NCBI RefSeq assembly: GCF_004345735.1
Contig: NZ_SLXL01000002.1
Location: 186,001-250,000 of the forward strand
DNA: 64,000 bases
Direction: 5' to 3'
Source of the DNA: Rhodovulum adriaticum
GTDB lineage: Bacteria > Pseudomonadota > Alphaproteobacteria > Rhodobacterales > Rhodobacteraceae
The translations under genes were made by a program, and so were the position numbers. Positions 1 through 64,000 of this stretch are shown piece after piece; position 1 is the stretch's first letter; each line of letters begins with the position of its first letter. Below the pieces are notes generated by a model that saw only the letters and a list, made by a program, of their open reading frames with translations, was not told the DNA's origin and made no database searches.

Positions 1-1016
1 CCGGGAATCGTCTTGGAGGAAAACAGGAACAGGTCGCCCTCTCTCAGGCTCAGCCCCATGTATTTCCCGCGAGACAGCTGGGCCGAGGCTGCGCGGCGTT
101 CGCCCTGGCTGCCGGTGACAATCAGCATCAGGTTCTCGCGCGGCAGGTTGCCGGCCTCTTCGGGGCTGATGGTCTTGGGGAAATCGGTCAGAACGCCGGT
201 TTCGACCCCGGCCTCGACCATCCGGCGCATCGCCCGGCCCAGCAGGCAGACCGAGCGGCCGGCGGCCTGCCCGGCCTCGGCTAGGGTTTTCAGGCGCGCG
301 ATGTTGGAGGCGAATGTGGTAGCCACGACCATGCCATCGGCCCGTTCGACCAGTTGCCGGATCGCGGGGCCAACGCTGGTTTCCGACCGCCCCGGGTTGG
401 GCGAAAAGACGTTGGTGGAGTCGCAGGTCAGCACCTTGACCCCATCGCCCGCCACCTCGGCCCAGAGGTCGCGGTCGAACGGGTCGCCCAGAACCGGGGT
501 CACGTCCAGCTTGAAATCGCCCGTGTGCACGATGCGCCCCGCGGGGGTGTCGATGACCAGTCCCGAGCTTTCGGGGATCGAGTGCGAGACCGGCAGGAAG
601 GACACCTGGAAGGGGCCGGCCTGCACCTTGTTCGGCCACGGATCGGTGACGATCACCTGGGCGGGGTCCTGGCCCTGCTCTTCCATCTTGCGGGACGCGT
701 GGCTGGCGGTGAAGGGGCGGGCATAGACCGGCGCGCGCAGGCGCGACCACAGATGCCCCACCGCGCCGACGTGATCCTCATGCGCGTGGGTGATGAAGAT
801 CGCCTCCAGCCGGTCGCGGCGTTCCTCCAGCCAACTGATATCGGCAAAGATGAGGTCCACGCCGGGCGTGGTGTCCATGTTGGGGAAGGTCACGCCCAGG
901 TCGACCAGGATCAGCCGCTCGGCATCCTGGGGGCCGTAGCCGTAGACATAGGCGTTCATCCCGATCTCGCCGGCGCCGCCGAGAGGAAGGTAGATCAGTC
1001 TGTCGGGTCTGCTCAT
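1..1016 (-). CDS. rnj: Ribonuclease J, 5' part (C-terminus beyond window)
   Basis: The first 338 residues of a metallo-beta-lactamase/beta-CASP ribonuclease are visible; the rest lies to the left of the window. The HAHEDH metal-binding motif is at residues 77-82, with further ligands in VSHSIPES (His145) and VHTGDFKLD (His164, Asp167). RNase J is a cytoplasmic 5'-3' exo- and endoribonuclease that processes mRNA and rRNA in alphaproteobacteria. The start codon lies in an ATGA overlap with the coaX stop, so this gene is probably read from the nuo-birA-coaX transcript. The start and family call are firm; the C-terminal domain cannot be checked here. Confidence 0.93.
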   Translation of the reverse strand, partial: MSRPDRLIYLPLGGAGEIGMNAYVYGYGPQDAERLILVDLGVTFPNMDTTPGVDLIFADISWLEERRDRLEAIFITHAHEDHVGAVGHLWSRLRAPVYARPFTASHASRKMEEQGQDPAQVIVTDPWPNKVQAGPFQVSFLPVSHSIPESSGLVIDTPAGRIVHTGDFKLDVTPVLGDPFDRDLWAEVAGDGVKVLTCDSTNVFSPNPGRSETSVGPAIRQLVERADGMVVATTFASNIARLKTLAEAGQAAGRSVCLLGRAMRRMVEAGVETGVLTDFPKTISPEEAGNLPRENLMLIVTGSQGERRAASAQLSRGKYMGLSLREGDLFLFSSKTIP

Positions 1017-1792
1017 TGCGCCTTATGGTCCTTGTTATAGGCGTGGATCACGGTCAGGCCGTGCATTGTCAGGTCGTCTTCGACGGTGTCAAATAGCATA
1101 TCGCCCTGCGCGAACAACGAGGCAAGCCCGCCTGTGCCCACGATCCGCATCGGGCGTTCGTATTCGGCGCGGATGCGTTCGGTGATGCCGCGCACCAGCC
1201 CGACATAGCCCCAGAACACGCCCGATTGCATGCAGGCGACCGTGTTGGTGCCGATCACCGCCTGGGGTTTCGTCACATCCACATGGGGCAGCGCGGCGGC
1301 AGAGGCGTGCAGCGCCTCAAGGCTGAGGTTCACGCCGGGCGCGATCACCCCGCCGACATAGGCCCCGTCATGGGCCACCACGTCAAAGGTCGTGGCCGTG
1401 CCGAAATCGACCACGATCAGGTCGCCCCCATGCCGGTCATAGGCCCCCGCTGTGTTCACCAGCCGGTCGGGGCCGATACTCGTACCGACATCGACGCGCG
1501 GCGCGTGTGGCAGCAGGCATTCCGGCTTGCCCACGACCAGGGGGCGCGTGTTGAAGAAACGATCGGCAAAGACACGCAGGTTGAACACCACCCGCGGCAC
1601 CGTGGACGAGATGATGACATCGGTGATCACCGCATCGATCCGGTAATGTTCGATCAGTTGCGAATACCAGACGTAGTACTGGTCGGCGGTGCGTTGATGT
1701 TCGGTCGCGGTGCGCAGCGTGCACAGAAAGCGCGTGCCATCCCAGATGGAAAACACGGTGTTGGTGTTGCCGCAATCGATGCACAGAAGCAT
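1013..1792 (-). CDS. coaX: Type III pantothenate kinase
   Basis: This 259-residue protein catalyses the first step of coenzyme A synthesis, ATP-dependent phosphorylation of pantothenate, in the cytoplasm. It carries the type III (ASKHA-fold) motifs: an N-terminal phosphate-binding loop with DCGNTNT at residues 6-12, then GPDRLVNT and DFGTATTFD. I chose the start at 1792 because it begins directly with MLLCIDCGNTNT and has AAGGGCGAT upstream. A longer frame adds 12 residues that do not resemble the family. It lies between birA and rnj, an arrangement common in this group, and its stop overlaps the rnj start by four bases. Confidence 0.95.
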   Translation of the reverse strand: MLLCIDCGNTNTVFSIWDGTRFLCTLRTATEHQRTADQYYVWYSQLIEHYRIDAVITDVIISSTVPRVVFNLRVFADRFFNTRPLVVGKPECLLPHAPRVDVGTSIGPDRLVNTAGAYDRHGGDLIVVDFGTATTFDVVAHDGAYVGGVIAPGVNLSLEALHASAAALPHVDVTKPQAVIGTNTVACMQSGVFWGYVGLVRGITERIRAEYERPMRIVGTGGLASLFAQGDMLFDTVEDDLTMHGLTVIHAYNKDHKAQ

Positions 1793-1802
1793 GGGATCGC
1801 CC

Positions 1803-2567
1803 TTAGAAGAACACGTCGGCGGCGGCAATAGCGCGCCGGCCGCTGGCCGTCTCTAGGACAAGCTGGCCCTCTTCGTCTACCGTGTCGAAGCGGCCGATGA
1901 TCTCTTCGCGGCCCGTGCGGGCGGTAATCGTCTGGCCCAGCCGTGCGGCATGTTCCAGCCAGGCCGCGCGCAAGGGGCCGAACCCGTGTTCCACGAAGAA
2001 ACGACGCTGGTGGTCGAAATGTTCCGCAAGGAAGGCCAGAAATTCCAGCGGGTCGACAGGCTCTTCCGTCAGCTCGGCCAGGGTTATGGGGGGCAATGCG
2101 CCCTCTTCCAGCAGGACCGGGCCGGGCGATGCGTTCAGGTTGACACCGATCCCGATGGCCAATCGCGCCACCCGCTGGCCCGCCCCGTCCGAGGCCAGCA
2201 GGATGCCTGCCAGTTTGGCATCGTTCAACAGCACGTCATTGGGCCATTTCAGCGTCAGCGCGGCAGGGTCGTCCACATAGGCCGTCAGCGTCGCATAAAG
2301 CGCGTAGGACGCGACGAAGGAATACAGCGCCGCCTGCGCCGGGGCGCATTCGGGATCGAAGACGAACGTGGCCGACAGGTTGCCCTCGGGCGCGGCCCAG
2401 GACCGGCCGCGCCGCCCCACCGCCGCGGTCTGGCGGCGCGCGGCGATCCAGGTGGGCCGGGTCAGGGGCGCGCGGCGGCGCGCCTCTTGCATGGTGCTGT
2501 CGACCTCGTCCAGCAGGATCAGGTCATGTCCGGCCGGCCAGTGCCAGCCCGCGCCCTCAGTTGACAA
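1803..2567 (-). CDS. birA: Biotin--[acetyl-CoA-carboxylase] ligase
   Basis: The protein is a monofunctional (class I) biotin protein ligase that adenylates biotin and transfers it to carrier lysines. A likely client in this window is the biotin domain of the liuD product. Visible motifs are [14 protein letters not shown], the adenylate-binding [21 protein letters not shown] and KLAGILLAS. No N-terminal helix-turn-helix is present, so a repressor role is unlikely. No ATG or GTG precedes the first motif in frame. The best start is a TTG at 2567, 11 bases inside the end of nuoN, which implies coupling to nuoN. The product is sure; the start is less so. Confidence 0.87.
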
Positions 2568-3999
2568 GGGTTTCGGCCGCGGCCTGGGCCAGCCCCTCGA
2601 TCCCGAACAGGTTGACGATACCGCCCACCATCGCAAAGGCAGACAGCATCAGGACAACCCACAGCGCGGGTGTCATGGCACCGTTCAGGCGCGGCTCTCC
2701 GGCCTCGCCGAAATACATGTAGAACACGATGCGCAGGTAATAGAACGCCCCGATCACCGAGGCGATCACCCCCGCCACAGCCAGCCAGACATAGCCCGCA
2801 TCGACCGCCGCCCTGATGACGTAAAGCTTGCCGAAGAAGCCGACGAAGGGCGGCACGCCCGCCAGGCTGAACAGCAGGACCAACATCGCAAACGCCTTCA
2901 GCGGCGAGGTCGCGGAATACATGTTCAGGCTGGCAATGTCGGTCACCGGGCGGCCGTCCTTTTCCATCCCCAGGATGAAGGCAAAGACACCCACGCTCAT
3001 CGTGACGTAGATCGCCATGTAGATCAGCATGGATTGCACGCCGAACGCCGTGCCCGCCGCCAACCCCATCAGCGCGTAACCCATATGCGCGATCGAGGAA
3101 TAGGCCATCAGCCGCTTGATGTTGCGCTGGCCGATCCCGGCAAAGGCGCCCAGGAACATCGTCAGCAGCGAGATCACCGCCACGACCTGCCCCCAATCGC
3201 CCGGCACCGCGCCAAAGGCGTCGTGCAGCACCCGCGCGAACAGCCCCATTGCGGCCATCTTGGGCGCGGCGGCGAAAAACGCCGTAACCGGCGTGGGCGA
3301 CCCCTCGTAGACATCGGGGGTCCACATGTGGAAGGGCACCGCCGACACCTTGAAGGCCATGCCGGAAATCATGAAGACCAGCCCGATCAGCAGGCCGATG
3401 GTCATGTCGCCCTCACCCAGGGTGGACAGGATGCCCGAAAACAGCGTGGTGCCCGCATAGCCATAGGTCAGCGACGCGCCGTACAGCAGCAGGCCCGAGC
3501 TGAGCGCCCCGAGGACAAAGTATTTCAGCCCCGCCTCGGTGGATTTCAGGCTGTCCCGCCGCAGCGACGCGACGACGTAAAGCGCAAGCGATTGCAGCTC
3601 CAGCCCCATGTAGAGCATCATCAGGTCGCCCGCCGACACCATCAGCATCATGCCGACCACCGACAGGGTGACCAGCACCGGAAACTCGAACCGCAGCAGG
3701 TCGGCCCGGCGCATGTAATCGCGGCTCATCAGCAGGACCGCCCCGGCCGAGACCAGGATCACCACCTTGGCAAAGCGGGCAAAACCGTCATCGACGACCG
3801 CCCCGCCAAAGGCGGTGCGCGCCTCGCCCGCGGTCAGGCCGATCCGTGCGGCCAACGCAAAGAACAGGACCGCGGTGACCAGAGTCAGCATCGGTGCGAC
3901 GCAGTCCTTGCCGGTATAGACGGCGCCGACAAGCGCCAGCATCGCGTAGATGGCCAGAACGAGTTCGGGCAGCAGGACGGAAAGGTCGTCAAGGATCAT
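2557..3999 (-). CDS. nuoN: NADH-quinone oxidoreductase subunit N
   Basis: A 480-residue polytopic membrane protein, one of the three antiporter-like proton channels (L, M, N) in the membrane arm of respiratory complex I. It is hydrophobic throughout, with roughly 13-14 membrane segments and the family signatures [12 protein letters not shown] and [11 protein letters not shown]. Lysines and glutamates lie inside predicted helices, as expected for the proton path. It is the last nuo gene, ten bases after nuoM, and its 3' end overlaps birA. The length is normal for the family. Confidence 0.97.
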
Positions 4000-4009
4000 T
4001 ACGTTCCCC

Positions 4010-5551
4010 TCAGTTCTGGGCCAGCCGCATCGCGGCCGCGGCCTCGTTCAGGGCCGTTTCGTATTGGGACAGGAGCGCCTCGACCGAGGGTCCGGTGATG
4101 TCGGTGACAAGCGACGGGTAGACGCCCAGGATCAGGGTCATCGCGACCAGCGGAGCGAACATCGCCCGCTCGCGCCCGTTCATGTCGCTGATGGTACGCA
4201 GGGATTCCTTGATAAGGTCGCCAAAGACAACCCGGCGGTACAGCCACAGCGCATAGCCCGCCGACAGGATCACCCCAACCGCGGCCACCGCCGCCACCCA
4301 GGTATTGACTTGGAAGATGCCCGCCAGCGTCAGGAATTCACCGATGAAGCCAGATGTCCCCGGCAGGCCGACATTGGCCATGGTGAACAGCATGAAGATC
4401 AGCGCATAGGCCGGCATCCGGTTCACCAGCCCGCCATAGGCGTCGATCTCGCGCGTGTGCATCCGGTCGTAGATCACGCCCACGCACAGGAACAGCGCCC
4501 CCGAGATAAAGCCGTGGCTGAGCATCTGGAAGATCGCCCCATCCACGCCCTGCTGGTTCGCCGCGAACACACCCATGGTGACGTATCCCATATGGGCGAC
4601 GGACGAATAGGCGATCAGCTTCTTCATGTCCTCCTGCGCCAGCGCCACGAGCGAGGTATAGACGATCGCGATCGCCGACAGCCAGAACACCAGCGGCGCC
4701 CAGATGTCAGAGGCGACGGGGAACATCGGCAGGCTGAACCGCAGGAAGCCGTAGCCGCCCATCTTCAGCAGGATCGCGGCCAGCACAACGGACCCGGCGG
4801 TCGGCGCCTGGACGTGCGCATCGGGCAGCCAGGTATGGACCGGCCACATCGGCATCTTGACCGCGAAGCTGGCGAAAAACGCCAGCCACATCAGCGTCTG
4901 CATGCCGCCCACGATGGTCTTGCCGCCGATCACGATATCGCCCGCGCTGAACTGGTGGTCCAGCAGCGTCGGGATGTCGGTGGTGCCCGCGTCCACGAAC
5001 ATCGCCACCATCGCAACCAGCATCAGGACAGACCCGAGGAAGGTGTAGAGGAAGAACTTGAACGTGGCGTAGATGCGGTCCTTGCCGCCCCAGATCCCGA
5101 TGATCAGGAACATCGGGATCAGCCCGCCCTCAAAGAACAGGTAGAACAGCACCAGGTCCAGCGCGCAGAACACGCCCAGCATCAGCGTTTCCAGCACAAG
5201 GAACATGATCATGTATTCCTTGACCCGATGCGTGACGTTCCAGCAGGCCCCAATGGTGATCGGCATCAGGAAGGTCGTCAGCATCACGAACAGGACCGAG
5301 ATCCCGTCAACGCCCATCTTGTATTTCAGGCCCAGCAGCCAGTCGTATTCCTCGACGAACTGAAAGCCGGTGTCGGCAGGGTCGAACTGGAACAGCACGA
5401 ACAACGACAGCAGGAAGGTCGCCGAGGTCGCGAGCAGCGCCAACCACTTGGAGTTACGCTGCGCGGCCTCGTCGTCGCCGCGATGCCACACGCCCAGGAT
5501 CAGCGCGGCGAACAGCGGCAGGAACGTAATGATGGAAAGCAGGTTGTCCAT
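4010..5551 (-). CDS. nuoM: NADH-quinone oxidoreductase subunit M
   Basis: A 513-residue antiporter-like subunit in the distal membrane arm of complex I. Family signatures include [20 protein letters not shown], with the conserved helix-5 glutamate, [20 protein letters not shown], and the lysine-containing [13 protein letters not shown]. The length matches the family. The ATG directly abuts the TAA stop of nuoL with no intervening base, so translation is almost certainly coupled. Confidence 0.97.
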
Positions 5552-7639
5552 TTACTGCGCCCCCCCGGCGAGCATCATCCAGGTGATGAAGACCGCGATG
5601 CCGATAACCATCGCAAAGGCATAGTGGAACAGATAGCCGGACTGCATCCGCCCCGCGACACGGGTGAAGAAGGGCACGATGCCCATTGCCAACCCGTTGA
5701 TGCCGCCGTCGATGATGCTGCCATCGCCCCCCTTCCATAGCGCCCGGCCGATATTGCGGGCCGGGTTGACGATGATCGCGTCGAACAGCTCGTCGAAATA
5801 CCACTTGTTCAGCAGGAACAGGTAAATCGGCCGCAAGGCGCGCGCCGTCCTGCCGGGCAGGTCGGGCGACTGGATGTAGAAGGTGAAGGCCAGGAACAGA
5901 CCCGCCAGCATCGCCATGAAGGGGGCGGCCTTGACCCATTGCGGGGCATGGTGGGCGTTGTCCATGGCGTGGTTGTCGGGGGCCATGTAGATCGCGCCCT
6001 CGCCCGGCATCGCGTGGGCGACGGCCGCGTCGCCATGGTCGTCCGCCATCGCATGCGCATCATCGCCATGGTCGGACGCCTCGCCATGACCGGCATCCGC
6101 CGCGACCGCATGGCTGGGAATGCCGTAGAAACGGTTCACCTCGTCATGGTCGCCGAAGAAATCGGAATACCACAGCATCCCGGCAAAGACCGCGCCCACG
6201 CTGAGAGCGCCAAGGGGCACCAGCATGTTCAGCGGGCTTTCATGGGCGTGGTCGTGGGCGTGCTTGTCGCCCCGCGCCTCGCCCCAGAAGGTCATGAACA
6301 TCAGCCGCCAGGAATAGAAGCTGGTCATCGCCGCCGCGATCACCAGCACCCAGAAGGCGACATAGGCATGGCCGCCCCAGGCGCTTTCGATGATGGCGTC
6401 TTTCGACAGGAAGCCTGCAAACCCGATATGGGTCAGCGGGATGCCGACGCCCGTGATCGCCAGCGTCCCGATCATCATCGCGGCAAAGGTATAGGGGATC
6501 TTTTTGCGCAGACCGCCATAGTTGCGCAGATCCTGTTCGTGGTGCATCGCATGGATGACCGAACCCGCGCCAAGGAACAGCAGCGCCTTGAAGAAGGCGT
6601 GCGTCAGCAGGTGGAACATCGCCGCCGAGTAGACGCCCACGCCCGCAGCCACGAACATATAGCCCAGCTGCGAACAGGTCGAATAGGCGATGACGCGCTT
6701 GATGTCGTTCTGCACCAGCCCCACCGTCGCGGCAAAGAACGCCGTCGCCGCCCCGACAAAGACGATCATCGCCTGCGCGTTCGGCGCGAATTCCATGATC
6801 GGCGACATGCGGCAGATCAGGAACACGCCCGCTGTCACCATGGTCGCGGCGTGGATCAGGGCCGACACCGGCGTCGGACCCTCCATCGCGTCGGGCAGCC
6901 AGGTGTGCAGGAACAGCTGCGCCGACTTGCCCATCGCCCCGATGAACAGCAGCACACCCACCACATCGGCCGCGTTCCACGTCCCGTTCAGAAAGGTAAG
7001 TTGCGTTTCGGCAATGGTCGGTGCGGCGGCAAAGATATCCTCGAACCGGGTGCTGTCGACCAGGAAGTAAAGCGCGAAAATCCCCAGCAAGAAGCCGAAA
7101 TCGCCCACCCGGTTGACCACGAACGCCTTGATCGCGGCGGCATTGGCCGAAGGCTTGCGATAGTAGAACCCGATCAGCAGGTAAGAGGCAACGCCCACGC
7201 CCTCCCACCCGAAGAAGAGCTGCACGATGTTGTCGGCGGTGACCAGCGCCAGCATCGTGAAGGTAAAGAACGACAGATAGGCAAAGAAGCGGGGTTTATA
7301 GCTTTCACCCTCGCGCCAGTTCTCGTCATGGGCCATGTAGCCGAAGCTGTAGAGATGGACAAAGGCCGACACCGTCGTGACCACGATCAGCATGATCGTC
7401 GTCAGCCGGTCCACCCGGATCGCCCAGTCCACCGCCAGCGTGCCGCTTTCGATCCAGCGGAACAGTTCCACCTGCCGGGTTTCGCCGTCGAACCCGACGA
7501 ACACCACCCAGGAGAACACCATCGCCAGGAAGACCATGATCGTGGTCAGCCACATCGCGGCCTTTTCGCCGATCATCTTGTAGCCGAAACCGCACAGGAC
7601 GGCGCCGATCAGGGGGGCGAAGAGAATGATCTTTTCCAT
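5552..7639 (-). CDS. nuoL: NADH-quinone oxidoreductase subunit L, with His/Asp-rich insert
   Basis: A 695-residue distal proton-channel subunit of complex I. The conserved core includes [45 protein letters not shown] and [15 protein letters not shown]. The C-terminal part carries the lateral helix region typical of NuoL. Two stretches look unusual: a short histidine cluster (KHAHDHAHE, near residue 455) and a His/Asp/Ala-rich loop at about residues 505-565 before the last membrane segments. Six bases separate it from nuoK. The enzyme call is secure; the role of the histidine-rich loop is unknown. Confidence 0.97.
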
Positions 7640-7645
7640 GCGCCC

Positions 7646-7951
7646 TTACCCCTTCATCACGTTGATGTCGTCCACCGCGATGGACCCGCGGTTGCGGAAG
7701 AAGCAGACCAGGATCGCCAGCCCGATCGCCGCCTCGGCGGCGGCGACGGTCAGGACGAACATGGTAAAGACCTGCCCCACCAGATCGCCCAGATGCGCCG
7801 AGAAGGCCACCAGGTTGATGTTCACCGCCAAGAGCATCAGTTCGATCGACATCAGGATGACGATGACGTTCTTGCGGTTCACGAAGATCCCGAAGATCCC
7901 GATGACGAACAGCGCCGCGGCCACCGTCAGGTAATGTTCAAGTCCAATCAT
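7646..7951 (-). CDS. nuoK: NADH-quinone oxidoreductase subunit K
   Basis: A 101-residue, three-helix membrane subunit of complex I. It shows the two conserved membrane glutamates of the family, in [14 protein letters not shown] and in [12 protein letters not shown], which belong to the central hydrophilic axis for proton transfer. The length is typical. It sits between nuoJ (46-base gap) and nuoL. Confidence 0.97.
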
Positions 7952-7997
7952 TCCGTCCCTCCGGGCCGTTCGCCCGTTCCTGTTCTGTCGTCCGGGG

Positions 7998-8606
7998 TCA
8001 GAGACCCTGCCCCGGTTTCACGTCCTTCAGTTCCATCGCCTTGGCCGGGTCGCGGTACATCTGCGCCAGCACGTCCTGGCGTTTGATGTCGGGCCGGTGG
8101 CGCAGGGTCAGCACGATGGCGCCGATCATCGCGACCAGCAGGATCAGACCCGCCACCTGGAACAGGTGGATGTAGTCGTCATAGATCAGCCCCCCCAACG
8201 CGCCGGTATTGGTCTGTCCCTCGGGCATCGGTGCGGCGCGCAACTCGATCACGCCGTCCGCGCTGCGCCAGACCCCGAAAACCATGACAAGCTGGGCCAG
8301 GAACACCGCCCCGATCAGCCCGGCCAGCGGGAAGTAAGAGGCCATGTGCGCCTTCAGCTCGCTGAAATCGACATCCAGCATCATCACCACGAACAGGAAC
8401 AGCACCGCGACCGCGCCCACGTAGACGATGACCAGCAGCATCGCCACGAATTCCGCCCCCAGCAGCACGAACAGCCCCGCCGAGGAAAAGAAGGCCAGGA
8501 TCAGCCACAGGACCGAGTGCACCGGGTTGCGCGCCAGCACCACGAACAGCCCCGAGGCCACCGCCACCGTCGCAAAGCAGTAGAATGCGATATCCGCCAC
8601 GCTCAT
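7998..8606 (-). CDS. nuoJ: NADH-quinone oxidoreductase subunit J
   Basis: A 202-residue membrane subunit with about five transmembrane segments followed by a hydrophilic C-terminal tail. The family signature [21 protein letters not shown], which includes the pi-bulge helix, is present. The start ATG overlaps the stop of the upstream carboxymuconolactone-decarboxylase-like gene as ATGA, so the accessory gene is locked into the operon. The length is normal. Confidence 0.96.
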
Positions 8607-9019
8607 GCGCCGTCCTCCTCGCCCGTTTCCATCTCGTCGAACACCGACTGCGCCAGTTCCAGCGCACGGCTCATCGCCGGGATGCCGCCCAGCATCGCCA
8701 TCTGGTAGATCACCTCGGCGATCTCCTTCTGGGTGGCGCCCGCCTCCAGGGCGTGGCGCACGGTGATCTTGAACTGCGCATCCGCCTGCGCGCCCAGCAC
8801 CGTCAGCCCCGCCAGCACGACCAGCAGCCGCGTCTTGGCGTCCAGCCCATCAGGGTTGAACGTGTTGCCCCACATCATGTCCATGAAATCCTTGGGCATG
8901 GTGGGCATCAGCTTGTCGAAGACATGCACCTGAAAGCTTTCCAGCGCCGGGTTGAAGGCGCGGGCCATCTGGTGGCTTTGCTCGACCATCTGTTCGAAGA
9001 GTTTGGCGAAATCGCTCAT
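8603..9019 (-). CDS. Carboxymuconolactone decarboxylase/AhpD-like protein in nuo operon
   Basis: A 138-residue all-helical protein of the carboxymuconolactone decarboxylase (CMD) family, recognisable from [20 protein letters not shown] followed by [20 protein letters not shown]. The protein contains no cysteine, so AhpD-type CxxC peroxidase chemistry is excluded; a decarboxylase function is not implied either. It overlaps nuoI upstream and nuoJ downstream by ATGA, so it is co-translated with complex I. Similar genes occur at this place in related genomes to my knowledge, suggesting an assembly or stability role. That role is inference. Confidence 0.85.
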
Positions 9020-9510
9020 CGGTAGGGCGCGTCCATTTCCAGGTTGCGGGCGATCTCTGCTTCCCAGCGGTCGCCGTTCTCCAGCAGCTTTTGCTTGTCG
9101 TAGAACAGTTCTTCCCGCGTTTCGGTGGCAAACTCGAAATTCGGCCCCTCGACGATGGCATCGACCGGGCAGGCCTCCTGGCAGAAGCCGCAATAGATGC
9201 ATTTCGTCATGTCGATGTCATAGCGCGTGGTGCGGCGGCTGCCGTCGGCGCGGGGTTCGGCATCGATGGTGATCGCCTGGGCGGGGCAGATCGCCTCGCA
9301 CAGCTTGCAGGCGATGCAGCGTTCCTCGCCATTGGGATAGCGGCGCAGGGCGTGTTCGCCGCGGAACCGCGGGCTGAGCGGCCCCTTTTCAAAGGGATAG
9401 TTCAGCGTGGCCTTGGGCGCGAGGAAGTATTTCATCCCCAGCCGCAGGCCCTCGATGAAATCCATCAGCAGGAAATACTTGCCCGCGCGTTTCCAGTCGA
9501 TCGCTGTCAT
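9016..9510 (-). CDS. nuoI: NADH-quinone oxidoreductase subunit I
   Basis: A 164-residue subunit of the connecting module of complex I. It carries two 4Fe-4S clusters (N6a, N6b) with the ligand motifs [12 protein letters not shown] and [12 protein letters not shown], passing electrons from NuoG towards NuoB. An N-terminal amphipathic segment (about residues 10-30) fits membrane association. The length is typical of the alphaproteobacterial and mitochondrial TYKY type. ATGA overlaps join it to the genes on both sides. Confidence 0.97.
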
Positions 9511-9695
9511 GACTTCTCCTCGCCGAGGTGACGCGCGGCCCAGGCAAAGATGCAGGCGGCAAGATCTTCCTGCGTCATCTCCCGCGGGCCATCGGCCTCG
9601 GCCAGGCGCTTGTCCAGCTCGGCCTTGACCGAGGCGGACAGTTCCATCAGGTCCAGGTATTTGGCGTCGATCAGAACGCGTGCCAGATCATTCAT
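9507..9695 (-). CDS. Small hypothetical protein between nuoH and nuoI
   Basis: A 62-residue acidic protein that I do not recognise. The predicted sequence is largely helical, with a patterned segment around [20 protein letters not shown] and a hydrophobic patch near the C-terminus ([15 protein letters not shown]). No signal peptide or membrane segment is evident. I chose the start at 9695 ([10 protein letters not shown]), which lies one base after the nuoH stop. An alternative nine residues upstream would overlap nuoH. The stop overlaps the nuoI start as ATGA. Tight packing supports a real gene whose product may accompany complex I. Confidence 0.7.
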
Positions 9696-9696
9696 G

Positions 9697-10734
9697 TCAG
9701 CCTCCCACGGTCCAACGCGCATAGGCGCCGCCGAACAGTTCGAATTGCGCGAAGAATGCCACCACGACGACCCAGATCAGCGACAGGGGCAGGAACACCT
9801 TCCAGCCCAGCCGCATCAGCTGGTCATAGCGGTAGCGCGGCACGATGGCCTTCACCATCGCAAAGAGGAAGAAGAACACGGCCATCTTGGCCACCATCCA
9901 CAGCGCCCCGTCGGGCAGGCCCGGGATGGGCGACAGCCAGCCGCCGAAGAACAGCAGGCTCATCAGCGCGCACATCAGGAAGATGGCGATATATTCGCCG
10001 GCCATGAACAGCAGGAAGGGCGTCGAGGAATATTCCACCTGATAGCCCGCCACCAATTCGGATTCAGCCTCTGGCAGGTCAAAGGGCGGGCGGTTGGTTT
10101 CGGCCAGCGCCGAGACAAAGAACAGCACCACCATCGGCAGGTGCGGCAGCCAGTACCACGAGAACAGGCCAAACCGCCCATCCTGCGCGGCGACGATATC
10201 GCCGAAATTCAGGCTGCCGGTGGACAGGATCACCCCGATGATGATCAGGCCGATGGACACCTCATAGGAAATCATCTGCGCGGCAGAGCGCAGCGAACCA
10301 AGAAACGGGTATTTGGAGTTGGACGCCCACCCCCCCATGATGACGCCGTAGACCTCTAGCGAGGAAATGGCGAAGACATACAGGATCGCAACGTTAAGAT
10401 CGGCCAGCACCAGCCTGTCGGAAAACGGAATAACCGCCCAGGCAACCATCGCCATCACGAAAGAGATCATCGGCGCGAGGAAGAACACCGGCTTGTCCGC
10501 ACCGGCGGGCACGACGATTTCCTTGACGACGTATTTCAGCGCGTCGGCCACCGTTTGCAGCAGGCCGAAGGCCCCCACGACATTGGGGCCCTTGCGCATC
10601 TGCACGGCGGCCCAGATCTTGCGGTCGCCATAGACGAGAAACAGCAGAGAGATCATCACGAAGGCGATCACCATCAGCCCCTGCGCCGCGATCGTCAGCC
10701 CGATCCCCAACCCGGTATTCAGAAAATCAGCCAT
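9697..10734 (-). CDS. nuoH: NADH-quinone oxidoreductase subunit H
   Basis: A 345-residue membrane subunit with about eight transmembrane helices. It forms the quinone chamber together with NuoB and NuoD. The conserved charged loops are clear: [22 protein letters not shown], the glutamate-rich [24 protein letters not shown] and the C-terminal [15 protein letters not shown] (longer motifs given only as landmarks). The length is standard. Fifteen bases separate it from the preceding lipoprotein gene. Confidence 0.97.
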
Positions 10735-10749
10735 CTCGTCCCTTGTCCC

Positions 10750-11169
10750 TCAGACCGTCGGTATCCCCTGCGCCTGGCAATGCGCGACGACGACCTCTGC
10801 GTCGATCGTCTGCACCCCCCGCGGCAGGGCCGGTGAAATCGTGTAAACGGCATCCGCCTGCCAGACGCCGGTCTCTTGCCCCTCGGCCAGTTGCGTCCGC
10901 ACATGGCGGGCAAAGCCATAGCCGCGGATCAGCGCGTATTGCGCGGCGGCACAGCGGGCATAGTCGTTCAGCGCGTCAGGGTGGCCCGGCTCATGGATCT
11001 GCACGACAAAGCGTACCAGATCCCCCTCCAGCAGGCGGGTATCCACGCCCAGATAGGACGCGGCAGGCAACGGCGCGCGCGCCACGGCAGAGGGCCCCGA
11101 GGCAGGGGCGCAGCCCGCCACCAGAACGGCCAGGGCACAGCCCGCCAGATATGTATCCGCCCGCCGCAC
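10750..11169 (-). CDS. Putative lipoprotein between nuoG and nuoH
   Basis: A 139-residue protein with a lipoprotein signal peptide: positive N-terminus MRRADTY, hydrophobic core and lipobox LVAGC, with Cys20 as the likely lipidated residue. The mature part would be periplasmic. Two cysteines in it (YARCAAAQYA and VVAHCQAQG) could form a disulfide. The start is GTG at 11169, one base after the nuoG stop. I know no functional family. The position inside the nuo operon suggests a complex I-linked envelope role, which is inference only. Confidence 0.75.
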   Translation of the reverse strand: MRRADTYLAGCALAVLVAGCAPASGPSAVARAPLPAASYLGVDTRLLEGDLVRFVVQIHEPGHPDALNDYARCAAAQYALIRGYGFARHVRTQLAEGQETGVWQADAVYTISPALPRGVQTIDAEVVVAHCQAQGIPTV

Positions 11170-11170
11170 C

Positions 11171-13180
11171 TTATTCCGCCGCCACCGGGGCGCTTGCCCG
11201 CGCCCGCGCGTTTGCCGACAGCTCGGCCATCAGTTGCGAGGCCCGCGCGATCGGGTTGGTCAGATAGAAATCCCGCACCGCATAGCGGAAATCGGCACTG
11301 GCCGGCGCGCGTTCGGGCAGCGGTTGCCATTCGTTTTCCGCCAGTTCGTCGATCATGCGCAGATGCGGCACCATCCCGACCAGCCGCTTGCGCAGCGCGG
11401 CCAGGCTGTCATAGGGCAGCGCCTGCCCCATTTCGCCCGACAGCGCCCGCAGGATCGCCCAGTTTTCCTTGGCCTCCCCCGGCGGGAAGCCCGCGCGCAG
11501 CGCCAGTTGCGGGCGGCCCTCGGTGTTGACGAACAGGCCCTGTTCCTCGGTATAGGCGGCGCCGGGCAGGATGATGTCGGCGCGATGCGCCCCCCGGTCG
11601 CCATGACTGCCCTGATAGATCACGAAGGGCCCGGCATCGATGTCGATCTCATCCGCGCCGAGGTTGAAGATCACATCCGCGCCCGCGGTCGCGGCCTCCA
11701 GCCCGCCCTCAGTCACAGCACCGATATCCATGGCGCCCACGCGCGCCGCGGCGCTGTGCAGGACCAGCAGCCCCGCGCCCAGCTTGCCCGCCAATTTCAT
11801 CGCCTGGGACAGAACGGCCTCGCCGTCGGCCTCGGACAAGGCGCCCTGGCCCACGATGACCAGCGCATCCTCTTGCGGTGTGGCCTCGGTGGCCAGTTTC
11901 ACCAGTGCACCACGCCCGGCCCCGGCCTCGACCGCGTCATAGGTCAGGTCCGCCGCCGGGCCGACGCGGGTCACCGTGGCGCCGTGCAGCCAGGCCTTGC
12001 GAATACGAGCGTTCAGCACCGGCGCCTCGTCGCGCGGGTTGGTGCCGACCAGATAGATCGCGCGCGACGTGTCGATATCCTCGACCGCCGCCGTTCCGAC
12101 ATAGGCCGAGCGGTTGCCAACCGGCAGGCGCGCCCCATCCACGCGGCATTCGACCTGTCCGCCCAGCCCCTCGACCAGTTCCTTCAGGGCAAAGGCGGCC
12201 TCGACCGGGGCCAGATCGCCGATCAGCCCGGCCACCTGCTTGCCCTTCATCGCGCGCGCGGCCGCCGACAGCGCCTCGGGCCAGGTGGCGGGGCGCAGTT
12301 TGCCGTTTTCGCGGATATAGGGGCGGTCCAGCCGCTGGCGGCGCAGCCCGTCCCAGACAAAGCGCGTCTTGTCGGAAATCCATTCCTCGTTCACGCCGTC
12401 ATGGTTGCGCGGCAGGATGCGCATCACCTCGCGCCCCTTAGTGTCCACCCGGATGTTGGACCCAAGCGCATCCATCACGTCGATGGTCTCGGTCTTGGTC
12501 AACTCCCACGGCCGGGCAGTAAAGGCATAGGGTTTCGAGGTCAGCGCGCCGACCGGGCACAGGTCGATGATGTTGCCCTGCAGGTTGCTGTCCAGCGTCT
12601 CGCCCAGATAGGCGGTGATCTCGGCATCCTCGCCGCGGCCGGTCTGGCCCATCTGGCTGATGCCCGCGACCTCGGTGGTAAAGCGCACGCAACGGGTGCA
12701 GGAAATGCAGCGCGTCATACAGGTGGCCACCAGGGGGCCAAGGTCCAGATCCTCGTTCGCGCGCTTGGGTTCGCGGTAGCGGCTGAAATCCACGCCATAG
12801 GCCATCGCCTGGTCCTGCAGGTCGCATTCGCCGCCCTGGTCGCAGATCGGGCAATCCAGCGGGTGGTTGATCAGCAGGAATTCCATCACCCCTTCGCGGG
12901 CCTTCTTGACCATGGGACTGTTGGTCTTGACCACCGGCGGCTGGCCCTCGGGGCCGGGGCGCAGATCCTTGACCTGCATCGCGCAGGACGCGGCCGGTTT
13001 CGGCGGGCCGCCCACGACCTCGACCAGGCACATCCGGCAGTTGCCCGCGATCGACAGCCGCTCGTGATAGCAGAAGCGCGGCACCTCGATCCCCGCCTCT
13101 TCACAGGCCTGGATCAGCGTCATGGCGGGATCGACCTCGATCTCGCGCCCGTCGATGATGATCTTGCGTAGCTCAGCCAT
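11171..13180 (-). CDS. nuoG: NADH-quinone oxidoreductase subunit G
   Basis: A 669-residue iron-sulfur subunit of the NADH-oxidising arm. The N-terminal 2Fe-2S ferredoxin-like domain has [18 protein letters not shown] (residues about 37-54). Next come the His/Cys-ligated 4Fe-4S site [16 protein letters not shown] and the second 4Fe-4S site with CISCTRC. The large C-terminal part resembles molybdopterin oxidoreductases without cofactor. The length matches Paracoccus-type rather than enteric NuoG. I chose [10 protein letters not shown] as the start; a longer frame adds 37 residues with no family resemblance. Confidence 0.96.
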
Positions 13181-13221
13181 TGCCTGTCCTTGCTTGCCGC
13201 CCGCAGCGGGCGGGTCTTGTC

Positions 13222-13653
13222 TTACCTGGTTTCCCGCAGCAGCGATCCGGTCAGGGTGTTGCGCGCGATTTCCTCGCGCCCCAGCCGGCAATAGCTTTCG
13301 GGATCGTCCTTGCTTACGCCGTTGGCCGCCAGATAGGCGTCGCGCTCGGCCTTCATCCGTGCCTTGTTGGCGCTGGAATCCAGAAACGCCTCGATCTGGG
13401 CGGGGTTATAGCCCAGCGACAGCGCATGCCGTTCCAGATCCTTGGCCGCACGGAAAGCCCGGAACAGGCGCGGGGAAATCGTGGGACACTTGCGCTGGAT
13501 CGCATCCCCGACCGAGGCAGACAGCAGCGAATTCCACACGTGGTCATTCTCGGTCAGCGGCGGCAGATCCTGCGACGCCGCCGCCGGACCTGCGCCCGCC
13601 CCCAACAGGGTGGCCAGAACCGCCCCCGCGATATGCCGGATGGGCCTGCGCAT
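13222..13653 (-). CDS. DUF5333 domain protein in nuo operon
   Basis: A 143-residue exported protein. A signal peptide ([20 protein letters not shown]) ends around ASQ. The mature part is helical, with two cysteines (RKCPTISPR and SYCRLGREE) that could pair in the periplasm. I recognise it as the DUF5333 family, which lies between nuoF and nuoG in Rhodobacterales. Its function is unknown; operon placement suggests a periplasmic factor linked to complex I. It starts three bases after the nuoF stop. Confidence 0.85.
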
Positions 13654-13656
13654 CGC

Positions 13657-14952
13657 CTATTCCGCCGCCACGGCACTGACCCGGCCGGTCTTGCGCGCCT
13701 TGATGCGGTCCTCGATCTCGTCGCGGAAATGCCGGATCAGGCCCTGGATCGGCCAGGCCGCCGCATCCCCCAGGGCGCAGATCGTGTGGCCCTCGACCTG
13801 CTTGGTCACATCGAACAGCATGTCGATTTCCTCGATCTCGGCCTCACCGCGCACCAGCCGGTCCATCACCCGCATCATCCAGCCGGTGCCCTCGCGGCAG
13901 GGGGTGCACTGGCCGCAGCTTTCGTGCTTGTAGAACTTGGCCAGACGCCAGATCGCCTTGATGACATCGGTGGACTGGTCCATCACGATCACCGCCGCGG
14001 TGCCCAGCCCCGATTGCTGTTCACGCAGCCAGTCGAAATCCATGATCGCATCATCGCAAAGCTGCGCAGGCAGCATCGGCACGGACGAGCCGCCCGGGAT
14101 CACCGCCTTGAGGTTGTCCCAGCCGCCGCGCACGCCGCCGCAATGGCGGTCCAGCAGTTCGCGCAGACCGATGGACATGCTTTCCTCGACCACACAGGGA
14201 TTGTTCACATGGCCGGAGATGGCAAAAACCTTGGTGCCCGCATTGTTTGGCCGGCCAAAGCTCGCGAACCAGTCGCCGCCACGGCGCAGGATCGTCGGCA
14301 CCACCGCGATGGATTCGACGTTGTTCACAGTGGTCGGGCAGCCATAGACCCCCGCCATCGCCGGGAAGGGCGGCTTCATCCGCGGCATGCCCTTCTTGCC
14401 CTCCAGGCTTTCCAGCAGGGCGGTTTCCTCGCCGCAGATATAGGCGCCAGCGCCGTGATGCAGGAACAGGTCGAAATCCCAGCCCGTGCCGGCGGCGTTC
14501 TTGCCCAGCAGGCCCGCATCATAGGCCTCGTCGATGGCGGCCTGCAGCGCCTCGCGCTCGCGGATGAACTCGCCCCGGATGTAGATATAGCTGGTATGCG
14601 CCTGCATCGCGAAACTGGCGATCAGCGCGCCCTCGATCAGCGTGTGCGGATCGTGGCGCATGATTTCGCGGTCCTTGCAGGTGCCGGGCTCGGATTCGTC
14701 GGCATTGATGACCAGGTAGTGCGGCCTCCCGTCACTTTCCTTCGGCATGAAGGACCATTTAAGACCAGTGGGGAATCCCGCGCCGCCACGGCCGCGCAGG
14801 CCCGACTTCTTCATCTCGTCGATGATCCAGTCGCGGCCCTTGGCGATCAGGTCCTTCGTGCCGTCCCAATGACCACGGGCGCGCGCGCCGGAGAGCGTGC
14901 GATCATGCATCCCGTAGAGATTGGTAAAGATGCGGTCCTGATCGGTCAGCAT
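13657..14952 (-). CDS. nuoF: NADH-quinone oxidoreductase subunit F
   Basis: A 431-residue flavoprotein that oxidises NADH through FMN. The glycine-rich nucleotide-binding segment [18 protein letters not shown] lies near residues 53-70. The FMN-binding [14 protein letters not shown] motif and the 4Fe-4S cluster ligands [15 protein letters not shown] plus a downstream cysteine are intact. I chose the start at 14952 ([14 protein letters not shown]), which matches homologues; a nine-residue longer version is possible but unlikely. It pairs with NuoE and NuoG to form the electron-input module. Confidence 0.97.
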
Positions 14953-15161
14953 GGACAGACCCCCACTCTTGCCGGGCACAGCCCGACCGTTTCCATTTTA
15001 CTCGCCCGTTCGGGGCATCTTGCGGCAGCCCCGGTTGCCCGGGGCATCGTTACCGGCATCAGGCCGGCGGCGGAGGGCGCACCGGATTTCACCCACCCGG
15101 TTTGCCCCCCAACCGTCCCCTCGCGGCGCCACGGATCCCCGCAACGCCGCGCGGATTTCGT

Positions 15162-15866
15162 TTAGCCCTTCGCGGCCAGTTCTTTGGCCTGGCCGACCCA
15201 GTCGTCACGGCTGACGCGGCCCTTGAAGCCTTCGAGGTTCTCATCCATCCACGCGACCTCGGCCTCGGTCCAGGCCGCGATCTGGTCGTAATGATAGATG
15301 CCAAGCTCGTTGACCTGCCGCTCCAGCTTCGGTCCGACGCCCTTGATCTGCTTCAGATCGTCGGCGCCCTCGGCACGGGGGCCGGACAGGGGCGCCGGGC
15401 GCGCACCGGCATCGCTGGCAGCGGGCGCAGGGGCCGCAGCCGGGGCCGGGGCCGGGGCCGGGGCCGGTTTCGGAGCCGGGGCAGGCTTGGGGGCCGGGGC
15501 CGGCTTCGGCGCGGCGACGGGTTTCGGCGCGGTTTTCGCGACGGTCGGCGCGACCTTGGGGCCACTGCCCGGCTTGGGGCTGTCGGGGATGACGATCGCA
15601 TCGTTCGCCGCTTTGTAGGGCGCGCGCGCTGCGGCCGCGGCCTCGCGCTCGGCGCGGGCGGCGGCGATTTCATCATCGGTCCGGCAAAAGCCCATAAGCA
15701 TCACGATGCTGGCCACGAAGAACGTGCCGGCACCGGCAATGAACGCCCCCCAGGCCCACAGCCCGAAAAGCTTGGCCACGACCGCGACCGCAACCGCGAT
15801 CACCGCGGCAACAGGCACCCACAGAAGGGCGTATTTGATCCTTGCTTCACTGCGATTGATATTCAT
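15162..15866 (-). CDS. Membrane-anchored Pro/Ala-rich protein with C-terminal helix-hairpin-helix domain
   Basis: A 234-residue protein with three parts. Two adjacent hydrophobic helices (about residues 12-62) should anchor it in the membrane. A low-complexity PKPAPAPKPAPAP-type linker occupies about residues 110-155. The C-terminal domain (about 165-234) contains DDLKQIKGVGPKLERQVNELG, a helix-hairpin-helix pattern shared with DNA-binding and ribosomal-L21-associated proteins. It lies between nuoE and nuoF with gaps on both sides (about 209 bp and 87 bp), looser than the rest of the operon. Genes of this type are known here in Rhodobacterales; the function is not established. Confidence 0.8.
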   Translation of the reverse strand: MNINRSEARIKYALLWVPVAAVIAVAVAVVAKLFGLWAWGAFIAGAGTFFVASIVMLMGFCRTDDEIAAARAEREAAAAARAPYKAANDAIVIPDSPKPGSGPKVAPTVAKTAPKPVAAPKPAPAPKPAPAPKPAPAPAPAPAAAPAPAASDAGARPAPLSGPRAEGADDLKQIKGVGPKLERQVNELGIYHYDQIAAWTEAEVAWMDENLEGFKGRVSRDDWVGQAKELAAKG

Positions 15867-15953
15867 TGGTTCTCTCCGCTACGACGGTTGTTCGTCCACG
15901 CCTTTTGTAACGCTTCCGCCGCCGTCTGTCTTGACCTCTTCCGCCGCAGGGGC

Positions 15954-16661
15954 CTAGCCCCGCCAGGGCGTCAGCAGGGGTACTTCGGTTCCGTCGATCC
16001 GCTTGACCGTGTCGCCCAGCCGCACTGCCAGATCGACCGATGCGTTATGCTCTGTCCGGGGGCCCGGCACGTCGGTCAGGCTGGTCGGTCCGCCCAACGG
16101 TTCGCTGGAAAACCGGCCGTTCTGCGGCCCCGGCTTTGGCACCCGGCCCGCCGCCAGTTCGTCCAGGATCCAGCCTAGGCGTTCGGCGCTCAGATCCTCG
16201 TAGAAATCCTTGCCGATCTGCACCATCGGCGCGTTGGAACAGGCGCCCAGGCATTCCACCTCTTCCCAGCTGAACTTGCCATCCGCCGACAGCGTAAAGG
16301 GCTGCTCGGCGATCTTGTCGCGGCAGACCCCGATCAGATCCTCGGCGCCGCAGATCAGGCAGGACGTAGTGCCGCAGACCTGCACATGCGCGACCGAGCC
16401 GACCGGCGCCAACTGGAACATGAAATAGAAGGTCGCGACCTCAAGCACCCGGATATGGGCCATCCCCAGCATGTCGGCGACATGCTCGATCGCGGGGCGG
16501 CTCAACCAGCCCTCCTGCTCTTGGGCACGCCACAGCAGCGGGATCACCGCGCTGGCCTGGCGGCCCTCGGGATACTTGGTCATCTGCGCCTCCGCCCAGG
16601 CCTGGTTGGCCGGGGTGAAGGCGAAGCTTTCGGGCTGCTCGGGGTGAAGTCGTCTCAGCAT
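15954..16661 (-). CDS. nuoE: NADH-quinone oxidoreductase subunit E
   Basis: A 235-residue thioredoxin-fold subunit holding the off-path 2Fe-2S cluster N1a. The four cysteine ligands are in [11 protein letters not shown] (first and second of the set) and [11 protein letters not shown]. The C-terminal tail after about residue 165 is longer than in enteric NuoE but similar to the Paracoccus subunit. The start ATG overlaps the stop of the small upstream gene as TGATG. Confidence 0.95.
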
Positions 16662-16957
16662 CAGTTCGCGCAGTCTCCAGATGTCAATCGAAAGGCGCCC
16701 TCTTGATCGAGCAGAACGATCTCGCCCCGTTCGACCATTTCGCTCACGACAGCGGCAAGCAACGTGCGTTCGAAGCCGGATGCCGCCTCAACCGCCATGG
16801 CGGTGTCTTCATCCGCGACGGTGCAGCCGGCGGCGGCAACGACCTGTCGGACGGTGTCCATCTCTACCGTGGTCACGGTAATCCCCTGCGCCTGCGCGAC
16901 CGCAGGCAAAAGGGCTGCACCGAAGGCGGCAAGACGGGCGATCTTGAGAATTGTCAT
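16661..16957 (-). CDS. Small secreted hypothetical protein between nuoD and nuoE
   Basis: A 98-residue protein with a clear signal peptide (hydrophobic residues 5-20, cleavage after AVAQA). The mature part is about 75 residues with two cysteines (AAGCTVAD and SGDCAN) that may form a periplasmic disulfide. I do not recognise the family. It ends in a TGATG overlap with nuoE. The coding start at 16957 is preferred because it begins the signal peptide; longer frames read into low-complexity GC-rich sequence. Confidence 0.7.
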
Positions 16958-17151
16958 GGGTTCGTATCCTCTGGCTCGGGGCCGGTCCGCGCCGGTCCCC
17001 ATTTCGGACACCCGCCCCCGCGGCGCCCCCGAAACGGCACGGGCCTGCGCCCGCACCAGGCTGCGATCAGCCCCCCATGCGACGCGCCGGGTTGCCCCGC
17101 CGCGCGCGCCGGCCCCAGCACCGGCCATACCGCGATATCCGGCCTGCCGGA

Positions 17152-18366
17152 TCATCGGTCGATCTCTCCGAACACCACGTCCATCGTACCGATGATCGCG
17201 GCCACGTCGGCCAGCTGGTGGCCGCGCGTCATGTAATCCATCGCCTGCAGATGCAGAAAGCCCGGCGCCCGCAGCTTGGCGCGATAAGGTTTGTTGGTGC
17301 CGTCGGCGACCAGGTAAACGCCAAACTCGCCCTTGGGGGCCTCGACGGCGGCGTAAACCTCGCCGGCCGGAACGTGGAACCCCTCGGTGTACAGCTTGAA
17401 GTGGTGGATCAAGGCCTCCATCGAGGTCTTCATCTCGCCCCGTTTGGGCGGTGTGATCTTGCCGCGCGCCAGCACATCGCCCTTTTCATGGCGCAGCTTT
17501 TCGCAGGCCTGCCGGATGATGTGGGTGGATTGGCGCATCTCTTCCATGCGGACCAGGTAACGGTCGTAGCAATCGCCGTTCTTGCCCACGGGAATCTGGA
17601 AGTCGAACTCGTCATAGCATTCATACGGCTGCGAACGGCGCAAATCCCAGGCCAGCCCCGAGCCGCGCACCATCACCCCCGAGAATCCCCAATCCAGGAT
17701 GTCCTGTTCGCTGATGACGCCGATATCGACATTGCGCTGTTTGAAGATGCGGTTTTCCGTCAGCAGCCCGTCGATATCGTCGATCACGGCGGGGAAATCC
17801 GCAGCCCAGGCATCGATATCCTCGACCAACTCGGGCGGCAGGTCCTGGTGAACGCCGCCGGGCCGGAAATAGGCCGCGTGCAGGCGCGCCCCGCAGGCCC
17901 GCTCGTAAAAGATCATCAGCTTTTCGCGTTCCTCGAACCCCCACAGCGGCGGGGTCAGCGCGCCCACGTCCATCGCCTGCGTCGTGACGTTCAGCAGGTG
18001 GTTCAGCACGCGCCCGATCTCGGAATACAGCACCCGGATCAACTGCGCCCGGCGCGGCACCTCGACCCCGGTCAGCTTTTCGATGGCCAGGCACCAGGCA
18101 TGTTCCTGGTTCATCGGCGCCACGTAATCCAGCCGGTCGAAATAGGGCAGGTTCTGTAGGTAGGTGCGGCTTTCCATCAGCTTTTCGGTGCCGCGGTGCA
18201 GCAGGCCAATATGCGGGTCGGCACGCTCGACGATCTCGCCGTCCAGCTCCAGCACCAGGCGCAAAACGCCATGCGCTGCAGGATGTTGCGGGCCAAAGTT
18301 GATGTTGAAGTTGCGGATGCGCTGTTCGTCCGTCTGCGCGTCGTTGAATGCCGATCCGTCCATCAT
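17152..18366 (-). CDS. nuoD: NADH-quinone oxidoreductase subunit D
   Basis: A 404-residue subunit of the quinone-reducing module, related to the large subunit of NiFe hydrogenases but without the metal site. Landmarks are [20 protein letters not shown] near the N-terminus, which contains the quinone-site histidine, the HRGTEKLME segment and the C-terminal DVVFGEIDR. Two consecutive ATGs at 18366 and 18363 are both possible starts. The upstream sulfotransferase stop is one base away, so the pair is coupled. About 190 bp without a gene follow before the next small secreted protein. Confidence 0.96.
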
Positions 18367-18367
18367 C

Positions 18368-19240
18368 CTACACCCCCACCCGGTGCGCCGCCCATTGCGG
18401 CGGCATCCGGCCCAGCCGCTCGGCGACGAAGTCATATTGCGACGCCAGCGCAGCCGCCGCGGCAGCGCGCTGCGCCGCACTCATCGGCACCGGCACGCCC
18501 TCATGCACCCGCTCCGTTAGTGGCGCGGGCCGTGGTGCGATCCCAAGGAAATCGCACAGCCGGTCGATCATGGCCTGCGAAAACAGCTCTTCGTAGAAAC
18601 CCAGGAACAGGCGCGACGGGTCCACCGCCGCCCAAAGGCGCCCCAGCACCGCACGATAATCGCCGCGTTCGATGATGTGCGCCTCTTCCCCGCGCAGGGC
18701 GCGTTTCAGAATGCGACCGGCGCGGGGGCCGATATCCTCGCCCGGGGCGGCACGGCGGCGCGCGATCATGCGCACATGGCTCCACATCCGCTCGACCGGG
18801 TCGCGCAGCAGGTAGACGAAGCGCACGTCAGACGTCATCGCCGCCATCCGTTTCAGGCGCCCCACCGGCAGCAGAGAATAGGCCGGCGTTATGTCAGCAA
18901 TAAGGCGTGCATCGCCCTGCCCCTCGCGCAGGTAGGACAGATAGCCGGACTCGTCGCCCTGGGCGTAGACCTGTTCCAGCGCGGCCATGTCGTGCAGGCG
19001 GCTGCGCCGTGCCGCGGCCCTGTCCGGGGCGCCCGGCATCGGTTTGGCGGCCAATGCAGCGCGTGTTTCCTGCAACTCGGCGCGGGCTTTTTCCAGTTTT
19101 CCGGCCTCTGCCATGTCGAAAAAATGCAATTCCTTGATCGAACGCAGGTGGCACTGCGGATGCGCGGCCAGATAGCCGTGCAACCAGCTTGTGCCGGCCT
19201 TGGTGGCCCCCACGCCGAAAAGAAGCGTTGCCTCGCTCAT
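18368..19240 (-). CDS. Sulfotransferase family protein inserted between nuoC and nuoD
   Basis: A 290-residue PAPS-dependent sulfotransferase. The 5'-phosphosulfate loop is [16 protein letters not shown] (residues 9-24, catalytic-type Lys14). The 3'-phosphate motif is [16 protein letters not shown] near residues 138-153. A helical insert ([17 protein letters not shown]) follows the first motif, as in heparan-type and bacterial surface-glycan sulfotransferases. It overlaps nuoC by ATGA and ends one base before nuoD, so it is fully embedded in the complex I operon. The acceptor is unknown. A direct role in complex I is doubtful; insertion into a strongly expressed operon is equally likely. Confidence 0.88.
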
Positions 19241-19854
19241 GCCCGCCCCTTGGCCCCCGGGGCCTTGTCGTCGCCGGGCAGGATGTAATCGGCCCCTTCC
19301 CAGGGCGACATGAAGTCGAACTGCCGGTATTCCTGCACCAGTTTCACCGGCTCGTAGACCACACGCTTTTGCGCCTCGTCATAACGCACCTCGGTATAGC
19401 CGGTGGTCGGGAAATCCTTGCGCAGCGGATAGCCCCGGAACCCGTAATCGGTCAGGATCCGCCGCAGGTCCGGATGGCCCGAGAAGATGATGCCGAACAT
19501 GTCGAACACCTCGCGCTCGAACCAGTTGGCCGAGGGGTGCACCGACGCGATAGAGGGGATCATCTCATCCTCGCGCAGGGCGCAGCGGACGCGGATACGC
19601 TGGTTCTGGTACATCGACAGGAAATGGTAGACCACGTCAAAGCGCGCCTCGCGCTCGGGGTAATCCACTGCCGTGATATCCACCAGGCTGGAGAATCGGC
19701 ACGTCGCATCGGCGCGCAGGAATTCCACGAACCCCGTGATCGAGGCCGGGGCCACATCCACGTTCAGCTCGTGGTGGGCAACCTCCCAGGACAGGACGCA
19801 ATCGGGGCGCTTCAGCTCCAGATGGGTGCCGAGTTCTTTCAGGGCCTCGTCCAT
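19237..19854 (-). CDS. nuoC: NADH-quinone oxidoreductase subunit C
   Basis: A 205-residue subunit of the hydrophilic arm that packs against NuoD. The family signature [27 protein letters not shown] type segment is clear (here [20 protein letters not shown]), followed by [15 protein letters not shown]. The gene is separate from nuoD, unlike the enteric fusion. Three bases separate it from nuoB. It overlaps the sulfotransferase start by four bases. Confidence 0.96.
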
Positions 19855-19857
19855 GGC

Positions 19858-20756
<899 letters not shown>

Positions 20757-21014
20757 CCTCCACTTTGCCGCGCCTTGTCGGTCCCTGCGCGGTCCTTGAC
20801 GACGAGGACGTTACCCGCCCCGTCCGGCGCAGGTCAACGCACCCCGCCCGTTTCGGTCGCCCCATCTGTTATCGCGGCGAACCAGAAATGTATACAGTCG
20901 TGCGCATTGAAAAAGTGCCGGATTGCCGCAGAGTTACGAAATTCCAAAGATATATCCGATTCTCGCGTTTTCGTGATCGCAGCACCAGAGGAATCGCCGG
21001 GCGCCCGGCGGCCC
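20757..21014 (-). promoter_or_regulatory. Upstream region of the nuo operon (candidate promoter)
   Basis: A 258-base gene-free stretch between nuoA and liuC. The part from about 20885 to 20975 is clearly richer in A+T than its surroundings and lies some 130-220 bases upstream of nuoA, where the operon promoter is expected. A TATACA hexamer occurs on the minus strand near 20892, but no good -35 box lies 17 bases upstream, so I do not assign a transcription start. No clear FNR-type palindrome was seen. Confidence 0.4.
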
Positions 21015-21809
21015 TCAATCCTCGCCGGGCTGCGCCCAACGCGGCTTGCGGCGCTCGAAAAAGGCGGCGATTCCCTCTTGGGCCTCGGCATCTTCCCAGC
21101 AGGCCACCAGGCGGGCGATGCTGTCCTCTACCGCGTCCCGATCCAGCGCAGGCCCTAACCGGCGCAGCTGTGCCTTGGCCCGCGCGATGGCCCCGGGCGC
21201 GCTGGCAAGGAAGGGCGCGATCTCTGCCTCTGTCGCGGCGTCCAGTTCGGATTCGGGCACCGCGCGGGCCAACAGGCCCATCGCCACCGCCTCGCCCGCG
21301 TCGAAGCGGCGCCCGGACAGGAACACCCGGCGCGCGGCAGGTTCGCCAATGCGCGCGACGACATAGGGGCCGATCGTGGCCGGGATCAGGCCCAGCCGGG
21401 TTTCGGTCAGACCGAACCGGGCAGTGTTCACCCCCACCGCCACGTCGCAGACCGAGATCAGCCCAACACCCCCGCCAAAAGCCTGCCCCTGCACCCGCGC
21501 GATCAGGGGTTTGGGAATGGTGTTCAGCGCCCCCAGCATGTCGGCCAGCCGCCGGGCCGCCGCCGCGCGGGTGGGGCCGTCGGCCTCTATCTGGGCGCGC
21601 ATCCAGGCCAGATCGCCACCAGCGCAGAAACTGGCCCCGTTTCCAGTCAGCACCACGACACGCACCGCCGGGTCGGCGCCCAGTTTGTCAGCGGCGGCAT
21701 GCAGCGCGCCGATCAGGCTTTCGGACAGGGCGTTGTGCTTGTCCACCCGGTTCAGCGTCAGCCGCGCCACGCCGCGTGCGTCGATCTCCAGCCCCAGTTC
21801 TTCCCGCAT
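21015..21809 (-). CDS. liuC: Methylglutaconyl-CoA hydratase (enoyl-CoA hydratase family)
   Basis: A 264-residue crotonase-fold enzyme. The oxyanion-hole and active-site regions appear in VLTGNGASFCAGGDLAWMR and GQAFGGGVGLISVCDVAVG. The neighbourhood (liuE, liuD, liuB, liuA) makes hydration of 3-methylglutaconyl-CoA to HMG-CoA in leucine breakdown the best assignment. Sequence alone supports only the hydratase/isomerase family. It is the last gene of the operon; a short palindrome lies in the 39-base gap before it. Confidence 0.88.
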   Translation of the reverse strand: MREELGLEIDARGVARLTLNRVDKHNALSESLIGALHAAADKLGADPAVRVVVLTGNGASFCAGGDLAWMRAQIEADGPTRAAAARRLADMLGALNTIPKPLIARVQGQAFGGGVGLISVCDVAVGVNTARFGLTETRLGLIPATIGPYVVARIGEPAARRVFLSGRRFDAGEAVAMGLLARAVPESELDAATEAEIAPFLASAPGAIARAKAQLRRLGPALDRDAVEDSIARLVACWEDAEAQEGIAAFFERRKPRWAQPGED

Positions 21810-21819
21810 GTCGCTCTCC

Positions 21820-21840
21820 CGAATTTTCGCAGAAAATTCG
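21820..21840. repeat. Perfect 9-bp-arm palindrome between liuE and liuC
   Basis: CGAATTTTC (21820-21828) and GAAAATTCG (21832-21840) form an uninterrupted stem with a three-base GCA loop. It lies in the gap before the liuC start and just upstream of its ribosome-binding position. No T-run follows on the minus strand, so it is not a standard terminator. It could be a REP-like element or an mRNA-processing hairpin between liuE and liuC. Confidence 0.7.
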
Positions 21841-21848
21841 CGGCCCGC

Positions 21849-22700
21849 TCAGCCGCGCATCGCGCGGGCCAGTGCCGCCGCCCGATCCAGCACCGCAGGG
21901 TCCAGCCCGGTATCATAGCCCAACGCGGCCAGCCGGGCGGCGACCGCCTCGGTCGCCACGTTGCCGGTCGCCCCCTTGGCATAGGGACAGCCGCCCAGGC
22001 CGCCAACGGCCGCATCGAACACCCGCACCCCCTGCGCCAGCGCGGCCTCGATATTGTCCAGCGCGCGGCCGGCCGTGTCGTGGAAATGCCCCGCCAGCCG
22101 TTCCGCAGGAACCACATCCCGGACCGCCCGCAGCATCGCGGTTACGCTGTCCGGCGTGCCCTGCCCGATCGTATCGCCCAGGGAAATCTCGTAACAGCCA
22201 AGCGCCAGCAGCTTTTCGGCCACCTGCGCCACCTGCCCCGGCGCCACCTTGCCGTCATAGGGGCAATCCGTCACGCAAGAAACATAGCCGCGCATCGGCA
22301 TCCCGTCGGCCCGGGCGGCGGCGGCCACCTCCTCAAAACGGGCCAGGCTTTCGGCGATGGTGGCGTTGATGTTCGCGCGGCTGAATCCTTCGGAGGCCGA
22401 GCCGAAAATCGCGATCACATCCGCACCGGCCGCGCGGGCACGCTCATACCCCTTCAGGTTGGGCGTCAGCGCAGCATAGCGGATGCCCGGCGCACGCGCG
22501 ATCCCGGCCAGCACCTCGGCGCTGTCGGCCATCTGCGGAACCCATTTGGGGCTGACGAAACTGGCCACCTCTATCCGCCGGAACCCCGCCTGCGACAGGG
22601 TATCGACCAGCGCGATCTTGTCGGCGGTGGGGATCGGGCGCGGTTCGTTCTGCAAGCCGTCGCGCGGGCCGACCTCGAAAATCTCGACGACCCCGGTCAT
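21849..22700 (-). CDS. liuE: Hydroxymethylglutaryl-CoA lyase
   Basis: A 283-residue TIM-barrel enzyme that cleaves HMG-CoA to acetoacetate and acetyl-CoA, the last step of leucine degradation. Signatures are the N-terminal EVGPRDGLQNEP with the metal-binding aspartate, EVASFVSPKWVPQMAD, the metal-binding HFHDTAGRAL, and the C-terminal active-site loop VGGLGGCPYAKGATGN containing the catalytic cysteine. The length is typical of bacterial HMG-CoA lyases. Confidence 0.95.
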   Translation of the reverse strand: MTGVVEIFEVGPRDGLQNEPRPIPTADKIALVDTLSQAGFRRIEVASFVSPKWVPQMADSAEVLAGIARAPGIRYAALTPNLKGYERARAAGADVIAIFGSASEGFSRANINATIAESLARFEEVAAAARADGMPMRGYVSCVTDCPYDGKVAPGQVAQVAEKLLALGCYEISLGDTIGQGTPDSVTAMLRAVRDVVPAERLAGHFHDTAGRALDNIEAALAQGVRVFDAAVGGLGGCPYAKGATGNVATEAVAARLAALGYDTGLDPAVLDRAAALARAMRG

Positions 22701-22745
22701 GGCCGAGTACCGACCGCGTCAGCGCGCAGCATCGCGGTCCCGCGC

Positions 22746-23408
22746 TCAGGCATCCGGCGCCTCGTAGAAATCGCGGGTGTAAAGTTCTGCCGCCCCATCC
22801 TCTGCCACAGCCTTTTGAAAGGCCGGCCGCGCCGCACAGCGCTGGTAATAGGCATCCACACCGGGCAGCAGGTCGGCCGGAACGAAGCGGCGGGCCATCA
22901 TCACGCCGTAGCCCACATTGGTATCCACCGCAGAGAAGCCCGAGGGCAACAGCCAGTCGCGCCCCTCCAGCGCGTGATCGATGACCTCCAGCGTCTTTTC
23001 CAGCCGCCGCGCCTCCAGCTGCATGACGGTCGGGCTGCGCATCCAATCCTCGCGCAGCACGATATGCTGCTGGGTCAGCACCGCGATATGCTGGCCGATG
23101 GTTTCAGCGAAATGCAGCCATTCCAGCCAGTCGACCCGTTCGACATCCCCCGCAAACCGACCCAACCCGCATTCGGGCCGGGTTTCGACCAGATATTCCG
23201 TGATCGCCCCGGATTCGAACAGAACCCGGCCATCGATTTCCAACGCAGGCACCCGGCCCGCAGGCGACAGCGCCAGATACCCGGGGCTGCGCAGCGACTT
23301 GTCGAAAAAGGAATGGCGTTCGACCTCGAATTCCAGCCCCATTTCATGCAGCAGCCACAGAATGCGGAAGGAGCGCGCCTGCGAACAATGGTGCAGCCGG
23401 ATCATCAT
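22746..23408 (-). CDS. Glutathione S-transferase family protein in liu operon
   Basis: A 220-residue protein with an N-terminal thioredoxin-like domain (RLHHCSQARSFRILWLLHEMG; PAGRVPALEIDG with the cis-proline; LFESGAITEYL binding gamma-glutamyl) and an all-helical C-terminal domain. The N-terminal HHCSQARS contains both a cysteine and a serine as candidate catalytic residues. The start ATG overlaps the liuD stop as ATGA, so it is translated with the carboxylase. A detoxifying or isomerising role towards a leucine-pathway intermediate is conceivable but not shown. Confidence 0.88.
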   Translation of the reverse strand: MMIRLHHCSQARSFRILWLLHEMGLEFEVERHSFFDKSLRSPGYLALSPAGRVPALEIDGRVLFESGAITEYLVETRPECGLGRFAGDVERVDWLEWLHFAETIGQHIAVLTQQHIVLREDWMRSPTVMQLEARRLEKTLEVIDHALEGRDWLLPSGFSAVDTNVGYGVMMARRFVPADLLPGVDAYYQRCAARPAFQKAVAEDGAAELYTRDFYEAPDA

Positions 23409-25357
23409 GTCTCCTCCTCGGGTTCCAGACGGATCAGCGGCGCTCCGGCCTCCACCTGCGCGCCCTCGGCCACCAGCAGTTCGGCCACGATGCCATCGCG
23501 CGGGGCGGTCAGGGTGTGTTCCATCTTCATCGCTTCGAGGATGACAAGGGCCTGGCCCGCTGTCACCCCCGCACCAGCGGAAACCTGAACCGCCTTGACC
23601 AGACCGGGCATCGGCGCCTCTATCCCGTCGCCACCAACCCCGGAGGCATCGGCCCGCGCCAGCGGATCGACGGGGGCAAAGGCGAAGGTGCCCCCTGCCC
23701 CGGCAAAGACATGGATTTCCCCACCGGCAGAGACCGTCGGCAAGGGCCGGTGACCGTCGACCGCCCAGCCCGCGGCATGGCGCGTGGCGTGCACCTCTCC
23801 GCTGGCCAGCACCACTGTCGCCCGGTCCGGCCCATGCAGCCGCAGGCGCACGGAAACCTCTTCGCCGTCATGGACCAGACCCAGGTCGCGGATCAGCGGC
23901 TGCCACAGGGCAAAACCATCCGCCGCAACGCCCGACAGCCCCGCAGCGACAAGCGCGGCAGTGGCGGTCGCTGCCCGCAGGATGGCCGGATCGGGCACAG
24001 CGGCGGCCAATACCTCAAGGTCGCGATCGATCAGCCCGGTATCGACCTTGCCGGCGGCAAACCCCGTATGCCGCGCCAACCGCCCGAGGAAATCCAGATT
24101 GGTCACCGTGCCCGCAACGCGGGTTTCCTGCAGCGCGCGGGCCAGCCGGTTCAGCGCCACCGCGCGGGTGGGGCCATGGGCAATGATCTTGGCGATCATC
24201 GGATCGTAGAACGGGCTGATCGTGTCGCCGGTACGCACGCCGGTATCGGCGCGGATGCCGGGCGGGAAGGCCAGATGCGCCAGCGTGCCGGTGGCGGGCA
24301 GAAAACCGGCGGGGACATCCTCGGCATAAAGTCGCGCCTCGAAGGCGTGGCCGGTCAGCGGGATGGCGTTCTGCGCCAGCGGCAGGCCCTCGCCCGCGGC
24401 CACCCGCAACTGCCATTCGACCAGGTCCAGCCCGGTGATCGCCTCGGTCACGGGATGTTCCACCTGCAAACGCGTATTCATCTCCATGAACCAGAAGCGG
24501 TCGGGATGCAGCCCGTCCGAGCCATCGACGATGAATTCCACCGTGCCCGCCCCGCGATAGCCGATGGCGCGCGCCGCGCGTACCGCCGCATCGCCCATGG
24601 CCGCGCGCATTTCGGGGGTCATGCCGGGGGCCGGGGCCTCTTCGATAACCTTCTGGTGGCGGCGCTGCAGGGAACAGTCGCGTTCGTAAAGGTGCACGGC
24701 ATCGGTCCCGTCGCCGAAAACCTGCACCTCGATATGGCGGGGCTGTTCGATGTACTTCTCGATCAGCACCGCGTCGTTGCCAAAGGCGCCCCGCGCCTCG
24801 GACCGGGCGGCGGTTAGCGCGGCGGAAAAATCGGCGGCGCGGGCGACCTTGCGCATCCCCTTGCCGCCCCCGCCTGCCACGGCCTTGATAAGGACCGGAT
24901 AACCGATGGCCTCTGCCGCGCCTTCCAGATGCGCGTCGTCCTGATTTTCACCGTGATAACCCGGCACCACCGGCACGCCCGCCTCTTCCATCAGTGCCTT
25001 GGCGGCGTCCTTCAGCCCCATCGCGCGGATGGCGTCCGCCGAGGGACCGATAAAGGTCAGGCCCGCGGCCTCTACCGCCTCGACGAAATCGGGGTTTTCC
25101 GACAGGAAACCATAGCCCGGGTGGATCGCCTCTGCCCCCGTGGCGCGCGCCGCCTCGATGATCCGCGCGCCTTGCAGGTAGCTTTCGCGCGGCGGCGGCG
25201 GGCCGATGGGGACCGCCTCGTCGGCGAGGGCCACATGGGCGGCCTCGGCATCGGCCTCGGAATAGACGGCGACGGTGGCCACGCCCATCGCGCGGGCCGT
25301 TTCGATCACGCGGCAGGCGATCTCGCCGCGGTTGGCAATCAGGATCTTGCGAAACAT
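23405..25357 (-). CDS. liuD: Methylcrotonyl-CoA carboxylase biotin-containing alpha subunit
   Basis: A 650-residue subunit with an N-terminal biotin carboxylase (MFRKILIANRGEIACRV, ATP-grasp with KAVAGGGGKGMRKV, and FMEMNTRLQVEHPVTE) and a C-terminal biotinyl domain whose acceptor lysine is in ILEAMKMEHTL. It carboxylates 3-methylcrotonyl-CoA with the liuB product. I chose the start at 25357; a frame open 42 residues further upstream runs through the intergenic repeat and is not part of the protein. Biotin attachment presumably depends on birA at 1.8 kb. Confidence 0.95.
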   Translation of the reverse strand: MFRKILIANRGEIACRVIETARAMGVATVAVYSEADAEAAHVALADEAVPIGPPPPRESYLQGARIIEAARATGAEAIHPGYGFLSENPDFVEAVEAAGLTFIGPSADAIRAMGLKDAAKALMEEAGVPVVPGYHGENQDDAHLEGAAEAIGYPVLIKAVAGGGGKGMRKVARAADFSAALTAARSEARGAFGNDAVLIEKYIEQPRHIEVQVFGDGTDAVHLYERDCSLQRRHQKVIEEAPAPGMTPEMRAAMGDAAVRAARAIGYRGAGTVEFIVDGSDGLHPDRFWFMEMNTRLQVEHPVTEAITGLDLVEWQLRVAAGEGLPLAQNAIPLTGHAFEARLYAEDVPAGFLPATGTLAHLAFPPGIRADTGVRTGDTISPFYDPMIAKIIAHGPTRAVALNRLARALQETRVAGTVTNLDFLGRLARHTGFAAGKVDTGLIDRDLEVLAAAVPDPAILRAATATAALVAAGLSGVAADGFALWQPLIRDLGLVHDGEEVSVRLRLHGPDRATVVLASGEVHATRHAAGWAVDGHRPLPTVSAGGEIHVFAGAGGTFAFAPVDPLARADASGVGGDGIEAPMPGLVKAVQVSAGAGVTAGQALVILEAMKMEHTLTAPRDGIVAELLVAEGAQVEAGAPLIRLEPEEET

Positions 25358-25415
25358 GGCCGGCCTGTCTCCTTGTTGCTGGTGTCGCCGCGGGGGCTGC
25401 CTGCCCCTGCACCCC

Positions 25416-25466
25416 CGGCGAATTTTTCCAAAGCAATGATCCGGCTTTGGTCCAAATATCTTCGCC
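25416..25466. repeat. Imperfect inverted repeat between liuB and liuD (dispersed-element relative)
   Basis: The left arm CGGCGAATTTTTCCAAAG (about 25416-25433) and the right arm CTTTGGTCCAAATATCTTCGCCG-like sequence (about 25444-25466) pair at both ends, with internal mismatches. The right arm shares TTGGTCCAAATA with the GGGTATTT..CCAAGAAGAAGG elements elsewhere in this window. It lies in the 122-base gap between liuB and liuD and may act as an intercistronic hairpin. Confidence 0.55.
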
Positions 25467-25479
25467 GAGGGCGCCTTTT

Positions 25480-27084
25480 TCACATGCGGAACACCCCAAA
25501 GCGCGTTTCGGGAATGGGGGCGTTCAGCGCGGCCGACAACGACAGCGCCAGCACCTCACGCGATTTGCGGGGGTCGACGATGCCATCGTCCCACAGCCGG
25601 GCAGAGGCGTAGAGCGGGTGACTTTGCGCCTCGAACATCTCGATTGTGGGGCGTTTGAAGGCGGCCTCTTCCTCGGGCGACCAGGTGCCGCCGGTGCGTT
25701 CGATCGCGTCGCGTTTGACGGTGGCCAGCACCCCCGCCGCCTGTTCGCCGCCCATCACGCTGATGCGCGAGTTGGGCCACGACCACAGAAAGCGCGGCTG
25801 ATAGGCCCGCCCCGCCATGCCGTAATTGCCCGCCCCAAAGGAGCCGCCCACGATCATCGTGATCTTGGGCACGCTGGTCGTGGCAACAGCAGTCACCATC
25901 TTGGCGCCGTGGCGCGCGATGCCCTCGTTTTCATATTTGCGCCCGACCATGAAGCCGGTGATGTTTTGCAGGAACACCAGCGGCGTGCCGCGCTGGCTGC
26001 AAAGTTCGATGAAATGCGCGCCCTTTTGCGCGGCCTCGGAAAACAGCACCCCGTTATTGGCGACGATCCCCACCGGGCAGCCCATGACATGGGCAAAGCC
26101 GGTGACCAGCGTTTCGCCAAAGCGCGGCTTGAACTCATCAAAGCGGGAGCCGTCGACCAGCCGCGCGATGACCTCGCGGATATCGTAGGGGGTGCGCAGG
26201 TCGGCAGGCACCACGCCCAGCAACTCGTCGGGGTCGTAGGCCGGATCTTCGGGGGATTCCCAGCGGACGGTCGCGGGTTTCTCGCGGTTCAGATGGCTGA
26301 CCGCGCGGCGGGCCAGCGCCAGGGCATGTGCGTCGTCCTCGGCCAGGTAATCGGCCACGCCGGACAGGCGGGTGTGCACATCGCCGCCACCCAGATCCTC
26401 GGCGCTGACGACCTCGCCGGTTGCGGCCTTGACCAGCGGCGGACCCGCCAGAAAGATCGTGCCCTGGTCCCGCACGATGATCGTGACATCCGACATGGCG
26501 GGCACATAGGCGCCACCGGCGGTACAACTGCCCATCACCACGGCGATTTGCGGGATACCCTTGGCCGACATCCGCGCCTGATTGTAGAAGATGCGCCCGA
26601 AATGGTCGCGGTCGGGGAAAACCTCATCCTGGTTGGGCAGGTTGGCCCCGCCGGAATCCACCAGATAGACGCAGGGCAGCGCGCATTCCTCGGCGATTTC
26701 CTGGGCGCGCAGGTGTTTCTTGACGGTCATCGGGTAATAGGTGCCGCCCTTCACGGTGGCGTCGTTGCACACGACCATGACCTCTTGCCCGTGGACCTGC
26801 CCGATCCCGGCAATCACGCCCGCGCAGGGGGCCGCGCCGTCATACAACCCGCGCGCTGCGGTCGCGCCGATTTCCAGGAAGGGCGAACCGGGGTCCAGCA
26901 GGTTGGCGACCCTGTCGCGGGGCAACATCTTGCCGCGCGACAGGTGGCGTTCGCGCGATTTTTCCCCACCGCCGGCGGCGGCCAGCGCGGCGGCGTCCTG
27001 CACGATGCGCAGGGCATCCAGATGGGCAGCGCGATTGGCCTGGAACGCCTCGGACCCCGGCACGGCGTTGGACTGCAACTTCAT
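25480..27084 (-). CDS. liuB: Methylcrotonyl-CoA carboxylase beta subunit (carboxyltransferase)
   Basis: A 534-residue carboxyltransferase of the crotonase-like type. It transfers the carboxyl group from biotin to 3-methylcrotonyl-CoA. Landmarks are [42 protein letters not shown] and [20 protein letters not shown]; these glycine-rich loops are the acyl-CoA and carboxybiotin oxyanion sites. The length matches known MCC beta chains better than propionyl-CoA carboxylase, and the surrounding liu genes support MCC. Confidence 0.95.
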
Positions 27085-27151
27085 GGCCGGTCACCCCCAT
27101 GGCGGGGGGCCGTCGCGCACACCGTTCCCATTTCCGTGCTCCTCCCTTTTG

Positions 27152-27193
27152 CCGGACCCGCGCCGCCCCTCCCCAAAGGCGGCGCGGGGCCGG
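27152..27193. repeat. Strong 16-bp-arm GC hairpin between the LprI-like gene and liuB
   Basis: Arms 27152-27167 and 27178-27193 are complementary at 15 of 16 positions, with a G:T-type wobble at the other, around a ten-base loop. It begins two bases after the stop of the minus-strand LprI-like gene. The minus-strand sequence after the stem is CAAAAGGG, with no T-tract. It is more likely an mRNA-stabilising or attenuating structure than a classical terminator. Confidence 0.55.
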
Positions 27194-27194
27194 T

Positions 27195-27713
27195 TTACTT
27201 GGTTTCCATGTAGGTGATCGCGCTTTCGAGGAAGAGCGCCTCTTCACCCATGCGCTTCATCGTGCAGCTGGCCGCAGCGGTCATCGTGTAGGGGGTGCCG
27301 CGTCGCATCATGGCCTCGACCGCGCAGCGGATTTCGCGCCAGTTCCCCCATTTTTCGCGCATCTCCTCCAAGTCCGTGGTCAGCTGAAAGGGGATGTCCT
27401 TGCTCTTGGCATTTTCCGCGAACTCGGCATCGGCAACTTCGGCCAGCTCCATCATGCGGTCAAAGGCGGCGTCCAGGCGGCCCTTCCAGTATTCCGATTC
27501 CTTTCCCATGCAGGCGGCAATGTCGGAATTGGAGGCATTCTTGATCCGCTGGAAGCAGACGCGGGCGGATTCGCCGATACAGGTGTCATCGGCGCCGGGC
27601 AGGCGCTGCTTTTCCATGCACTCAAGCGTGGCATCGGGCGAGAACTGCACCTCTTGCGCGGCCACGGGGGTGGCAAGGGCAAGCGCGGCGGCAAGGATCA
27701 GGGAGCGTTTCAT
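27195..27713 (-). CDS. Exported LprI/DUF1311-like protein between liuA and liuB
   Basis: A 172-residue protein with a signal peptide (MKRSLILAAALALATPVAAQ). The mature domain has six cysteines (ECMEKQ, TCIGES, VCFQR, AACMGKESEYW, IRCAVEAM, ASCTMKRM). Alternating Cys/Trp patterns and the helical DAAFDRMMEL segment fit the LprI (lysozyme inhibitor, DUF1311) family. GAGG lies eight bases before the ATG at 27713. The protein should be periplasmic. Its placement between liuA and liuB has no obvious metabolic logic. Confidence 0.75.
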   Translation of the reverse strand: MKRSLILAAALALATPVAAQEVQFSPDATLECMEKQRLPGADDTCIGESARVCFQRIKNASNSDIAACMGKESEYWKGRLDAAFDRMMELAEVADAEFAENAKSKDIPFQLTTDLEEMREKWGNWREIRCAVEAMMRRGTPYTMTAAASCTMKRMGEEALFLESAITYMETK

Positions 27714-27750
27714 GGGGGTCACCTCATAAAGTTGAGTTTATGACTCACAT

Positions 27751-28914
27751 TTAGACCATCGCCTTCATCAATTCACGCCCCACCAGCATGCGCCGGATCT
27801 CGGATGTGCCGGCGCCGATCTCCATCAGCTTGGCATCGCGGAACAGCCGGCTGACCGCGCTGTCGGCCAAAAAGCCAGCCCCGCCCATGGCTTGCACCGC
27901 CTGGTGGGCCTGTTTCATCGCCTCTTCGGACGAATAGAGGACGCAAGCGGCAGCGTCCTGCCGCGTCACCGCGCCGCGATCACAAGAGCGTGCAACCGCG
28001 TAGACATAGGCCCGCGCGCTGTTCATCGCCGTGTACATGTCGGCGATCTTGCCCTGCATCAGCTGGAAGTTGCCGATGCTTTCGCCGAACTGCTTGCGGT
28101 CGCGCATGTAGGGCATGATCTCGTCCAGGCACGCGGCCATGATGCCGGTGCCGATGCCGGCCAGGACAACGCGTTCGTAGTCCAGCCCCGACATCAGCAC
28201 GCGCACGCCCTTGCCCTCTTCGCCCAGGACGTTTTCAAAGGGCACCTCGACATCGTCGAAGATCAGCTCACCCGTGTTCGACCCGCGCATGCCCAGCTTG
28301 TCGAAATGGGGACTGGTGGAAAAGCCTTTCATCGATTTCTCGACGATGAAGGCCGTGATGCCCTTGGGGCCAGCTTCGGGGTCGGTCTTGGCATAGACCA
28401 CCAGCGTATCGGCGTCGGGGCCGTTGGTGATCCAGTATTTCGTGCCGTTCAGCGTGTAATAGCCGTTCTTCTTTTCGGCGCGCAGCTTCATGCTGACAAC
28501 GTCCGACCCTGCGCCTGCCTCGGACATGGCCAGGGCGCCGACATGTTCGCCGGACAGCAGCCCGGGCAGGTATTTCCGCTTCTGCGCGTCGGTGCCGTTC
28601 AGCTTGATCTGGTTGACGCAGAGGTTGGAATGCGCCCCGTAAGACAGCGACACGCTGGCCGAGGCGCGGGCGATCTCCTCCACCGCGATGGTATGGGCGA
28701 GGTAGGACATGCCTGCGCCCCCGTATTCCTCGGGCACGGTGATGCCAAGCAAGCCCAGCTCGCCCATCTCGCGCCACAGATCGGCGGGAAAATCGTTGGT
28801 CCTGTCGATCTCGGCGGCCATCGGCTTGACGCGCTCTTGCGCCCAGCGATGCACCATCTCGCGCAGGGCGGCGGTATCCTCGTCTAGGTCGAATTCCATG
28901 GTGGCGGTAAACAT
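27751..28914 (-). CDS. liuA: Isovaleryl-CoA dehydrogenase
   Basis: A 387-residue flavin-dependent acyl-CoA dehydrogenase. [20 protein letters not shown] and [19 protein letters not shown] form the FAD/substrate region. [15 protein letters not shown] supplies the catalytic glutamate at the position characteristic of isovaleryl-CoA rather than short-chain dehydrogenases. It is the first gene of the leucine-degradation operon and feeds electrons to ETF. GGGAGGAG precedes the ATG at 28914. A palindromic operator-like site lies 24-41 bases upstream of the start. Confidence 0.94.
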
Positions 28915-28937
28915 GTCGGGCTCCTCCCCTGCGCCTT

Positions 28938-28955
28938 ATTGAACGCTTGTTCAAT
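28938..28955. promoter_or_regulatory. Operator-like palindrome upstream of liuA
   Basis: ATTGAACGCTTGTTCAAT has perfect 7-bp arms (ATTGAAC/GTTCAAT) around four bases and lies 24-41 bases upstream of the liuA start, in the divergent gap with creA. Its form and position suit a TetR-family repressor site. A near-identical copy stands at 39963-39980 at almost the same distance from an acyl-CoA synthetase start. No regulator gene is in the window. Confidence 0.65.
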
Positions 28956-29045
28956 TTCTAGCAGCGGGGCTTTGTCACGTCAATCATGCTCGCATCCCGG
29001 GCGGGGTGTGCTTACCTCTGGGATCAGTAACCGAAAGGAGGCCCC

Positions 29046-29504
29046 ATGAAACGCCTATGCCTTGCTGCCATGCTTGCCGCCCTGCCCCTGTCCGCCCCGG
29101 CCGAGGAGATTGGCCGCATCGGCGTGGACTGGACCGGCAACGACATCATCATCGAGGCCGTCCACGACCCCGAGGTCGAGGGCGTGACCTGCCACATCGC
29201 CTATTTCGACCGCTCCTTTCTGGACCGGATCAGCCAGGGCAACTGGTTCGAGGATCCCTCGAACGCGTCGATCGCCTGCCGGCAGACAGGGCCGATCACC
29301 ATCGGCGACATCGACCGCAGCCCCGAGGGCGAGGAGGTGTTCCGCGAGCGGCGATCCATCGTGTTCAAGAGCCTGCGGATCAAGCGCATCTATGACGAAC
29401 CGAACCGCACCCTGATCTACCTTGTGCATGCGCGGGAACTTGCCGAAGGCTCGGCCAAGATGGCGATTTCCACCGTACCGCTGTTCAACGCGGGGCAGGA
29501 ATAG
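29046..29504 (+). CDS. creA: CreA family periplasmic protein
   Basis: A 152-residue protein with an N-terminal signal peptide (MKRLCLAAMLAALPLSAPA). The mature part contains the CreA-family stretch GRIGVDWTGNDIIIEA, then GVTCHIAYFDRSFLDR and DPSNASIACRQTGPI. The two cysteines probably form a disulfide. CreA has no firmly established function. AAAGGAGG is well placed before the ATG. The gene is transcribed divergently from liuA and convergently with the aminotransferase gene at 29.5 kb. Confidence 0.92.
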   Translation: MKRLCLAAMLAALPLSAPAEEIGRIGVDWTGNDIIIEAVHDPEVEGVTCHIAYFDRSFLDRISQGNWFEDPSNASIACRQTGPITIGDIDRSPEGEEVFRERRSIVFKSLRIKRIYDEPNRTLIYLVHARELAEGSAKMAISTVPLFNAGQE

Positions 29505-29543
29505 GCCCGGTCGGCCGGGTACGTAGACCAACAAGAGGCTGGG

Positions 29544-30731
29544 CTAAGCGTGTCCGACCTCTTCGCGCACGATCCGGGCGATCAGGGCGCAGTCTTGCGG
29601 GGTAAAGGTCAGTGGCAGCCGCAGGTCGATCAACCCCGCCAGCACCCGGTCGCTCCGCGGCAACGGATCGGGATCGGCATAGGCCCAGTGATCGTAGCGC
29701 GAGGTAAATCCCGCGGGCTGATCCGCGCCGAACCATTTCAGTTCCACCCCGCGCGCGGCGCAGGCGGCCAGCAGCGCCGTTATCCGTGGCGCATCCCAGT
29801 CCGGCAGAAGGAACTGAAACGAAGATCCGACAAAGGATTCCGCCCCGGGACGATCGATCAGGCGCAGGCCGGGCGCACCGCGCAGACCATCCTCCATCGC
29901 GATATAAAGCAGGTTCCAGCGTGCGATCCGGTCGGGCAGGTCGCGCAGTTGTACCCGCAGGATCGCGGCGCGCAGATTATCCATCCGGCCAGAAACATTC
30001 GGGGTTTGCAGGCGCAGCCCGTCAAAGGCCGCGGGCGGGGGCGCGGCAACATGGCGATCATACAACATGTAAGAGCCCGACAGCAGCACCGCGCGCGCCA
30101 TCAACTCGGGATCGTCGCCCACGATCAGGCCGCCCTCGCCGGAATTCAGATGCTTGTAGGTCTGGGTAGAGTAACACCCCAGAACCCCGTGCCGCCCCGA
30201 AGGGACACCGGCCCAGGCCGCACCCATAGTGTGGGCGCAATCCTCGACCACCTGCACGCCCGCCCCGTCGCAGATCGCCATCAGCCGGTCCATGTCGCAA
30301 ACATGCCCGCGCATGTGCGACAGCATCAGAACCCGTGCGCCCGTATCAGCGATGCGGGTTTCCAGATGATCCAGGTCGATCACCAGATCCTGCGTCACCT
30401 CGACGAAGACCGGGCGCGCCCCCAGGCTGGCAATCGCGCCCGGCACCGGCGCCAGCGTAAAGGCGTTGGTCAGAACCGCCTGCCCCGGCCCCACCCCCAA
30501 CGCACGCAGGGCGCAGGCCAGCGCGTATCCCCCCGAGGACACCGCCAGGCAATAGCGCGCCCCGGTGAAGGCGGCGAACTCTTGCTCCAGCAGGGCGGTT
30601 TCCGAAACCTCGCCCGGCGCGGTATTGTAGCGGTGCAGCCGCCCACTGCGCATCACCTGAACAGCTGCGGCGATGGCCTCTTCGGGGATGGGTTCCTGTT
30701 GGGTGAAACTGCCGGTGAAGCGGTCGGTCAT
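29544..30731 (-). CDS. DegT/DnrJ/EryC1/StrS-type PLP aminotransferase
   Basis: A 395-residue fold-type I PLP enzyme. VEDCAHTMGAAW carries the aspartate that contacts the pyridine ring. STQTYKHLNSGEGG contains the lysine expected to form the internal aldimine. Members of this family aminate keto-sugars for surface polysaccharides or antibiotics. No sugar-pathway genes are nearby, so the substrate is unknown. It starts 11 bases after the phosphatase gene and probably shares its transcript. Confidence 0.85.
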   Translation of the reverse strand: MTDRFTGSFTQQEPIPEEAIAAAVQVMRSGRLHRYNTAPGEVSETALLEQEFAAFTGARYCLAVSSGGYALACALRALGVGPGQAVLTNAFTLAPVPGAIASLGARPVFVEVTQDLVIDLDHLETRIADTGARVLMLSHMRGHVCDMDRLMAICDGAGVQVVEDCAHTMGAAWAGVPSGRHGVLGCYSTQTYKHLNSGEGGLIVGDDPELMARAVLLSGSYMLYDRHVAAPPPAAFDGLRLQTPNVSGRMDNLRAAILRVQLRDLPDRIARWNLLYIAMEDGLRGAPGLRLIDRPGAESFVGSSFQFLLPDWDAPRITALLAACAARGVELKWFGADQPAGFTSRYDHWAYADPDPLPRSDRVLAGLIDLRLPLTFTPQDCALIARIVREEVGHA

Positions 30732-30742
30732 GCGCCCTGCTC

Positions 30743-31408
30743 CTAGGGGATCAGCCGCCCGACAAGGTCGAACAGGTCATCGTAATGGGACAACAGGGCC
30801 GCCGGGGCCAGATCGGGCATTGCCGCCGCCGCCGGGCCGAACCCGACCAGCACGCAGGGCACCCCTGCCGCGCGGGCGGTGTCGCGGTCGGTGACGGTAT
30901 CCCCAATCAGGACAGAGCGGTCCACCGCGCCCCCGGCCTGTTCCACGGCTGCGCGATAGGGGGCGGGGTCAGGCTTGCGCACGGGCAGCGTATCCGCCCC
31001 GATCAACGAGTCGAAGCGGTCGCGCACGCCCAGCCGACGCATCAGGGTTTCGGCCAGACCCTCGGGCTTGTTCGTGCAGATCCCCACCGCATACCCCGCG
31101 TCGCGCAGCCGGTCCACCGCAGCCACCGCACCGGGATACAGGCGGGTGTGCCGGTCGATGTCACGGGCGTAGTGATCCAGAAAGATCGGGAACTGCTCGG
31201 TCACGGCGTCCTCGACCGCCGGGTGGTCCAACCGGCCGAACCCCAGCCGCAGCATCGCCCGCCCCCCCTGAAAGGCCGTCGCCGCATCGGTCACCGGGTC
31301 CAGCGGCATGCCATGGCCCAATCCCGCGAAACAGGCATTCGCCGCGCCGATCAGATCGCGGCTGGTATCGGCCAGCGTGCCGTCAAGATCGAAGATGACC
31401 GTGCGCAT
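30743..31408 (-). CDS. gph: Phosphoglycolate phosphatase-like HAD hydrolase
   Basis: A 221-residue HAD-superfamily phosphatase. Motif I is VIFDLDGTLADTS, with the nucleophile and acid aspartates at residues 7 and 9. A helical cap (about 15-85) follows, motif II is GICTNKPEGLAE, and motif IV is SVLIGDTVTDRDTARAAG. The cap and length fit Gph-type enzymes that recycle 2-phosphoglycolate from DNA repair or Rubisco, though HAD substrate calls are only moderately reliable. I chose the start at 31408; longer frames add 27 unrelated residues. Confidence 0.85.
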   Translation of the reverse strand: MRTVIFDLDGTLADTSRDLIGAANACFAGLGHGMPLDPVTDAATAFQGGRAMLRLGFGRLDHPAVEDAVTEQFPIFLDHYARDIDRHTRLYPGAVAAVDRLRDAGYAVGICTNKPEGLAETLMRRLGVRDRFDSLIGADTLPVRKPDPAPYRAAVEQAGGAVDRSVLIGDTVTDRDTARAAGVPCVLVGFGPAAAAMPDLAPAALLSHYDDLFDLVGRLIP

Positions 31409-31530
31409 CGTGTCCTTTCTGCACAGGCGCTGCGCTGAAACAGAGCGAAACGCCAAGTGAGGTTGTCTGCGGTTGAAGTACGCCTGCACGCGGATAAAAG
31501 GGACAGGGAAAAAAGGAAAGAGCAGACTCC
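31409..31530. promoter_or_regulatory. Divergent promoter region of gph and glmU
   Basis: A 122-base gap between the divergent gph and glmU starts. On the plus strand TTGAAG (31473-31478) stands 16 bases before TAAAAG (31495-31500), a weak sigma-70-like pair for glmU. GGAAAGAG lies just before the glmU ATG. No riboswitch or ribozyme fold is apparent. Confidence 0.35.
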
Positions 31531-32880
31531 ATGCAGACAGCGCTGATCATCCTCGCCGCGGGCCAGGGCACGCGGATGCAATCGGACCGCGTGAAGGTCC
31601 TGCACGAGGTGGCCCATGCACCGCTGCTGGCCCATGCGATGGCAGCCGGGCGCGCCCTGGGCAGCCCCCGCAGCGTGGTGGTGGCCGGCCACCAGGCCGA
31701 GGCAGTGCGCGCCGCCGCGCTGGAGATCGACCCAGACACCGAGGTTGTCGAACAGACCGAGCAACTGGGCACCGCCCACGCCGTGGCCCAGGCCGCCCCC
31801 GCCCTGCGGGATTTCGGCGGGGATGCCATCGTGCTTTATGCCGATACGCCGTTCGTCCGCCCCGAAACGCTGGCCGCCATGGCCGAGGCGCGCAAGGATC
31901 ACGCGGTGGTCGTGCTGGGCTTCGAACCCGCCGACCCGGCCCGCTATGGCCGGTTGGTGATGCAGGGCGACGATCTGGACCGCATCGTTGAATTCAAGGA
32001 CGCCACCGAGCAAGAGCGCGCCATCGGGCTGTGCAACTCCGGCGTCATCGCCGCCAAGGCAGAGCTGCTGTTCGAATTGATCTCGGAGGTCGGCAACGAC
32101 AACGCGGCGCAGGAATATTACCTGACCGACATCGTGGCCCTGGCCCGCGCGCGGGGGCTGTCGGCAGGCGTTGTCACCTGCGACGAGTCCGAAACCCTGG
32201 GCGTGAATTCGCGCGCCGATCTGGCACGGGCCGAGGCCGCCTTTCAGGCCCGTGCGCGCGACGCCGCGCTGGCCGGCGGCGTGACACTGACCGCGCCGGA
32301 AACGGTTTTCTTCGCCCATGATACGGTGATCGGCCGCGACGCGGTGATCGAGCCCAACGTGGTCTTCGGCCCCGGCGTCACGGTGGAATCGGGCGCCATA
32401 ATCCGGGCCTTCTCGCATCTGGAGGGCTGCCATGTCAGCCGCGGCGCGGTCGTCGGCCCCTACGCCAGGCTGCGCCCCGGCGCAGAGCTGTCCGAGGATG
32501 TCCGCGTCGGCAATTTCGTCGAGATCAAGAACGCCCAGATCGCCGAGGGCGCCAAGGTCAACCACCTGACCTATATCGGCGATGCCGGGGTCGGCCCGCG
32601 GGCCAATATCGGCGCGGGCACGGTCACCTGCAATTACGACGGTGTGTTCAAGCACCGGACCGAAATCGGCGCGGATGCCTTTATCGGCTCGGACACGATG
32701 CTGGTGGCGCCGGTCACGGTGGGCGCGGGCGCGATGACGGCCAGCGGATCGGTCATCACCGGGGACGTGCCCGACGGGGCACTGGCCCTTGGCCGGGCAC
32801 GCCAGCAGAACAAGCCGGGGCTGGCGGAAAAATTGATGGGCCGTTTGCGGGCCCAAAAGGAACAACAGAAAAGAGATTGA
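31531..32880 (+). CDS. glmU: Bifunctional UDP-N-acetylglucosamine pyrophosphorylase / glucosamine-1-phosphate N-acetyltransferase
   Basis: A 449-residue cytoplasmic enzyme making UDP-GlcNAc for peptidoglycan and LPS. The N-terminal uridyltransferase domain begins IILAAGQGTRMQSDRVKVLHE (nucleotide loop) with YADTPF further on. The C-terminal left-handed beta-helix shows hexapeptide repeats (VGNFVEIKNAQI, KVNHLTYIGDAGVG, NIGAGTVTCNYDG) that form the acetyltransferase active site. It is followed three bases later by glmS, so consecutive steps of amino-sugar synthesis are co-transcribed. Confidence 0.97.
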   Translation: MQTALIILAAGQGTRMQSDRVKVLHEVAHAPLLAHAMAAGRALGSPRSVVVAGHQAEAVRAAALEIDPDTEVVEQTEQLGTAHAVAQAAPALRDFGGDAIVLYADTPFVRPETLAAMAEARKDHAVVVLGFEPADPARYGRLVMQGDDLDRIVEFKDATEQERAIGLCNSGVIAAKAELLFELISEVGNDNAAQEYYLTDIVALARARGLSAGVVTCDESETLGVNSRADLARAEAAFQARARDAALAGGVTLTAPETVFFAHDTVIGRDAVIEPNVVFGPGVTVESGAIIRAFSHLEGCHVSRGAVVGPYARLRPGAELSEDVRVGNFVEIKNAQIAEGAKVNHLTYIGDAGVGPRANIGAGTVTCNYDGVFKHRTEIGADAFIGSDTMLVAPVTVGAGAMTASGSVITGDVPDGALALGRARQQNKPGLAEKLMGRLRAQKEQQKRD

Positions 32881-32883
32881 ATC

Positions 32884-34707
32884 ATGTGCGGAATCGTTGG
32901 CGTCCTGGGCGATCACGAGGCAGCCCCGATCCTGGTTCAGGCGCTGGCGCGACTGGAATACCGCGGCTATGACAGCGCCGGGATCGCCACGGTCAGCGGC
33001 GGCCAGCTGGACCGCCGCCGCGCCGTGGGCAAGCTGGTCAACCTGTCGGACCTTTTGGTGCACGAGCCGCTGTCGGGCAAGGCGGGGATCGGGCATACCC
33101 GCTGGGCCACCCATGGCGCGCCTACGGTAATCAATGCCCACCCCCACTGTGCCGGGCGCGTCGCGGTCGTGCATAACGGCATCATCGAGAATTTCCGCGC
33201 CCTGCGCGAAGAACTGTCGGCGTGCGGCGCGGGCTTCGAAAGCGATACCGACACCGAAACCGTCGCCCATCTGGCGCAGGCCTACCTGGACGAGGGGATG
33301 ACCCCGCAACAGGCCGCCGAGGCGACGCTGAAACGGCTGGAGGGCGCCTTTGCCCTGCTGTTCCTGTTCGAGGGCGAAGAGGATCTGATGATCGCCGCGC
33401 GCAAGGGCAGCCCGCTGGCCATCGGCTGGGGCGAGGGCGAGATGTTCGTCGGCTCTGACGCGATCGCGCTGGCGCCGATGACAAACCGCATCACCTACCT
33501 GGACGAAGGCGACCGCGCCACCATCACCCGCGCCGGGGCCGAAATCCACGACGCCGCCGGCCACCTGGTGAACCGCCCCGTCAAGACCGTCGAAATCGAC
33601 CTGGCCCGCGCGGAAAAGGGCGGGCACAAGCATTTCATGGCCAAGGAAATCGCCGAGCAACCCACCGTGCTGGGCGAGGCGCTGCGCCACTACGTCACCG
33701 ATGACGGCAAGACGCTGACCCTGCCCGACGGCGGCATCGATTTCACCGGCATCGACCGGATCAGCATGGTGGCCTGTGGCACGGCCTACTATGCCTGCCT
33801 GACCGCGAAATACTGGGTGGAACAACTGGCCGGCCTGCCGGTGGATGTCGATATCGCCTCTGAATTCCGGTATCGCGAACCGCCGATCGCCAAGGGCACG
33901 CTGGCGATGTTCGTCAGCCAGTCGGGGGAAACCGCCGACACCCTGGCCGCGCTGCGCTATTGCAAGGACCGGGCGGCGCGGATCGTGTCTGTCGTCAACG
34001 TCCCCGAAAGCACCATCGCGCGGGAAAGCGACCTGGCCTTGCCGATCCTCGCCGGGCCAGAGATCGGCGTTGCCTCGACCAAAGCCTTTACCTGCCAGCT
34101 GGCCGTCCTGGCCATCTGCGCGCTGGAGGCCGCCGCGCAGCGCGGGCGGCTGGACGCGGGCGGCCTGGCCCGCCACCTGGACGACCTGATGACGGTTCCG
34201 GGCCGGATGAACGCAGCGCTGGCGCTGGAAAACGACATCACGGCCGCCGCGCTGGACCTGGCCGAAACCGAGGACGTGCTGTTCCTGGGCCGGGGCGCGA
34301 TGTTCGCACTGGCGCTGGAGGGCGCGCTGAAGCTGAAGGAAATCAGCTACATCCATGCAGAAGGCTATGCCAGCGGCGAGCTGAAGCACGGCCCCATCGC
34401 GCTGGTGGATCAGACCGTGCCGGTGGTGGTCTGCGCGCCCTATGACATGCTGTTCGACAAGACCGTGTCCAACATGCAAGAGGTCATGGCCCGTGGCGGC
34501 AAGGTGCTGCTGATCACCGATGCGCGCGGCGCGGCAGAGGCCGGGTCGGACACCTGGCGCACGCTGGTCATGCCAGAGGCGCCCGATCCCTTCGCCCCGA
34601 TCCTGTACGCGGTGCCGCTGCAACTGCTGGCCTATCATACAGCCGTGGCCAAGGGGACCGACGTGGACCAGCCCCGCAACCTGGCGAAATCCGTCACCGT
34701 GGAATGA
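32884..34707 (+). CDS. glmS: Glutamine--fructose-6-phosphate aminotransferase (isomerizing)
   Basis: A 607-residue enzyme. The N-terminal Ntn glutaminase begins MCGIVGVLG, with the nucleophilic Cys2 after Met removal. Two SIS domains follow, with VACGTAYYACLTAKYWVEQ, FVSQSGETADTLAALRYCK and the C-terminal DQPRNLAKSVTVE that closes the active site. It makes glucosamine-6-phosphate for GlmM/GlmU. The gap from glmU is only three bases, so no room exists for a glmS ribozyme. The last bases overlap the next gene as ATGA. Confidence 0.97.
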   Translation: MCGIVGVLGDHEAAPILVQALARLEYRGYDSAGIATVSGGQLDRRRAVGKLVNLSDLLVHEPLSGKAGIGHTRWATHGAPTVINAHPHCAGRVAVVHNGIIENFRALREELSACGAGFESDTDTETVAHLAQAYLDEGMTPQQAAEATLKRLEGAFALLFLFEGEEDLMIAARKGSPLAIGWGEGEMFVGSDAIALAPMTNRITYLDEGDRATITRAGAEIHDAAGHLVNRPVKTVEIDLARAEKGGHKHFMAKEIAEQPTVLGEALRHYVTDDGKTLTLPDGGIDFTGIDRISMVACGTAYYACLTAKYWVEQLAGLPVDVDIASEFRYREPPIAKGTLAMFVSQSGETADTLAALRYCKDRAARIVSVVNVPESTIARESDLALPILAGPEIGVASTKAFTCQLAVLAICALEAAAQRGRLDAGGLARHLDDLMTVPGRMNAALALENDITAAALDLAETEDVLFLGRGAMFALALEGALKLKEISYIHAEGYASGELKHGPIALVDQTVPVVVCAPYDMLFDKTVSNMQEVMARGGKVLLITDARGAAEAGSDTWRTLVMPEAPDPFAPILYAVPLQLLAYHTAVAKGTDVDQPRNLAKSVTVE

Positions 34708-35384
34708 CGCCCGAGGCGGCCCTTGCGGCGTTGCGCGCCCATGCGGATGCGGCCAAGGCCGCGGATATGGCTGCCTATCACAAGGTGCCCCGCGCCTATC
34801 TGGGCGTTGCGAACCCGGTGATCGACGATCTGGCGCGGGACTGGCGGCAGACCCTTGCCCTGGACGCGCGGCTGGCCCTGGCCGCGGGGCTGTGGCGCAC
34901 GGATATCCACGAGGCCCGCATCGCCGCGGCCAAGCTGCTGACCCAGGCGCGCATCCGCCCCACGGACGCGGAGGCATGGCACCTGCTCGCCGGTTGGGTG
35001 CCCGATTTCGACGGCTGGGCCATTGCCGACGCCGTGTCCATCGCCGGGCAGAAACGCCTGGTGGCCGACCCCGCCCGGCTGGACGAACTCGCGGACTGGA
35101 CGACATCGCCCCATATGTGGACCCGCCGCGCAACCCTGGTGATGACCCTGCCCTGGGCCAAGATGGTCCACCCCAAACCCGCCGACCTGGAGGTGCGCGA
35201 GCGCGTGCTGGGCTGGGCCGCAGGTTATGTGCCTGAGCGCGACTGGTTCATGCAAAAGGCCGTGGCCTGGTGGCTGCGCGACCTGTCCAAACGCGACCCC
35301 GACCGGGTGCGCACATTCCTGGCCGAACACGGCGACCGAATGAAACCCTTTGCCCGGAAAGAGGCGGCGCGGTTGATGGGGTGA
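34704..35384 (+). CDS. DNA alkylation repair (AlkD-like) HEAT-repeat protein
   Basis: A 226-residue all-helical protein of the AlkC/AlkD superfamily, which excises or recognises bulky or positively charged alkylated bases without base flipping. The HEAT-like helices are evident, including WRTDIHEARIAAAKLL, DNWAIADAVS-like DGWAIADAVSIAGQK and RRATLVMTLPWAK; WAAGYVPERDWFMQKAVAWWLRDL near the C-terminus is characteristic. It overlaps glmS by four bases, giving an unexpected link of a repair gene with the amino-sugar operon. Accessory low-GC DNA begins directly after it. Confidence 0.87.
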   Translation: MTPEAALAALRAHADAAKAADMAAYHKVPRAYLGVANPVIDDLARDWRQTLALDARLALAAGLWRTDIHEARIAAAKLLTQARIRPTDAEAWHLLAGWVPDFDGWAIADAVSIAGQKRLVADPARLDELADWTTSPHMWTRRATLVMTLPWAKMVHPKPADLEVRERVLGWAAGYVPERDWFMQKAVAWWLRDLSKRDPDRVRTFLAEHGDRMKPFARKEAARLMG

Positions 35385-35520
35385 GGGGCGGCGGGGTAGA
35401 GTTGCTGCCGGAGATGTTGGAAGCTGTGCTCGGCAAGAATGGCAACAAGGCGCAGGAAGCGGGGTTTGCAAATTGTCGAGAGCGGGCCAGAGCAACCACT
35501 CGGCATATTGTTTCTATGCA

Positions 35521-35532
35521 GCGGGTGCAGCG
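35521..35532 (+). repeat. 12-bp direct repeat, left copy, flanking the accessory segment
   Basis: GCGGGTGCAGCG occurs here and again at 38233-38244, near the two edges of the lower-GC segment that holds the interrupted nuclease gene. Bases just after both copies are also similar (CAAACT and AACT). It might be a recombination scar or the remains of a dispersed intergenic sequence. A 12-mer of this composition can recur by chance. Confidence 0.4.
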
Positions 35533-36584
35533 CAAACTGCCAGCATTCGAATTGGCAAAAAACCACCAAGGAAAAACAAGCCAAGCCACCCGAATTACAA
35601 ATAAAAATTCAAAACACCTCAATCACTATAGTATAAACTTTTCCGAAATATTGGCCTCGCCTCTTTTGCTTCTTGAACAAATCCACCACCGAAGCCTCTG
35701 CGCAAATGTTGATTTCCATTGAACTCTATGCCGCCTCCGGCCTCACCCCGACGAGAAAGAAAACCAAGTAACTCCAACTTCTCTTTAATGCCCAGCGTTC
35801 TGTACCGAAGAATAGTTGCGCCCAAAATACAGCAAGCGCCGAGCTTTCCATTAAGGTCAGAACCAATCACTGCATTTTCCATACTCAGCGCATTTTGATA
35901 CCCATCCTGCCTCTGCAAGTTTACCACCTCACCGTTATTGCAGCTTACTGACAAGAAACCATGCGTTAGGCTGTTTGAAAACTCAATTTGAAATACCTGC
36001 GGAGCTCCAAATTCAATTTCAAGCCTTGCTTCAATTTGACGCCCAGCTGCATCCAAAATTTTTACATAAGCGGAACCTGATACAACAATAGAAACTCTAT
36101 TTTCTCTCTTTCCGCCAATATCTATTAAATATGCACAATCATGGACTTGATCTGGCGAAATACTAGCCATCACCGTCAAATGCACGCCCTCAGTGCCCTC
36201 ATAAGATTTCCCCACTTTGACATATTGCTTCCGGCTTCTTGCATATGCGTCGCATAGTTTCTCGTATAGTTTATCATAATACATATATCGGATGCGGGGT
36301 TCTCTTTCGGAAATCAGTTCAGTCAAGATTGGCGCATCTCTATCATTAGACGTCCCACATATTAGAAGCCCTGAGGTCGACCTAATATTGCTCATACCCA
36401 GAATGCCGCATACGGCTTGTCGAGCATCAAAATTGGCACGGATGGATTTAACGTATTCACATGTCTGACTCACGTAAGTATCTATGTTTGCGCGCAACTT
36501 TGCCCTATTCCCATCTGCTCTGGCTGTGATGGTTTTCATTTCATCCGGCCGCTTAATTTCAACAACAACAGCTTCTTCACTATC

Positions 36585-36594
36585 ACGCTTCCCG
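36585..36594. repeat. Target-site duplication, left copy (ISAs1 element)
   Basis: ACGCTTCCCG directly borders the left end of the element and is repeated exactly at its right end. Ten base pairs fits the 8-10 bp duplications made by ISAs1-family transposases. Confidence 0.92.
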
Positions 36595-37811
36595 TAGGGG
36601 AATCGCATATGGCCGTGACGCACTGAACGGCATGGCTTGCGGCTGGGGTCACGATGGATTCTGAAGGTGGACTCATCCTCCTGGAGCCCATCACCGTCAT
36701 GCATCTGTTCTTGTCCGCCTTCGAAGATGTCCCCGATCCCCGCGCCGAGAACACGCGACATGACTTGGGTGAGCTGCTGGTCATCGCCTTTGTATCGGTC
36801 CTTTGCGGCGCGACCTCCTGCGCCGAGATGGCGGCCTTCGGGCGCGCAAAGGAAAGCGTTTTCAGGGGTTTCCTCAAGCTCAAGAACGCGGTGCCGTCGC
36901 ATGATACTTTCTCGGCAGTGTTCCGGATGATCGATCCCAAGGCGCTCGATGCCGCCTTCGGGCGCGTGCTGGCCGATGTCGCGCACTCCTTCAGAACGGC
37001 GATGTGATTGCCGTTGACGGCAAGGCCCTCCGCGGGGCCCGCAACGCGGGCGAGAGTGCCCGGACGCGGATGATGGTCTCGGCCTATGCGGCGCGGCTGC
37101 GCCTGACGCTCGCCAGCGTGCCGGCCGATCGGGGTACGGAACTGGAGGCTGCGATCGAAGCGCTTGGCCTGATCGCGCTCAGGGGGAAGGTGGTGACCGC
37201 CGATGCCCTGCACTGCAATCGCCGTACGGTTGCCGCAATCAACGCGGGCGGCGGTGACTGGTGCCTTGCGCTCAAGGCCAACCAGGACTCGCTCCTGTCG
37301 GATGCGCGGGCCAGCTTCGGGGCTGAGCCAGACGCGCACCCAAGCGCGCTTTCCGAGGATGTCGGCCACGGCCGGACGGAAACCCGAAAGGCGACCGTCG
37401 TTTCGAGCAAGGCTCTTGCAGAGCATCATGAATTCCCCGGCCTAAAGGCTTTTGGCCGTGTCGAGGCCACCCGTAAAACAGCCGAGGGCACAACTTCGGA
37501 GACGAGGTACTTCGCGCTTTCCTGGGTGCCGACACCGGAGGTCCTGCTGGCGACCGTACGCGCCCACTGGGCCATTGAGAACAGCCTGCACTGGCAGCTG
37601 GACGTCTCTTTCCGCGAAGACGCCGCGCGCAACCGGAAGGATAACGGTCCGGGCAACATCGCCATCCTGCGCCGCCGTGCTCTCGACGTCATGCGCAGGG
37701 ACACGTCGAAGGGCTCGCTTTCCATCAAGCTCAAGCGAGCAGGCTGGGATGATGACTTCCTTCGCAACGTTCTCAATGGTTTAGCCGCGTGAGCCATATG
37801 CGATTGCCCTG
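36595..37811 (+). mobile_element. ISAs1-family insertion sequence, 1217 bp
   Basis: The ends are a 19-bp imperfect inverted repeat: TAGGGGAATCGCATATGGC at the left and the complement of CAGGGCAATCGCATATGGC at the right, differing at two positions. It is bordered by the perfect 10-bp duplication ACGCTTCCCG. It carries one transposase split by a frameshift and no passenger gene. Its GC content is higher than the gene it interrupts. The intact duplication implies a recent insertion with no later rearrangement. Confidence 0.95.
36654..37792 (+). pseudogene. ISAs1-family transposase, frameshifted into two frames
   Basis: The first frame (36654-37007, 117 residues) carries the N-terminal part, with DVPDPRAENTRHDLGELLVIAF and NAVPSHDTFSAVFRMID. 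The second frame (GTG at 37004 to 37792, 262 residues) carries the catalytic DDE region: VIAVDGKALRG, VVTADALHCNRR, and HWAIENSLHWQLDVSFRED with the glutamate. Full ISAs1 transposases are one protein of roughly 370 residues. The two frames overlap by four bases, and joining them needs a -1 shift. No canonical slippery heptamer is visible at the junction, so mutation is more likely than programmed frameshifting. Confidence 0.9.
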
Positions 37812-37821
37812 ACGCTTCCCG
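37812..37821. repeat. Target-site duplication, right copy (ISAs1 element)
   Basis: An exact copy of ACGCTTCCCG, immediately after the right terminal repeat. Together with the left copy it fixes the element boundaries and the insertion point inside codons 73-75 of the nuclease gene. Confidence 0.92.
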
Positions 37822-38036
37822 CATATGAAATCCGGCATGGGTGTAAAATGGCGCTCTTTATCAAATGGCAATTTGTTTCCAGACTGAGCCTCAAAGGGAG
37901 CGCAACAGTCAAAACCCAGGATGTCAAAAACGAAAGGATTTCTTTCAAAAAACGCTTGATACTCTTTCTCGGGAAGGTTGGGTTGACTTAACAAGGAAAA
38001 GAGTTCACTTATAGATTTCCAGATTTCGCTGTCCAA

Positions 38037-38339
38037 ATGACGTTCTCTTTCGCTAGATTATTGGCAATCATCTCATTAATTCCGCACAGGCAGGTATTGT
38101 TTAAAAAATAGCAGCACCGTACAGTCGGCGCAAGTGAACCAAGAGGCCAAATCCGAGAAACATTATGGCAGCGCAGCGCTCGTTTTCCCATATTTCGAAA
38201 TGTCAACAAGGCAGTCACGCTGCATTTAGCTCGCGGGTGCAGCGAACTCCCGCTCCCCACCCAACCTGAAAAATACCCATTCGCCCACCGCTTCACCTAC
38301 CCTCCTCACCTCCCACGGGACAAACGACAGCTCCACCCC
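38037..38339. other. Gene-free flank of the accessory segment
   Basis: Between the interrupted nuclease gene and the acyl-CoA synthetase stop lie 303 bases without a convincing gene. They hold the presumed promoter region of the nuclease, with AT-rich sequence around 38080-38115 including TTTAAAAAATAG. The right copy of the 12-bp repeat (38233-38244) is also here, along with a fragment AAAAATACCCAT (about 38270-38281) resembling the right half of the dispersed palindromic element. A minus-strand frame across most of it has no recognisable protein character. Confidence 0.55.
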
Positions 38340-39944
38340 TCACCCGCCCCGCAATTCCCGTCGCATGATCTTGCCCGTTGCGGTCATCGGCAGGCTGTCG
38401 GCGCGGATCACCTTGCGGGGGGCGACGTGGGGGCTGACGTGATCGCGCACGCGCTGGATCAGGGTGGGCTCCAGCCCCTCCCACGCCGCACCGTCGCGCA
38501 GCACCACGTGGGCCACGACGATCTGGGTGCGCACGGGGTCGGGTTCGCCCACCACTGCGGCCATCAGCACGTCGGGATGGGCGGCCAGGCAATTCTCGAT
38601 CTCGGTCGGGCCGATCCGGTAGCCAGCCGAGGTGATGACATCGTCGTCGCGCGCGACATAGGTGAAGTGCCCCGCCGCATCGCAGACCCCCAGATCGCCC
38701 GTGCGCATCCAATCGCCCGCGAACTTGTCGGCGGTCTTGTCGGGCAGGCCAAGGTATTCCAGGAACATCGGGGCCGCGCCGCGGCGCACTGCAATCTCGC
38801 CCACCTCGCCGGGCGGCAGGGGGGTGCCGTCCGGCCCGATCACCGCCACATCAAAACCGGGCGTTGCCCGCCCCATCGCACCGGGCGGCGCGTCCATCAG
38901 TTCGGGAACGCAGGTGACGACCAGGTTGCATTCGGTCTGGCCGTAGAATTCGCAGATGTTCAGCCCCAGCGCCTGCCGCCCCCAGTCCAGCAGATCGGCC
39001 CCCAGGCTTTCCCCGCCCGACCCGACGCTGCGCAAGGACACGCCGGGGGGCACCGGCACCTCGCGCATCAGCTTCAGCGCGGTGGGTGGCAGGAACAGGT
39101 TGCGGACCTGCAGCCGGTCGATCAGCGCCCAGGCCTGCCCGGCATCGAACTTGCGCATCCGGCAGGCAACCAGCGGGATGCCGTAGTAAAGGCAGGGCAT
39201 CGCCATGTCCATCAGCCCACCGATCCAGGCCCAGTCGGCCGGGGTCCAGCCGCAATCGCCGGGCCGGGGCGTGCCGCGATGATGCAATTCGAAGGACGGC
39301 AGATGCCCGATCAGGAAGCGGTGGGCATGCAAGACCCCCTTGGGCGGGCCGGTGGTGCCAGATGTATAGATCAGCACCGCCGGATCCTCGGCCCCGGTGT
39401 CGCGGGGGGCGGGGGTCGGGTCGGCAGCGGCGATTTCCGCCCAGAAATCCCGCGCCGGGCCGCCATCCACCGACAGCACGTCGCGCAGGGCGGGCAGGCG
39501 GTCGCGCAGGCCCGCCAGCTTGGCCGCGCCCTCGGCGTCCGTCACGACCAGTTTCGTGCCGCTGTCGGCCAACCGGTATTCCAACGCGTCGGGGCCGAAC
39601 AGGGTAAAGAGCGGCAGGCCCACGGCCCCCAGCTTCATCGCGGCGAAATGGGCGATCAGCACCGCGGGCGCCTGCGGCAGCAGCACCGCCACCCGGTCGC
39701 CCGTCCCCACGCCCGCCGCCGCGAACACGCTGGCCAGCCGGTCCGAGGCATCGCGCAACGCGCCGTAGGTCCAGCCCCGGTCGCCATCGCTGGCGTCGAT
39801 CACCGCCACGCGCTCCGGCGCCTCGGCGGCCCAGTCATCGCAACAGGCCGCCGCGATGTTGAAACGGTCGGGGATGTCCCAGCGAAAGCTGGCGCGCATC
39901 GCATCCCAATCGCGCTGGTCAGGGATCAGCCTGCGGTCCTTCAT
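38340..39944 (-). CDS. AMP-dependent acyl-CoA synthetase
   Basis: A 534-residue adenylate-forming ligase. The phosphate loop is LIYTSGTTGPPKGVLHAH (residues about 189-206). Later motifs are YGQTECN, WMRTGDLGVCDAAGHFTYVARDDDVITSAGYRIGP (hinge) and a C-terminal lysine in TATGKIMRREL. It activates a carboxylic acid to its CoA thioester; medium-chain or branched acids are likely, but chain length cannot be read from the sequence. GGGAGGAGG precedes the start. The palindrome 19-36 bases upstream is almost the same as that before liuA, pointing to joint control with leucine/isovalerate breakdown. Confidence 0.9.
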   Translation of the reverse strand: MKDRRLIPDQRDWDAMRASFRWDIPDRFNIAAACCDDWAAEAPERVAVIDASDGDRGWTYGALRDASDRLASVFAAAGVGTGDRVAVLLPQAPAVLIAHFAAMKLGAVGLPLFTLFGPDALEYRLADSGTKLVVTDAEGAAKLAGLRDRLPALRDVLSVDGGPARDFWAEIAAADPTPAPRDTGAEDPAVLIYTSGTTGPPKGVLHAHRFLIGHLPSFELHHRGTPRPGDCGWTPADWAWIGGLMDMAMPCLYYGIPLVACRMRKFDAGQAWALIDRLQVRNLFLPPTALKLMREVPVPPGVSLRSVGSGGESLGADLLDWGRQALGLNICEFYGQTECNLVVTCVPELMDAPPGAMGRATPGFDVAVIGPDGTPLPPGEVGEIAVRRGAAPMFLEYLGLPDKTADKFAGDWMRTGDLGVCDAAGHFTYVARDDDVITSAGYRIGPTEIENCLAAHPDVLMAAVVGEPDPVRTQIVVAHVVLRDGAAWEGLEPTLIQRVRDHVSPHVAPRKVIRADSLPMTATGKIMRRELRGG

Positions 39945-39962
39945 GCCCTCCTCCCGGCCTGA

Positions 39963-39980
39963 ATTGAACGCTCGTTCAGT
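39963..39980. promoter_or_regulatory. Operator-like palindrome upstream of acyl-CoA synthetase
   Basis: ATTGAACGCTCGTTCAGT, identical to the site before liuA at 16 of 18 positions. It lies 19-36 bases before the synthetase start codon, a spacing similar to that at liuA. A TetR-family repressor that senses an acyl-CoA is the likely ligand-responsive partner. No such gene is in the window. Confidence 0.65.
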
Positions 39981-40029
39981 AACGCGCGCCCGCGCCAGCT
40001 TGTCAAGCGTGCCGGGGGGTCAATGCGCG

Positions 40030-40533
40030 TCAGGGCGCGCGGGCATAGACCGTCAGTTCCGTCAGCGCGGTCAGGGGCACACCCAGCACCCGCAGGGCGG
40101 CCAGCGATACCTGCGTACCCGCCCCTGCTGCGGCCGCGCGGGGGCGCAGATCGACCAGCACGCCCTTGCCGGTCGCGGCATAGACCAGCCGGCCGGGCTG
40201 CGGGCGATCCACCAGCGGCGTCAGCGCCCAGAACCCGGGATCGGCCGGATCGCCCAGGCTGGCGACCGTCTTGCCCAGCAGCCGATCGGGCGCGGTGGGC
40301 GTGGCCGCGGCAGCCGAACGTTCTGCGCTGCTGGTGGTATCGAAGGCCTCGGCGCTGTCGGCGCCCGGCGGCGGCGGTGTGGACCCGGGCCGGGCCGCGG
40401 GGCGCGGGGTGTCCGCGCCGGGGGTTTGCGCCACTGGCCGGTCCCGGTCTCCGCCGAAAAAGGGGATCTTCAGCCCGGTGCAGCCCGGCAATGCCAGGGC
40501 CAGAACGGCCATCAGCCCGATCGCGTGTTTCAT
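40030..40533 (-). CDS. Putative lipoprotein divergent from moaA
   Basis: A 167-residue protein with a lipoprotein signal ([20 protein letters not shown], lipidated Cys18). A Pro/Ala/Ser-rich linker (about residues 30-80) and a small folded domain ([21 protein letters not shown] to [11 protein letters not shown]) follow. Related proteins near moaA in Rhodobacterales are sometimes annotated as galactarate dehydratase, which this sequence does not support. It should sit in the periplasm or outer membrane; the function is unknown. Confidence 0.75.
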
Positions 40534-40643
40534 CCGCCCGTCCTCCCTGCCCGGTTGGGATCAGCCTAGACCCGGGCCACGCCCGGTTCAACATGAGGCG
40601 ATCCCCCTTGCCGGCGGCGCAGGCGGCGCTTAGGCTCTGCGAC

Positions 40644-41657
40644 ATGATGCAGCAGCCGCCCCTGATCGACCCCTTCGCCCGCGCGATCACCTATCTGCGC
40701 GTTTCGGTCACCGACCGCTGCGATTTCCGCTGCGTCTATTGCATGAAGGAAAACATGACCTTCTTGCCCAAGCGGGATCTTCTGACGCTGGAGGAACTGG
40801 ACCGCCTGTGCACCGCCTTCATCGGACTGGGGGTGCGCAAGCTGCGCATCACCGGGGGCGAGCCGCTGGTGCGCCGGGACATCATGACCTTTTTCGACGC
40901 GATGGGCCGGCATCTGGATAGCGGCGCGCTGGACGAGTTGACGCTGACCACCAACGGCTCGCAACTGGCGAAATACGCCGATGCGCTGTACGCGGCGGGC
41001 GTGCGGCGGGTGAATGTCAGCCTGGACACACTGGACCCCGAAAAATTCGCCCGTGTCACCCGCTGGGGCCGGCTGGAGCAGGTGCTTGCCGGGCTGGACG
41101 CGGCACAGGCGGCCGGGCTGCGGATCAAGATCAACGCCGTCGCGCTGAAAGGTTTCAACGAGGACGAGTTGTTCGACCTTGTGGCGTGGTGCGCGGACCG
41201 CGACATGGACCTGACCTTTATCGAGGTCATGCCGATGGGCGACCTGGGCAACGAACAGCGCATCGATCAATACTGGTCGCTAAAGGATGTGCGCGCACAG
41301 CTGGCCGAACGCTACGCCCTGCTGGACTTGGCCGAGCGCACGGGCGGACCCGCGCGCTATGTCAAGCTGACCGAGACAGGGCAAAAGATCGGCTTTATCA
41401 CGCCGCTGTCCCACAATTTCTGCGAAAGCTGCAACCGCGTCCGCGTCACCTGCACCGGCGAGATCTATACCTGCCTGGGGCAAGAGGACCGCGCCGACCT
41501 GCGCGCGCCGCTGCGCGCCGCGCCAGACGACGACGCACCCCTGGTCGCCGCGATCCGCGAGGCCATCGCCGCCAAGCCCAAGGGCCACGATTTCGACTAT
41601 TCCCGCCAGCGCGCCGATGGGCAGGTCAGCCGCCACATGAGCCATACGGGCGGCTGA
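40644..41657 (+). CDS. moaA: GTP 3',8-cyclase (molybdenum cofactor biosynthesis protein A)
   Basis: A 337-residue radical SAM enzyme that starts molybdopterin synthesis from GTP. The N-terminal SAM cluster motif is CDFRCVYC (CxxxCxxC). The C-terminal second 4Fe-4S cluster is held by [28 protein letters not shown] is the SAM-binding motif. I chose [20 protein letters not shown] as the start; the frame is open far upstream but reads through the opposite-strand lipoprotein. No other moa gene is adjacent. Confidence 0.95.
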
Positions 41658-41720
41658 ACCGCCTTGACCGCCCGGGGCCACAGGGCCCACCCTGCGCCCA
41701 CCCTAGAACCGGAGCCATCC

Positions 41721-42887
41721 ATGGCCACCCCGCTCAGCCCGCGCGAGTTGCTTGAAAAACTGGTGTCCTTCCCGACGGTCAGTTGCGACAGCAACCTGGC
41801 CCTTGTCGACTGGGTTCAGGATTATCTGACCGGCCACGGCATCCCCGTCACCCGCGTCTGGAACGCCGCCCGCGACAAGGCCAGCCTGTATGCCCATGCC
41901 GGGCCGCAGGCCCAGGGCGGCGTGCTGTTGTCGGGGCATACGGACGTGGTCCCGGTCGAGGGGCAGGATTGGGATACCGACCCCTGGGCGGTGGTGGAAC
42001 GAAACGGCCGCCTGTACGGGCGGGGCACCTGCGACATGAAGGGGTTCAACGCGCTGGCGATCTGGGCGCTGGTCCGCGCGCAGGCCCAGGGCGTGAAACA
42101 CCCCCTGCAACTGGCCCTGTCCCACGACGAAGAGGTGGGCTGCCTGGGCGCGCCGCCGATGATCGACAACATGCAGGCCAGCGGCTTTCCCAAGGCGCAC
42201 GCCGTGATCGTGGGCGAACCCTCGCGCATGCAGGTCGTCACGGGCCACAAGGGCACCATCGGGTTCGACGTGCGCGTGACCGGGTTCGAGGTGCACTCCT
42301 CGCTGATGCACACGGGCGTTTCGGCCGTGATGGAGGCAGCGGCCCTGATCGACTGGGCCAATGACCGCAACGCCGAAAACCGCGCCCGCCCCCCGCAGGG
42401 CGATGATGCGCTGTTCGATCCGCCCTGGACCACCCTGCATGTGGGCCAGATCGCGGGCGGCACCGCGCATAACATCACTGCCGCCCATTGCGCCTTTGGG
42501 TTGGACATGCGCTGCCTGCCGGGCGAGGGCACGGAACGCTGGCGCGCGGCCTGGGAAGACGAACGCGCCCGGGTCGAGGCCCGCATGCAGGCCATCCGCC
42601 CCGAGGCGCGGGTCGAAAGCACGCCCCATTTCGACGTGCCGCCCCTGCGCCCAGAGGCCGACAACCCCGCCGAGGCGCTGGCCCGCCGCCTGACCGGCGA
42701 CAACGCCCCCCATGTTGTCAGCTATGCAACCGAGGCCGGGCAATTCCAGCAGGCGGGGTATTCCACCGTGATCTGTGGCCCCGGCGACATTTCACAGGCC
42801 CACCAGCCAAACGAATACATCGCGCTGGATCAGTTCCGGCAGGGGCAGGCCTTCATGGACCGCCTGCTGACCCACCTTCAGGAGTAG
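41721..42887 (+). CDS. argE: Acetylornithine deacetylase
   Basis: A 388-residue M20-family metallohydrolase that releases ornithine from N-acetylornithine in arginine synthesis. Zinc-binding and catalytic segments are LLSGHTDVVPVEGQDW, RGTCDMKGFNALAIW and SHDEEVGCLGAPPMI, with HQPNEYIALDQF near the C-terminus. I chose the ATG at 41721, with GGAG upstream. It is followed three bases later by another M20 hydrolase, so both are probably co-expressed. Confidence 0.92.
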   Translation: MATPLSPRELLEKLVSFPTVSCDSNLALVDWVQDYLTGHGIPVTRVWNAARDKASLYAHAGPQAQGGVLLSGHTDVVPVEGQDWDTDPWAVVERNGRLYGRGTCDMKGFNALAIWALVRAQAQGVKHPLQLALSHDEEVGCLGAPPMIDNMQASGFPKAHAVIVGEPSRMQVVTGHKGTIGFDVRVTGFEVHSSLMHTGVSAVMEAAALIDWANDRNAENRARPPQGDDALFDPPWTTLHVGQIAGGTAHNITAAHCAFGLDMRCLPGEGTERWRAAWEDERARVEARMQAIRPEARVESTPHFDVPPLRPEADNPAEALARRLTGDNAPHVVSYATEAGQFQQAGYSTVICGPGDISQAHQPNEYIALDQFRQGQAFMDRLLTHLQE

Positions 42888-42890
42888 ACC

Positions 42891-44054
42891 ATGCCCGTGA
42901 AGAACCGCCTGGCCGAGATGCACGACCAGATCACCGAATGGCGCCGCGACCTGCACGCCCACCCCGAGCTGATGTACGACCTGCCGCGCACGTCGGCCTT
43001 CGTGGCGGAAAAGCTGCGCGCCTTCGGCTGCGACGAGGTGGTCGAGGGCATCGGGCGTTCCGGCGTCGTGGGCGTGATCCGGGGGCGCAGCAACAGCACG
43101 GGCCGCGCCGTCGGCCTGCGTGCCGACATGGACGCCCTGCCGATCAAAGAGGCGACGGGCCTGCCCTATACCTCAAAAACCCCCGGCAGGATGCATGCCG
43201 GCGGCCATGACGGGCACACCGCCATGCTGCTGGGCGCCGCGCAATACCTGGCCGAAACCCGCAATTTCGACGGCAGCGCGGTGGTGATCTTTCAACCCGC
43301 CGAAGAGGGCGGCGCTGGCGGCAAGGCGATGGTGGACGATGGCCTGATGGACCGTTTCGGCATCGACGAGGTCTACGGCATGCACAACATGCCCGGCATC
43401 CCGCTGGGCAGCTTCGCGATCCGCCCCGGCCCGATGATGGCCGCGACCGACGATTTCGACATCACCCTCACCGGCATCGGCGGCCACGCGGCCAAGCCGC
43501 ACAAATGCATCGACCCGGTGCTGGCGGCCAGCCATGTCGTGATCGCCCTGCAATCCATCGCCGCGCGCAGCGTGGACCCGCTGAAACAGGTGGTGGTGTC
43601 TGTGTGCAGCTTCCGCACCGAATCCGACGCGACCAACGTCATCCCCCAGACCGTCCGCCTGCGCGGCACCGTCCGCACGATGGAGGAAGACGTGCGCGAC
43701 CTGGCCGAAACCCGGCTGAAGGCGCTAGTCGAAAACACCGCCGCCGCCTTCGGCGCCACGGCGGCGATCGACTATCAGCGCGGCTATCCGGTCACGGAAA
43801 ACGACCCCGACTGCGCCGCCTTTGCCGCCGAGGTGGCCCGCGCCGTGGCTGGCGGGGTCGAGGATACCGCGCCGCTGATGGGGGGCGAGGATTTCAGCTA
43901 CATGCTGAACGCGCGCCCCGGCGCCTATATCTTCCTCGGCAATGGCGACACGGCCGCCGTGCACCACCCGGCCTACAATTTCGACGATGCGGCGATTCCC
44001 TATGGCTGCTCCTGGTTTGCCGAACTCGTCGAACGGCGCCTGCCCGCGGCCTGA
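42891..44054 (+). CDS. M20 amidohydrolase (hippurate hydrolase-like)
   Basis: A 387-residue M20D-type aminoacylase. Metal-site motifs are LRADMDALPIKE, MHAGGHDGHTAMLLGAAQYL, FQPAEEGGAGGKAMVDDG and YGMHNMPGIPLG; a further histidine lies near the C-terminus in AVHHPAYNFDDAAIP. Such enzymes cleave N-acyl amino acids (hippurate, IAA conjugates, N-acetyl amino acids); the substrate here is unknown. It directly follows argE, so a salvage role for acylated amino acids is reasonable. Confidence 0.88.
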   Translation: MPVKNRLAEMHDQITEWRRDLHAHPELMYDLPRTSAFVAEKLRAFGCDEVVEGIGRSGVVGVIRGRSNSTGRAVGLRADMDALPIKEATGLPYTSKTPGRMHAGGHDGHTAMLLGAAQYLAETRNFDGSAVVIFQPAEEGGAGGKAMVDDGLMDRFGIDEVYGMHNMPGIPLGSFAIRPGPMMAATDDFDITLTGIGGHAAKPHKCIDPVLAASHVVIALQSIAARSVDPLKQVVVSVCSFRTESDATNVIPQTVRLRGTVRTMEEDVRDLAETRLKALVENTAAAFGATAAIDYQRGYPVTENDPDCAAFAAEVARAVAGGVEDTAPLMGGEDFSYMLNARPGAYIFLGNGDTAAVHHPAYNFDDAAIPYGCSWFAELVERRLPAA

Positions 44055-44245
44055 TCCACGCCGCGAACGAAAAAGAACAGCCGTCCCATCCCAGCCGCGC
44101 GGCCCGGAACGCGGTTCGCCCCGACCCCGGACCGCGCGATGCCGTCCACGCGCTGAAAACCATGCGAAAACCCTGTCCGCCCGGCGCCCCCCCGCAGACC
44201 GGCGCCCGGCGTTGACCGGGGGATGCGAAACGCGCAGTCCACGGG

Positions 44246-44289
44246 AAACCGCCCGCGAAAGGACCGCAAACCGCCCGCGAAAGGACCGC
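44246..44289 (+). repeat. Perfect 22-bp tandem duplication containing the ribosome-binding site
   Basis: Positions 44246-44267 and 44268-44289 are identical. Each copy contains GCGAAAGGACCGC, so the AAAGGA Shine-Dalgarno sequence is present twice. The second copy sits directly before the YeeE start at 44294. The rest of the 239-base gap after the M20 hydrolase holds no other gene that I can see. Confidence 0.9.
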
Positions 44290-44293
44290 CACC

Positions 44294-45346
44294 ATGTTTG
44301 CCGATTTCGGCTTCGATACGCTGACCGCCCCCGATCTTGTTCCCTATCTCGGCCTCGCCATCGGCCTGGCCTTCGGCGCCTTGGCCGAGATCACCGGCTT
44401 TTGCTTTCGCCGCGCCGTGACTGGCCCGGCCGAAACGCGCCGCCCCGCCCTGGGCATCTGGATGGCCGCGCTGGCCACCGCGATCCTGGGCACGCAGGCC
44501 GCTGCGGCGGCCGGGCTGATCGCATTCGAGGGGCACCGCCTGCACAGCCCCGACCTGGCGCTGGCCGCGCTCCTGACCGGGGGCGTGCTGTTCGGCGCGG
44601 GCATGGTCCTGACCCGCGGCTGCATCTCGCGGCTGACCGTGTTGGGCGGCAGCGGCAACCTGCGCGCGCTGCTGGTGCTGGTGGTCTTTGCCATCGTGGC
44701 CCATGCCACGCTGAAGGGGGTGCTGGCGCCCCTGCGCACCGCCTTGGGCGCCTGGACCCTGCCCGTTGGCGATTATGCCAGCCTGGCCGCCCTGCCCGGC
44801 CCGGCCTTCGGCTGGGCGCTGGTCCTGGCCGCCGGGGCGGCGGCGCTGGCCTGCTGCTCTGGCGCGCCGCGCGGGCGGCTGGCCCTGGCCGCCCTGCTGG
44901 GCCTGCTGGTGCCCGCGGCCTGGGTCGGCACCGGCTTCGTGCTGTACGACGATTTCGACCCGGTGCCGCTGACCGGCCTGTCCTTTACCGCTCCGGCCGC
45001 CGAAACCCTGTTCTGGGGCGTCGCCGCGACCGCGATCAAGCCGACCTTTGGCGTCGGTCTGCTGGGCGGCGTTCTGGCCGGGGCGGCCATCTCGGCCCGC
45101 CTGTCGGGGCGGTTCCGCTGGCAAAGCTTCGACAGCCCCGCGCAGACGGGCCGCTACATGGGCGGCGCGGTGCTGATGGGCATCGGCGGGGTGCTGGCGG
45201 GCGGCTGCACCGTGGGCGCCGGACTTGCCGGTATTCCGACACTCAGCCTGGCGGCCGTCCTGGCCCTGGCGGCGATCGCCGTGGGCGCTCGGGCCACCCA
45301 GGCCCTGCTCAGTGCCCCATCGAGCGGCGTATCCGCCGCAACATGA
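44294..45346 (+). CDS. YeeE/YedE family (thiosulfate/sulfur-compound) transporter
   Basis: A 350-residue integral membrane protein with about nine hydrophobic segments. The family's paired conserved cysteines are visible: EITGFCFRRAVTG, VLTRGCISRLTVLGG and LAGGCTVGAGLAG. They line the conduit in thiosulfate-type YeeE (TsuA) transporters. No TusA- or rhodanese-like partner is nearby. The ribosome-binding region is tandemly duplicated. Its 3' end overlaps the convergent DUF3422 gene by 38 bases. Confidence 0.88.
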   Translation: MFADFGFDTLTAPDLVPYLGLAIGLAFGALAEITGFCFRRAVTGPAETRRPALGIWMAALATAILGTQAAAAAGLIAFEGHRLHSPDLALAALLTGGVLFGAGMVLTRGCISRLTVLGGSGNLRALLVLVVFAIVAHATLKGVLAPLRTALGAWTLPVGDYASLAALPGPAFGWALVLAAGAAALACCSGAPRGRLALAALLGLLVPAAWVGTGFVLYDDFDPVPLTGLSFTAPAAETLFWGVAATAIKPTFGVGLLGGVLAGAAISARLSGRFRWQSFDSPAQTGRYMGGAVLMGIGGVLAGGCTVGAGLAGIPTLSLAAVLALAAIAVGARATQALLSAPSSGVSAAT

Positions 45347-46595
45347 GCCAGACCGCCAGCACGACAGCTGGCGTCAGCAACGCGGTCAGCATCCCCTTGG
45401 ACAGCGCCACGCGCTCGGCCAGGGGGTAGACGATGTAGGACACCAGGCTGACCGCGTAATAGCTGATCGCCACAACCGACAATCCCTCGACCGTGCGCTG
45501 CAGGCGCAGTTGCAGATCGGCGCGGCGATCCATGCTCTCCAGCAACTTCTGGTTCTGCGCCGAGCGTTCGACATCCACCTGCGTCCGCAACAGGTTCGCC
45601 GCCCGCGCCGCCCGATCCACCATGGAATGCAGGTGCGTCTCGGCGGCCTTGATCGTCCGCATCGACGGCTCATACCGGCGCATCATGAATTCACGAAAGG
45701 TCTGCCGATACCCGAAACGCTGTTCGCGCAAGACATCGACACGCTGATGCACCAATGCCTCATAGGCCTGCGTGGCCGAGAAACGAAAGGCCGATTGCGC
45801 CAGCAGACCCTCCAGTTCGGCAGAAACCGCCAGCAACGCCTTCAGCGTTTCCTCGGGCTGGCGGTGGCCGGTGCGCATCTCGCCCACCAGCTCGGTCAGT
45901 TGCGGGTCCATCTCGCCCAGGCGCATGGACAATTGCCGCGCCCTGGGCAGACCCAGCATCGACATGGCCTTGTAGGTCTCGATCTCGGTCAGGCGCTGGA
46001 CGATCCGCCCCACCCGGCGCTGCCCGGTGCCCGGCCGCACAAAGACGGCGAACCGCATGTGGCCCGCGCTGTCGATGCGGAAATCCGTCGCCATGATCCC
46101 CGCGTCATCCAGGATCGACGAGGCGGTCAGACTGTCGGGCACGAACCACTCGGCCAGACGGTCGTCAATATCCTCGCGCCCGTCGCGCAGCTGTTCCACG
46201 CGGATCAACGCCGAGGTCAGCCGCGCCCCCGGCGCGGCCGCCTGCCAATCCTCGGGGAAGACATCGAACGCGTCGGGATCGAACGGCCGCTCGGCCACGC
46301 CGGGGGTAAAGATCGTGTAGGTCACGAACTCCGCATGGCTTTCCCACTTGATCTTGTGGCGCCCCATGTCACCGAAAAAATGCGTATCCCCCGGCTTGGG
46401 GTGCTGCGCGCCAAAGCGGTCCAGCAGGTCGATGATATGCGCCCGGTCCGCGTCTCGATCCCGGGTCACCGCATCCCGGGGCGGCTTGACCGCCAGAAAG
46501 GCCGCATGGCAGGGCGTCTCCAGCGACGGAAAGGGACGCGCGTGCAACTCGTTCGTTAGCGCATAGCGCAACGGGTGGTCTTCGATCGGGCTCAT
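45309..46595 (-). CDS. DUF3422 membrane protein
   Basis: A 428-residue protein with a large soluble N-terminal part (HPLRYALTNELHARPFPSLETP is characteristic of DUF3422) and two C-terminal membrane helices (VVAISYYAVSLVSYIVYPLA and LTALLTPAVVLAVWLMLRRI). The middle is strongly helical and may form coiled coils around DLQLRLQRTVEGL. The function is unknown; CorA-like topology has been suggested for relatives. I chose the start at 46595 (MSPIEDHPLRYAL). Its 3' end overlaps the opposing YeeE gene. Confidence 0.88.
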   Translation of the reverse strand: MSPIEDHPLRYALTNELHARPFPSLETPCHAAFLAVKPPRDAVTRDRDADRAHIIDLLDRFGAQHPKPGDTHFFGDMGRHKIKWESHAEFVTYTIFTPGVAERPFDPDAFDVFPEDWQAAAPGARLTSALIRVEQLRDGREDIDDRLAEWFVPDSLTASSILDDAGIMATDFRIDSAGHMRFAVFVRPGTGQRRVGRIVQRLTEIETYKAMSMLGLPRARQLSMRLGEMDPQLTELVGEMRTGHRQPEETLKALLAVSAELEGLLAQSAFRFSATQAYEALVHQRVDVLREQRFGYRQTFREFMMRRYEPSMRTIKAAETHLHSMVDRAARAANLLRTQVDVERSAQNQKLLESMDRRADLQLRLQRTVEGLSVVAISYYAVSLVSYIVYPLAERVALSKGMLTALLTPAVVLAVWLMLRRIRRSMGH

Positions 46596-46692
46596 GGCGG
46601 CACCTTCTGTTACGGTGTTGTCCAATCCCTAGCGCAAACGCCCAGATTGTAAACGCGGCGTGGCGCGCCTGAACGCGGGCAGGCGCCCCCTG

Positions 46693-46716
46693 CCCTTCTT
46701 CTTGGCAGAAATACCC
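46693..46716. repeat. Dispersed intergenic element, single arm
   Basis: CCCTTCTTCTTGGC followed by AGAAATACCC is the complement of the GGGTATTT..CCAAGAAGAAGG core found at 57.9 and 62.5 kb. It lies in the gap between the DUF3422 and pntB genes. The partner arm is absent here. Confidence 0.65.
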
Positions 46717-46791
46717 ATCCACCGGCCCGGAACGGGCCGGAAAAAGGAATGCGCCGCAGGCGCGCAATTGAATTGCCCGTCGCAACGCAAA

Positions 46792-46813
46792 CGCCCCGCC
46801 AGGGGGCGGGGCG
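46792..46813 (-). terminator. Candidate terminator downstream of pntB
   Basis: CGCCCCGCC (46792-46800) pairs perfectly with GGCGGGGCG (46805-46813) around AGGG. It begins 26 bases after the pntB stop on the minus strand and is followed there by TTTGCGTTG, a weak T-rich tail. Its position fits termination of pntA-pntB. Confidence 0.55.
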
Positions 46814-46839
46814 CTGCCTGTCTCGGACGGTGGGGCGGA

Positions 46840-48273
46840 TCAGCGGATCAGCGCCAGCAACTTGTCCAGGCTTTCGCGGGCATCGCCGTAGAACATCCGC
46901 GTGTTGTCCTTGAAGAACAGCGGATTCTCGATCCCCGAATAGCCAGTACCCTTGCCCCGCTTCATCACGAAGACCTGCTTGGCTTTCCAGACCTCCAGCA
47001 CCGGCATCCCGGCGATGGGCGAGTTCGGATCTTCTTGCGCGGCCGGGTTCACGATGTCGTTGGACCCGATGACGATGGCAACGTCGGTCGACGGGAAGTC
47101 GTCGTTGATCTCGTCCATCTCCAGCACGATGTCATAGGGCACCTTGGCCTCGGCCAGCAGCACGTTCATGTGCCCCGGCAGACGGCCGGCGACCGGGTGG
47201 ATGGCGAAACGCACGCTCTTGCCCTGCTTGCGCAGATGTTCGGTCAGCACCGAGACAGAGTTCTGCGCCTGGGCCACCGCCATGCCGTAGCCCGGCACGA
47301 TGATGACGCTGTCGGCATCCTCCAGCGCGCTGGCCACGCCGTCGGCGTCGATGGCGATCATCTCGCCCTCGACCTCGGCCGCGGGACCACCCGTGCCGCC
47401 AAAGCCGCCCAGGATCACGCTGACGAAATGCCGGTTCATCGCCTTACACATGATGTAGCTGAGGATCGCCCCGGACGAACCCACCAGCGCGCCCACCACG
47501 ATCAGCAGGTCATTGCCAAGGCTAAAGCCGATCGCCGCCGCCGCCCAGCCCGAGTAGGAGTTCAGCATCGAGACCACGACCGGCATGTCCGCGCCGCCGA
47601 TCCCCATGATTAGGTGATAGCCGATGAACAGCGCCAGCAGCGTCAGCAGGAACAGCGCGACAAAGCCGCCCCCGTTGAAGAACCACACCGCCATGACCAC
47701 CGACAGGATCGCCGCAGCAGCGTTCAGGATATGCCCGCCGGGCAGCTTTTTCGCGGCAGAGTTCACCTTGCCCGCCAACTTGCCATAGGCCACGACCGAG
47801 CCGGTAAAGGTCACCGCACCAATCCAGACGCCCAGCACCAGTTCGACGCGCAGGATGTTGATTTCAACGGGCGTCTTGTGGGCCAGAATGGCGGCAAAGC
47901 CGGTCAGGCTTTCGCGCGCGGCTTCGTCCATGGCCAGCACGCGGTTCAGTTCGAAATCCGCGTTGAAGCCGACGAAAACCGCCGCCAGACCCACCAGCGA
48001 ATGCATGATCGCCACAAGCTCGGGCATCTGGGTCATCTGCACGCGGGTCGCCAGCTGGTAACCGATAAAGGCGCCGCCAGCGATCATGATCAGCGACAAG
48101 AGCCACAGCCCCTGTCCCGGCCCGGTCAGCGTCGCCGCCACCGCCAGCGCCATGCCGACGATGCCGTACCAGATCGCGCGCTTGGCGCTTTCCTGACCCG
48201 ACAGCCCGCCCAGGGCGAGGATGAAGAGCACGGCCGAAACCACATAGGCCGCTGTCGTGAAACCGAAATCCAT
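46840..48273 (-). CDS. pntB: NAD(P) transhydrogenase subunit beta
   Basis: A 477-residue membrane subunit with about nine transmembrane helices and a C-terminal NADP(H)-binding domain III ([18 protein letters not shown] nucleotide loop, [33 protein letters not shown] region with [16 protein letters not shown]). With PntA it uses the proton gradient to make NADPH from NADH. Domain order and length match the two-subunit enzyme. Fifteen bases separate it from pntA. Confidence 0.96.
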
Positions 48274-48288
48274 TGTCTCAGCCCCTCT

Positions 48289-49863
48289 TTACGATTTCTG
48301 GAACATGGCGAGCATGCGCCGTGTCACGAGGAAGCCGCCGAAGATGTTGATCCCGGCCATGAACACCGCCAGCGCGGCCAGAACGATCACCAGGAACGAC
48401 CCCGACCCGATCTGCATCAACGCCCCCAGAATGATGATCGACGAGATCGCGTTGGTGATCGCCATCAGCGGCGTGTGCAGCGAGTGGCTGACATTCCAGA
48501 TCACCTGGAAGCCGACGAAGACCGCCAGCACGAAGACGATGAAATGCTGCATGAAGCTGGCCGGGGCCACCAGGCCCACGCCCAGCAGCAGCGCCGCACC
48601 GCCGGCCAGCAGGCTGACCTGGGTGATCGTCTGCTTGCGGAAGGCAGCCTTTTCCTGGGCCTTCTTCTCTTCGGGCGTCAGCTCTTTGGGCTTTTCCGCC
48701 TGCGGCTTTGCCGCAATCGCCTTCACCTTCGGCGGCGGCGGCGGGAAGGTAATCTCGCCCTCATAGGTGACCGTCGCACCGCGGATCACGTCGTCTTCCA
48801 TGTTGTGCACGACCTTGCCATCCTTTTCGGGCGTCAGGTCGGTCATCATGTGACGGATATTCGTGGAATACAGCGTCGAAGACTGCGTCGCCATCCGGCT
48901 GGGGAAGTCGGTATAGCCGACGATGGTCACGCCGTTGTCGGATACGACCTTCTGGTCGGCCACGGTCAGGTCGCAGTTGCCACCCTTTTCGGCGGCCAGG
49001 TCCACCACGACGGAACCGGGCTTCATCGCCGCGACCATGTCTTCCAGCCACAGCTTGGGCGCCGGGCGGCCGGGGATCAGGGCGGTGGTGATGACGATGT
49101 CCATCTCCGGGGCCAGCTCGCGGAATTTCTCCAGCTGCTTTTCCCGGAATTCGGGCGACGAGGGCGCGGCGTAGCCGCCGGTTTCCGCGCCGTCCTGGGT
49201 CTCTTCCTCGAAATCGAGATAGACGAATTCCGCGCCCATCGATTCGATCTGCTCGGCCACTTCGGGCCGCACGTCAAAGGCGTAGGTGATCGCGCCCAGG
49301 CTGGTCGCCGTGCCGATCGCGGCAAGGCCCGCCACACCGGCGCCGACCACCAGCACCTTGGCCGGGGGCACCTTGCCCGCCGCCGTCACCTGGCCGGTGA
49401 AGAAGCGGCCGAAATTGTTGCCCGCCTCGATCACCGCGCGGTAGCCGGCAATATTGGCCATGGACGACAGCGCGTCCATCTTCTGAGCGCGGGAAATCCG
49501 CGGGACCATGTCCATTGCGATGACATTGGCGCCCTTGGACTTGCAGGTTTCCAGCATCGCCTCGTTCTGGGCCGGCCAGAAGAAGCTGATGAGCGTCTGG
49601 CCGTTGCGCAGGCGCGCGGCTTCCTCGTCCGAGGGCTCGCGCACCTTGATGACGATGTCGCTGGCCTGCCAAAGCGCAGAGGCCGAATGCACGACCTCGA
49701 CGCCGGCCTGTTTATAGGCCTCGTCGGTAAAGCCCGCGCGGTCGCCCGCGCCGGTCTCGATCAGGCAGTCATAGCCCAGCTTTTGCAGCTGAAGGGCGCT
49801 GTCGGGGGTCATGGCCACCCGGGCCTCGCCCTCGAAAATCTCCTTCGGTGCCCCGATTTTCAC
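48289..49863 (-). CDS. pntA: NAD(P) transhydrogenase subunit alpha
   Basis: A 524-residue subunit with the NAD(H)-binding domain I ([20 protein letters not shown] start, [20 protein letters not shown] Rossmann loop, [17 protein letters not shown] region). A Lys/Glu-rich linker ([21 protein letters not shown]) and four C-terminal membrane helices follow. The fused alpha chain corresponds to the enteric-style two-subunit form, not the three-gene form of Rhodospirillum. The start is GTG at 49863. Confidence 0.96.
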
Positions 49864-49948
49864 GTCTTTGATCCCCTCTTTCAGGCATTGGGCCGTGGAT
49901 GGGCCGGGTCAGGTCGCCGTCTCATACCACTGCGAAAGATTGTTTCAC

Positions 49949-49966
49949 AAGCCGCTCACGCGGCTT
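49949..49966. terminator. Hairpin between pntA and the methyltransferase-like gene
   Basis: AAGCCGC-TCAC-GCGGCTT forms a perfect 7-bp stem, followed on the plus strand by TTGTGTTG. It lies just downstream of the minus-strand methyltransferase-like gene, whose transcript it could end, although the T-tract is on the other strand's side. Assignment is tentative. Confidence 0.4.
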
Positions 49967-49989
49967 TTGTGTTGTGGCCGATCCGCGCG

Positions 49990-50457
49990 TCACAGCCAGC
50001 GGCGGACACGCGCGGCATAAGCCTCGAACTCCTCACCGAAATGATCGCGTAGCACAGCCTCTTCGCGGTGAATGAAACGCCATTCGATCACCTTCATGTA
50101 TAGTGGCACAAGCGGCAAGCACAGCAACGCATCCCAGTACAGGATCAGGCCCAGCAGGATTGCGGTGTCGGAAAGATAGATCGGATTTCGGGAAAAGCGA
50201 TACATTCCCCGCGTTACCAGCGTGTTGGGTCGGGTCCGCGGGATCAGCGAGGTGCGTTCCAGGATGAAATGCAGCGCAGCCCAGCCGGACACCGCCAATC
50301 CCGCCAGCACCAGCGCGCCCCCGATCACGTCGCCCGCGACCCCCAGGACGGTGAAAGGCAGCACCTGCGCCTGCGCCCAGGCGATGGCGGCAAAGGCCAG
50401 CATCCAGCCGGGCGGCAATTCCAGCCGGTGGATCAGCCACGCGGCGAACGCCTTCAC
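49990..50457 (-). CDS. Isoprenylcysteine carboxyl methyltransferase-like membrane protein
   Basis: A 155-residue protein with about four membrane segments and the C-terminal SAM-binding signature RGMYRFSRNPIYLSDTAILLG, then WRFIHREEAVLRDHFGEEFEAYAARVRRW. This matches the ICMT/PEMT methyltransferase superfamily, which methylates prenyl-cysteine, phospholipid or other lipid substrates. Bacterial substrates are mostly unknown. I prefer the GTG start at 50457; the frame is open ten residues further upstream. Confidence 0.83.
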   Translation of the reverse strand: MKAFAAWLIHRLELPPGWMLAFAAIAWAQAQVLPFTVLGVAGDVIGGALVLAGLAVSGWAALHFILERTSLIPRTRPNTLVTRGMYRFSRNPIYLSDTAILLGLILYWDALLCLPLVPLYMKVIEWRFIHREEAVLRDHFGEEFEAYAARVRRWL

Positions 50458-50619
50458 CGGGACATCTCGCCGGGCAGGGGCGCACAAGGCGCGAACAGGA
50501 CGGGCATGGGACCTCCTTCGGCAGCTTGGCGCCGGTTTAGTCGCCCCGCCCCGCCCCGATCAAGCCGGATCTGCACCCTTGCATCCCCCGCCGCACCCCG
50601 CAAAGCTGTGCCATCCACC

Positions 50620-51129
50620 GTGACGGAGCCGCCCGTGCCACCGACCCAAGCGTCCTTTCGCAGGCCCTGCCGCCTGCGCCCGGCCCGCTCCAGCGACGGC
50701 ACGGCGCTATACGCGGTCTTCTTCGCGGCCGTGCACGGGGGAACGGTCACCGCCTATTCCGCCCGCGAACGCAATGCCTGGGCGCCCTCGCCGACGGCGC
50801 CGCCCGACTGGAACGACAGGCTGATGGGCGGCGTGACGATCCTTGCGGAAAGCCGGGGACGGGCGGCGGGGTTCATGACATTGGGCCATGACGGGCACCT
50901 GGACCTGGCCTATGTCGCCCCCGATCACGCCGGGCAGGGCATCGGGCGGGCGCTGCACACGGCGATCCTGGACCGCGCCCGGGCGCAGGGGCTGAGCCTG
51001 CTGGACACCCAGGCCAGCCTGATCGCCCGCCCCTTTTTCACGGCGCTCGGCTGGCAGACGATTGCCCGGCAAAGTGTGATCCGCGAGGGCGTCGCGCTGA
51101 CGAATTTTCGGATGGAACGGCTGTTGTAA
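50620..51129 (+). CDS. GNAT family N-acetyltransferase
   Basis: A 169-residue acetyltransferase. The acetyl-CoA pyrophosphate loop is in LAYVAPDHAGQGIGRALHTA (R/Q-x-x-G-x-G/A type). The C-terminal strand pair ASLIARPFFTALGWQTIARQ is typical of YafP/ElaA-like GNATs. Substrate unknown. No ATG is available: GTG at 50620 or 50635 are the candidate starts. The long upstream extension of the open frame is antisense to the methyltransferase-like gene and not coding. Confidence 0.8.
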   Translation: MTEPPVPPTQASFRRPCRLRPARSSDGTALYAVFFAAVHGGTVTAYSARERNAWAPSPTAPPDWNDRLMGGVTILAESRGRAAGFMTLGHDGHLDLAYVAPDHAGQGIGRALHTAILDRARAQGLSLLDTQASLIARPFFTALGWQTIARQSVIREGVALTNFRMERLL

Positions 51130-51154
51130 GGGGGCGGGGCCATTGGCAAGACGC

Positions 51155-51583
51155 TCAGTAGATACCGTTCGCGCGTTGCAGACGGCGCACATAGGCGATC
51201 ACGGCGGTCATTTCCTCTACGCTCACACCGGGGACGGGCGCCATGTCGCCGAACCGCCAGTGATGGGCGCGCACCCCCTGACGGGCCGCCATCAAGAAGG
51301 CCATATCCCCGTGATGCCCGGGTTCGTAGATGCGATGCACCAGCGGCGGCCCCAGCCCATCGCGCCCCCCTGCGTTCGGACCATGGCAAGCGGCGCAATT
51401 CTCGGCAAAGACGGACCTGCCTGTCGCAGCCATCGGACCTAGGTCCGGGACGTAAACCTCGACCATCTCCGGGGTGTCGGACGTGGCCGCAATCTGTGTG
51501 CGCGGGCCAGTCCCAAGCCACGATACGGCGGCGACACCAGCCACAACGATGACGGCAACAAGACCAAGGATTACAAGGCGCAT
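51155..51583 (-). CDS. Membrane-anchored c-type cytochrome
   Basis: A 142-residue protein. An uncleaved N-terminal helix (about residues 3-22) anchors a periplasmic cytochrome c domain with the haem motif CAACH at residues 63-67. A methionine in FGDMAPVPGVS is the likely sixth haem ligand. Domain size and the C-terminal EEMTAVIAYVRRLQ helix fit class I mono-haem cytochromes that shuttle electrons to oxidases or photosynthetic/dehydrogenase partners. No redox partner gene is adjacent. Confidence 0.88.
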   Translation of the reverse strand: MRLVILGLVAVIVVAGVAAVSWLGTGPRTQIAATSDTPEMVEVYVPDLGPMAATGRSVFAENCAACHGPNAGGRDGLGPPLVHRIYEPGHHGDMAFLMAARQGVRAHHWRFGDMAPVPGVSVEEMTAVIAYVRRLQRANGIY

Positions 51584-51713
51584 CTATTCCTCCCTTTCAC
51601 TTCCGCGCCATCTTCGCGCTTCCAGTTACAGGAGGCTCAATTCACGAGGCCGTGTATCTTGCTGTGGTTTGGTGCGAAATCACGCAATCCCGTACCCGCC
51701 GCCGGGCGCGCGG

Positions 51714-52490
51714 TCAGGCGCTTTGCAGCAGCGGTTGCCGCTCGCCCCGCGACCAGGCGGCGACCGCCTGGCCAAAGGCCTCGAACAGGGGGCGGGACAC
51801 CGGATCACAGGCCGCCCGGTATTCGGGGTGCCATTGCACGGCCAGCGCAAAACCGGGCGCATCGGCCACATGCAGCGCCTCTGGCGTGCCGTCGGGCGCA
51901 TGTCCCTCGACCACAATGCGGGGGCCTGCGGTCTTGATCCCCTGCCCGTGCAGGGTGTTGGTCATTACCTCGGTCGCGCCCAGGATTCGGTGGAATACCC
52001 CACCCTCGACCAGTTGCACCTTGTGACGCAGGGCGAATTTTTCCTCCAGCGTGCCGTCGGGGGGCATGCGGTGGTTCATCCGGCCCGGCAATTCGCGGAT
52101 CTCGGGGTAAAGCGTGCCGCCCATCGCCACGTTCACCTCTTGGAACCCGCGGCAGATGCCGAAAAACGGCTGGCCGCGCTCGACCAGCGCGCGGATCAGC
52201 GGCAGGGCGATCGCGTCGCGCGCCCGGTCAAAGGCGCCATGGGCCTCGGTCGCGGGTTCGCCGTATTCCTCGGGATGGACGTTGGGCCGCCCCCCGGTGA
52301 ACAGGAACCCGTCGAAACACTCCAGCAACTCGGGCACGGACACAAATCGCGGATCGGCGGGGATCAGCAACGGCATGGCGCCCGCCACCTCGGCCACCGC
52401 CTCGGAATTCATCGTGCCCCCGGCATGGGCGGGATATTCTTCGTTTATCAGGTAGCTGTTGCCGATGATGCCGACACGGGGGCGCGCCAT
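51714..52490 (-). CDS. Gamma-glutamyl-GABA hydrolase-like class I glutamine amidotransferase
   Basis: A 258-residue PuuD/peptidase C26-type hydrolase. The nucleophile elbow is FFGICRGFQEVNVAMGG and the catalytic histidine and glutamate are in AVQWHPEY. Relatives cleave gamma-glutamyl amides such as gamma-glutamyl-GABA from putrescine. No other puu gene is here, so the substrate is open. I chose the start at 52490 (MARPRVGIIGNSYL). It follows the DUF2256 gene by seven bases, in a photolyase operon. Confidence 0.87.
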   Translation of the reverse strand: MARPRVGIIGNSYLINEEYPAHAGGTMNSEAVAEVAGAMPLLIPADPRFVSVPELLECFDGFLFTGGRPNVHPEEYGEPATEAHGAFDRARDAIALPLIRALVERGQPFFGICRGFQEVNVAMGGTLYPEIRELPGRMNHRMPPDGTLEEKFALRHKVQLVEGGVFHRILGATEVMTNTLHGQGIKTAGPRIVVEGHAPDGTPEALHVADAPGFALAVQWHPEYRAACDPVSRPLFEAFGQAVAAWSRGERQPLLQSA

Positions 52491-52497
52491 GGAATCC

Positions 52498-52692
52498 TCA
52501 CCTTTCCGGTTTGCCCCCAGATATAGGGCGGTTTGCCCCAGAGGAACAGCCGCGCCCCGCCCGGCGGCACCGATCCGAGCAGAAACGCACGTTTTCCCAG
52601 TCGCGCGCCCATTTTCTGCGCCACGCAAAGGGCCGGCCGCACGCGGTACAGACCTTGGTCGGCAGATCGCCCTTCTTGCGCATCCGCGCCAT
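52498..52692 (-). CDS. DUF2256 small zinc-ribbon-like protein
   Basis: A 64-residue basic protein with [20 protein letters not shown] and [12 protein letters not shown]. Two CxxC/CxxxC pairs likely bind zinc. The KxCxxCGRPFxWRKKW pattern is diagnostic of DUF2256. It starts two bases after the photolyase stop. Association of DUF2256 with cryptochrome/photolyase genes is known; its function is not. An in-frame ATG nine bases downstream (52683) is an alternative start. Confidence 0.88.
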
Positions 52693-52694
52693 GC

Positions 52695-54224
52695 CTACAG
52701 GTCCAGCCGCAATTGCCGCGCATCGCCCCGGCGCGGGCGCGGCGCGCGGTCGTTGACAAAGCGGCCCGCCCGGTCCTTGCGCGAGGCATGGCGCGCGATC
52801 ACGCGGGCGGCCTCGTCCCCGAAACCGGCCCGCTCGCGCACGCCCCAGACAGCCACGCGGGCCGCCCGGGCGGCGGCGGCAACATCGACCACCGGCGCGG
52901 GATAGCGCCGCCCCAGCAGGCGCCGCCCGCCCTGCCATCGCCAGGGTTCGTGCAAGAAGGCATCCGGAACCTCTGCCAATTCCGGCAGCCATTTGCGGGT
53001 GAACGCGCCGGTCGGATCCTGATCATAGCCCTGTTTCACCGGGTTGTAGATGCGGATCGTGTTCATCCCCGTCGTCCCCGATTGCATCTGCATCTGCGGC
53101 CAGTGGATGCCCGGTTCGTAATCGGTGAACATCCGCGCCAGGTACGGCCCCGTCGCGCGCCAGTCCAGCCACAGGTGATAAGAGGCCACCGCCACCAGCA
53201 TCGACCGCATGCGAAAGTTCAGCCAACCCGTGTGGATCAGCGACCGCATGCAGGCATCGACGAAGGGCAGGCCCGTTTCCCCCCGCTGCCATGCCGCCAG
53301 CCGCGCCGCGTCAGGCGCGTGCGGGCGCAACCCCTCATAGGCGGAATGCAGGCAGCGGTGTTCGAGGGTGGGTTCATCCTCCAGCTTTTGCATGAAGTGG
53401 TCGCGCCAGGCGAGGCGAGAAGAGAAACTCTTCAGGCTGCCCGCCCAGCCATCGCCTGCGCCTGCCACGGCACGGCGGCTGGCCGCCGTCGCCTGCTCTA
53501 CCTCGCGCAGGGACAGGCTGCCCAGTGCGATATGGGGCGACAGGCGCGAACAGGCGGTGGCCCCCGCCATCGGCGAGGACATGGCCCGCCGGTAATCCTG
53601 CCCGCGCGCGGTCAGGAAACTGTCCAACAGATCCAGCCCCGCCGCGCGCCCGCCCTTTTGCCGCCCCGGGCACGGATCGAAGGCCAGGCGCAGGTCGCGC
53701 GCCTCGGGGGGCGTGCCCGGCATCGTTCCGGCCAGCCCGCGCAGCGCAGCGGGGGCCTCGACCTGCGGGGCGCGCATGAATCGGTCGCGCCGCGCTGCCC
53801 ATCCATCCCGCCCGGCCAGCCGCCGCACCACGCCCGATTGCGCCAGTTCCACCCACGCGATGCCCCGGCCCCGCGCCCAGATCGCCACCGCCCGGTCGCG
53901 GGCATAGGTCCAGGCGTTTCCGGTTTCCTCGTGACTGACGATCCGCGTCACCGGCCAGCGGTCGGCCAGCCGGTCCAGCACCGACACGGCCTCACCCAGC
54001 TCGACCTGCAAGGGCGCCCCCAGGGCAACCAGTTCATCGGACAATGCCCCCAGACACTCCGCCGTGAACCGCCATTGCCGGGCCGAGGTATCGGGCAAGG
54101 CCCAATAGCCCGGTTCGACGATGTAAAGCGGCAGAACCGCCCCCTCGCCCGCCGCGGCATGGGCCAGCGCGGGGTGATCGGCCACCCGCAGGTCGCGTTT
54201 GAACCAGAGAATCGTCACGTCCAT
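52695..54224 (-). CDS. Deoxyribodipyrimidine photolyase / cryptochrome family protein
   Basis: A 509-residue flavoprotein. The N-terminal antenna-binding Rossmann domain begins [18 protein letters not shown]. The C-terminal FAD-binding helical domain shows [54 protein letters not shown] and [16 protein letters not shown], covering the flavin pocket and lesion contacts. The combination fits class I/III CPD photolyases or bacterial cryptochromes; a substrate choice is not possible by eye. It leads the operon with DUF2256 and the amidotransferase-like gene, divergent from pepN. Confidence 0.92.
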
Positions 54225-54321
54225 GATAAGAACATAAATCGAACATTCGCAGCAACCAAGGCACCCGCTTGCACCTCGCCCGCGAACAGATAGGTCTAGG
54301 GGCAGATCAGAGGAGTGCCCG

Positions 54322-56883
54322 ATGAAAGACGCCGCGCCGCAGCCCGTGTTCCTGCGCGATTACACGCCCCCCGCCTATCTTGTTGACAGCGTGGACCTGA
54401 CGTTCCGGCTGCATCCCACAAAGACGCGCGTGATTTCGCGGATCGCCTTTCGGCCGAACCCGGCGGCGCAAGATCGCCGCTTCTTTCTGCATGGCGAGGA
54501 GCTGACGCTGCTGCGCGCGGCCATCGACGGGACCAAGGTCACCCCCCAGACCGACACCGAGGGGCTGACCTGCACCGTGCCCGACGCCCCCTTTACCTGG
54601 GAGGCCGAGGTCGAGATCGCGCCGGAGGAAAACACCGCGCTGGAAGGCCTGTACATGTCGAACGGCATGTATTGCAGCCAGTGCGAGGCCGAGGGCTTTC
54701 GCAAGATCACCTATTACCCCGACCGCCCCGACGTGATGGCACCCTTTACCGTGCGCATCGAAAGCGACCTGCCGGTGCTGCTGTCCAACGGCAACCCGGT
54801 GGCGCAGGGTACGGGCTGGGCGGAATGGCACGACCCCTGGCCGAAACCCGCCTATCTGTTCGCGCTGGTGGCCGGCGATCTGGTCGCGACCAGCGGCGCA
54901 TTCACCACCTGCGAGGGGCGCAAGGTGGACCTGAACATCTGGGTCCGCCCCGCAGACCATGGCAAGGCCGATTACGCGCTGGACAGCTTGATCCGCTCGA
55001 TGAAATGGGACGAACAGGTCTATGGCCGCGCCTATGACCTGGACGTGTTCAACATCGTCGCGGTGGACGATTTCAACATGGGCGCGATGGAAAACAAGGG
55101 CCTGAACATCTTCAACTCGCGCTACGTTCTGGCCAGCCCCCAGACCGCGACCGACCGCGATTACGACAATATCGAACGCATCATCGCGCATGAGTATTTC
55201 CACAACTGGACCGGCAACCGCATCACCTGCCGCGACTGGTTCCAGCTGTGCCTGAAAGAGGGGCTGACGGTATTCCGCGACTCGCAATTCTCGGCCGATG
55301 AACGGTCCGCGGCGGTCAAGCGGATCGAGGACGTGATCGCCTTGCGCGCCCGCCAGTTCCGCGAGGATGCAGGCCCCCTGGCCCACCCGGTGCGCCCCGA
55401 AAGCTTTACCGAGATCAACAACTTCTATACCGCGACCGTCTACGAAAAGGGCGCCGAGGTGATCGGGATGCTGCGCCGGCTGGTCGGACCCGCAGGCTAT
55501 GACAAGGCACTGGCGCTGTATTTCGAGCGCCACGATGGACAGGCCGCCACGATCGAGGATTGGCTGAAGGTGTTCGAGGATGCCACAGGCCGCGACCTGA
55601 CCCAGTTCAAGCGCTGGTATTCCCAGGCCGGCACCCCGCGCCTGAGCGTCACCGACGATTTTGCCGATGGCACCTACACGCTGCACCTCCGGCAGGAAAC
55701 GCCGCCCACGCCCGGCCAGCCGGACAAGGCCCCACAGGTGATCCCGCTGGCCGTGGGTCTGCTGGCCCCCAATGGCGACGAGGTGGTGCCGACCACCGTT
55801 CTTGAAATGACCGAGGCCGAGCAGAGCTTTGCCTTCACCGGGCTGGATGCGCGCCCGGTGCCCTCTATCCTGCGCGGCTTCTCGGCGCCGGTGGTGCTGG
55901 AACGTGAAACCAGCGCCCAGGAACGCGCCGTCCTGCTGGCCCATGACACCGACCCCTTCAACAAGTGGGAGGCCGGGCGCCTGCTGGCCCGCGACGTGCT
56001 GACCGCCATGATCCGCGACGGCGCCGCCCCCGATGGCGCCTTCCTGGACGCGCTGGCCGCGGTGGCCCGCGACGCGACGTTGGACCCCGCTTTTCGCGCG
56101 CTGGCCCTGCGCCTGCCGGGCGAGGATCAGATGGCCGAACACCTGCATGCGCTTGGGCATACCCCCGGCCCGCTGACCATCCACACCGCGCGCGAGGCGC
56201 TGAAAGATGCGCTGGCCGGCCACCTGCAAACGCTCTGGCCCGCGCTTTACGACGGGTTGGCCTGCCCCGGCCCCTACAGCCCCGGCGCGGCGGATGCCGG
56301 GCGGCGCGCCCTGCGCCTGGCCGCCCTGTCCCACATGGCCCGGCTGGACGGCGGCGCGCAGGCCCGCGCCCATTTCGCCGCCGCCGACAACATGACCGAC
56401 GAGATCGGCGCCCTGACCGCCCTGCTGGAGATCGGCGCAGGCACCGAAGAGCTGGACCGCTTCGCCACCCGCTGGGCGGAGGACCGGCTGGTCATGGACA
56501 AATGGTTCGCCCTGCAGGTCAGCCTGGCCGCACCGGAAAACGCAGTCGACACCGCCCGCTGCCTGACCGAACATGCGGCGTTCAACTGGAAGAACCCCAA
56601 CCGCTTCCGCGCGGTGATCGGCGGGCTGACGATGAACGCCGCCGGGTTCCACGACGCGTCTGGCGCGGGTTACCGGCTGGTGGCGGACTGGCTGCTGCGC
56701 ATGGACGCGGCCAACCCGCAGACCGCCGCACGCATGTCCACCGCCTTTGAGACCTGGCCGCGCTATGACAGCGAAAGGCAGGCCCTGATCCGCGCCGAAC
56801 TGGACCGAATCGCCACGCAGGCGGGCCTGAGCCGCGACATGGGCGAGATGGTTGCGCGCCTGCGCGCCGCCGGAGACAGTTGA
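54322..56883 (+). CDS. pepN: Aminopeptidase N (M1 family)
   Basis: An 853-residue zinc aminopeptidase. The exopeptidase motif GAMEN is near residue 254 and the zinc-binding HEYFHNWTGNR (HExxH) near 290. The downstream glutamate is in CLKEGLTVFRDSQF. A long alpha-solenoid C-terminal part is present, as in the enteric PepN. It trims peptides from cytoplasmic proteolysis. Length is close to that of the E. coli protein. AGAGGAG precedes the ATG. Confidence 0.96.
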   Translation: MKDAAPQPVFLRDYTPPAYLVDSVDLTFRLHPTKTRVISRIAFRPNPAAQDRRFFLHGEELTLLRAAIDGTKVTPQTDTEGLTCTVPDAPFTWEAEVEIAPEENTALEGLYMSNGMYCSQCEAEGFRKITYYPDRPDVMAPFTVRIESDLPVLLSNGNPVAQGTGWAEWHDPWPKPAYLFALVAGDLVATSGAFTTCEGRKVDLNIWVRPADHGKADYALDSLIRSMKWDEQVYGRAYDLDVFNIVAVDDFNMGAMENKGLNIFNSRYVLASPQTATDRDYDNIERIIAHEYFHNWTGNRITCRDWFQLCLKEGLTVFRDSQFSADERSAAVKRIEDVIALRARQFREDAGPLAHPVRPESFTEINNFYTATVYEKGAEVIGMLRRLVGPAGYDKALALYFERHDGQAATIEDWLKVFEDATGRDLTQFKRWYSQAGTPRLSVTDDFADGTYTLHLRQETPPTPGQPDKAPQVIPLAVGLLAPNGDEVVPTTVLEMTEAEQSFAFTGLDARPVPSILRGFSAPVVLERETSAQERAVLLAHDTDPFNKWEAGRLLARDVLTAMIRDGAAPDGAFLDALAAVARDATLDPAFRALALRLPGEDQMAEHLHALGHTPGPLTIHTAREALKDALAGHLQTLWPALYDGLACPGPYSPGAADAGRRALRLAALSHMARLDGGAQARAHFAAADNMTDEIGALTALLEIGAGTEELDRFATRWAEDRLVMDKWFALQVSLAAPENAVDTARCLTEHAAFNWKNPNRFRAVIGGLTMNAAGFHDASGAGYRLVADWLLRMDAANPQTAARMSTAFETWPRYDSERQALIRAELDRIATQAGLSRDMGEMVARLRAAGDS

Positions 56884-56967
56884 ACCGGAAGGCTTTTCCT
56901 TTGACCGGCGGGCTGCGAATCGGGTCTGCTGTCACATGAACGTCATCGTGGTATGGTCTGAGGGCGT

Positions 56968-57843
56968 ATGAAGGACAGAATAGACCCCCTGATCGAAGAA
57001 CGCGCGCCCTGGCTGTTCCGCGACCGGCCGGGAACCGCGGTTGCGCGCAAGACCCTGACCGATCTGTTGGGCTATCCGCGCACCCTTGCCCTGGGCGAGG
57101 TTCTGAAAGATCACCCCGCCCCGGTCATCATGGATGAAATGGCGCGCCTTCTGGCCCGCGACGTGCAGGCCAGCGGGTTGGACAACCTGCCCCGCAGGGG
57201 CCCGGCGCTGGTCGTGGCCAACCATCCCACCGGCATCGCCGACGGCATCATGTTGTGGAGTCTCTTGCGCCAGAGCAGGCCCGATCTCTTCTTCTATGCC
57301 AACAGCGACATCCTGCGGGTTCTGCCCCAGATGGACGACATCATCGCCCCGGTGGAATGGCGCGAGGAAAAGCGCAGCCACGGCAAGACCCGCGAAACCA
57401 TGGCCTATACCCGCAAGGCGATCGACGCGGGACGGGTCGGGGTGATCTTCCCCTCGGGGCGGCTGGCAAAACGGCGCGGCCTGTCCCTGCACGAGCGGCC
57501 GTGGATGGCCTCGGCGGCCATGATCGCGCGCAAGTTCGACCTGCCGGTGATCCCGGTCAATATCCGGGCGCGCAACTCGGCGCTGTTCTACCTGTTCGAC
57601 CTCGTGCACCCGACCTTGCGCGACATCACGCTGTTCCACGAGACATTGAACAAGGATCGCCAGCCCTATCGCGTGACGGTGGGCGAGCCGATCTCGCCCT
57701 CGGCGCTGCCGGTCAAGTCGGAAGAGGGAATCGCCATGCTGCGCGCGGCCACCTTGGCCCTTGGCGGGCCACATGCCCCGCGCGTCAGCCTGCTGCACAA
57801 CACCCGCCTGCCCAGTTGGGCCCGGTCCACCGCGATGGGCTGA
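56968..57843 (+). CDS. Lysophospholipid acyltransferase-like (PlsC superfamily) protein
   Basis: A 291-residue protein with the acyltransferase motif LVVANHPTGIADGIM. The spacing is NHx5D rather than the usual NHx4D, as in the NHPFGG-type subgroup. Motif III resembles GVIFPSGRLAKRRG and the later DLPVIPVNIRARNS is the proline-containing segment. No strong membrane helix is seen. It probably acylates a lipid acceptor at the inner membrane; the acceptor is unknown. It is followed by a large inverted repeat before gatB. Confidence 0.82.
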   Translation: MKDRIDPLIEERAPWLFRDRPGTAVARKTLTDLLGYPRTLALGEVLKDHPAPVIMDEMARLLARDVQASGLDNLPRRGPALVVANHPTGIADGIMLWSLLRQSRPDLFFYANSDILRVLPQMDDIIAPVEWREEKRSHGKTRETMAYTRKAIDAGRVGVIFPSGRLAKRRGLSLHERPWMASAAMIARKFDLPVIPVNIRARNSALFYLFDLVHPTLRDITLFHETLNKDRQPYRVTVGEPISPSALPVKSEEGIAMLRAATLALGGPHAPRVSLLHNTRLPSWARSTAMG

Positions 57844-57880
57844 TGCCCCGGCGCCGCGCCCGTGGCACGACCAGAGCAAT

Positions 57881-57942
57881 GGGTATTTTCACCAAGAAGA
57901 AGGCACCAGCGCGCCTTGGCCTTCTTCTTGGTAAAAATACCC
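57881..57942. repeat. Large inverted repeat (paired dispersed elements)
   Basis: The 24-base arms 57881-57904 and 57919-57942 are complementary at 23 of 24 positions, with a 14-base loop. Each arm has the GGGTATTTT.ACCAAGAAGAAGG core that recurs singly elsewhere in the window. The transcript of the upstream acyltransferase gene would form a very stable hairpin here, with an A-rich rather than U-rich end. It may act as a terminator or a REP-type element. Confidence 0.85.
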
Positions 57943-58076
57943 ACGGCCGAACGGCCGCCCCCCCGGCGCAGCGCCGGGGCAAGGGCGCCAGGTGACGCGG
58001 GCGCGCGGCCCGGGCTTGCCCCGCCGCCGCCGCTGGCCTAGAAGGCAAGCCAATCCCCAGACAGGAGCCGCGACCG

Positions 58077-59585
58077 ATGCTCGACCTGAGTTTTGAGCCC
58101 CCCAAACCCAAGGTGATTTCCGGCGCCAAGGCCGATTGGGAACTGGTGATCGGGCTGGAGGTGCACGCCCAGGTGGCCAGCAACGCCAAGCTGTTTTCCG
58201 GCGCTTCCACCACCTTTGGGGCCGAGCCGAATTCCAACGTCGCCTTCGTGGACGCGGCGATGCCCGGCATGCTGCCCGTCATCAACGCGTTCTGCGTGGC
58301 CCAGGCCGTGCGCACCGGGCTGGGGCTGAAGGCGGGGATCAACCTGACTTCGGCCTTCGACCGCAAGAACTACTTCTACCCCGACCTGCCGCAGGGCTAT
58401 CAGATCAGCCAGTTGTACCACCCCATCGTGGGCGAGGGCGAAGTGCTGGTCGACATGGGGCCGGGCGTGGCGCGCCGGGTGCGGATCGAGCGGATCCACC
58501 TGGAACAGGATGCCGGCAAGTCGATCCACGACATGGACCCGCACATGTCCTTCGTCGATCTCAACCGCACCGGCGTCGCGCTGATGGAAATCGTCAGCCG
58601 CCCCGACATCCGCGGCCCCGAAGAGGCCGCCGCCTATGTCGGCAAGCTGCGCCAGATCATGCGTTACCTGGGCACCTGCGACGGCAACATGCAGAACGGC
58701 AACCTGCGCGCCGACGTGAACGTGTCGGTCTGCGAACCCGGCGCCTATGAAAAGTACCGCGAGACCGGCGATTTCTCGCATCTCGGCACGCGGTGCGAGA
58801 TCAAGAACATGAACTCCATGCGGTTCATCCAGCAGGCCATCGAGTATGAGGCCCGCCGCCAGATCGCCATTGTCGAGGATGGCGGCGGGGTCGTGCAGGA
58901 AACCCGCCTTTACGATCCCGACAAGGGGGAAACCCGGTCGATGCGGTCCAAGGAAGAGGCGCATGACTACCGCTACTTCCCCTGCCCCGACTTGCTGCCG
59001 CTGGAGATCGAACAGGCCTGGGTGGACGATATCGCGGCCAGCCTGCCCGAACTGCCGGACGAGAAGAAGGCCCGCTTCGTCACCGAATTCGGGCTGACCG
59101 AATACGACGCCTCTGTCCTGACCGCCGAGGTCGAGGCCGCCGCCTATTTCGAAGAGGTGGCACAGGGCCGCGACGGCAAGATGGCCGCGAACTGGGTCAT
59201 CAACGAGCTGTTCGGCCGGCTGAAGAAGGATGACCGCGACATCACCGAAAGCCCGGTCAGCCCGGCGCAACTGGGCGGCATCATCGACCTGATCGGCCGC
59301 GGCGACATTTCGGGCAAGATCGCCAAGGATCTGTTCGAGATCGTCTATACCGAGGGCGGCGACCCGGCGCAGATCGTGGAAGAGCGCGGCATGAAGCAGG
59401 TCACCGACACCGGCGCCATCGAAAAGGTCGTGGACGAAATCATCGCCGCCAATCCCGCCCAGGTGGAAAAGGCCAAGGCCAACCCAAAACTGGCGGGCTG
59501 GTTCGTGGGCCAGGTGATGAAGGCCACCGGCGGCAAGGCCAACCCCAAGGCGGTCAACGAGATCGTGTCGAAGAAGCTGGGATAA
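58077..59585 (+). CDS. gatB: Aspartyl/glutamyl-tRNA(Asn/Gln) amidotransferase subunit B
   Basis: A 502-residue subunit of GatCAB, which converts misacylated Asp-tRNA(Asn) and Glu-tRNA(Gln) to the amides. Signatures are [42 protein letters not shown] and [18 protein letters not shown]; the C-terminal YqeY-like tail domain is present. gatC and gatA are not adjacent. ACAGGAG lies before the ATG. Length is normal. Confidence 0.96.
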
Positions 59586-59589
59586 CCGC

Positions 59590-60018
59590 GTGACGCAGTA
59601 TGAATACAAGGTCGTCCCCGCCCCGACCCGCGGCCAGCGTGCGCCGGGGGTCAAGGGTACGGCCGATCGCTTTGCCCATGCGCTGACGGTTCTGATGAAC
59701 CAGATGGCGGCCGATGGCTGGGAATACCTGCGCGCGGACACCCTGCCCTGCGAGGAACGCCAGGGTCTGCGCAGCCGGACAACGGTCTATCAAAACCTGC
59801 TGGTGTTCCGCCGGGCGCATGTCGTGCATGACACCGACGCGGAAACGCCCGCCCCTGCACGGCCCGACCCCGAACAGATGGCGCGCACGGCCGCGCTGTC
59901 GCTGCACCCAGAGGTGCCCGAGGGCGAGGCGCCCGAACTGGGCCCCGCGCGTGCGCCGGACATCCCCCCGCCGCCCGAACGGCCGCTTGGCCCGGCAGAA
60001 GGGGAAGAGCCGCGCTAA
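59590..60018 (+). CDS. DUF4177 domain protein
   Basis: A 142-residue protein with an N-terminal DUF4177-like module (YEYKVVPAPTRG, then MNQMAADGWEYLRADTLPCEER). The second half is Pro/Glu-rich and probably disordered (EGEAPELGPARAPDIPPPPERP). The start is GTG at 59590, four bases after the gatB stop, so it is likely co-transcribed. The function is unknown. Confidence 0.82.
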   Translation: MTQYEYKVVPAPTRGQRAPGVKGTADRFAHALTVLMNQMAADGWEYLRADTLPCEERQGLRSRTTVYQNLLVFRRAHVVHDTDAETPAPARPDPEQMARTAALSLHPEVPEGEAPELGPARAPDIPPPPERPLGPAEGEEPR

Positions 60019-60028
60019 CGCGGCGCCC

Positions 60029-60286
60029 TTACCCCTCCACCGTCAGGGACAGGGCATGGATGCGGTTCAGCACCTCCTTGCCCAACGCGTCATGCACCGC
60101 CCGGTGCCGGGCCAGCGGGGCCATTTCGGCAAAGGCTGGCGCCGAAATCTGCACCTTGAAATGGGTTTGTCCCCCTTCGCGCCAGCCCGAATGCCCGCGG
60201 TGGCGTTCGCTGTCGTCGATCACCTCCAGCCGCGTCGGCGCAAAGGCCTGCAACAGGCGGCTATGGATTTCGTCGCTCAACTTCAT
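60029..60286 (-). CDS. bolA: BolA family protein
   Basis: An 85-residue BolA/IbaG-like protein with the class-II KH-like fold. LEVIDDSERHRGHSG is the family signature with the conserved His, and HFKVQISAPAFAEMAPLARHR follows. BolA proteins partner with monothiol glutaredoxins in iron-sulfur trafficking and gene control. It is divergent from the J-domain gene, an order typical of Rhodobacterales upstream of cobS. Confidence 0.93.
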   Translation of the reverse strand: MKLSDEIHSRLLQAFAPTRLEVIDDSERHRGHSGWREGGQTHFKVQISAPAFAEMAPLARHRAVHDALGKEVLNRIHALSLTVEG

Positions 60287-60360
60287 TTTCCCCGTCTTTC
60301 CCCTTCATTCCCCTGAACAAACCTCTAAACTTCCGGGTCCGAGTCGAAAAGGTGGCAGGC

Positions 60361-60984
60361 ATGACGAAAAGCGATCCCTTCGGATTCGATATTTCCGTTT
60401 CGGCAGATAAGAAGCGGCGCACACGGGGCCGCCGGGGCATGTCCGGGGCGTTCGAAACCTCGCAGCGGGTCTGCGAACATCCCGGTTGCAATGAACCTGG
60501 ACAGTACCGCGCCCCCAAATCCCCCGATCACCTGGACGAGTACCTGTGGTTCTGCAAGGACCATGTCCGCGAATACAATCTGAAGTGGAACTTCTTCAAC
60601 GGCGCCACCGAAGAGGAACTAGAGGCCCAAATCGACAAGGACCGCGTCTGGGAGCGGGAAACCAAACCCTTTGGCAAGAATGACGAACAGCGGGCCTGGT
60701 CGCGGCTGGGCGTCGACGACCCCCACCAGGTGCTGGGCGAGAATGCCACGCGCAACCCCGGCCGCACCTCCGGTACGCGGCGCCTGCCGCCCACCGAGCG
60801 CAAGGCGCTGGAAATCCTGGGCGCGGCGGACACCATGACCAAGACTGCGATCCGCAAGCAATACAAATCGCTGGTCAAGGATCTGCACCCGGACATGAAC
60901 GGCGGCAACCGCGCCGACGAGGACCGCCTGCAAGAAGTCGTCTGGGCCTGGGATCAGATCAAGGACAGCCGCAACTTCCAGTAG
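60361..60984 (+). CDS. J-domain (DnaJ-like) protein with N-terminal Cys/His motif
   Basis: A 207-residue protein with a C-terminal J domain. ALEILGAADTMTKTAIRKQYK leads into LVKDLHPDMNGGNRADEDRL, with the Hsp70-activating HPD intact. The N-terminal part has a possible metal site, VCEHPGCNEPGQY...WFCKDH (C-x4-C and C-x2-H). It probably works with DnaK on a specific client. The start at 60361 is preferred; a GTG nine bases upstream is an alternative. Its position between bolA and cobS is conserved in relatives to my knowledge. Confidence 0.87.
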   Translation: MTKSDPFGFDISVSADKKRRTRGRRGMSGAFETSQRVCEHPGCNEPGQYRAPKSPDHLDEYLWFCKDHVREYNLKWNFFNGATEEELEAQIDKDRVWERETKPFGKNDEQRAWSRLGVDDPHQVLGENATRNPGRTSGTRRLPPTERKALEILGAADTMTKTAIRKQYKSLVKDLHPDMNGGNRADEDRLQEVVWAWDQIKDSRNFQ

Positions 60985-61437
60985 GGCCGCGCGGAGATCG
61001 CCGCCGGAAAGAGGGGGGAGAGACACCCCGCCCGCCCAAAAACACGGCGGGCGGGGCCCCGCATCCGCGTCCCTATCACCGGGCGCGCATGCAGATGCCG
61101 CCGAACCGAACCGATTACTCAGCGCACTCGTACACCGGCGACATGTCCCGTTCGTCCTCATCCCCGGCCGGACGCCACCTCTGGGTGAAAACGGCGGCAT
61201 GCACGGCTACGCGCAGTGGTAGCGGCCCCCGCCCTGCCTGTCACCTGCGCATTTTGACGTTGAACCGGATTTGCCACGCACATCGAACGCCGCGCCGCCG
61301 CAAAGGGGCTGAACCGCGCCCCATGGCCTTCCCCTTGCGCCCCGGGGCGATATGTTCCACTACGAAGGCTGATCGCGCAGCGCCCGGTGGCGGCCGCCGC
61401 GCAGAGCGCCACGGCAGGAACAAGAAACGGACGCAGC
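60985..61437. other. Gene-free interval before cobS, with a strong GC hairpin
   Basis: A 453-base gap. Near its start CCCCGCCCGCC (61026-61036) pairs perfectly with GGCGGGCGGGG (61046-61056) around a CAAAAACAC loop, about 40 bases after the J-domain stop. No U-run follows, so factor-independent termination is uncertain. The rest (61081-61437) shows no recognisable gene on either strand and no cobalamin-riboswitch-like conserved box. It presumably holds the cobS promoter. Confidence 0.5.
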
Positions 61438-62409
61438 ATGACAAGCGCAGCCAAACCCACCGAAGACATCTCGGTGCGCGAGGTCTTCGGAATCGACACG
61501 GACATGACGGTCAAGGGCTTCGAAGAGCGGACCGACCGGGTGCCCGATCTCGATTCCACCTACAAGTTCGACCCCGACACCACGCTGGCGATCCTGGCAG
61601 GCTTTGCCCATAACCGCCGGGTGATGATCCAGGGCTATCACGGCACCGGCAAATCCACCCATATCGAACAGGTGGCCGCCCGGCTGAACTGGCAATGCGT
61701 GCGCGTCAACCTGGACAGCCATATCAGCCGGATCGACCTGATCGGCAAGGACGCGATCAAGCTGCGCGACGGCAAGCAGGTGACCGAGTTTCAGGAGGGC
61801 ATCCTGCCCTGGGCGCTGCGCAACCCCTGCGCCATCGTGTTCGACGAATACGATGCGGGCCGCGCGGACGTGATGTTCGTGATCCAGCGCGTGCTGGAGG
61901 TGGACGGCAAGCTGACCCTGCTGGACCAGAACGAGGTCATCACCCCGCATCCCAGCTTCCGCCTGTTCGCCACCGCAAACACGGTGGGCCTGGGCGATAC
62001 GACGGGGCTGTATCACGGCACCCAGCAGATCAACCAGGGCCAGATGGACCGCTGGTCGATGGTGGCCACGCTGAACTATCTGTCCCATGACGCGGAAACC
62101 GCGATCGTGCTGGCCAAATGCCCGAATTACAACACCGAGAAGGGCCGCAAGACCATCGGGCATATGGTGTCGGTCGCGGACCTGACGCGCACGGCCTTCA
62201 TGAACGGGGATCTTTCTACGGTGATGAGCCCGCGGACGGTGATCGCCTGGGCGCAGAATGCCGGGATCTTCCGCGATGTGGGCTATGCCTTCCGGGTGAC
62301 CTTCCTGAACAAATGCGACGAGCTGGAACGCCAGACCGTGGCCGAGTTCTATCAGCGGCTTTTCGACGAAGAATTGCCGGAAAGCGCGGCCAGCGTCAGC
62401 CTGGGCTGA
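61438..62409 (+). CDS. cobS: Cobaltochelatase subunit CobS
   Basis: A 323-residue AAA+ ATPase. Walker A is [16 protein letters not shown] and Walker [16 protein letters not shown]. An arginine-bearing C-terminal module follows. With CobT it forms the ATP-driven chaperone part of the aerobic CobNST complex, which inserts cobalt into hydrogenobyrinate a,c-diamide. I chose the ATG at 61438 ([18 protein letters not shown]); the frame stays open upstream without family similarity. Length matches known CobS. Confidence 0.95.
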
Positions 62410-62453
62410 GCCTGACGGGGAACGCGCCCTTGACGGGCGCGCGCCTCCGGCGG

Positions 62454-62476
62454 GGGTATTTGGACCAAGAAGAAGG
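62454..62476. repeat. Dispersed intergenic element, single arm
   Basis: GGGTATTTGGACCAAGAAGA followed by AGG lies in the 93-base gap between cobS and cobT. It is the same core as in the inverted repeat at 57.9 kb and, on the other strand, at 46.7 kb. The second arm is absent. Confidence 0.7.
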
Positions 62477-62502
62477 ACAGGGCGCGAGGGGCGCCGGGCG
62501 GC

Positions 62503-64000
62503 ATGAGCAAGACGACCGACAATCCGGCCGATCCGTTCAAGAAGGCGCTGGCCGAAGCGACGAAGGTGATGGCCGACGACCCCGAGCTGGGGATCAGCTA
62601 CTCGGTCGATCCGCCGGGCATGGCCGGGGACGCGATGCGCCTGCCGCAGATCAGCCGCCGCATGACCCGCGACGAGGTTCTGCTGGCGCGTGGGACGGCG
62701 GATGCCTTTGCGCTGCGGCGCAGGTATCACGACGCGGAGACCCATGCGCGCTATCGCCCCTCTGGCCAGATGGCGCGCGAGCTGTACGAGGCGATGGAGG
62801 TGGCCCGCTGCGAGGCCGTGGGCGCGCGCGTCATGCCTGGCACCGCCACCAATATCGACGCCATGATCGCCGCCGAGGCCACGAAAAAGGGCTATGCCCA
62901 GGCACGCGAGGCTGGCGAGGTGCCGCTGCCGGTGGCCGCCGGTTACATGGTGCGGCAGATGGCGACCGGGCGCCCCCTGCCCGAGGGGGCCGATAACGTG
63001 CTGGATCTGTGGCGCGGCTTTATCGAGGAGCAGGCGGCGGGCACCTTTGATGGGCTGGATGCTGCGCTGGACGATCAGGCGGCCTTTGCCCGGCTGACGC
63101 GGCGGGTGATTTCCGATCTGGGCTATGCCGACCAGCTGGGCGACGATCCCGATCTGGACGAGGAAGAGCCCGAGGAAGACAGCGCCGAAACCGATGAAGA
63201 GCCCCCCGAAAGCTACGGCGAGGAGGAGCAGCCCGACACGGACCAGGCCGATGCCAGCCCCGAGCAGTCCCAGGACCAGATGCAGGACGCCGCGCAGGCC
63301 CATGTCAATCCCGACGAGATGGCCGACGCGGAAATGGGCGACGAGGCCGAGTTGCCCGAGGGTGAGGCACCGCCGCAGCCCCCCGCACCGTCCTTTTCCG
63401 AGGCCGACCCCGATTACGCGGTCTTCCGCACCGAGTTCGACGAGGAAATCCGTGCCGAGGATCTGGCCGAACCGATCGAGCTGGAACGCCTGCGCGCCTA
63501 TCTGGACCAGCAGCTGGAACCGCTGAAGGGCGCCGTCGGGCGGCTGGCCAACAAGCTGCAGCGCCGCCTGCAGGCCCAGCAGAACCGCAGTTGGGAATTC
63601 GACCTGGAAGAGGGTATCCTGGATGCCGGGCGCCTGGCCCGTGTGGTGGCCAACCCCACCACGCCGCTAAGCTTCAAGGTCGAGAAGGATACCGAGTTCC
63701 GCGACACGGTGGTCACGCTGCTGTTGGACAATTCGGGGTCCATGCGCGGGCGGCCGATTTCCATCGCCGCGATCTGCGCCGATGTGCTGGCCCGCACGCT
63801 GGAACGCTGCGACGTCAAGGTGGAAATCCTGGGCTTTACCACCCGCGCGTGGAAGGGCGGGCAAAGCCGCGAGGCCTGGCTGGCCGAAGGTCGGCCGCAG
63901 ACGCCGGGGCGGCTGAACGACCTGCGCCACATCATTTACAAGGCGGCCGATGCGCCCTGGCGGCGGGCGCGCGAAAATCTGGGCCTGATGATGAAAGAGG
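62503..64000 (+). CDS. cobT: Cobaltochelatase subunit CobT, 5' part
   Basis: The first 499 residues are visible; the gene runs off the right edge. The N-terminal half is helical. A very acidic low-complexity stretch (about residues 210-295, Asp/Glu/Gln-rich) links it to a C-terminal von Willebrand A domain. The MIDAS motif of that domain begins [16 protein letters not shown] (DxSxS). CobT partners CobS in cobalt insertion for cobalamin. The remaining MIDAS residues should lie beyond the window. Confidence 0.94.

Follow-up and report, generated by a model that had tools for sequence, protein, structure and literature searches.

The locus described here raises the question of whether a Shedu-type nuclease can carry its additional domain behind the catalytic core and, if so, what kind of domain that is. 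It lies in a 64,000-nucleotide stretch of the Rhodovulum adriaticum genome (hereafter the window, to which all plain coordinates refer), in which a first-pass annotation had read the two flanks of an insertion sequence as a single protein with a DUF4263/Shedu nuclease in its N-terminal half and a LamG/concanavalin-like domain in its C-terminal half. Our preferred reading, to which we assign a probability of roughly 0.6, is that a Shedu-type nuclease with a C-terminal β-rich control module was acquired and was then inactivated at this site by an ISAs1 element.

The interrupted gene and its insertion sequence

The split gene as a whole spans 38036–35619 on the minus strand. Its 5′ piece (38036–37812, minus strand; 75 codons, residues 1–75) opens with a TTG start, with no ATG between this codon and the in-frame stop that precedes it, and ends immediately after PDFICGKR; it carries the aspartate of the PD-D motif, which is residue 69 in the orthologue described below. 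The 3′ piece (36594–35619, minus strand; 324 codons at 36593–35622, followed by a stop codon) begins with the GKR codons repeated and continues through E-x-K, Q-x3-Y, the remainder of the nuclease and a C-terminal module of about 190 residues. Neither piece contains an internal stop, and no decay was seen in them apart from the insertion. The coordinates that the first-pass annotation had given for the gene, the element and the repeats were correct, and the motifs that it had picked out (EYQAFFERNP, PDF, VEIK, Q-x3-Y and LRYRxL...LLGFL) are all present in the sequence. We analysed the two pieces separately.

The insert (36595–37811, plus strand; 1,217 bp) is an ISAs1-family insertion sequence. 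It combines a match to the ISAs1 transposase model (NCBIfam NF033564) with inverted ends of 18 nt (36596–36613 and 37793–37810, 94% complementary) and a short target-site duplication, a 10-bp direct repeat whose left copy occupies 36585–36594 and whose right copy occupies 37812–37821; the earlier description of the gene as split by such an element thus holds. The second transposase frame (37004–37792, plus strand; DDE_Tnp_1) aligned to model positions 77–313 with 220 bits (E = 4.2e-65), above the cut-off of 70 bits, and the first (36654–37007, plus strand; DDE_Tnp_1-associated) aligned to positions 2–71 with 63 bits (E = 2.5e-17), below it. Whereas the family model spans the transposase as one protein, the transposase here (36654–37792) is encoded in two frames that overlap by 4 bases, reflecting either an inactivating frameshift or coupled translation, and the element may therefore be inactive. 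A search of the host genome for the element returned one match, with 40 of 60 first-look candidates scored, and plasmids yielded no match.

The element entered the gene between Asp 69 and Glu 84/Lys 86 (orthologue numbering), that is, between PD-D and E-x-K, so that each piece retains only part of the active site. With its active site divided in this way, the SduA-like gene is almost certainly dead in this genome, a pseudogene.

An intact orthologue was found in Alkalilacustris brevis (Rhodobacterales), where an uninterrupted gene in the same frame, also starting with TTG, encodes 399 residues that are 75% identical to the N-terminal piece and 68% identical to the C-terminal piece. Over the 323 codons compared between the C-terminal piece and this gene, 173 of the 303 base differences fall at third codon positions, with pN of 0.19, pS of 0.72 and a dN/dS of about 0.09; over the 75 codons of the N-terminal piece, pS is saturated. 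An intact orthologue in the same frame, together with the third-position differences and this dN/dS, excludes a chance reading frame, and by these codon comparisons the split gene is a real protein under purifying selection.

The nuclease half and the order of parts

We searched the A. brevis orthologue and a second intact homologue against the Pfam family PF14082 (SduA_C/DUF4263), which has a curated cut-off of 27 bits. The second homologue, a protein of 424 residues, comes from genome G848 in another genus of the window's family and is colinear with the others from end to end. Both scored above the cut-off, with 37.1 bits (E = 4.5e-9, residues 22–181 of 399) for the A. brevis protein and 44.4 bits (E = 2.5e-11, residues 22–182 of 424) for the G848 protein, whereas the broken pieces in the window fell below it (12.5 bits for the N-terminal piece, no match for the C-terminal piece). 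These two matches show the N-terminal half to be, as far as sequence can tell, a Shedu-type nuclease with its catalytic motifs, in agreement with what had been proposed from the motifs. With the PADLOC SduA models, the best E values for the window pieces were 0.0025 (5′ piece) and 0.012 (3′ piece); the best PADLOC scores, 3.5e-7 (locus L014) and 0.015 (the A. brevis orthologue), were weak.

The catalytic residues were compared in an alignment of nine domains, namely those of the two intact homologues and seven more SduA_C domains taken from the same class as the window; of the 9 genomes with an SduA_C match, L012 and L013 lie below the family cut-off and were left out of this alignment and of the architecture count given below. 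All nine domains carry the PD-D Asp, the E-x-K Glu and the Q-x3-Y Gln, and five, both homologues among them, also have the E-x-K Lys. In hhalign comparisons with the seven same-class SduA_C domains, the nuclease part gave a probability of 96.9 (P = 1.3e-10) and the C-terminal part a probability of 0.1. The nine-domain profile retrieved from the PDB the solved Shedu structures 8ti8, 8ps4 and 8ti9 (E = 4e-25 to 1.3e-23), plus one chance match. Searched alone, the A. brevis orthologue retrieved nothing from the PDB at E values up to 10, and the sole match of a three-row full-length profile, to a ribosomal protein (E = 0.28), is unrelated. An AlphaFold model of the full-length orthologue built from a three-row alignment had a pLDDT of 33.8 and a pTM of 0.21 and is uninformative for the fold.

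Published accounts of type I Shedu proteins place regulatory domains of diverse kinds N-terminal to the nuclease (PMC12409362; PMC12137116; PMC12904381), and the first of them ascribes such domains to type I and names type II without description. The proteins studied here share with type I SduA (PF14082; 8ti8, 8ti9, 8ps4) the PD-(D/E)xK family, the order D...E-x-K...Q, the single-gene organization and the patchy occurrence, but differ in the placement of what is added to the nuclease: the match begins at residue 22 of both the 399- and the 424-residue protein, leaving 21 residues before it and 218 (A. brevis) or 242 (G848) after it. In the seven same-class SduA_C proteins, four of which carry over 150 residues N-terminal to the nuclease while the other three are nuclease-only (191–244 aa), the nuclease is followed by 7–32 residues, and in the three solved Shedu sequences the nuclease match stops 12–13 residues before the chain end. 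An additional C-terminal module, which the first-pass annotation had called unusual, is thus lacking from all the Shedu proteins compared. Because the G848 homologue is colinear at 32% identity and belongs to another genus, the alignment shows the nuclease-first, two-part order to be conserved in A. brevis and G848.

The type II class was reportedly defined by Gu et al. in Mol Cell in 2025; it has in common with the present protein that it is a single-protein DUF4263 system, and it may already include the present gene. Among the literature matches listed, judged by title and the opening of the abstract, none dealt with a LamG or concanavalin-like domain in a Shedu protein, a statement that concerns those titles and openings and claims no absence from print.

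Surroundings and distribution

The two pieces have GC contents of 42.7% and 44.1%, compared with 63.9% for the insertion sequence and 65.8% for the window, and housekeeping genes lie around them, which bears out the description of a gene standing alone in low-GC DNA. They sit in a probably acquired segment of 2,955 bp (35385–38339) between a DNA_alkylation gene (34704–35384) and an AMP-binding gene (38340–39944, minus strand), both named from Pfam. In one congener (G003, locus L072) the same two genes, whose products are 76% (DNA_alkylation) and 86% (AMP-binding) identical to those of the window, lie only 6 bp apart; two further congener loci, judged by eye, have other downstream genes, and the empty-site reading covers these 3 of 8 congener loci (7 other genomes). 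Given the low GC (43–44% against 66%) and the empty site in G003, the simplest reading of 35385–38339 is that of a single gene gained horizontally and inserted between two housekeeping genes in convergent orientation. The empty site comes from one congener, and the segment could instead have been lost in G003.

The acquired segment has no integrase of its own. Its Pfam-annotated neighbours in the window (a DegT aminotransferase, a HAD phosphatase, a DNA alkylation repair protein, an AMP-binding enzyme and two M20 peptidases) are of the housekeeping type, and from their domains we take two further neighbours to be GlmU-like and GlmS-like. The defence-island neighbours that the first-pass annotation had thought worth looking for are absent, with none of the nine genes next to the insertion matching a PADLOC model at 0.001. 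No Rfam family was found in 35000–39000, and promoter and terminator scans of the region stayed at chance level (promoter-like sites: 3 found, 2.0 expected).

Direct repeats in the same order flank the acquired segment, one pair of 14 bp (35438–35451 and 38199–38212) and one of 12 bp (35521–35532 and 38233–38244). A dispersed repeat at the segment edges was considered and rejected: a 31-base stretch of the right flank, which holds one of the right-hand repeat copies, occurs once in its own genome and is missing from the other 60 that were searched. With this stretch present in 1 of 61 genomes, both the 12-bp and the 14-bp repeats are probably due to chance.

The A. brevis gene likewise has a GC content of 44% inside a locus of 61% GC. 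A gene scan of that locus placed a phage integrase (L001 3494–5062) 2.7 kb and a serine resolvase (L001 5783–6490) 1.3 kb from the orthologue, which together suggest a small integrative element. Directly upstream of the orthologue is a small ORF (L001 7015–7575) with no Pfam match at 1e-3, presumably resembling a secreted thermonuclease-type protein. The G848 homologue is flanked by a GcrA gene on one side and a radical-SAM gene on the other. Beyond the latter, about 1.8 kb downstream of the homologue, comes a DUF2971 gene (L019 11426–12319, E = 2.1e-12); DUF2971 may be associated with defence.

We looked for further relatives in several collections. A scan of contigs with one genome per species, covering 84,980 species and detecting close relatives only, returned a single relative, that of A. 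brevis. A whole-genome search with the C-terminal piece as query recovered its own genome only (1 of 195), as did a search of the class (1 of 385); searches of the phylum (2 of 398) and of the family (2 of 394) each recovered its own genome and G848, the four samples overlapping one another. Within the genus of G848, the C-terminal module was not found in any of the five other genomes (1 of 6 including G848). Plasmids, phages and viral contigs, the last of these searched by pattern-based scans, yielded no relatives.

The C-terminal module and competing readings

At E values up to 10, no Pfam family, LamG included, matched the C-terminal half, whether the window piece, the A. brevis protein or the G848 protein was used. 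Against the PDB, the C-terminal profile found nothing credible (best E = 0.37). In PHROGs, the C-terminal halves reached a best E of 0.28, and the whole protein gave E = 0.014 over 27 residues (173–199) with a family without known function.

For profile–profile comparison using hhalign, 15 of the 34 LamG_3 domains listed for related genomes went into a LamG_3 profile, and 11 of the listed Big_9 matches into a control profile. With default match states, the three C-terminal halves scored 21.6 against LamG_3 (P = 0.011) and the full-length alignment scored 23.8 (P = 0.01). With match states defined by the first sequence (-M first), the C-terminal halves scored 28.8 (P = 5e-4, probability 31.6), in an alignment that is colinear over 106 columns, covers residues of about 207–318 and ends at an iGSD/iG motif. 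Under this setting none of 200 column shuffles (maximum 20.5) and none of 200 block shuffles (maximum 22.6) reached 28.8, and the remaining controls gave 11.6 for the reversed query, 14.1 for the reversed target, 8.9 for the nuclease half and 10.4 for the unrelated Big_9 domain. The match rests on the three sequences jointly, none of which shows it alone (single sequences scored 14.9–16.7), and in a leave-one-out comparison all 15 true LamG members scored above it (41–167).

What the module has in common with Laminin_G_3/ConA-like domains (PF13385) is thus a weak colinear profile match; it differs from true domains in its score and in lying below Pfam detection. We regard the resemblance as a suggestive hint and not as proof. 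The first-pass proposal of a LamG-like C-terminal half fares accordingly in two ways, gaining from a profile match that exceeds all 400 shuffles and losing from the empty Pfam search and from a score below that of every true member. The module is probably β-rich and, to judge from this profile match, possibly concanavalin/LamG-like. Past the LamG-like stretch, all three proteins keep a tail motif made up of G-x-E-x-N-G, R, G, Q, E and P-I (P0001 residues of about 360–390).

The chances seem to us evenly balanced that the nuclease is as described and that the C-terminal half is some other domain, an oligomerization or DNA-binding module and not a lectin-like sensor. Such a module would agree with the empty Pfam search, the lack of a sequence relative in the PDB, the PHROGs values, a LamG score far below those of true members and an AlphaFold pLDDT too low to show a fold, as well as with the conservation of the last 40 residues, which lie outside the LamG match; it sits less well with a colinear LamG alignment that beats every shuffled control and with the scores of the reversed query, the reversed target and Big_9. 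Distinctly less probable in our estimate is a Shedu clade of reversed order in which a cytosolic C-terminal LamG/concanavalin-like domain senses a phage protein or a sugar-decorated phage component in place of a DNA end.

It is also doubtful, in our view, that the gene encodes an SduA_C-superfamily nuclease with a role outside defence, such as DNA processing or mobile-element maintenance, for which Shedu would be a family label only. The window neighbours without defence-model matches, the weak PADLOC scores, the integrase and resolvase genes near the orthologue and the great rarity of the gene (two of the 394 family genomes, its own being one) speak for such a role. Single-gene defence cargo, however, typically has a patchy occurrence, a low GC content and a cargo-like position and is lost through insertion sequences, and the present gene fits this description. 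Moreover, the tested family members described in three papers are anti-phage (PMC12137116, PMC12409362, PMC12904381). We give very little credence to the idea that the interrupted gene still works, either through pieces that are made separately and reassemble or through precise excision of the element: both pieces are open and undecayed, the frame of the 3′ piece continues into the antisense strand of the insertion sequence to give a frame of 455 aa, and one minus-strand promoter-like site lies inside the element (37776–37749), but the insert separates one half of the active site from the other, promoter-like sites occur at the chance level given above and the element's own transposase is divided between two frames.

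We favour the acquisition of a Shedu-type nuclease with a C-terminal control module, followed by its inactivation. The intact protein, of about 396–399 residues, would consist of a DUF4263/SduA_C PD-(D/E)xK nuclease (22–181) followed by a module of about 190–218 residues, which, from its position, may stand in for the sensor or DNA-end clamp that type I Shedu proteins carry at the N terminus. This module would restrain the nuclease, bring it to a phage-derived ligand or DNA structure, or do both, and the nuclease, if it acts as its family suggests, would then cut phage DNA. We infer the defence function, the sensing by the C-terminal module and the fold of that module. The jump of ISAs1 between PD-D and E-x-K would have killed the gene here, with intact copies persisting elsewhere, and one may speculate that loss of the gene is favoured if the nuclease is costly.

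In this strain the feature is a pseudogene, and its interest lies in the small clade of nuclease-first Shedu proteins to which it belongs. If a conserved clade has its control domain behind the nuclease, the core shared across Shedu must be controllable from both termini; and if the C-terminal domain, possibly lectin-like, does sense phage, its ligand would be a new trigger of Shedu immunity.
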